From positions 1-26,652 of IMG/VR virus record IMGVR_UViG_3300049595_002766: a stretch of DNA of 26,652 bases; one strand, given 5' to 3'. Below, in pieces: positions 1-26,652 of this stretch. The notes under the pieces were generated by a model, which had not been told where the DNA came from, did not search any database, and was given only the letters and a program-made list of their open reading frames with translations. Position 1 is the first letter of the stretch. Each line of letters opens with the position of its first letter. Position numbers and translations under genes: made by a program. Origin of the DNA: a virus.

Positions 1-1
1 A

Positions 2-3000
2 CGGCCCGAGGCTGGCCCAAGCCCCGCAGAGATCGAGGCAGCGAGCAGGCCTGCGTTTTACCCTAAGGCAGGGCAAAGCACCGCGCCAACGGGACAAGCG
101 CCTCAAGCGGGCTCTTTGGATGAGCTGTTCCCCACAGGCGGGTTACCTGAGCCAGGCCTTGGCGACTACGCCGGAACGGTGGCCAAGGGTGCTGCCGCCG
201 GCGCACTCCGTGATTCGCCAGTCGTGGCCGGTGCCCTGTCGGGCTTTAAGCTGGGCATGCCCTTGGCCGCAAAAGCAGCCCCCTTTATCGGGGGCGTTGC
301 CGCAGGCATTCCGCTGGTCACCACCGCAGTTGGCGGCTACTTGGGCTACCAAGCTGGTCAAGCGGCTGAGGGCTTCATTCCCGAGGAGACCGACCCACGG
401 CTCGTGCCTTACCGAGAAGGAGGAAAAACCTTTGGCTCGTCTATTGCCACTGCTCCCGCTGCGTTCTTCTTGCCCACTGCTGGCCCCACCGCTGGACGTG
501 TGGCCAAGTTTGTTTCGGGTATTGGAGAGACAGCGCGCCGCAGCCCCGGCGTGTTCATGGCCACTGAAGGCCTGACCGCCGCCAGCATGGGCTTGGCCGG
601 TGGCGCAGCAGAAACCTACCGTCCTGGCCAAGAAGGCGTGCGCTTTGGTGCGGAGCTGGGCGCAGGCTTGCTGACTCCAACCAAATTGCTGCTTAGTGGC
701 GTTGATTTGGCCAAGACAGGCTTGTCGTCTATCAAAGGCGCTGCGGGCGGCCGCAGTGCTGCTACGGAACGAAAGGCTGTCGGCCTTTTGCTCGACGCCC
801 TGAACAAGAGCGGCGAGGACTCAGACGCGCTGATTAAGGCGCTGCGCACGCAGCTGCCCGGCACCGTTCCGTCCCCCACGGCTGGCCAAAAGACTGGCAG
901 CCAAGCGCTCATGGACTTGGAAGCATCCCTTGGCAACCACCGCGCCCAGTTTGGCGGCGAGACTGCCAAGCAAGGTCGCACTGCGTTTTTAGCCTACCAA
1001 GAACTGGTGGGTAAGCTGCAAGAACTCGGCGACCCACAGGCTTTGCGAATCGCGGCCGAGCTGCAGCAAAAGCGCTTTGACAACATGATCGAGACGCGTC
1101 TGTCGTTGGCCGACGCCAACGCAGCCGCCAAGATTGCTAGGATCACCAAGGACACCCCCGAGGCTCGCAAGCAAATTGGCCAGTTGGTCAAAAACGAGAC
1201 CGAACTGGCCTTGGCTGAGACACGTGATGTAGAGGGTCAACTGTGGACCTCTGCGCTGGAAAGCTTGACCAAGCCTGTGACAACCATGCAGGTGTCCAAG
1301 GTGCCGATGGAAGGCATTGAGGCGCAGCGCATCTTTGACCGCACTGGCAAGCGTCCGATGATAAGCCTTCCTGCCATGCCGATCAGAAAAGCCCCAACAC
1401 TGGTGCCCACTGCAACGGCGGACTCTTTCTTGGCACGTGCGTCCGAAATGGGTCCTGCCCTGTTCGACGAGATTCCTCCGCAGGTACGCAAGATCATGGG
1501 GACTTTCGGCATTGACGAGTCCTCAGTGGCCCAGTTCCGTAACGGCAAGCTCTCCGATGACTATCTGCAGACCGGTCGAGTGCCCTCGAACTTCATGCCA
1601 AAGATCAAGGAACAGCCCGTTCAAGACATGGTGAACTACCGGTCTACTTTGCTGAAGATGGCACGTGATTCGGCAGGAGCGGGCGACGCCAACAAGGCTA
1701 GCTTCTTCAGCAACATGGCCGACGGCATGATGCGGGACCTGGACACGCTCCAAGACCCGATGTATGACCAAGCGCGCCAGTTCTCGCGCTCGCTCAACGA
1801 CGTCTTTACCCGCACTTACGCCAACACAGTCGGCGCTGTGGCCAAGACAGGCAGGGATCGTGTGCCGCCAGAGACGCTGGTGCTCAACGCCTTTAGTGGC
1901 AACGCCGACCAGACCGCTCTGCGGATGAAGGAAATCGAAGACGCTGTCGGCTTCATGCGCACGCAGTACCGCGAGGTTGTCAAACAGTTCGGCATCGACA
2001 GCCCGCAAGCCCAACAGCTCCTGCCCCTAGCCCGCGCTGCAACCACCAACGTCGCGTCCGTTCGTGACGCGCATAACCGTGTGCTGCGTTTGGCTGCTGC
2101 AAATTCCATAGAGGTCGTTCCAGGACGTGATCCGGGGACTTTTGTCCAGAAGGTCAACTTGGGCAAGCTCACCAAGTTTGCGCAGCAAAATGCCCCTCTG
2201 TTGGAAAAGATGGGCATCATGGGAGACTTGCGGGACGCGGCCCACGCGTCTAACTTGCTCACCCAAGTGACCAACGAGAACAGCGCGCTGTCCAAAGTAG
2301 CCAAGAATCAATCCGCCTTTGCCCAGATGTTGACCGCCGAGAGCCCTACCGTCGTGATTGCGGACAGCTTAAATGGCCGCTTCCCAGTTAAAAGCATCAA
2401 CGGCTTGGTGGACTTGGCCAAGAAGGGCGGCCCTGACGCGCTGGACGGTTTGAAATCCTCGCTGTTTGACTACGCCTACACAAAGGCCAACGGCTACAGC
2501 GGCAAGTTCAGCCCTGACGCCTATTCAACAGCCATGTTTGAGCCGCTCGGCCGCAACCAGCCGTCGCTTGTAAACATCATGCGCAGCAACGGGCTGATGA
2601 CCTTGACAGAGATGTCAAACCTCAAAAAGCTCCTTACGCCAATGCAGCGCATTGAGACTGCCATCAAGAACAACATTCCCTACGAGGACGTGATTCAAGG
2701 GGCGGATGCGGTGACCGAGCTGGCGCTGCGTGTTGCGGGTGCTCAGATTGGCACAGCCGCTGCACCCAGCGGCCCCGGTAGTCTGATTGCAGCCTCCGCA
2801 GGCTCCAAGGCGGTGCGCCAAATCTTTGACGCGTTGCCCAATGCCACCGTGCGCACCATTTTGGAGAACGCGGCCAAGGACCCTCAGGCCATGGCCCTAC
2901 TCCTGCAAAAAGGGCGCACGGAAAAAGAGCAGATCGACATCGCCAACAAGCTGATTAACTACGTGGGCTCATTGGGTGTGTCGATTGGCAAGAGCGCTGT

Positions 3001-3289
3001 CACTCCTGCGTTGAACTACCTGTCCGCAGATAGCGACCGCCCCGCTCCGACTGCTCAAACGTCACCGTTCACGCAACAAGGCCAAGCGGCGCGCCAGTTA
3101 CGCCAACTACCCACAGCTCCGGGAACACGTGGTGTGCCGGGGCTCAATAAAGCGGACGAAAAGAAGCCCCCAAGCGGCCCGCAGTCCAGTGGCCCGCCAA
3201 CTAAAGCCAACGCTCGCAGCATGTACGCCTCGCTGTTCCCGTTTGACACAGTCAGCCCTATGGCGGCTGCTCAACCGGCGCCGCAGTAA
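2..3289 (+). CDS. Large virion-type protein, 5' end outside window (partial)
   Basis: The reading frame is open from base 2 to a TAA at 3287-3289, about 1095 residues, with no stop before the window edge, so the true start lies upstream; the TTG at 116 and any other internal start are not convincing. The N-terminal part visible here is Gly/Ala/Pro-rich with long weakly hydrophobic stretches (roughly the first 40-230 residues), followed by a long, mostly helical, Gln/Lys/Ala-rich body and a Pro-rich tail ending in a segment with LFPFDTVSP. Size, composition and position at the end of what must be the late module suggest an internal virion or DNA-ejection protein, as in many podoviruses. This is inference: I see no enzymatic motif. 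Its last 32 bases overlap the convergent minus-strand nuclease gene, and there is no terminator between them. Confidence 0.7.
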   Translation, partial: RPEAGPSPAEIEAASRPAFYPKAGQSTAPTGQAPQAGSLDELFPTGGLPEPGLGDYAGTVAKGAAAGALRDSPVVAGALSGFKLGMPLAAKAAPFIGGVAAGIPLVTTAVGGYLGYQAGQAAEGFIPEETDPRLVPYREGGKTFGSSIATAPAAFFLPTAGPTAGRVAKFVSGIGETARRSPGVFMATEGLTAASMGLAGGAAETYRPGQEGVRFGAELGAGLLTPTKLLLSGVDLAKTGLSSIKGAAGGRSAATERKAVGLLLDALNKSGEDSDALIKALRTQLPGTVPSPTAGQKTGSQALMDLEASLGNHRAQFGGETAKQGRTAFLAYQELVGKLQELGDPQALRIAAELQQKRFDNMIETRLSLADANAAAKIARITKDTPEARKQIGQLVKNETELALAETRDVEGQLWTSALESLTKPVTTMQVSKVPMEGIEAQRIFDRTGKRPMISLPAMPIRKAPTLVPTATADSFLARASEMGPALFDEIPPQVRKIMGTFGIDESSVAQFRNGKLSDDYLQTGRVPSNFMPKIKEQPVQDMVNYRSTLLKMARDSAGAGDANKASFFSNMADGMMRDLDTLQDPMYDQARQFSRSLNDVFTRTYANTVGAVAKTGRDRVPPETLVLNAFSGNADQTALRMKEIEDAVGFMRTQYREVVKQFGIDSPQAQQLLPLARAATTNVASVRDAHNRVLRLAAANSIEVVPGRDPGTFVQKVNLGKLTKFAQQNAPLLEKMGIMGDLRDAAHASNLLTQVTNENSALSKVAKNQSAFAQMLTAESPTVVIADSLNGRFPVKSINGLVDLAKKGGPDALDGLKSSLFDYAYTKANGYSGKFSPDAYSTAMFEPLGRNQPSLVNIMRSNGLMTLTEMSNLKKLLTPMQRIETAIKNNIPYEDVIQGADAVTELALRVAGAQIGTAAAPSGPGSLIAASAGSKAVRQIFDALPNATVRTILENAAKDPQAMALLLQKGRTEKEQIDIANKLINYVGSLGVSIGKSAVTPALNYLSADSDRPAPTAQTSPFTQQGQAARQLRQLPTAPGTRGVPGLNKADEKKPPSGPQSSGPPTKANARSMYASLFPFDTVSPMAAAQPAPQ

Positions 3290-3971
3290 TGCGTGACGTC
3301 TCGTAGGCTTGTACCCGCTCCATCCACTGGGCCTTGAAGGTCTGCCATTCTCGGCCCGTGATGGTGAACTCTTGGGTCGTTCCATCCTGCACGGAAACCA
3401 GCACGGCGGCAAAATCAATGTCGGTCCCGTACATTGCGTCGTGGGCCATGGCATATGCTGCGAGCTGGTGAAAATAATCGGTAATGTACTCGTAGCGCTT
3501 GGACTTGACCGACTGCTTAAAGTCGATAATGGCCAGCTTGCCTCGGTACGTGGCCACCATGTCCGTCGTGCCGGCGTACCGGTGCCCGTAGTGCAGTGAC
3601 ACCTCCGAACCGTGAATCTTGGAGATCGCACCGAAGTACTTGTTGGCCAAGGTAAACGCCATCTGGTGGCCCTTCATGGCCAGCCAATCACGGCCAACGG
3701 CCAACGGCTTGCCCTCCAAGATGCATTCTAAGGTGTAGTGCATGGTGGTGCCGATGTAGGAGGCCTGCTCTTTTTGCCTGTCAGCTTCTGCTTGGCCAAT
3801 GCGCTCGGCCCATGCTATGAGCGCGGTCTTGTCCTTGGTGCTGTCCAAGATTGTTGTGACGGAGGGGACGTGTTCATTATTTGGCAAAACGTATACACGT
3901 CCCGTAGACGCGTCGATTCTTTCGAGTTTTTTATACACAAACTCGTTTGACCAAGGAATCAGATCAGCCAT
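3258..3971 (-). CDS. RecB/Cas4-like PD-(D/E)XK exonuclease
   Basis: 237 residues. Motifs of the PD-(D/E)XK nuclease superfamily are visible in order: a GTTMH segment with H78, E123 in GSEVSL, D137 in GTTDMV, the catalytic IIDFKQS with D150 and K152, and the QLAAY helix (Q169, Y173) typical of the RecB/Cas4/lambda-exonuclease group. The enzyme would degrade or resect DNA with two metal ions. The ATG at 3971 follows a clear GGAGAGGAAA ribosome site. It overlaps the end of the upstream SNF2 helicase gene by 13 bases, so the two form a minus-strand operon; a helicase-nuclease pair suggests recombination or end processing during replication, though host DNA breakdown is possible. There is no Cas4-type iron-sulphur cysteine cluster. 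Confidence 0.85.
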   Translation of the reverse strand: MADLIPWSNEFVYKKLERIDASTGRVYVLPNNEHVPSVTTILDSTKDKTALIAWAERIGQAEADRQKEQASYIGTTMHYTLECILEGKPLAVGRDWLAMKGHQMAFTLANKYFGAISKIHGSEVSLHYGHRYAGTTDMVATYRGKLAIIDFKQSVKSKRYEYITDYFHQLAAYAMAHDAMYGTDIDFAAVLVSVQDGTTQEFTITGREWQTFKAQWMERVQAYETSRITAAPVEQPP

Positions 3972-5410
3972 GTTTTCATTTCCTCTCCAAGCACTTGGGT
4001 TGCAATGTCGATCTTTGCGCGCAAGGCTTTGACGATCTTTTCGTCAATGGTGCCCACGGCGATCAGGTCAATGTACGTCACGTTTTTGGTCTGGCCAATA
4101 CGGTGGGCGCGGTCCTCAGATTGAAGGCGCTTTTCCAAATCGAAGCTGTTGCTGTAGTAGACCATGGTGTTGGCGGCCGTCAGGGTCAAGCCGTAGCCGC
4201 CGGTGCTGGGATTGCCAACGAAAAAGCGCATCTCACTGTCAGGCTTTTGGAACTCCTCCAGCACGCGCTTGCGCTCGTCCATGTCCGTGTCTCCGTAGTA
4301 CATGCCCACGGCGTTCATCCCGTACTCCTTTGAAAGCGCCATCTTGATGGCCTCAATGTCGTGCCGATAGTTGGCCCAAATGATGAGTTTGCCGTCTGTT
4401 TCTTCAACGATGGCCATCAGCTCGTCAATGCGCTTATTGGGCAATTCAATGATAGTGCCGTCGTCGAGCTTAACGTGTCCACAGACGATCTGGTGCAGGC
4501 GCATGAGCTGCGTGAGCGCATTGACGGTGCTCACCAAGCCGCCATCAATCTGGGCCATGGCGTAGGCCTTCATCTCGTTGTAGTATTTGAGCTGCTCAGG
4601 CGTCAGGTCCACCTCCCGCTTGACGTACAACTTGTCTGGCAGGTCTAAGCACTCCTCCTTTTTGACGCGATAAGCAAAGCGATCGAGCTTTTCCTTTAGC
4701 TCGTCCAAGCGCCTGTAGCCTACCACCTGCTTGAAAGTGTGGGTGTTGAGCTGGCGCTCCACTGTCACGGCGTAGCGCGCTTGGAAGACGTAGTAGCTAC
4801 TAACATTCAGGCAGCCGTCAGACAGGAATGCGCACTGCTGGTACAGGTCCATGGGGCTCTTGGTGACCGGGGAGCCCGTGAGGATGCGCCTGAACCGCGC
4901 GCCACGGCCCACCTTCTCAGTGTTCTTGCTACGCGCCGAGCCTGGCGTCTTAATGGTGGTGCTCTCGTCGATCGCCATCAAGGCGTTGTGCACAAGCAAA
5001 AAGCGCTTGGCGTATGCAGTGCCTTTGGCGGTGCTGAAAGCCTCGACGTTCATCACCAAAATCTTGAGGTCTTCAGTGACGGTGAACAGCTCGTCCAAAG
5101 CCTTTTGTTCCGCCTTGCGGGGCGACGGAGACCAGATAGCCATGCGGTGAACGACGTGCTCGGGTAAGTGCTTAGGGATTTCTGTGTCGTACCAGTTGCG
5201 GTAGACCCCCTTTGGGGCTACGATCAAAAATCCATTGATCTTCCCCTTATCGTAGAGCATGGCCACGTTGTTGATCAGCATGAAACTTTTGCCTGTGCCC
5301 ATGTCAGCAAAGAGCGCTGCTACTGGGTATTCCCAGAAGCGCTGAAGGTAAGCCTGTTGATGAACAAAGGGCTTGTTCTTGAAGGGGTAGGTCGATAAAA
5401 AGTGGTCCAT
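3959..5410 (-). CDS. SNF2/DEAD-like superfamily 2 helicase
   Basis: 483 residues, a normal length for phage SNF2-type ATPases. Visible motifs: Walker A DMGTGKS (about 36-42), AP-K motif Ia near 65-67, motif II as DEST (148-151) instead of DEAH, motif III LTGSP (177-181), and in the second RecA-like domain the motif V/VI region with GLTLT and SEDRAHRIGQ, the arginine-finger segment diagnostic of SNF2 proteins. The family uses ATP to translocate on double-stranded DNA; in phages it is linked to replication or recombination. The ATG at 5410 follows AGAAAGAGAT, the same purine-rich ribosome site used across this genome. It is first in a two-gene minus-strand operon with the nuclease and is divergent from the replication genes starting at 5496. 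Confidence 0.93.
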   Translation of the reverse strand: MDHFLSTYPFKNKPFVHQQAYLQRFWEYPVAALFADMGTGKSFMLINNVAMLYDKGKINGFLIVAPKGVYRNWYDTEIPKHLPEHVVHRMAIWSPSPRKAEQKALDELFTVTEDLKILVMNVEAFSTAKGTAYAKRFLLVHNALMAIDESTTIKTPGSARSKNTEKVGRGARFRRILTGSPVTKSPMDLYQQCAFLSDGCLNVSSYYVFQARYAVTVERQLNTHTFKQVVGYRRLDELKEKLDRFAYRVKKEECLDLPDKLYVKREVDLTPEQLKYYNEMKAYAMAQIDGGLVSTVNALTQLMRLHQIVCGHVKLDDGTIIELPNKRIDELMAIVEETDGKLIIWANYRHDIEAIKMALSKEYGMNAVGMYYGDTDMDERKRVLEEFQKPDSEMRFFVGNPSTGGYGLTLTAANTMVYYSNSFDLEKRLQSEDRAHRIGQTKNVTYIDLIAVGTIDEKIVKALRAKIDIATQVLGEEMKTWLI

Positions 5411-5433
5411 GATGTATCTCTTTCTGGCAGGGG

Positions 5434-5463
5434 TTGCAGACTCCTGAAAAGGCAGTGTACACT
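5434..5463 (+). promoter_or_regulatory. Candidate promoter in the divergent intergenic region
   Basis: TTGCAG (5434-5439), 18-base spacer, TACACT (5458-5463), 33 bases before the ATG at 5496. The -10 lies within a perfect 10-base palindrome AGTGTACACT (5454-5463), so the same bases read TACACT on the minus strand (5459-5454) and could serve the divergent SNF2 gene with a weak TTCTTA (5482-5477) as its -35. The 85-base gap between the divergent genes holds nothing else I can identify. Confidence 0.45.
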
Positions 5464-5495
5464 GGGTGCTCGAATTTAAGAAAGGAGAAATTTAG

Positions 5496-5840
5496 ATGCC
5501 AACCGTTTACGTTGTCTCAGAGACTACGACACACAACATTGCAAGCGCTCTGGACTATGGCCAGATTGAAACAATTTTGCCTCCCAATGCGCAGATAGCT
5601 TTCTCCGTTGTGCCGACAGTCCGCCGCATCCAGCGTAAGTTGGATAAATTTTCCGATGAGGACTTCTTGCTCCTCATTGGAGACCCCTCTGCCATAGGCA
5701 TTGCCTGTGCAGTAGCTGCCAGTAAAAACAATGGCCGCTTTAAGTGCCTCAAGTGGGATAAGCGCGAGCGTCGCTACATCCCATTGGAGGTTGATCTTTT
5801 TAAGAAAGGAGAAATCGATGAGTCTTACGACTACTTTTGA
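5496..5840 (+). CDS. Conserved small phage protein, first gene of the replication run
   Basis: 114 residues starting at ATG 5496 after AAGAAAGGAGAAA, a strong ribosome site. The layout (MPTVYVVSET start, central DFLLLIGDPSAIGIACAVAA hydrophobic segment, then a basic segment and an acidic, aromatic end) matches a small family common near phage early and replication genes, predicted to be a compact alpha/beta protein. I know of no assigned function. Its last 23 bases overlap the next gene, and a second ribosome site (AAGAAAGGAGAAA, 5801-5813) sits inside it, so the two are probably co-translated. Confidence 0.8.
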   Translation: MPTVYVVSETTTHNIASALDYGQIETILPPNAQIAFSVVPTVRRIQRKLDKFSDEDFLLLIGDPSAIGIACAVAASKNNGRFKCLKWDKRERRYIPLEVDLFKKGEIDESYDYF

Positions 5841-6372
5841 AGATGACGCAGGTGCCTACAAGGTAGCTGACACTCAAATTGCCGGTATCGCGGGCCTTGC
5901 TAGGCGCGCAAAGATGCTGGAAAAAGAGATTACCGATATGGAGGAAACCCTCAAGGAGCGAAGCGAGCAGTTCCGAAAGCTCACCGAGCAAACGATACCT
6001 GAGGCCATGGCCGAAGTTGGCATGAAGAAGTTCGTGATGGAAGACGGCAGCACTATTGATGTCAAGCCGTTCTACAGTGCGAGCATTCCTAAGGCCCGGC
6101 AGTCAGAAGCCCATCAATGGCTTAGAGACCACGGCTTTGATGACATTATTAAAAATACCATCAGCGTCCGTTTCGGTCGCGGTGAGGACGAGCTGTCAGC
6201 TCGTTTACTAAATCTCTTGGGCACGCAAGGCTACCCGGCCGAGCAGGCGCAGAAGATAGAGCCCCAAACCCTTAAGGCTTGGGTTAAAGAGCGTGTTGAG
6301 AAGGGACAGATTGTCGACACAAAACTTTTTGGCGTATTTATTGGCCAAAAAGCTACCATTAAATCAAACTGA
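5818..6372 (+). CDS. Phage replication-region protein with N-terminal coiled coil, function unknown
   Basis: 184 residues. I chose ATG 5818 because AAGAAAGGAGAAAT lies directly before it; in-frame extension upstream to 5731 has no ribosome site. Residues about 25-65 (LARRAKMLEKEITDMEETL onward) have strong heptad character, then a conserved-looking alpha/beta part with GMKKFVMEDGSTIDVKPF and an IRFGRGE-like segment (SVRFGRGEDE), then a WVKERVEKG helix near the C terminus. Similar proteins occur beside ssDNA-binding and primase genes in many phages and are usually left unnamed. Being followed after 17 bases by the candidate ssDNA-binding protein suggests a DNA-replication accessory role, which is inference only. 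Confidence 0.8.
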   Translation: MSLTTTFEDDAGAYKVADTQIAGIAGLARRAKMLEKEITDMEETLKERSEQFRKLTEQTIPEAMAEVGMKKFVMEDGSTIDVKPFYSASIPKARQSEAHQWLRDHGFDDIIKNTISVRFGRGEDELSARLLNLLGTQGYPAEQAQKIEPQTLKAWVKERVEKGQIVDTKLFGVFIGQKATIKSN

Positions 6373-6389
6373 AAAAAGGAAAATGAATC

Positions 6390-7163
6390 ATGGCTAAAAA
6401 CGAAGTTGCAGCACAAACCGCCAATACTGCACTGGCAATCGTGGGGGACTTGGAGCAAGATGCCGGAGCCGGCTTTGACGGCATGACGCAAGACGATTAC
6501 GCGCTGCCGTTCCTGCGTTTGCTGACCAGCACGAGCCCCGAAGTTGGCGACATGGATGGCGCACTGCCCGGCATGATGCTCAATTCGGTTACCGGCGAGC
6601 TGTTTGACGGCAAGAAGGGTATTTTTGTTGTGCCTTGCGCCTACGTGCGCCAGTACATCGAGTGGATGCCGCGCGGCCAAGGCAGCGGAGCGCCTGTGCA
6701 CATCTATCCGGCTACCAGCGACATCCTGTCCCAGACTCACAAGGAGCCTGGCGACAACAAGGATTACTTGGACAACGGGAATTACATTGAGAACACCGCG
6801 AATTACTACGTCATGTTGGTTAATGAGGCAGGTTTTCCAGAGCCAGCGCTCATTACCATGAAGTCCACGCAGCTCAAAAAGAGCCGCAAGTGGAATTCGA
6901 TGATGCAGTCAGTCAAGATGGCCGGCAAAAACGGCATGTTCACGCCCCCGATGTACAGTCAAACATACCGTCTGACCACAGTGGCCGAGTCCAACGACAA
7001 GGGCAAATGGTACGGCTGGGAAATTGAGCGTGTGGGCGCCGTTGACAAGGCAGACATCTACAATGTTGCCAAGACTTTTGCGCAGTCCGTGGGCTCTGGT
7101 GACGTGAAAGTTAAGCACGAGAGCGAAACGGGAGCAGCAGCAGGTTCGGCACCGCCGTTCTAA
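6390..7163 (+). CDS. Candidate phage ssDNA-binding protein
   Basis: 257 residues from ATG 6390, preceded by AAAAAAGGAAAAT. The middle is predicted beta-rich with scattered aromatic residues (YVRQYIEWMP, NYYVMLV, YRLTTV, WYGWEI), and the end is a flexible Gly/Ala tail closing in APPF, reminiscent of the protein-protein interaction tip (DIPF) of bacterial SSB proteins. It sits directly before primase, helicase and polymerase genes. Those points support a single-strand binding or recombination-mediator role, but the fold cannot be confirmed by eye and the tail lacks the usual run of acidic residues. This family is often annotated only as hypothetical. Confidence 0.6.
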   Translation: MAKNEVAAQTANTALAIVGDLEQDAGAGFDGMTQDDYALPFLRLLTSTSPEVGDMDGALPGMMLNSVTGELFDGKKGIFVVPCAYVRQYIEWMPRGQGSGAPVHIYPATSDILSQTHKEPGDNKDYLDNGNYIENTANYYVMLVNEAGFPEPALITMKSTQLKKSRKWNSMMQSVKMAGKNGMFTPPMYSQTYRLTTVAESNDKGKWYGWEIERVGAVDKADIYNVAKTFAQSVGSGDVKVKHESETGAAAGSAPPF

Positions 7164-7167
7164 GTTT

Positions 7168-7295
7168 TGGGGGACACATGTGGCTCGTTGGACCACCCGG
7201 GTTAAGCATGTGTTCAACCTTGCCCGAAGCGCAGAGTCGAGGGACTTGCAATTACCTCGACAGCCAGAAGGCAGTAAACCGTAGCGTGTCCCCCA
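7168..7295 (+). ncRNA. Structured intergenic element or mRNA leader before the primase
   Basis: The 151-base gap between genes holds a 10-base-pair long-range perfect stem, TGGGGGACAC (7168-7177) with GTGTCCCCCA (7286-7295), enclosing about 108 bases. Inside is a perfect 7-bp hairpin GTCGAGG/CCTCGAC (7236-7242, 7255-7261; 12-base loop). A competing 7-bp helix ACACATG/CATGTGT (7174-7180, 7207-7213) shares bases with the outer stem, so two mutually exclusive folds are possible. The outer stem ends 19 bases before the primase ATG, next to its CTAGAAAGAAGAAA ribosome site. It could be a separate small RNA or a regulatory leader. It is not a tRNA: no cloverleaf fits. No known RNA family was recognised. 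Confidence 0.5.
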
Positions 7296-7314
7296 CCCTC
7301 ACTAGAAAGAAGAA

Positions 7315-8847
7315 ATGACTGATATCACCAGGTTCAAGGCTATCTTTACCGGCTTGGACATTGCCTATGGAACATACAAAATTGAATCATCTCGAGGAGA
7401 CGGGAAGCAGGCAGGCAAGGCCGTTGTGGTGCGCAAGCCACCGATTGACGACTTGTGGACCAAACACCTTGAAGGCGTTGAACCGAGTCTGGGCATTATC
7501 CCGATCCGGGCGGATAACTCCTGTATCTGGGGCTGTATTGACATTGACCAGTATCCACTGGACCACGCAGGGCTGATCAAGAAGGTTCGCAGCTTAGAGC
7601 TGCCGATGGTGGTGTGCCGCAGCAAGTCCGGTGGCGCCCACGTTTTTCTCTTCACCAAGGAGCCGATCCCTGCTGCGGAGATGCAGCGCTTCCTTAAGTC
7701 CTGTGCGGCCCTGCTGGGCGAGGCAGGTCGAGAGATATTCCCAAAGCAGTCCCAAATTTTGGTGGACCGTGGCGACACGGGCAACTTCCTGAACCTGCCG
7801 TACTTTGGCGGGGATCAGACGATGCGCTATGCCATCAACGACGACGGCAGCGCCGCAACCCTTGAAGAGTTTTACGAGCTGTACGAGCAGTGGGTACAGC
7901 CCGCAGAACTTAAGTTCCCTGAAGAGGCCAAGGAGCCTGCTCATCCGATCAAGGATGGCCCTCCGTGCCTGCAAGCGCTGTGTTCACAGGGCGTGCCTGA
8001 AGGCACCCGCAACAATGCGTTGTTCAACATTGGCATCTACCTCAAAAAGGTCATCCCTGTGCACTGGGATGACGCCATGGTTGAGCACAACCTCAAGTAC
8101 GTTTCTCCACCGCTGCCCAACAACGAGGTCCAAGTTTTGGTTAAGCAGCTGCACAAGAAAGAGTACCGCTACAAGTGCAAGGATTCCCCGCTCAACAGCT
8201 TTTGCAACAGCGGCCTTTGCAGGACACGCAAATACGGGATCGGGGGCAACGGGCCGGATGCGCCACAGATGTCCTCCTTGTCTAAGTACAACTCTGAGCC
8301 ACCGCTGTGGTTCTTAGACATCAACGGCAAGCGCGTTGAGCTGGACACCGAAAGCCTGTTTACTCAAGCGGCGTTTCAAAAGGCCTGTGTTGAAAAGATC
8401 AACCTGTTGCCACCCACACTGCGCAAGCAGGACTGGGAGCTGATGCTCAACGCGCTGCTTAAAGAAATGGTCGAGACGGAGCAGATTACAGAAGCCAGCG
8501 AAGACACCAGCATCACGGGCCGCTTCAACGACTTGTTGGAAGAGTTTTGCACGCACTTGCAGCAAGCGATTGACCGCGAAGAAATCCTCATGGGCCGCCC
8601 ATGGACAGACGAGAACGAGGCACGCACTTACTTCCGCATGAAAGACCTTGAAGCGCACTTGGTGCGCAACAACTTCAAGGGCATGACCGCGCCCAAGATG
8701 GCCCAACGCCTGCGAGACTTGGGCGGCGAGCCGATCAGCCTGTTCCTCAAGAACCGCGCTGCGCGGTGCTGGCGCATTCCAGGCTTTGGCCGCCAAGACG
8801 CGCCATTTGACACCCCCGAGCAACGCCAAACCCGGAGCCCTTTCTGA
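7315..8847 (+). CDS. TOTE-type archaeo-eukaryotic primase-polymerase
   Basis: 510 residues. The N-terminal domain (about 1-170) shows the AEP primase signature: the metal-binding pair in GCIDIDQY (D76, D78), the nucleotide-binding SKSGGAHVFLF with H109, and VDRGDTGNFLNLPYFGG. This arrangement matches the primase domain named after TOTE conflict systems, also widespread as stand-alone phage replicative primases. A Cys cluster at about 290-310 (KCKDSPLNSFC then CNSGLC) probably binds zinc, followed by a helical C-terminal domain of unclear role ending in a winged-helix-like segment. The neighbours (ssDNA-binding candidate, helicase, polymerase) argue for priming of phage replication, not a defence function. 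Start ATG 7315 has CTAGAAAGAAGAAA before it. Confidence 0.85.
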   Translation: MTDITRFKAIFTGLDIAYGTYKIESSRGDGKQAGKAVVVRKPPIDDLWTKHLEGVEPSLGIIPIRADNSCIWGCIDIDQYPLDHAGLIKKVRSLELPMVVCRSKSGGAHVFLFTKEPIPAAEMQRFLKSCAALLGEAGREIFPKQSQILVDRGDTGNFLNLPYFGGDQTMRYAINDDGSAATLEEFYELYEQWVQPAELKFPEEAKEPAHPIKDGPPCLQALCSQGVPEGTRNNALFNIGIYLKKVIPVHWDDAMVEHNLKYVSPPLPNNEVQVLVKQLHKKEYRYKCKDSPLNSFCNSGLCRTRKYGIGGNGPDAPQMSSLSKYNSEPPLWFLDINGKRVELDTESLFTQAAFQKACVEKINLLPPTLRKQDWELMLNALLKEMVETEQITEASEDTSITGRFNDLLEEFCTHLQQAIDREEILMGRPWTDENEARTYFRMKDLEAHLVRNNFKGMTAPKMAQRLRDLGGEPISLFLKNRAARCWRIPGFGRQDAPFDTPEQRQTRSPF

Positions 8848-9098
8848 TGCTAAAAATTGACGGACATGACGACGCGATCATTGGGCCCGCATGCATATGG
8901 CGCAACAACACCCAGGTGAACGTGCTGGTCTACGACGGTGAGGTTATGCGAGAACGCCTTATGAACGACGGCATGAGCAGCGAGGAAGCGCGCGAGTACA
9001 TTGAATTTAACGTAGAGGGCGCGTATGTGGGAGTGCACACCCCCGTCATCGTCTGGCCAGAAGACCTGTGGGACGAGTTGGAAGGGGACGAAGAATGA
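8847..9098 (+). CDS. Small conserved phage protein between primase and helicase
   Basis: 83 residues; the ATG shares its A with the TGA of the primase gene (TGATG), and its own TGA overlaps the next ATG, so it is translationally coupled on both sides. The pattern DDAIIGPACIW, LVYDGE, GMSSEEAREYIEFNVEGAYVG is one I recognise from many phage replication regions; it is acidic and predicted alpha/beta. No biochemical function is known to me. The tight coupling suggests equal expression with the replisome proteins. Confidence 0.85.
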   Translation: MLKIDGHDDAIIGPACIWRNNTQVNVLVYDGEVMRERLMNDGMSSEEAREYIEFNVEGAYVGVHTPVIVWPEDLWDELEGDEE

Positions 9099-10594
9099 AC
9101 ATCACCAAAGTTTTCGGCCCACCCGGCTCTGGCAAGACGACGTTCCTATTGAGCATTGTTGAGCAAGAGCTGGCAGGCGGCGTGCACCCGACCAAGGTCG
9201 GCTACTTTGCTTTCACTAAGAAAGCCGCCACTGAGGCGCGCGATCGGGCTATCCAAAAGTTTCCGAACCTGAACCCTGACACGGACTTTCCGTTTTTTCG
9301 CACAATGCACAGCCTGGCCTACCGCTGCTTGGGCATTAGCAACAAGGACATGATGTCCACGGAGAACTACCGCGAGTTTGCGCTAGAAGCGGGCATTGAG
9401 CTGGCCATTGAAACCGGTGACGAAGAGTTTGCGGTAAAGGCCGATAACCCAATCCTTAACGAAATCAACATTGCCCGCATTCGCGGCATTGACCTGCGCA
9501 CCCACTACAACCGCTCAGAGATGCAAATCGAGTGGTATCACTTTGAGTACGTCGAGCGAGCCTACCGCCATTACAAGACGGCCCGTAACTTACTGGACTT
9601 TACCGACTTGCTAGAGCAGATTTTGCAAGCGCCTGATCGGTTGCCCACGCTGGAAGCCTTGATCATTGACGAGGCGCAAGACTTGTCACGTTTGCAGTGG
9701 AGGCTGGTCGAACAACTCGCGTTGCGAGCCCAGCGTTGCTTTTTGGCGGGGGATGATGACCAGGCGGTTTACAACTGGGCAGGAGCGGACGTCGCCAGCT
9801 TTTTAGGTTTTTCAGGCACCGTCAAGGTCTTAGACCAGTCCTATAGAGTGCCGGCCAAGATTCACGCCTTGGCCAACTCGGTGGTAAACCGCATTCGCCA
9901 GCGTCAGCCTAAGGTCTGGAAGGCGCGAGAGGAAGAAGGCTCAATCAGTTATTACAACGATTTCCAGCAGGTGGACATCAGCAAGGGCAACTGGCTTATC
10001 TTGGCCAGCGCCAACTACATGCTCACCGACATGCACGATTGGATTAAGAGCCAAGGACTGTTGTTTGAGCGCCACGGCCAACGCAGCGTCAGCGAAACCA
10101 CTTTGATTGCGGTGTTGGGCTGGGAAAAACTACGCAAAGGCGGCGAAGTGCCGTTTCACGTCGTCAAGATGGTTTACAAGTATTTGGACAGCAGCATGGT
10201 CAAGCATGGCCACAAGATGCTGCGCACAGCCGACACCTCCGCCAGCTACACGCTCGATCTCCTGAAAGAAAAGCACGGACTTCTTTCATCAGAAATCTGG
10301 AGCAAGGCGCTGACCAAGATCAGCGAGGACCGCCGAGACTACTTGGTCTCGCTACTGCGCCGCAATACACGGCTCACGGGCCACATTCCGATCAAGCTCT
10401 CCACGATCCACGGCGCCAAAGGTGGCGAGGCGGACAACGTCCTGCTGCTCTCGGACCTGTCCACGCGCTTTGCCAAGGACTACGACAAGAACTCCGACGA
10501 CATCAACCGACTGCTGTACGTAGGCATCACTCGGGCTAAACAAACACTGCACATCGTTCTTCCCAAGAACGAACAGAAAGGCTTTCGGTTATGA
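9095..10594 (+). CDS. UvrD/Rep-like superfamily 1A DNA helicase
   Basis: 499 residues from ATG 9095, chosen over an upstream frame start because GGAAGGGGACGAAGA precedes it and it overlaps the previous stop as ATGA. SF1A motifs in order: Walker A GPPGSGKTT (8-16), FTKKAA (40-45) near motif Ia, DEAQD (192-196, motif II), AGDDDQAVYNW (218-228, motif III), QSYRVP (248-253, motif IV), STIHGAKGGEADNVLL (436-451, motif V) and YVGITRAK (475-482, motif VI). ATP-driven 3'-5' unwinding is the known activity of the family. It is shorter than cellular UvrD (about 720 residues), with reduced 1B/2B insertions, as in other phage versions. With no DnaB-type helicase in view, this may be the replicative helicase. 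Confidence 0.92.
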   Translation: MNITKVFGPPGSGKTTFLLSIVEQELAGGVHPTKVGYFAFTKKAATEARDRAIQKFPNLNPDTDFPFFRTMHSLAYRCLGISNKDMMSTENYREFALEAGIELAIETGDEEFAVKADNPILNEINIARIRGIDLRTHYNRSEMQIEWYHFEYVERAYRHYKTARNLLDFTDLLEQILQAPDRLPTLEALIIDEAQDLSRLQWRLVEQLALRAQRCFLAGDDDQAVYNWAGADVASFLGFSGTVKVLDQSYRVPAKIHALANSVVNRIRQRQPKVWKAREEEGSISYYNDFQQVDISKGNWLILASANYMLTDMHDWIKSQGLLFERHGQRSVSETTLIAVLGWEKLRKGGEVPFHVVKMVYKYLDSSMVKHGHKMLRTADTSASYTLDLLKEKHGLLSSEIWSKALTKISEDRRDYLVSLLRRNTRLTGHIPIKLSTIHGAKGGEADNVLLLSDLSTRFAKDYDKNSDDINRLLYVGITRAKQTLHIVLPKNEQKGFRL

Positions 10595-12468
10595 AGCGCG
10601 ATATTAAAACGCTGTCCATGTTCCCCCGCATTTCCGAGTGGCTCCCGCCTCAGAATTTTCCCAACCTGAGTGAAGCCAAGGAGATTGCAATTGACCTTGA
10701 AACCTGCGACCCGAACATGGAGAGCCTTGGCCCCGGTTGGCCTCGCAATGATGGTTTCATTGTGGGCTATGCCGTTGCCGTTGATGGCTGGGCGGGTTAC
10801 TTTCCTGTCGCTCACGCAGGCGGCGGAAATCTGGACAAGCGCATTGTGGAGCGCTGGGTCAAGGATGTTGTGGCCACGCCGGCCGACAAAGTCATGCACA
10901 ACGCTGCCTATGATTTGGGATGGCTACGCGCCTCGGGCTTTGAGGTCAATGGCAACATCTACGACACCATGTTGGCTGCGCCCGTGTTAGACGAAAACCG
11001 CTACGCTTATAGCTTGAACGCTTTGGGTTTTGATTACCTCAAGGAAGTCAAGTCCGAGCAGGGCCTAAAAGAGTCGGCCTCCGACTTTGGCGTGCACCCC
11101 AAGAAGGAGTTGTGGAAGCTGCCTGCCATGCACGTGGGGGAGTACGCCGAGCAGGATGCAGCGCTGACCCTAAAGTTGTGGCACCACTTTCAAGCACTCA
11201 TGCGCAACGAAGAGGTTGAGTCCATCTTTAAGCTTGAGACAGAGGTGCTGCCGGTGCTGGTCGACATCACTCTAAAGGGCATCAGCTTTGACCGTGTTAA
11301 GTGCGAGAAGCACATCATTGACATGCGCCGCAAAGAAGCCGAAATCCTGAAGTATCTAAAGAGCCAAGCCGGCATGCAGGTGGACATCTGGGCCGCGCAG
11401 TCCATTGCCGCCGCGTTTGACCGTTTGGGCGTGCAGTACCCTAAGACAGCGGCCGGCGCGCCCAGTTTCACTAAGAGCTTCTTGGACACGCATGAGCACC
11501 CCATGGCTAAGATGATCTTGGAGGCTAGGGAGCTGAACAAGACCCACGGCACGTTCTTGGAGCCCTATCTGAAGCACAGCGCCAAGGACGGGCGCATTCA
11601 CACGCACTTCAACCAGATGCGCAACGAGGAAGGCGGCACAGTAACCGGGCGTCTGTCTGCGTCCAACCCCAACCTCCAGCAAGTGCCCGCGCGCCACGAA
11701 ATTATTGGCCCCATGGTGCGAGGCCTGTTCCTGCCAGAGGAAGGCCAGCTTTGGGCAGCTAACGATTTCTCCTCGCAGGAGCCGCGCTTATTGGTGCACT
11801 ATGCCACACTGCTGGGATTGCCCGGCGCCGAGAAGATGGCGCAAGCCTACCGCGACAACCCCGACACGGACTTTCACCAAATGGTGGCTGACATGGCCGG
11901 AATTAAACGCAAGGCTGCCAAGACGATCGGCTTGGGCCTGATGTACGGCATGGGCAAAGCCAAGCTGGCCCACAGCCTGGACTTGCCCCTGGACGAGGCC
12001 AGCGAGCTGATCGCCACGTTTCACAGCAAAGTCCCCTTCCTCAAAGGAACAGTGGACGCGGTCATGAAGCGCATTGAGCACCCCGCCTCGGGCGGCTGCA
12101 TCCGAACTCTGCTGGGCCGCAAGTGCCGGTTTCCGCTGTGGGAGCCTGTGGAGTGGGGCGTGAACAAGGCGCTGCCGCGCGAGCAGGCAGTCATTGCCTA
12201 CGGCTCACGGATCAAGCGCGCGGGCACCTACAAGGGCCTAAACCGTTTGATCCAAGGCTCTGCCGCAGACCAGACCAAATCAGGCATGGTGGCCCTTTAC
12301 AAGGCGGGCTTTAACCTGCTGTTGCAAGTACACGACGAGGTGGCCCTTTCCGTGCGCAACATTGAAGAGGCCCGCGAGGCCGCCGACATCATGGCCAAGG
12401 CAGTAACCCTAGAAGTGCCCTCCCGCGTGGACGTGGAGACTGGACGAAACTGGGGCTCTGCCGCATAA
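10591..12468 (+). CDS. polA: Family A DNA polymerase with 3'-5' proofreading domain
   Basis: 625 residues, overlapping the helicase stop as ATGA. The 3'-5' exonuclease domain has ExoI IDLET (D35, E37), ExoII HNAAYDLG (N104, D108) and ExoIII YAEQD (Y185, D189). The polymerase domain has motif A NDFSSQEPR (D392, E397), motif B RKAAKTIGLGLMYG (R440, K444, L448, Y452) and motif C QVHDEV (H581, D582). There is no 5'-3' exonuclease domain, typical of phage replicative polymerases. The residue equivalent to E. coli Pol I F762 is Leu448, a variant associated in virus surveys with particular lifestyles. It is last in the replication run and is followed by a strong intrinsic terminator. Confidence 0.95.
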   Translation: MKRDIKTLSMFPRISEWLPPQNFPNLSEAKEIAIDLETCDPNMESLGPGWPRNDGFIVGYAVAVDGWAGYFPVAHAGGGNLDKRIVERWVKDVVATPADKVMHNAAYDLGWLRASGFEVNGNIYDTMLAAPVLDENRYAYSLNALGFDYLKEVKSEQGLKESASDFGVHPKKELWKLPAMHVGEYAEQDAALTLKLWHHFQALMRNEEVESIFKLETEVLPVLVDITLKGISFDRVKCEKHIIDMRRKEAEILKYLKSQAGMQVDIWAAQSIAAAFDRLGVQYPKTAAGAPSFTKSFLDTHEHPMAKMILEARELNKTHGTFLEPYLKHSAKDGRIHTHFNQMRNEEGGTVTGRLSASNPNLQQVPARHEIIGPMVRGLFLPEEGQLWAANDFSSQEPRLLVHYATLLGLPGAEKMAQAYRDNPDTDFHQMVADMAGIKRKAAKTIGLGLMYGMGKAKLAHSLDLPLDEASELIATFHSKVPFLKGTVDAVMKRIEHPASGGCIRTLLGRKCRFPLWEPVEWGVNKALPREQAVIAYGSRIKRAGTYKGLNRLIQGSAADQTKSGMVALYKAGFNLLLQVHDEVALSVRNIEEAREAADIMAKAVTLEVPSRVDVETGRNWGSAA

Positions 12469-12516
12469 TTGAGCCGGGGTAAATGCAGTTGCTCCGACTT
12501 TGTTAAGTGAAACTTC

Positions 12517-12547
12517 GGGCTGGGGGCTTGCCTCCAGCCCATTTTTT
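12517..12547 (+). terminator. Rho-independent terminator after the polymerase gene
   Basis: A GGGCTGG/CCAGCCC stem (12517-12523, 12534-12540) with further inner GGC/GCC pairing is followed by ATTTTTT. It lies 48 bases after the polymerase stop and closes the replication transcript. Confidence 0.85.
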
Positions 12548-12557
12548 CCGATACACT
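12528..12557 (+). promoter_or_regulatory. Weak candidate promoter for the accessory gene run
   Basis: TTGCCT (12528-12533), 18-base spacer, TACACT (12552-12557), ending 27 bases before the ATG at 12585. The -10 is the same hexamer as in the divergent promoter at 5458. The -35 lies inside the terminator hairpin, so this call is tentative, but a new promoter after the terminator is expected. Confidence 0.35.
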
Positions 12558-12584
12558 AATAAGTCTAAAAGAAAGGAGAAATAC

Positions 12585-12995
12585 ATGGGTCGATTACCAA
12601 ACGCACGAACACAGGTTGTTCCGGCTTATCCAGAGCCATACGTCCGTCAGCCAGCAAAGCTGGCGCAGCCTCGCGTTAAGAAAAAGCGGGGTCGTCCGCG
12701 CAAAAACGGGCGACCAAAAGAAGACACCTATGACTCGGTGCGCTCATCCCCCTCAAAACGTGCCGGCAAACGTTGGATCACCGTCTCCGTGCCTGAAGAA
12801 GCTTACCTCATGCTCAAGGAAGTTGCGGCGTTTTACAAAAGCGGCATGGGGGCGTTTATTCAATCCTTGGTTCAGACTGCGTTTGACAAGGCATACCAAG
12901 AGTCGCTCACCTTGCAGCGCATTGACAACACCCGTAAGAAAGCCAAAAATGAAATACAAGACCGAGATGACGTTCCCCGTCGAACTCACTTTTGA
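12585..12995 (+). CDS. AT-hook plus ribbon-helix-helix-like DNA-binding protein
   Basis: 136 residues from ATG 12585 after AAAAGAAAGGAGAAA. A very basic segment, KKKRGRPRKNGRPK (about 32-45), contains an RGRP AT-hook core and a second GRP, expected to bind the minor groove of AT-rich DNA. Residues about 63-100 (RWITVSVPEEAYLMLKEVAA then a helix) resemble a ribbon-helix-helix fold: one strand and two helices. The combination suggests a small transcriptional or DNA-architectural regulator. It is the first gene after the replication terminator and could control this or other early genes. The AT-rich region at 18500-18720 is a conceivable target. No specific homologue was recognised. Confidence 0.65.
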   Translation: MGRLPNARTQVVPAYPEPYVRQPAKLAQPRVKKKRGRPRKNGRPKEDTYDSVRSSPSKRAGKRWITVSVPEEAYLMLKEVAAFYKSGMGAFIQSLVQTAFDKAYQESLTLQRIDNTRKKAKNEIQDRDDVPRRTHF

Positions 12996-13188
12996 GGTGC
13001 TGCCTGCAATGGACGTAGAAGGCACCGAATTGCCTGCCCAGCTGGACATTACCAAGGTCTTGCTCACCATTGTCGGCCCGAGCGGAAAGCCCCGCCAAGT
13101 AGACATCACCAATACGCTCACCGAAGACCAAACCATGCTGTTTGAGGACGAGATTGTTGAGAACTACGATGAAGATAATCGGGTTTGA
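12949..13188 (+). CDS. Small acidic protein of unknown function
   Basis: 79 residues starting at ATG 12949 inside the end of the previous gene, overlapping it by 47 bases in another frame. The upstream AAGAAAG stretch at 12936-12942 may serve as ribosome site. The product is acidic and predicted to be beta-rich (VELTFEVLP, KVLLTIVGPSG) with a strongly acidic tail (EDEIVENYDED). I do not recognise the family. Reasonable codon use and position in a dense run support it as real, but the long overlap lowers confidence. Confidence 0.6.
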   Translation: MKYKTEMTFPVELTFEVLPAMDVEGTELPAQLDITKVLLTIVGPSGKPRQVDITNTLTEDQTMLFEDEIVENYDEDNRV

Positions 13189-13220
13189 ACGCCCGGCCGA
13201 AGGGCATCCATGGAGGGAAC

Positions 13221-13433
13221 ATGAAACTGATCGACGAACTTTTGAGACTGGCGCAGACAACGCAGCAAGAGAACCGGCCCTTGTTAAAGGCCGTGGCACA
13301 GAAACTTGAAGACCAACGCCGGTGGCGTGAAGCATGGTTAAATGCAGAGAGTAAAGTTGAGTTGTTGACAAGTGAATTGAAGGTGATAAAGTCAAAGCTC
13401 CAGCATAGAAATAAGAAAGAAGACAATGATTAA
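13221..13433 (+). CDS. Small coiled-coil protein of unknown function
   Basis: 70 residues from ATG 13221, preceded by GGAGGGAAC, one of the best Shine-Dalgarno matches in the window. Almost the whole sequence is charged, heptad-like helix (KLIDELLRLAQTTQQ, then WREAWLNAESKVELLTSEL), ending in a basic-acidic tail. It resembles small phage helical proteins with no known role. An oligomeric helical bundle is the likely structure. Confidence 0.7.
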   Translation: MKLIDELLRLAQTTQQENRPLLKAVAQKLEDQRRWREAWLNAESKVELLTSELKVIKSKLQHRNKKEDND

Positions 13434-13463
13434 AAAGCCCGCTCAACGTGGGATTGAGGGGCC

Positions 13464-13949
13464 ATGAGAAAACGTAGCAAGTACCGCCCTCGCACAGTCC
13501 TGCAAAGCCCCCTAAACTATGTGCTGTCAGGCCTCAAGCCTGTTCGCGAGCTGTCAGATGTCTACTTGGCCGTGCAGATCAGGAACAGGAACGCGTTGGA
13601 TCAGGTTCGCAAGGGTTTGGCCCTGAGGGAAGACATCGACATGCTGATTGGGGCATTCAACATTACCGAGGCCTTGGCCATGAGAGGCATGGGCCACGAC
13701 TGGGTGGAGGAAATCAGGCAGGGACAAGACGCGTTGCTGGAGCTCTCCCGCAGAGGCGTCGCACGGGGCATGCGGTTCATCATGACAGCCGAGCAGTGGG
13801 AATCGTTGAAGCTGGTCATGGATTTGCATGAGGAACAGCTGGCGCATGCAACTGTTCACGACATCGAGAAGGCGCACGACTTTGTGCTGGCGGCTCTTCG
13901 CCAAGGCAAGGCACGTGCAATTGTTCAAACTAGAAAGGAAGAAGCATGA
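13464..13949 (+). CDS. Conserved phage protein (MRKRSKYRP family)
   Basis: 161 residues, start ATG 13464 after GAGGGG. The opening MRKRSKYRPRTVL, the helix with REDIDMLIGAFNITEAL, a segment with MGHDWVEEIRQGQDAL, and the closing LHEEQLAHATVHDIEKA form a pattern I recognise from many phages of Burkholderiales and Pseudomonas. It is all helical with a basic N terminus. No function is established to my knowledge. Its TGA overlaps the next ATG, coupling it to the DUF3310 gene. Confidence 0.8.
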   Translation: MRKRSKYRPRTVLQSPLNYVLSGLKPVRELSDVYLAVQIRNRNALDQVRKGLALREDIDMLIGAFNITEALAMRGMGHDWVEEIRQGQDALLELSRRGVARGMRFIMTAEQWESLKLVMDLHEEQLAHATVHDIEKAHDFVLAALRQGKARAIVQTRKEEA

Positions 13950-14176
13950 AAATTGAAGCTACCGCCCTTGAGGTTCAAGTGGCGGGCAACCATTACAAGG
14001 ACATGGCCATCCAGCCTGTGCAGTTCATCCACGCCAACGGCATCGGCTACTTTGAGGGCAACGTCATCAAGTACGTCAGCCGCTGGCGCAGCAAGGGTGG
14101 CGTCGCTGACCTTGAAAAAGCCAAGCACTACATTGACCTGCTTATAGAGCTGGAGAAAAAGTCTGAAAGTTTTTAA
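13946..14176 (+). CDS. DUF3310 family protein
   Basis: 76 residues after AGAAAGGAAGAAGC. The family signature is complete: GNHYKDMAIQPVQFI near the N terminus, then YFEGNVIKYVSRWRSKGG and DLEKAKHYIDLLIEL. DUF3310 proteins are small helical phage proteins, sometimes labelled nucleotide kinase-like, though the domain is far too small for a classical kinase and has no P-loop here. They commonly lie among phage nucleotide-metabolism and replication genes. Recognition of the family is confident; function is not. Confidence 0.9.
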   Translation: MKIEATALEVQVAGNHYKDMAIQPVQFIHANGIGYFEGNVIKYVSRWRSKGGVADLEKAKHYIDLLIELEKKSESF

Positions 14177-14213
14177 AAGTACTTGACAAGTACTTCAAGT
14201 TATCTGTTAAAAT
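14177..14213 (+). promoter_or_regulatory. Promoter with palindromic operator over the -35
   Basis: TTGACA (14183-14188) and TAAAAT (14208-14213), 19-base spacer, with a TGn extended -10 (TG at 14205). The -35 lies in a perfect inverted repeat AAGTACTTG-A-CAAGTACTT (14177-14195), which looks like a repressor or activator site. A second inverted repeat TTGTCA-ATCC-TGACAA (14218-14233) follows in the leader. The promoter drives the gene at 14254 through a TAGAAAGAGAGAAA ribosome site and shares TTGACAAGT with the promoters at 20243, 20947 and 21729. Confidence 0.75.
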
Positions 14214-14253
14214 CAACTTGTCAATCCTGACAACATAGAAAGAGAGAAATAGC

Positions 14254-14454
14254 ATGGTCGAAAAAGACATCACGGTTACGGTGTACACAGAGACTGACTT
14301 TTGCATTCACCTTGACGAATGGGACAGCGGTGGTCTTTGGCTTTCGCTGCGTAACGGCCGCTCAAGCATTTACACGCCCTTGACGCGCAAAGAGGCCCAG
14401 CAGCTGTTAGCGGGGCTGCAATCCATCTTGGCTAGGGACGAGGTGGCAGCATGA
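14254..14454 (+). CDS. Small protein of unknown function, first gene of the modification run
   Basis: 66 residues from ATG 14254 after ATAGAAAGAGAGAAAT. The sequence is predicted beta-rich at the N terminus (DITVTVYTETDFCIHL) with a Gly/Trp turn and a C-terminal helix (KEAQQLLAGLQSIL), a typical small phage alpha/beta protein. I do not recognise it. It heads a translationally coupled series (ATGA overlaps) that leads into the Mom-like gene, and is itself driven by the palindrome-bearing promoter at 14183. Confidence 0.75.
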   Translation: MVEKDITVTVYTETDFCIHLDEWDSGGLWLSLRNGRSSIYTPLTRKEAQQLLAGLQSILARDEVAA

Positions 14455-14771
14455 GCATGAACACCCCGTTCCACCTGCGTCAGCGGGAGTTCAATGCGTT
14501 CAACGCCGGGAACCCCCAAGTCTGGGAATACTTTGAGCGCTTCACGCTCGAAGCCGTCAACGCCGGCCGCAGGAAGATCAGCCACTGGCTCATCATCAAC
14601 CGCATCCGCTGGGAGGTGGCGATGAAGACCACCGGCAGCGACTTCAGGATTTGCAACAACCACATTGCGTTCTACGCGCGCTTGTTTGTCAAGGTGCACC
14701 CGCAGTACCGGTTCATCTTCAATCTAAAGCGCATGGAAGACGAGCCATGGCACGGGGACATGCCGCTATGA
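14451..14771 (+). CDS. Conserved phage protein upstream of the Mom-like gene
   Basis: 106 residues, ATG overlapping the previous stop. The pattern FNAFNAGNPQVWEYFERF, GRRKISHWLIINRIRWEV, ICNNHIAFYARLFVKVHP followed by FIFNLKRM is a small family recurrent in phage and prophage genomes, mainly helical with many aromatic and basic residues, suggestive of nucleic-acid contact. No function is known to me. In phage Mu the gene before mom is com, a zinc-binding translational activator; this protein has only one Cys and is not Com-like. Confidence 0.75.
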   Translation: MSMNTPFHLRQREFNAFNAGNPQVWEYFERFTLEAVNAGRRKISHWLIINRIRWEVAMKTTGSDFRICNNHIAFYARLFVKVHPQYRFIFNLKRMEDEPWHGDMPL

Positions 14772-15436
14772 GGGTTGTAAAAATAACAAAAACCATTGCG
14801 GATAATTTTGTGACTCAAAAACACTACAGCCGACGCGCCTCTATTTTTTGGGCCGGGTTTGGTCTTGAAGAAGAAGGTCAAATCACGGGCGTTGCCGTTT
14901 ATGGCCAGCCGTCTCCGCCAATCCAAAAGCATGCGTTTAAAGAGCGTGACTTTAGGCTCTATGAATTATCCCGTGTAGTCGTGCAGTCAAGGACTAAAAA
15001 TGCAGCCAGTTTTTTGGTAGCCAATAGTCTAAAGCTGTTAGAGCCAAAGCCCTGTGCGGTCATCAGTTACGCTGACATGGAGCAGAACCATTGCGGGATT
15101 ATTTATCAGGCGACCAACTGGCTGTATACGGGCGCAACAAAAAGTCACGACAAGGCTTACATAGTTGATGGAAAACGAGTCCATCCAATGACGCTACGGG
15201 ACAGGGGGATAACCGACCCTACTCGATGGGCAAAGGAAAACGGCATTGAGATGGTGCCTCCAGCCCCAAAGCATCGTTACTTTCAGTTTGTTGGGGATAG
15301 GCGTCAGCGGAGAACTATGCTGGCTATGTTGAAGTATCCGGTGTCTGGTTCGTATCCTAAGTGCGATCAGCAGAGGTACGATGACGGCCCTATTCTGCTT
15401 GTGAAAACAGGCCCAGTAGAGGGTGTCTTGCTATGA
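14768..15436 (+). CDS. Mu Mom-like adenine-modification protein
   Basis: 222 residues, close to the length of Mu Mom. I chose ATG 14768 (ATGA overlap with the previous stop). Family features: QKHYSRR (H19, Y20) near the N terminus, GVAVYGQP, LYELSRVVV, then SYADMEQNHCGIIYQATNW (Y101, D103, Y113), which is the core of the GNAT-like Mom fold. Mu Mom converts adenine in DNA to N6-methylcarbamoyladenine and protects phage DNA from restriction; activity here is inferred. The H-Y and Y-D pairs match residues I recall as important in Mu Mom. The gene and the next look richer in A+T than their neighbours, hinting at separate acquisition. Confidence 0.85.
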   Translation: MRVVKITKTIADNFVTQKHYSRRASIFWAGFGLEEEGQITGVAVYGQPSPPIQKHAFKERDFRLYELSRVVVQSRTKNAASFLVANSLKLLEPKPCAVISYADMEQNHCGIIYQATNWLYTGATKSHDKAYIVDGKRVHPMTLRDRGITDPTRWAKENGIEMVPPAPKHRYFQFVGDRRQRRTMLAMLKYPVSGSYPKCDQQRYDDGPILLVKTGPVEGVLL

Positions 15437-16104
15437 ATCTCTTGATCCAACAAATGGCCAGCCTTGAGCCAAAAGAAGCCCTTAACTACCAGTGGTTTGA
15501 CATGACGCCGGTATATAAGGCGGAGCAGACCGTTGACGGCAGCATTTTAGAGAGGCCTTTGCCTTATCCACTCACAGCGCTGGTATGTGCTTATGAGGAC
15601 AAGAAGGTGCTTTTGCTGATCAACCGGGTAAAAGCGGTTACTGGAGTAGTCGGCGGGCAGCTGGACAAAAAATCCTACAGGCTCATTACAACCTTTACCT
15701 ACACCGTGGATGAGGAAGGCATTAAGTGCCGTCACTTAGACGGCACTCATTTTGACTATCGAACCAGCCCTGCAACAGGGGTAATTGCCTTCATTGCCAC
15801 GTTTCTTGAGTCCATAGACACGCAGCCCGCTGTGGGCTACATCCCTGCCAAACGCGCCAACTGGGAAAAGAAAATCCGCCAGGGAAAGGCGCCGACTTAC
15901 GACTGGACCACGGTGGTAATTGAACCCCGCAAACCACGGTCCGAGGACCATGGCGGCACGCATGCGAGCCCGCGCTGGCACGAGCGCCGTGGGCATTGGA
16001 GAACCTTTAAGTCGGGCAGGCAGGTGTGGGTGAAGAACTGCGCAGTTGGGGACAAATCCATGGGTGCAGTTTTTCATGATTACCAAATTAAGGAATCTAT
16101 ATGA
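15433..16104 (+). CDS. Phage protein with HASPRWH-type C-terminal motif, function unknown
   Basis: 223 residues, ATGA overlap with the Mom-like gene. The N-terminal two-thirds is predicted alpha/beta with no recognised motif. The last 50 residues contain HASPRWHERRGHWRTFKSG, then VWVKNCAVGD and FHDYQI, a short conserved module seen at the C terminus of several otherwise different phage proteins, often next to DNA-metabolism genes; its His and basic residues suggest nucleic-acid or metal binding. The function is unknown. Coupling to the Mom-like gene makes an accessory role in modification conceivable, which is inference. Confidence 0.75.
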   Translation: MNLLIQQMASLEPKEALNYQWFDMTPVYKAEQTVDGSILERPLPYPLTALVCAYEDKKVLLLINRVKAVTGVVGGQLDKKSYRLITTFTYTVDEEGIKCRHLDGTHFDYRTSPATGVIAFIATFLESIDTQPAVGYIPAKRANWEKKIRQGKAPTYDWTTVVIEPRKPRSEDHGGTHASPRWHERRGHWRTFKSGRQVWVKNCAVGDKSMGAVFHDYQIKESI

Positions 16105-16358
16105 GATCACATCCTATGACTGAGTTTGAATCCACCGTTTGCGGCATCCCATGCAAAATTTGCATAACGTCATGGGAGCCCTATCAGGCCGCCATCCTGC
16201 GCGCCGACCCCGACGACAGCCACCCGCCCGAAGGCGGGCAAGGGGAGTGGGAAATCTGCGACCTCAAAGGCAGGCCCGCACCATGGCTCGAGGCCAAGCT
16301 GACCGACAAAGAGCGTATCCGCATCGATCAAAAAGTTTTTGAACACATGGAGAATTAA
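16101..16358 (+). CDS. Small protein of unknown function
   Basis: 85 residues. I took ATG 16101 because AAGGAAT lies seven bases upstream and it overlaps the previous stop as ATGA; ATG 16116 is an alternative. It has two Cys in CGIPCKIC and a central acidic, Pro/Gly-rich part (DPDDSHPPEGGQGEW) before EICDLKGRPAPWLEAKLTD, a pattern I have seen in phage small proteins without function. Predicted compact and acidic. Confidence 0.7.
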   Translation: MRSHPMTEFESTVCGIPCKICITSWEPYQAAILRADPDDSHPPEGGQGEWEICDLKGRPAPWLEAKLTDKERIRIDQKVFEHMEN

Positions 16359-16359
16359 C

Positions 16360-16578
16360 ATGGCCAAACAATACATCCGCCGCACATTCAACGAAGTGGC
16401 CGACGAGGCCTACGAACAGGGCTTTTCCAAAGGCGTAATCGTCGGCACGCACCGCCAAAAGGCAGACCTAGACCGCATGCACGAAGAGCTCGAGGCCCTG
16501 AAATCCACCGTGGCCAACATGTCCCTGAGCAAGCTGGCCTGGTCACGGCTCACGGGCCTGTTCAGGGGGCAGTCATGA
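16360..16578 (+). CDS. Small coiled-coil protein of unknown function
   Basis: 72 residues from ATG 16360, with GGAGAATTAAC as ribosome site one base after the preceding stop. An N-terminal basic part (QYIRRTFNEV) is followed by a helix with heptads (KADLDRMHEELEALKSTVAN) and a basic, amphipathic end. I do not recognise the family. Its stop overlaps the next ATG. Confidence 0.7.
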   Translation: MAKQYIRRTFNEVADEAYEQGFSKGVIVGTHRQKADLDRMHEELEALKSTVANMSLSKLAWSRLTGLFRGQS

Positions 16579-16895
16579 CCTTTAATCACTGGTGGCAACA
16601 ATTGACCAAAGCAGAACAGAAAATAATCGGCGAAGGAGCCGCTAGGTTTGTCTGGGAAGAATGCCAAAAGCACACCCTCATGACTATTGAGGATGCGTGC
16701 AAGGCCCAAGTGGCCTACGACGAAGGGTTCAGGCAGGGCCAAGCACGGTACACGGTTCAGATCAGTGGCTGGCGTCTTTCCCCGGGCATTCAGCCGGGCA
16801 TGATCTGGATTGCTGACGGCGGTGGCGAAGGCGGTGACTTTCACATCCACGAGCTGGCCGAGGTCATCGGCAAGTTCTATCAAGAAAAATTCTAA
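16575..16895 (+). CDS. Small protein of unknown function
   Basis: 106 residues with an ATGA overlap to the gene before. It has an N-terminal Trp-containing helix (HWWQQLTKAEQKII), a segment EDACKAQVAYDEGFRQGQ often seen in phage small proteins, and a C-terminal Gly-rich acidic part with FHIHELAEVIGKFY. No domain was recognised. Codon use and coupling support it as real. Confidence 0.7.
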   Translation: MTFNHWWQQLTKAEQKIIGEGAARFVWEECQKHTLMTIEDACKAQVAYDEGFRQGQARYTVQISGWRLSPGIQPGMIWIADGGGEGGDFHIHELAEVIGKFYQEKF

Positions 16896-16910
16896 CGAGG
16901 GCTGTTTAAT

Positions 16911-17117
16911 ATGAATATTTACACCGAACTTAAAGCCATGTTCAAGATGCCTTCCCCCATTGAGGTGGCAGCAGCGCAGCTTGCGACAGCGGAGTTGGAG
17001 CTACTCAAAGCCGAGACTGGAGTGGAGTACGCATCGGCGCTGGTGACGTTCAACAAGGCGCAGATCAAACGCCTGAAGGCATACATTGCAGCGAAGGCTG
17101 AAGAGGTGACGGAATGA
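16911..17117 (+). CDS. Small helical phage protein
   Basis: 68 residues from ATG 16911, after ACGAGGGCTG. After a short lead (KMPSPIEVAAAQLA) it is a continuous helix of Ala/Glu/Lys (ELELLKAETGVEYASALV, then KRLKAYIAAKAEE), a layout shared by a common family of small helical phage proteins of unknown role. It overlaps the next gene as ATGA. Confidence 0.75.
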   Translation: MNIYTELKAMFKMPSPIEVAAAQLATAELELLKAETGVEYASALVTFNKAQIKRLKAYIAAKAEEVTE

Positions 17118-17326
17118 CTAGGATGTGTGACGGAGCTTCAGGTATCAAGCCATGTCCTCATCCCAACAACTGCACTGTGAACTGCGAGTTCAACGACGCA
17201 GAACTACCAGAAGTTCATTGGAGCGGCATCCAGAGGCAGCTTGTCTGGGCTACATGGGCGTTCGTGGGGGTTGTGCTGTTTGGCCTGATGTTGGGCTTGG
17301 CATACGTGATCGGGAGGTTGCTATGA
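17114..17326 (+). CDS. Small membrane protein with Cys-rich N terminus
   Basis: 70 residues. The N-terminal half has four Cys (C5, C14, C20, C24), possibly a metal-binding or disulphide knuckle; residues about 42-68 are a clear transmembrane helix (LVWATWAFVGVVLFGLMLG and on). It could be a small inner-membrane protein, for example in lysis or superinfection exclusion, but nothing decides this. The first 13 residues (MTRMCDGASGIKP) are nearly the same as those of the gene at 17819. Both neighbours overlap it as ATGA. Confidence 0.7.
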   Translation: MTRMCDGASGIKPCPHPNNCTVNCEFNDAELPEVHWSGIQRQLVWATWAFVGVVLFGLMLGLAYVIGRLL

Positions 17327-17469
17327 CTAAAGAACAAATGCTTCAAATCATCAAACTGCTGGCCGCGCTGGAGTCGTGGGGTTTTGCGGAAAAGAACAGT
17401 CTGCCTGAGTACTTGCACGACCAGATTGATGAGTCGATCAAGGCGCTGACTAAGGAGTTGTTGAAATGA
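17323..17469 (+). CDS. Small helical protein of unknown function
   Basis: 48 residues starting at ATG 17323, which overlaps the previous TGA; GGGAGG lies 7-12 bases upstream. Two helices are predicted (EQMLQIIKLLAALESWGF and LHDQIDESIKALTKELL). Its end overlaps the next ATG. It is short but well supported by ribosome site and coupling. No family was recognised. Confidence 0.65.
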   Translation: MTKEQMLQIIKLLAALESWGFAEKNSLPEYLHDQIDESIKALTKELLK

Positions 17470-17822
17470 CTAAAGACAACAGCACAGGAAAGAACAAAGA
17501 TTTCTACGACCTGGGCAAGAAGATGTTTGACCGGATACAACCCATTACCCGAGCCGTTCCTCAGATTCCTCAAAAGCATTCCTCAAAACACATGACGGTA
17601 TTTGAACTGATTGAGGCCAATGGCCTGACGCTGCATGGTGACATCGAGCACTTTGCCGAGCTTGTACGTGTTGATGAGCGTGAGGCGTGTGCGCAAATGC
17701 TAGAAGCGGCTGCAAAAGTTCTTCAGCAATGCCAAGACGAACTGACCCACCCACTATCAGAAGCCTTTGCGTTTAAGTTTGCCCGTGCCATCGAAGCCAA
17801 GTTAAAGGATAAGAACACATGA
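17466..17822 (+). CDS. Small helical phage protein
   Basis: 118 residues, ATGA overlap on both sides. After a basic, unstructured N terminus, the part from about residue 43 (MTVFELIEANGL, then AELVRVDEREACAQMLEAA and an end helix AFAFKFARAIEAKL) is a pattern common in small phage and prophage proteins, where an RxxEREAC-type helix recurs. Function is unknown. A shorter version starting at the internal ATG 17592 is possible but lacks a better ribosome site. Confidence 0.65.
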   Translation: MTKDNSTGKNKDFYDLGKKMFDRIQPITRAVPQIPQKHSSKHMTVFELIEANGLTLHGDIEHFAELVRVDEREACAQMLEAAAKVLQQCQDELTHPLSEAFAFKFARAIEAKLKDKNT

Positions 17823-18064
17823 GCAGAATGTGCGACGGCGCTGCCGGTAGCAAGCCAGCGCTGTTTGATACGCTAATGGTTCAAGTGATTTGCCTGACCA
17901 TCGACGATAAACAGGTGATTTGCATCGCGCCCGTGGTACACGCGCCAGACCTCGGCATCCGCGCAGGCAAAGTTCAAGCCATTGAATTCGGAGAGCTCAT
18001 GCCCGCGTCCCTCGCCGTCAAGCTCTTCCAAGGCCCCACATCGGACGAGGAAGACAGGCACTGA
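17819..18064 (+). CDS. Small protein sharing its N terminus with the 17114 gene
   Basis: 81 residues. MSRMCDGAAGSKP repeats the start of the membrane protein at 17114, but the rest is soluble and beta-rich (LMVQVICLTIDDKQVICIAPVV) with no membrane segment. The last plus-strand gene before the convergent HNH-like gene, ending 8 bases from it. The shared opening may be a small functional motif or the trace of a duplication with a replaced 3' part. Unrecognised family. Confidence 0.65.
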   Translation: MSRMCDGAAGSKPALFDTLMVQVICLTIDDKQVICIAPVVHAPDLGIRAGKVQAIEFGELMPASLAVKLFQGPTSDEEDRH

Positions 18065-18072
18065 AAGAGGGA

Positions 18073-18384
18073 TCAGCGGCCCGGACCGTCCACACGGTCC
18101 GTCTCTTCCAGGTTTTCCAAACGAATGTCCGTACGATCCCCGTTGACAAAGCGCAACCGGTTCTCGGGCCAATACCCCATGCACAAGTACCAAGAGACCT
18201 TGGCAGCAAGGTAGGAGACGCCCTCAAAGCGCACGCGCAACTCCGGATTGGCGGCAGTGGTCTCAGTGCCCGCAAACTCACCCCGCAGCCGGCCATGGCG
18301 CCAAATCAACGCGCCGTTGCCCCCGCCATGGTAGTTCAGCATCTCACGCATGTAAGTCAACGTGCTAGGATCAGGGGTGCTCAT
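18073..18384 (-). CDS. HNH-endonuclease-like protein, catalytic His missing
   Basis: 103 residues on the minus strand; ATG 18384 follows AAGGAACGAC. The layout is that of phage HNH nucleases: N-terminal ALIWRHGRLRGEFAG, a middle strand VRFEGVSYLAAKVSWYLCMG, then WPENRLRFVNGDRTDIRLENLEE. In active members the first His sits in an IDHINGD-like segment; here it is LRFVNGD, so F79 replaces the His and A61-K62 replaces the HR of the recognition helix, while N81, G82 and N91 remain. This suggests loss of cutting with retained DNA binding, or an unusual active site. It interrupts the plus-strand order just before the candidate origin/packaging region and terS. Confidence 0.75.
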   Translation of the reverse strand: MSTPDPSTLTYMREMLNYHGGGNGALIWRHGRLRGEFAGTETTAANPELRVRFEGVSYLAAKVSWYLCMGYWPENRLRFVNGDRTDIRLENLEETDRVDGPGR

Positions 18385-18578
18385 GGCGTCGTTCCTTGTT
18401 CAACGATGTGGTGGGAAGTGAAGCCTCAGTGTGTCGAGCACTGGGGCTTTGCGCATTTTAAAGGCAAAAAGGAGGAAGAGGCAAGGATCACGGATCACGG
18501 GGCTTACGTTTTAGCTGTTTTATATACCTTTTTCTCAAGATTTGTTTCGTTTAACAGCTAGTTAAGAATGAGATATTG

Positions 18579-18593
18579 GTGTAATGGTGTAAT
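18579..18593 (+). repeat. Iteron-like direct repeat, copy 1
   Basis: GTGTAATGGTGTAAT, itself two GTGTAAT half-units one base apart. An identical copy lies 63 bases downstream (18642-18656). Confidence 0.8.
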
Positions 18594-18641
18594 AACTTAA
18601 TGAAATCAATAGGTTACGAGTGATTACAGTGTTTTTAAGAA

Positions 18642-18656
18642 GTGTAATGGTGTAAT
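18642..18656 (+). repeat. Iteron-like direct repeat, copy 2
   Basis: Exact second copy of the 15-base element at 18579-18593. 63 bases is about six helical turns, which would put bound proteins on the same face of the DNA. Confidence 0.8.
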
Positions 18657-18792
18657 TTACCTAAAATGCGCGCGCGACTTATTTACTGCTGCTGAACGAA
18701 ATAGATGTTGGAAATAATCCTACTGAAACGATGAATTTGAACCGGGAGGGTCTGCGGTTGCGTTGCTTGTGGGTTTGTTGCACAATGTGTCC

Positions 18793-19011
18793 ATGAACAT
18801 CGAAAAAAATATCCCCCTGCCCGGCGGCGTTGACCCCAGAGAGCGCTATCCATTTCCCGAAATGGCTGTTGGCGACAGTTTTATGGTCTTGGACGCTACA
18901 TGGATCAAGAACTTGCGCAGCGCCGCCTACATGTACTCTAGGCGCCACCTCGGCGTGCGGTTCACCTGCCGTAGGCATGGGGAGGGCTGGCGCCTTTGGA
19001 GGGTCTCCTGA
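18793..19011 (+). CDS. Small conserved phage protein before terS
   Basis: 72 residues from ATG 18793. The arrangement NIEKNIPLPGG, then RYPFPEMAVGDSFMV, a basic helix (SAAYMYSRRHLGVRFTCRR) and GWRLWRV is a small family I have seen in very many phages and prophages; it is sometimes guessed to bind DNA. There is no Shine-Dalgarno site, and a possible promoter (TTGCGT 18758-18763, 17 bases, CACAAT 18781-18786) would start transcription at about the ATG, so translation might be leaderless. Its TGA shares a base with the terS ATG. Confidence 0.8.
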   Translation: MNIEKNIPLPGGVDPRERYPFPEMAVGDSFMVLDATWIKNLRSAAYMYSRRHLGVRFTCRRHGEGWRLWRVS

Positions 19012-19685
19012 TGGGCTCGTTCAAAGATGACAGATTTTTGGCCGGCAAGAAGCTGGGCGGAATAGACTCACGGGTAGAGGCCCGCCTGGCCGTCCAAGTC
19101 AAGCCCTACAAACCCAAAGTCCTGACGCCCCAAGAGTGGAAGTTTGTAGAGGAGTTTTGCGCGGGCGATGGCCATGTCACCCTGAAAGAGGCTGCTCTGC
19201 GCGCGGCGTATAGCGAGGCATGGGCAAAGAATCGGGCACGGGAGCTGACGGACCCAGAAAAAAACCCGCACATTGTGGTCGCAATTCAAGAGCGCCGGCG
19301 CGAACTGGGGGAGAAGTACGGCACCACGTTTGAGCGGCATATGCGCGATCTCCAAGTCATCCGTGACCAAGCGCTGCAGTCCGGCGCATACGGCGCGGCC
19401 GTTCAGGCTGAATATCGGCGCGGGCAAGCCTTGGGCACGATTTATATTGAGCGCAAGGAAATTCGCCACGGCACGATTGACAGCATGAGCAAAGAAGAAG
19501 TGCAGCGCAAGCTCGAAGAGATCAAACGCCTGTATGGAGGCAGTGCTGGGCCAGTAATTGACGTCACCCCCAGACAGCTTAAAGAAGAACCGGAAGAGGA
19601 CGAAGACCATGGCGTTGAAACCCGAAGCGAACCTGTACAAACGCCTGAAAGAAAATCTCCCAAATTGCCATTTCACCCGAATTGA
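19011..19685 (+). CDS. terS: Terminase small subunit
   Basis: 224 residues from ATG 19011, with GGAGGG as ribosome site; the TTG at 18996 was rejected. Residues about 38-95 (LTPQEWKFVEEFCAGDG, LKEAALRAAYSEAWAKNRA, then PHIVVAIQERRRELG) are the helix-turn-helix DNA-binding domain of the Terminase_2 family, followed by a helical oligomerisation part and an acidic tail. The protein recognises the packaging site and activates TerL. Oddly, terL is not next to it but 4.4 kb away. The last 77 bases overlap the start of the nuclease gene in another frame. Confidence 0.88.
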   Translation: MGSFKDDRFLAGKKLGGIDSRVEARLAVQVKPYKPKVLTPQEWKFVEEFCAGDGHVTLKEAALRAAYSEAWAKNRARELTDPEKNPHIVVAIQERRRELGEKYGTTFERHMRDLQVIRDQALQSGAYGAAVQAEYRRGQALGTIYIERKEIRHGTIDSMSKEEVQRKLEEIKRLYGGSAGPVIDVTPRQLKEEPEEDEDHGVETRSEPVQTPERKSPKLPFHPN

Positions 19686-20028
19686 GTCTCGGGTTAACCT
19701 AGGCATTCCCGACTGCCTGCTGGCATTCCCCCATGGCGAGTTTGTCATGGTCGAATTGAAGGTCGTCAAACGCGGGCGCAAAATCAATCTGTCACCGCAC
19801 CAAGTGGCCTTTCACATCAAGCATTCCGATTTGCGCTGCCCGACCTACGTCTTGGTTCAGTACCAACCCGCCGGGACCGCTCATGCCAGCAAGTCCGAGC
19901 TGCTGCTTTATTGTGGCGAGCAAGCCGTCGACTTGGTGAACCTGGGCGTCGACACCCCTGCCTTGGCCCGTTGGCCGTGGACGGCCATATCATGGGCCGA
20001 GCTGAGAAATAAAATGCTACGTGGTTGA
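19609..20028 (+). CDS. VRR-NUC-like PD-(D/E)XK endonuclease
   Basis: 139 residues. I chose ATG 19609 because GGAAGAGGACGAAG precedes it and the product then starts with the expected EANLYKRLKENL helix. The active-site order is RIESRVNLGIPDCLL (D35) and VMVELKVV (E49, K51), followed by SPHQVAF (Q65), as in VRR-NUC phage nucleases related to Holliday-junction and flap-cutting enzymes. It may resolve branched DNA before packaging, fitting its place beside terS. Its long overlap with terS suggests co-translation. The stop lies inside the -35 of the next promoter. Confidence 0.85.
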   Translation: MALKPEANLYKRLKENLPNCHFTRIESRVNLGIPDCLLAFPHGEFVMVELKVVKRGRKINLSPHQVAFHIKHSDLRCPTYVLVQYQPAGTAHASKSELLLYCGEQAVDLVNLGVDTPALARWPWTAISWAELRNKMLRG

Positions 20029-20053
20029 GTTGTAGATAACGGTGTGCTAGGAT
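20025..20053 (+). promoter_or_regulatory. Promoter of the first island cassette
   Basis: TTGAGT (20025-20030), 17 bases, TAGGAT (20048-20053). The -35 covers the stop codon of the nuclease gene. It drives the small gene at 20100 through TTAGAAAGAGAGAAAG. Confidence 0.55.
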
Positions 20054-20099
20054 TACAAACACCTGGATGTCCCGGGCAACCTTAGAAAGAGAGAAAGCT

Positions 20100-20246
20100 A
20101 TGCGAACGAGCGACCGAGAACGGCTGGCCGAAGCCCGGCAGCGACTGCATAAACACGCCCCACCCAAGACCCCTACCGACCACAAGCCCATGGCGATCAA
20201 ATTATTTTTTTGGTGGTTGTTGCATAAAATCACCGGGGGTAGTTGA
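20100..20246 (+). CDS. 48-residue basic protein with hydrophobic aromatic tail
   Basis: ATG 20100 to TGA 20244-20246, just after TAGAAAGAGAGAAAG. The N-terminal 30 residues are highly charged (MRTSDRERLAEARQRLHKH), and the end is a short hydrophobic aromatic stretch (AIKLFFWWLLHKI), too short for a standard transmembrane helix but suited to lie on or dip into a membrane. I do not recognise it. It has its own promoter, and its stop codon lies in the -35 of the next promoter. A holin-like, toxin-like or membrane-tethered regulator are all possible; nothing decides. Confidence 0.6.
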   Translation: MRTSDRERLAEARQRLHKHAPPKTPTDHKPMAIKLFFWWLLHKITGGS

Positions 20247-20272
20247 CAAGTTGATAAAAGTAGGTTTACAAT
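20243..20272 (+). promoter_or_regulatory. Promoter of the TTGACAAGT family
   Basis: TTGACA (20243-20248), 18 bases, TACAAT (20267-20272). It begins with TTGACAAGTTGAT, close to the promoter at 20947, and serves the gene at 20325 via CTAGAAAGAGAGAAAG. Confidence 0.8.
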
Positions 20273-20324
20273 TTAATTAGGCCAAGCGATCCGCGAAGCC
20301 CCAACCCTAGAAAGAGAGAAAGAC

Positions 20325-20660
20325 ATGGAACTGAACACACTCATGCAGGCCTTGGCCAAAGATTTGGCCGAACAAATGCGCCCCATGGTGCGCGACATGA
20401 TCCGGGCCGAACTGGTCACCGGTCAAGTGGACCCGGCCGCAATTGCCGAAAATATCGACCTGAAAAAACTGGCCGAGCATATTGACATCTCGACGCTGGC
20501 GGCCGAGCTGACCGAGGGCCAATTAAATGATATCTCGGGCTACATCGACCTGGCCATCTTGGCGGGCGAGCTTGACGCGGAGGGCATCGCGAAAAAATTA
20601 GATGTGGCGGACGCTGTTCGGGAATTTTTTCAGGACAATACTTTTTCAATCCGGGCATAA
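20325..20660 (+). CDS. Acidic helical-repeat protein of unknown function
   Basis: 111 residues from ATG 20325. After an amphipathic N-terminal helix (MQALAKDLAEQMRPMVRDMI) the sequence is built from loosely repeated units of roughly 13 residues with the pattern I-D-x-x-x-L-A-x-x (AENIDLKKLAEHIDISTLAAEL, IDLAILAGELDAEGIAKKL), giving an acidic solenoid-like or helical-bundle protein. I do not recognise the family. The next gene is 10 bases away with its own GGGG ribosome site, so the two share a transcript. Confidence 0.7.
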   Translation: MELNTLMQALAKDLAEQMRPMVRDMIRAELVTGQVDPAAIAENIDLKKLAEHIDISTLAAELTEGQLNDISGYIDLAILAGELDAEGIAKKLDVADAVREFFQDNTFSIRA

Positions 20661-20670
20661 GGGGCACGGT

Positions 20671-20892
20671 ATGAAACGAGAAACGAATATTGCACTTGTC
20701 GGCCGCTTGATCCATCAAGCCAGCGCCGGCCCGCTGATGCAGGCGTTCGTGCTTGAAGCCTTGCGCGATTATTCCGCCCGCATGCTGGCCACTGAAACCC
20801 CGGCCGACGCTGAATCGGGTTTTATCAGCTGGGCCGCATGGCAGGCCTGCGCTGTTGAAACCAATCAGGCCATGGCCGACCGCCTGCGGTAA
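20671..20892 (+). CDS. Small conserved helical protein
   Basis: 73 residues from ATG 20671, with AAGGGGCACGGT upstream. It is helical throughout, with PLMQAFVLEALRDYSARML followed by FISWAAWQACAVETNQAM, a pattern I have seen in small phage and plasmid proteins of unknown role. It is the second gene of a two-gene cassette that ends in an intrinsic terminator. Confidence 0.7.
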   Translation: MKRETNIALVGRLIHQASAGPLMQAFVLEALRDYSARMLATETPADAESGFISWAAWQACAVETNQAMADRLR

Positions 20893-20911
20893 CCGCACCG
20901 GTTTTTTTAAG

Positions 20912-20935
20912 CCCGGCCGCGTGCCGGGTTTTTTT
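20912..20935 (+). terminator. Rho-independent terminator of the 20325-20892 cassette
   Basis: CCCGGC-CGCGT-GCCGGG (20912-20928) followed by seven T. A weaker hairpin TGCGG/CCGCA with TTTTTTT nearby precedes it (20885-20908). It closely resembles the terminators at 23052 and 23484. Confidence 0.9.
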
Positions 20936-20946
20936 CGCCTAGGGGG

Positions 20947-20974
20947 TTGACAAGTTGACTTGTTGCACTAAAAT
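20947..20974 (+). promoter_or_regulatory. Promoter of the TTGACAAGT family with palindrome
   Basis: TTGACA (20947-20952), 16 bases, TAAAAT (20969-20974). The -35 and spacer contain the inverted repeat ACAAGT-TG-ACTTGT (20950-20963), related to the one at 14177. It serves the gene at 21030, with ribosome site CTAGAAAGAAAGAAAG. Confidence 0.8.
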
Positions 20975-21029
20975 TATTTGCAGGCCAGCAATCCGCCCGG
21001 CCACTAGAAAGAAAGAAAGCGAGAAAATT

Positions 21030-21719
21030 ATGCTTAAGACTGTAAAACACTCAGGCAACAAAAAAACCGGCCCGATCGCGGTAACCTACCGCGCCGGGGG
21101 CCATAATGTTTTTGGCACGTGCCCGAAAACATGCGCATTGAACCCCCATGGTGAACATGCAGCCGACTTGATCGACGCCGACTATCTGCAGGCCTTGCGG
21201 CATGCCGTGCCGCGTAAAGGCCAGGCCTGGACGTATTCGCATTTTCCGGCCGAGCTGCTGCCGGCGCCGGCGCCTGGTGAGACCGTGATTAATGCGAGCT
21301 GCGACACGATCCCCCAGGCCTTGGCCGCAGTGGCCGCCGGCCGCCCGGCCGTGGTGGCCGCTCCGTCCGGGACCGTATGGCCGTACACCCTCGACGGCGT
21401 GCGCTTTGTACAGTGCCCGGCCGAGCTGGCCGAAAATTTCAGCTGCGCCCAATGCGGCAACGGCCGCCCGCTGTGTGCCCGGGGTGACCGGAATTATGTA
21501 ATTGTGTTTGTCGCGCATGGTAGCGGCGCGCGCCTGGTCGGTGACGATGCCCCGGGCGGATGCTACGGTAACGGCGGCCCGGTCCGCCTGGCTTGGGAAT
21601 CTACCAAAAAGACCGGCGCCCAAGATGACGGCGCCGCCCTGGCGGCTTTCGCCCGCTCGCTCCCGCCGGGTTCCCTGTTGCGGCATCATATTGTCGGTGA
21701 CCTGGGCCAGGCAGCATAA
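21030..21719 (+). CDS. Conserved Cys-rich phage/plasmid protein of unknown function
   Basis: 229 residues from ATG 21030; the frame continues upstream to 20955 but this would cross the promoter. It opens with KHSGNKKTGPIAVTYRAGG and a TCPKTCALNP motif, and carries a second Cys cluster (CAQCGNGRPLC near residue 149), so a zinc-binding fold is likely. Proteins with this opening occur on phages and plasmids without a known function. It ends in a compact C-terminal part with SLLRHHIVGDLG. It has its own promoter, and no terminator separates it from the following promoter at 21729. Confidence 0.75.
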   Translation: MLKTVKHSGNKKTGPIAVTYRAGGHNVFGTCPKTCALNPHGEHAADLIDADYLQALRHAVPRKGQAWTYSHFPAELLPAPAPGETVINASCDTIPQALAAVAAGRPAVVAAPSGTVWPYTLDGVRFVQCPAELAENFSCAQCGNGRPLCARGDRNYVIVFVAHGSGARLVGDDAPGGCYGNGGPVRLAWESTKKTGAQDDGAALAAFARSLPPGSLLRHHIVGDLGQAA

Positions 21720-21728
21720 AATAATTTG

Positions 21729-21758
21729 TTGACAAGTAGATTTTTATTAGACTAAAAT
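21729..21758 (+). promoter_or_regulatory. Promoter of the TTGACAAGT family
   Basis: TTGACA (21729-21734), 18 bases, TAAAAT (21753-21758). The -10 region TTAGACTAAAATTAAA is identical to that of the promoter at 23104. It serves the DUF932 gene at 21811 via CCTAGAAAGAGAGAAT. Confidence 0.85.
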
Positions 21759-21810
21759 TAAATCGTCGGGGGCTTTTCCTCGGCGCTAACCCTAGAAAGA
21801 GAGAATTATC

Positions 21811-22833
21811 ATGGCTCATATGATTGACGAAACCACCGGCCGCGCTGCTATTGCTTACGCTGGACAAACCCCCTGGCATGGTTTGGGTCAGGCCCTAACG
21901 CCTGGCGCAAGTATTGAGACATGGGCCCGCGAAGCAGGCCTTGCATATGATGTGCTTGAGAGCCCCGTTAAGTATTCCACGCCGGCCGCGACGGAGCTGC
22001 AAACCTGGCCAGCGCGTAAAGTGCTGCACCGGTCCGACACCGGCGCGCCCTTGGCGGTTGTGTCAAGTGCCTATAACGTGGTGCAGCCCGGCCAGGTAAT
22101 GGACTTCTTTCGCCAGCTGGTAGACCTGGGCGGGTTTGAGCTTGAGACCGCCGGCGCCCTCAGTGACGGCCGCCGGGTTTGGGCCCTGGCCCGCGTCGGC
22201 GATGCTGCGCCTGTGGTCGACGGCGACCTGGTCAAGCCTTACTTGTTGCTGGGCACGTCATATGATGGAACCATGGCGACCGTCGCAAAATTCACGGCAA
22301 TTCGCGTGGTGTGCAATAACACCATAACGGCCGCCGTCGGCGGCTACAGTGGCGGCCGCGTGGTCCGTGGCGAGGGCGAGATAAATACCGGTTACCTAAA
22401 ATCGGCCGTCCGGGTTTTGCATTCTGAACGCTTCGACGCCGACGCTGTGCGGCTGCAGCTGGGGATTGTGGCGAATGCCTTTGAGGGTTTTCTAGTGCAG
22501 TCCCGGCAGTTGGCCGGCCAGACCATGGACATGGTCCAGGCGGATGCATTCGTTGCCGAGCTGTTGCGCCCTTATCATTCCAGCGCGCGCCCGGTGACCG
22601 AGTCAAAAGCTTATGTGCGGATCATGCAATTATTTAACGGCCGGGCGATCGGCTCTGACTTGCCTGGCGTGGCCGGCACCCGCTGGGCTATGTTTAACGC
22701 GGTAACCGAGCTTGTCGACCACGAGCGCGGCCGCTCGAATAACACCAGGATCGAATCGGCATGGTTTGGGACCGGTGCAGCACTTAAGGCCCGGGCCGCC
22801 GAGCTGCTCGCCGCCGAGCTGGTAGGGGTTTAA
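21811..22833 (+). CDS. DUF932 phage/plasmid-like protein
   Basis: 340 residues, the usual length for DUF932 (TIGR03299-type). Family landmarks: HMIDETTGRAAIAYAG, TPWHGLGQAL, LAVVSSAYNVVQPGQVMDFF, GTSYDGTMATVAKFTAIRVVCNNT, and a helical C-terminal part. The family occurs on phages and plasmids and has no settled biochemistry. The coding sequence is rich in GGCCG and CCGGCC, like the rest of the island. The next gene starts 3 bases after the stop, so these two are co-transcribed from the promoter at 21729. Confidence 0.92.
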   Translation: MAHMIDETTGRAAIAYAGQTPWHGLGQALTPGASIETWAREAGLAYDVLESPVKYSTPAATELQTWPARKVLHRSDTGAPLAVVSSAYNVVQPGQVMDFFRQLVDLGGFELETAGALSDGRRVWALARVGDAAPVVDGDLVKPYLLLGTSYDGTMATVAKFTAIRVVCNNTITAAVGGYSGGRVVRGEGEINTGYLKSAVRVLHSERFDADAVRLQLGIVANAFEGFLVQSRQLAGQTMDMVQADAFVAELLRPYHSSARPVTESKAYVRIMQLFNGRAIGSDLPGVAGTRWAMFNAVTELVDHERGRSNNTRIESAWFGTGAALKARAAELLAAELVGV

Positions 22834-22835
22834 TC

Positions 22836-23045
22836 ATGGTCCAAATTGAATACACCAAAAAACCCAGCGGCCCGACGCTACGCGCCGCGATCCGCAAAGC
22901 ATTGAGCGCTGGTGAAACCTGGCTGCAGCTAACATGGGGAGAAAATCAAATCACAATCGAGCGCGGCCCTTATGGTTTTACCGGCCATGGCTGGATCGGC
23001 CGCCACGGTGGCGACGACCTGGCGAGAGAGTTCAAAATTCGATAA
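22836..23045 (+). CDS. Small protein following DUF932, function unknown
   Basis: 69 residues from ATG 22836, with GGTAGGGGTTT as ribosome site. Predicted one helix (GPTLRAAIRKALSAG) followed by strands (TWLQLTWGENQITIERG) and a Gly-rich end with HGWIGRHGGDDLAREF. I do not recognise it. It ends six bases before a strong terminator. Confidence 0.7.
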   Translation: MVQIEYTKKPSGPTLRAAIRKALSAGETWLQLTWGENQITIERGPYGFTGHGWIGRHGGDDLAREFKIR

Positions 23046-23051
23046 CCCAAA

Positions 23052-23074
23052 CCCGGCCAAGCGCCGGGTTTTTT
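23052..23074 (+). terminator. Rho-independent terminator of the DUF932 cassette
   Basis: CCCGGC-CAAGC-GCCGGG (23052-23068) followed by six T, with extra AA/TT pairing at the base. Confidence 0.92.
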
Positions 23075-23079
23075 GCCTA

Positions 23080-23133
23080 TTGCGTTCAGTTGATTTTTTA
23101 GACTAAAATTAAACCCCGGCCACGTTGGCCGGG
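23080..23133 (+). promoter_or_regulatory. Promoter with leader hairpin for the last island cassette
   Basis: The -10 TAAAAT (23104-23109) sits in TTAGACTAAAATTAAA, shared exactly with the promoter at 21753. The -35 is poor (TTGCGT 23080-23085, 18-base spacer); the TTGACAAGT element is missing. The transcript would begin with a 7-bp hairpin CCCGGCC-ACGTT-GGCCGGG (23115-23133) not found in the other leaders, which may stabilise the message or control the gene at 23159. Confidence 0.6.
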
Positions 23134-23158
23134 AATAAACTAGAAAGTGAGAATTTTT

Positions 23159-23458
23159 ATGTCCTGTTTTGTTGTCCCTGATTATCACGTGACCACCGGC
23201 CGCGCCCCGGTTCCACTGTTGCTGAATGCTGCCGGCCGCGTCGGTGGCCGTCTGCGCCTGGTGCAGCTGTTTCGCCTGGCCGGCGCTGGCTTGGTCCGGG
23301 TTACATGGTCCGCCACATGGTCCGAGTATCAAGTACGCGCCACCGGCCCCGGCGGCCGCCTGGTGGCCGAGTACTTCACCGACGACAGGGCCGACGCCCT
23401 AGGCACGGCCGACGCCATGCTGGCCGAGCTGGCCGCAGCTGCCGGGGTTCCGGCATGA
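23159..23458 (+). CDS. Small Gly/Ala-rich protein of unknown function
   Basis: 99 residues. I took ATG 23159 after CTAGAAAGTGAGAAT; an in-frame GTG at 23147 lies inside that ribosome site. The composition is strongly biased to Ala, Gly, Arg and Val. Predicted strands in the middle (LRLVQLFRLAGAGLVRVTW, then SEYQVRATGPGG) and a C-terminal helix (ALGTADAMLAELAAAAG). I do not recognise it. It is the last island gene, followed by a strong terminator. Confidence 0.7.
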   Translation: MSCFVVPDYHVTTGRAPVPLLLNAAGRVGGRLRLVQLFRLAGAGLVRVTWSATWSEYQVRATGPGGRLVAEYFTDDRADALGTADAMLAELAAAAGVPA

Positions 23459-23480
23459 GCTGGCCGCGTTAGTTCGATTC

Positions 23481-23509
23481 AAACCCGGCCAGGCGCCGGG
23501 TTTTTTTTT
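23481..23509 (+). terminator. Rho-independent terminator ending the island genes
   Basis: CCCGGC-CAGGC-GCCGGG (23484-23500) followed by nine T; its stem is the same as those of the terminators at 20912 and 23052. Confidence 0.93.
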
Positions 23510-23643
23510 CGCCCGGTATCGGCCTGCCGGCCTGGGAATAGCTTAAACCTATCGCAAACCCCGGGGCCATAGTCCGCGCCATGCCAGGCCGCGATCCAGG
23601 CCCGGCCAGCGCGTGATCCGTGGCGCGCGTATCGTGGCTTGGT

Positions 23644-23845
23644 GGCCGTGGCCATGGGGGCCGCCGGCCGTGGCCATGGGGGCCGCCGGCGCTTGGTCCG
23701 GTGTTTGTGTTTGTATGTCCGCCGGCCAGGTGTTTGTATGTGCGACATACAAACAAGGCCCGGCCAGCTGCGGCCGCCGGCCGTGGCCATGGGGGCCGCC
23801 GGCCGTGTCCATGGGGGCCGTGGCCATGGTGGCCGCCGGCCGTGG
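23644..23845. repeat. Cluster of 22-base GC-rich repeats
   Basis: Three exact copies of a 22-base unit starting GGCCGTGGCCATGG (23644-23665 and 23666-23687 in tandem, then 23779-23800), followed by a shortened copy (23801-23816, with GTCC for GGCC) and a variant copy (23816-23837, one base changed), ending in another GGCCGTGG start. Each unit is full of palindromes (TGGCCA, CCATGG, GGCC). Confidence 0.85.
23708..23755. repeat. Long hairpin with duplicated left arm inside the GC-rich cluster
   Basis: TGTTTGTATGT occurs at 23708-23718 and again at 23731-23741; the inverse ACATACAAACA follows at 23745-23755, giving a perfect 11-bp stem with a GCG loop, and an alternative pairing with the first copy. 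The AT-rich arms stand out in the GC-rich surroundings. There is no T-run after it, so it is not a terminator. Confidence 0.8.
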
Positions 23846-23990
23846 TCGGCGTTCCTGGTAACTTTCGCCCCGGTGCCCGGCGCCCCGGTTCGCGGGCCCT
23901 AGCACGTAAGTGAGCACCCACCCGCCCCGGGGCCCGAAAAAACGGGCCGGGGGGGAAGCGGCGCAGGCTTTAGCCTTGTTTTACACGGTA

Positions 23991-24006
23991 AGTTTCACGT
24001 GAAACA
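23991..24006. promoter_or_regulatory. parS: parS-like centromere site (ParB-binding palindrome)
   Basis: GTTTCACGTGAAAC (23992-24005) is a perfect 14-base palindrome and the core of the bacterial chromosomal parS consensus TGTTTCACGTGAAACA; with flanks it reads A...A, matching 15 of 16 positions. This is the only such match I found; other CACGTG occurrences lack the TTT/AAA arms. No parA or parB is in the window, so the binding partner would be a host ParB or one encoded elsewhere on the phage. Confidence 0.7.
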
Positions 24007-24038
24007 CTTTTAGACCCCCAACAATAAAAGGGCCCCCT

Positions 24039-24079
24039 TTGTGTAACAAGTCAACCTGTGCCAAAATTTGTGCAAATTT
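24039..24079 (+). promoter_or_regulatory. Candidate terL promoter and operator
   Basis: TTGTGT (24039-24044), 17 bases, CAAAAT (24062-24067), with ACAAGTCAACCTGT (24046-24059) in the spacer resembling the ACAAGT-TG-ACTTGT palindrome of the island promoters. A perfect inverted repeat AAATTTG-TG-CAAATTT (24064-24079) overlaps the -10 and start site, as expected of an operator. Confidence 0.5.
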
Positions 24080-24097
24080 AAAACGAAACGGACTTTT

Positions 24098-25555
24098 ATG
24101 ATCCCTGAAGAAATTGACGCCGAACGGCTAAAGCTTGAATACCGACTGGCGCAGATTGACACGCAAGACAAGGCCAAGACCGGCTTCCTTGATTTTGCAC
24201 GCTATGTCTGGCCAAGCGCGATCCTCGGTGAACATCACTCGGTTATGGGCAAGGCTTTTGACCGGATTGCTGCGGGGTCCTTGAAGCGTTTGATCATTAA
24301 CATGCCGCCTCGGCACACAAAGTCTGAGTTTGCGAGCTTTCTTTTGCCGGCCTATCTCATGGGCCGTGATCCGCGAACCAAGGCTATTGAGGCGACGCAC
24401 AACAGTGAGTTGGCGGTGCGATTCGGCCGGAAAGTCCGTGATTTGATGGACACGGATGTGTATAAGGATTTGTTTCCTGATGTTAGTTTGAAGCAGGACA
24501 GCAAAGCTGCCGGCCGGTGGGACACGAGCAAGGGCGGGGAGTATTTTGCGGTTGGTGTTGGAGGTGCGATGACGGGCCGTGGTGCGGATGTTTTGATCAT
24601 TGACGACCCGCATTCGGAGCAGGATGCGATGAGTGAGTTGGCTTTGGACAATGCGTGGGAGTGGTACAGCTCGGGTCCTCGTACGCGATTGCAGCCGGGC
24701 GGGGCGGTGGTGATTGTGATGACGAGGTGGGGGACAAAGGATTTGACGGCGCGGTTGCTCAAGGCGCAGAAATCACGGAACGCGGATCAGTGGGAGGTGA
24801 TTGAGTTTCCTGCCATCTTGCCATCGGGTAAACCCTTGTGGCCGGAGTTTTGGAAGCTGGAGGAGTTGGAAGGCGTGAAGGCTAGTTTGTCGGTACAGAA
24901 GTGGAATGCAATGTACCAGCAGCAGCCTACGAATGACGAGGGTGCGATCTTGAAGAGGGAGTGGTGGAGGGTCTGGCCGCATGATGAGCCGCCGGTGGTG
25001 AACTACATTATTCAGTCGATGGACACGGCGTATTCCAAGAAGGAGACGGCTGACTTTTCTGTTATCACGACGTGGGGTGTGTTTTACGAGAATGAGGATT
25101 CTGGGGCGTCGATTATTTTGTTGGATGTTAAGAGGGGGCGTTGGGATTTTCCGGAGTTAAAGCGCATTGCAAAGGAGCAGTATGACCATTGGCAGCCAGA
25201 CAACGTGTTGATTGAGGCGAAGGCCACGGGCACGCCTTTGCAGCAGGAGTTGCGGCGGATGAGTATTCCTGTGACGATGTACTCGCCGGGGGGCAGGAGA
25301 ACGGGCACGGACAAGGTGGCGCGGGCCAATGCGGTGGCGCCTGTGTTTGAGGCGGGGATGGTTTGGGCACCTGACACGGAGTGGGCGGAGCTGCTTGTTG
25401 AGGAGTGCGCGGCTTTCCCGCACGGGGACAACGACGACATGGTGGACAGCACGACGATGGCAATGGACAGGTTTCGGCGGGGTAACTTTATTAGCTTGGC
25501 CACGGACGACAACGAGGAAAGGGAAACGGGAGACCTTGTGCCGGAGTACTATTGA
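24098..25555 (+). CDS. terL: Terminase large subunit
   Basis: 485 residues from ATG 24098 (ACGGA upstream); a TTG at 24068 would lie inside the operator palindrome and was rejected. ATPase motifs: adenine-binding and Walker A-like PPRHTKS (70-76), Walker B VLIIDDPH (165-172) and the coupling motif MTRWG (208-212). The RNase H-like nuclease domain shows SMDTAYS (D309), VLIEAKATG (E373) and HGDNDDMVDS (D445-D450). The protein pumps DNA into the prohead and cuts it. It is complete and intact. Its codon choice, rich in G/T-ending codons (TTG, GTG, GAG, GAT), visibly differs from the C-ending codons of the island before it. terS is 4.4 kb upstream. Confidence 0.96.
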   Translation: MIPEEIDAERLKLEYRLAQIDTQDKAKTGFLDFARYVWPSAILGEHHSVMGKAFDRIAAGSLKRLIINMPPRHTKSEFASFLLPAYLMGRDPRTKAIEATHNSELAVRFGRKVRDLMDTDVYKDLFPDVSLKQDSKAAGRWDTSKGGEYFAVGVGGAMTGRGADVLIIDDPHSEQDAMSELALDNAWEWYSSGPRTRLQPGGAVVIVMTRWGTKDLTARLLKAQKSRNADQWEVIEFPAILPSGKPLWPEFWKLEELEGVKASLSVQKWNAMYQQQPTNDEGAILKREWWRVWPHDEPPVVNYIIQSMDTAYSKKETADFSVITTWGVFYENEDSGASIILLDVKRGRWDFPELKRIAKEQYDHWQPDNVLIEAKATGTPLQQELRRMSIPVTMYSPGGRRTGTDKVARANAVAPVFEAGMVWAPDTEWAELLVEECAAFPHGDNDDMVDSTTMAMDRFRRGNFISLATDDNEERETGDLVPEYY

Positions 25556-25594
25556 CGTTTAAAATGGGCTAACCAATACCTTGGCCAAGGCGCT

Positions 25595-26652
25595 ATGAAA
25601 TACACTACTTTGTCAGATGACGACATGGACAATGTCCAAAAGTTTGCCTTTGGTGGCATTGCCAATCCTGCTCAAAGGGCGTTTCTGCGCGCATCGGATC
25701 GTGAGTATTTGGCCGAGCGCCAAGCGGAGCTGGACGCGTTTGAGGAGCAGCGCCAATCGTACAACACGGGTTTGGCCAAGTACCAAGAAGAGGTGTACAA
25801 CCCTTACCAGCAGCAGTCCCAAGCGTACAACGCAGCGGCCCAGCAGTACAACACCGATGTGTACAACCCTTACCAGCAGCAGTACGGCGCGTATGAAAAA
25901 GCTGTGGCGGATTTTAACGCGGGGGATCGCACCTCTGACTATGCGGGCCCGGCAGAGCCGACACTGGCAAGGCAGTTTGACATGCAAGCGCCCACGGCCC
26001 CGGGGTCCTTTGACATGGCAGCGCCTGTCCTGCCGTTCAAGGAAGAGGAGATTGTGGCCCGTCAGCAGCAAGCCGCAGAAACAGCGCGCAGGGATGCGGG
26101 CAACCGCGCCACTGCCCTTAACGTGGTCAGCAACCCGGATCAGTTTAACTTTGGATCAATGTCCATTGCCAATCGGTTTATGGCCGAAGGGGGCGAAGTG
26201 AAAAGAAAATCAGCCAAGGAAATGCTGATGGAGATGGCCGAGGGCGGGGAGGTTGGCATTGACAAGAACGAGCAAGCAAGGCGCGAGCAAACAGCGCGCG
26301 AGCAGGCAAGGTTTTTGGAGAGCGGACTATCCGCTGAGAAGTACGCCAAGCAAGAGGAGGAGCGGGAGGAGAGCGTAAGGCTTGGCATTGCCGCGCGCGA
26401 GCAGGCAGCGGCTTGGGCGAGCGGAAAATCAGCCAAGGAAATGTTGGCCCAGCTGCGAGAGGCCCAGCTTGCCAGTTTTCTTTCGCGAACAAAAGGAGGT
26501 GTAACAGTCCCTCTAAGCGAAAGCGAAGCGCACAAGGACAGTGCAAAGCGGGCTCAGTACGGCAGACAGGCCCGAAAGGAAGAGCTGGCAAGGCGCGAGC
26601 AAGGAAAAACAAATCCTGTAGCCCCGCCGGTAGCTCCACCGCCGGTAGCTCC
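25595..26652 (+). CDS. Repeat-rich, probably structural protein, 3' end outside window (partial)
   Basis: Open from ATG 25595 (AAGGCG upstream) to the window end, at least 352 residues. Low-complexity and modular: two in-frame 22-residue repeats around VYNPYQQQ, helical Gln/Arg/Glu-rich parts, two KSAKEML segments, the MAEGGEV pair (RFMAEGGEVKRKSAKEM, MAEGGEVGID), many AREQ repeats, and a Pro/Ala/Val tail at the edge. Proteins with MAEGGEV-like segments are familiar from freshwater and marine phage metagenomes next to terminase or portal genes. The position right after terL suggests a virion or assembly protein. Function unproven. Confidence 0.8.
   Translation, partial: MKYTTLSDDDMDNVQKFAFGGIANPAQRAFLRASDREYLAERQAELDAFEEQRQSYNTGLAKYQEEVYNPYQQQSQAYNAAAQQYNTDVYNPYQQQYGAYEKAVADFNAGDRTSDYAGPAEPTLARQFDMQAPTAPGSFDMAAPVLPFKEEEIVARQQQAAETARRDAGNRATALNVVSNPDQFNFGSMSIANRFMAEGGEVKRKSAKEMLMEMAEGGEVGIDKNEQARREQTAREQARFLESGLSAEKYAKQEEEREESVRLGIAAREQAAAWASGKSAKEMLAQLREAQLASFLSRTKGGVTVPLSESEAHKDSAKRAQYGRQARKEELARREQGKTNPVAPPVAPPPVA
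25793..25883 (+). repeat. In-frame 66-base duplication within the structural gene
   Basis: Identical 25-base segments at 25793-25817 and 25859-25883, 66 bases apart (22 codons), encode VYNPYQQQ twice. A second identical 20-base pair, GAAAATCAGCCAAGGAAATG, lies at 26205-26224 and 26424-26443. They point to recent internal duplication. Confidence 0.85.

Follow-up and report, generated by a model that had tools for sequence, protein, structure and literature searches.

The locus and its genomic setting

We asked what function resides in the AT-rich, repeat-bearing non-coding DNA at positions 18385–18792 of a 26,652-nucleotide stretch of viral DNA (hereafter the window), a region which a preliminary description had taken for a replication origin or a cos/pac locus. 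The window is a fragment of the genome of an uncultured freshwater phage; the same phage is present, at 99.98%, as an IMG/VR record of 60,786 bp, whose 127-bp end overlap yields a circle of 60,659 bp with the element in mid-genome. The closest GenBank record is Phage DSL-LC04, for which the family 'Dishuiviridae' has been proposed (PMC10611076), followed by the HTVC023P-type pelagiphages. A DNA-level search of GenBank phages returned no neighbours to the stretch containing the element, and an Rfam search gave no match for it.

The region is bounded by an HNH_3 gene (18384–18073, minus strand) and by a 72-amino-acid gene that starts at 18793 on the plus strand. It had been placed between an HNH-like gene and terS, which is correct on the HNH_3 side; on the other side, however, the next gene is the 72-amino-acid gene, and terS starts only at about 19011 (19011–19685, plus strand). 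PHROG 51, small-terminase profiles of the SF6/SPP1 type and the fold all identified its product as an SPP1/SF6-type terminase small subunit. The phage has replication genes of its own (an archaeo-eukaryotic-type primase, a UvrD-like helicase and PolA), located about 6–11 kb from the element. The HNH_3 gene (18073–18384) looks like a free-standing homing-type gene that only some of the relatives carry; the terminator hairpin described below co-occurs with it in many. A Mom-like DNA modification protein is encoded at 14651–15436 (Pfam Mom, 1.1e-32).

Organization of the element

The AT-rich element spans approximately 190 bases, from about 18529 to 18717, and is ordered as a GTGTAAT pair, a perfect IHF consensus, a second GTGTAAT pair and the box TAAAATGCGCGCGCG, with an inverted arm of about 35 bp on each side of the whole. 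Repeat searches and the alignment of relatives placed the first iteron pair, GTGTAATGGTGTAAT, at 18579–18593 (plus strand) in an 8-bp register, and the second at 18642–18656 (plus strand), 63 bp or about six helical turns from the first. The two exact 15-base repeats with four GTGTAAT and a 63-base period that had been noticed previously were thus confirmed: GTGTAATGGTGTAAT occurs exactly twice, and all four GTGTAAT of the window sit in these two copies. Between them, AATCAATAGGTTA (18604–18616, plus strand) matches the IHF consensus, WATCAANNNNTTR, perfectly; the conserved GC box TAAAATGCGCGCGCG follows at 18662–18676 (plus strand). The T-rich left arm (18531–18568) and the right arm (18679–18714), to which no strand is assigned, form a long imperfect inverted repeat and covary across lineages. 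The element is the AT-richest 250 bp in all five genomes of about 61 kb that were compared, with a GC content of 0.30–0.38 versus genome means of 0.55–0.60.

Three other features of the preliminary description exist, but none of them forms the core of the element; that part is played by the IHF site together with the GC box and the inverted arms that covary. The GGATCAC tandem pair is present in the outer flank (GGATCACGGATCACGG, 18485–18500, plus strand) and in several relatives recurs about 92–103 bp ahead of the core pattern, although the motif alone is unspecific; as a specific mark of the locus it was rejected, since viral contigs contain at least 120 matches, most of them at other places. 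The 8-bp inverted repeat (TAGCTGTT/AACAGCTA, 18512–18519/18553–18560) is minor by comparison with the repeat of about 35 bp, which had been missed. The 11-bp hairpin (stem 18421–18431/18439–18449) does not belong to the AT-rich site but is a terminator-like RNA stem: the stem-loop, followed by TTTGCGCATTTTA, resembles an intrinsic terminator (18421–18449, plus strand), occurs in relatives as 19 sequence variants with compensatory stem changes, and would stop rightward transcription ahead of the element. To the right of the element, and outside it, lies a near-leaderless promoter, TTGCGT-17-CACAAT (18758–18786, plus strand), 6 bp before the ATG of the 72-amino-acid gene at 18793; its hexamers and spacing are identical in 78 loci.

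Conservation of the core in relatives

A terS search of IMG/VR gave 583 stretches that encode a relative; of these, 80 were retained and their upstream DNA was aligned. The alignment showed a conserved block upstream of terS, consisting of two or three GTAAT, AATCAANNNNTTA, more repeats, either GTGTAAT in direct or ATTACAC in inverted orientation, and ATAAAATGCGCGCG, with T/A-rich flanks. At least 110 distinct relatives share the core; a perfect IHF consensus is present in 102 of 110 distinct cores compared with about 1% of shuffled cores, a count biased somewhat upwards as the element search required part of the IHF motif, which is nevertheless evident in the unbiased terS-upstream alignment too. 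Where both repeat pairs are present their spacing is 62–63 bp, again about six helical turns. Searching with core DNA patterns and nothing else gave 135 loci. In 128 of them terS lies on the same strand, no more than 900 bp downstream, and the remaining seven end before terS could be reached, so that terS follows in every locus with room (128/128). The genes upstream of the element vary, and terS is the only gene always near. The strict core pattern was found in none of 84,980 bacterial and archaeal species genomes, indicating that there are no prophage copies of this form in them.

Two alleles of the element, one with paired GTGTAATGGTGTAAT and one with three GTAAT and inverted ATTACAC, each occur in the ~80% as well as the ~67% TerS clade, a distribution that looks as though the element were exchanged as a unit. 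The possibility of an invertible segment was considered and rejected, given that core orientation relative to terS is constant in the pattern loci. The locus is a strongly conserved nucleoprotein-type element, to which proteins presumably bind.

Inverted arms

In the window, the arms at 18531–18568 and 18679–18714 pair with a score of 27, compared with at most 25 in 500 shuffles. Better arms occur in relatives: L055 has a run of over 30 identical bases, and near-perfect arms are present in L041, L114, L018 and DSL-LC04. Among the freshwater phages the arm sequence differs between lineages while complementarity within a genome is kept in many relatives. In 25 independent representatives of this group, mean pairing was 31.2 within a genome versus 19.4 ± 1.3 with right arms exchanged (p < 5e-5); a direct-orientation control showed no comparable excess (19.1 versus 17.6). 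Arms were not detectable in several diverged relatives. In the marine group, complementarity was well above shuffles (33 versus 16), but covariation between genomes was not significant (p 0.31). Folded as single-stranded DNA, the window copy was no better than its shuffles (z −0.26), so that a hairpin formed by the arms is put forward here only as something that might occur.

Marine phages with the same layout

In the marine HTVC023P-type phages the layout is kept while the repeats differ (CTAGGAAA, TGGCACA). In HTVC023P, five copies of CTAGGAAA are packed into the 92 bp immediately ahead of terS; no other such cluster occurs in the 30 kb examined. Dozens of its relatives share the same tandem pair, gap, further copies and inverted arms. 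In 023Pt_psg01 (L211, 4584–4806) TGGCACA forms two 9-bp tandem pairs followed by GCGCGCGACC; a 47-bp inverted repeat surrounds these repeats, with the same 129-nt spacing as in the window. In HTVC027P (L357, 14735–14936), repeats of the TGTTACAATG type flank a perfect IHF consensus, and the arms are weak. No such element was found in the DNA before the terminase genes of the CRP-901/902 and CRP-810 phages.

In HTVC027P (L357, 15254–15781) and 023Pt_psg01 (L211, 5328–5861) terS is inverted relative to terL, unlike in HTVC023P or the freshwater phages. Despite this inversion, neither the place nor the orientation of the element with respect to terL is altered in the two phages.

A second repeat-dense site before terL

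Each of the seven genomes checked also had a non-coding, position-conserved, repeat-dense site 0.5–0.9 kb ahead of terL. In the window (23455–24068) it is a GC-rich array of the 22-bp unit GGCCGTGGCCATGGGGGCCGCC before terL (24068), with other units in relatives, and the array is followed by a conserved block ending in ...GGGCCCCCTTTGT... This site could be the packaging site.

A parS-like palindrome, AGTTTCACGTGAAACA, lies at 23991–24006, about 75 bp before terL. It matches the bacterial TGTTTCACGTGAAACA at 15 of 16 positions, with 0.01 such matches expected in the window, and a copy with at most one mismatch is present in 19 of 74 distinct terL-upstream regions (six of them perfect), nearly always 74–80 bp before terL. 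No ParB_N protein was found in the eight genomes searched; such an orphan parS might recruit host ParB.

Replication origin or packaging site

The short list of replication origin or cos/pac given in the preliminary description was the right one, and the site is strongly conserved, but the change in GC skew proposed as a check was absent: neither raw nor third-codon-position skew switched at the site in five to seven genomes, in which skew was weak throughout. Both readings have a precedent in the layout, since clustered direct repeats with an AT-rich unwinding-type element in non-coding DNA are the build of an iteron origin, and an IHF site between repeats is that of a lambda-type cosB. We favour the origin over the packaging site and tentatively regard the element as a phage replication origin of iteron-type build, a reading whose probability we put just short of even.

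Several results support the origin. The two iteron pairs surround a perfect IHF consensus in nearly all of the distinct cores; the element is the AT extreme of every genome compared; the arms pair better within than between freshwater genomes; and the position is insulated, from the covarying terminator to the conserved promoter, and is kept relative to terL in HTVC027P and 023Pt_psg01. Further support comes from iterons in which GTAAT is constant despite a complete change of the TerS recognition helix, from the phage's own primase, helicase and polymerase, from the separate candidate packaging site before terL, and from the precedent of the pSC101 iteron origin, which requires IHF (PMC4980987). 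In the proposed mechanism, a phage-encoded initiator would bind the GTGTAAT pairs and host IHF would bend the DNA between them, such that the bound clusters would meet in phase; the resulting strain would open the T/A-rich arms on either side, where the genome is at its most AT-rich, and replication would start there. The inverted arms may form hairpins on the exposed single strands, where primase, the UvrD-like helicase and PolA could load.

Other results argue against an origin. Besides the lack of a skew switch, Pfam/PHROGs scans of window proteins recognised no initiator (Rep/O-like) gene, and no DnaA box (TTATNCACA, up to one mismatch) was found within 18385–18792. DnaA boxes are usual in iteron plasmids and are not required of phage origins; owing to their absence, the element was not filed in the iteron-plasmid family. 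In addition, the replication genes are distant and terS is the constant neighbour, the window copy folds at shuffle level, and the arms are undetectable in several diverged relatives and do not covary significantly in the marine group. As in the IHF-containing iteron origins of the pSC101, P1 and R6K type, a single non-coding stretch brings together clustered short direct repeats, an IHF site and AT-rich DNA. Unlike those origins, the element has repeats of only 7–8 bp, set in pairs that flank IHF, and long inverted arms that covary; it lacks a DnaA box and a recognised Rep gene.

The strongest alternative, which we consider possible but somewhat less probable than an origin, is a packaging initiation site (cos or pac), at which terminase would act on IHF-folded repeats, or on bent flanks like those of SPP1 pacL/pacR, and cut near the GC box or the arms. 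The constant presence of terS downstream on the same strand fits such a site, as does its location directly downstream in the HTVC023P group and about 0.3–0.5 kb away even where it is inverted. The repeat–IHF–repeat order is also that of lambda cosB (R3-IHF-R2-R1, or R3-I1-R2-R1; PMC4856287), with which the element shares repeats on both sides of the IHF bend, nearby A/T tracts and proximity to terS, and TerS has an SF6/SPP1-type DNA-binding domain. Contig left ends were enriched within 100 bp (10 versus about 2 per 100 bp), and three marine contigs begin within about 6 nt of one another at the GC box; however, the ends are spread over about 120 bp, are not base-exact and are confounded by T/A tracts.

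Indirectly, TerS itself speaks against packaging at the element. The stretch compared, inferred from the SF6-type fold to be the recognition helix, is wholly different among relatives with identical GTAAT repeats (forms SEAWAKNRAREL, TDNTAPVKGYLL, KATSASVMAWKL and PPAKAKPAVERL), and the arms do not track the TerS helix-turn-helix (HTH) either. With the C-terminal part of TerS standing in for phylogeny, the core showed almost no dependence on the TerS HTH (partial correlation 0.11), whereas the reverse correlation reached 0.39. As the recognition helix varies freely while GTGTAAT is fixed, TerS is probably not the reader of the repeats. The existence of another conserved non-coding repeat-dense site directly upstream of terL also argues against packaging here. 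Unlike lambda cosB, the element has repeats independent of the TerS recognition helix, symmetric arms and no identified cosN. It resembles the SPP1/SF6 pac (pacL-pacC-pacR) in its SF6/SPP1-type TerS and in recognition elements flanking a centre, but its arms are inverted copies of each other, whereas pacL and pacR of SPP1 share no sequence identity (PMC4856287). A combined ori/pac locus may also be considered.

We regard it as unlikely that the element is an operator or enhancer of the terS-side transcription unit, acting through a repression or activation loop formed by IHF. The conserved promoter does start about 45 bp to the right of the element and the two pairs of repeats lie in phase on the helix, but terS runs towards the element in HTVC027P and 023Pt_psg01, and the constancy of the element's position despite this inversion argues against a simple terS operator; long covarying inverted arms would also be unexpected. 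A non-functional or assembly-derived repeat region, which the AT-rich low-complexity tracts and the clustering of contig ends at the element might suggest, is highly improbable and already contradicted by the conservation: many samples together yield at least 110 distinct elements, with covarying arms and fixed spacing, and the element is present in the GenBank isolate genomes HTVC023P and HTVC027P.

Novelty and significance

The ingredients of the element are known; here they are combined as paired 7–8-bp iterons around an IHF site, a GC box, symmetric arms, and exchange of the repeats at constant geometry. As we know of no named site that this combination fits, we claim no family membership for it. 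In an open-access literature search we found no description of an origin or packaging site for these phages (cf. PMC12753301). The element may represent an undescribed class of phage replication or packaging site, a proposal that we hold a little more loosely than the origin itself: an iteron–IHF–iteron core with covarying inverted arms, in which the repeats are swapped between lineages while the geometry is kept, common to freshwater 'Dishuiviridae'-like and marine HTVC023P-type phages, and whose reader would be neither TerS nor a known initiator. The constant layout with exchanged repeats provides a direct handle, a defined piece of DNA to clone, to footprint and to follow by marker frequency (HTVC023P/HTCC1062), and through it the element can reveal the initiator or the terminase partner of a very common group of viruses.
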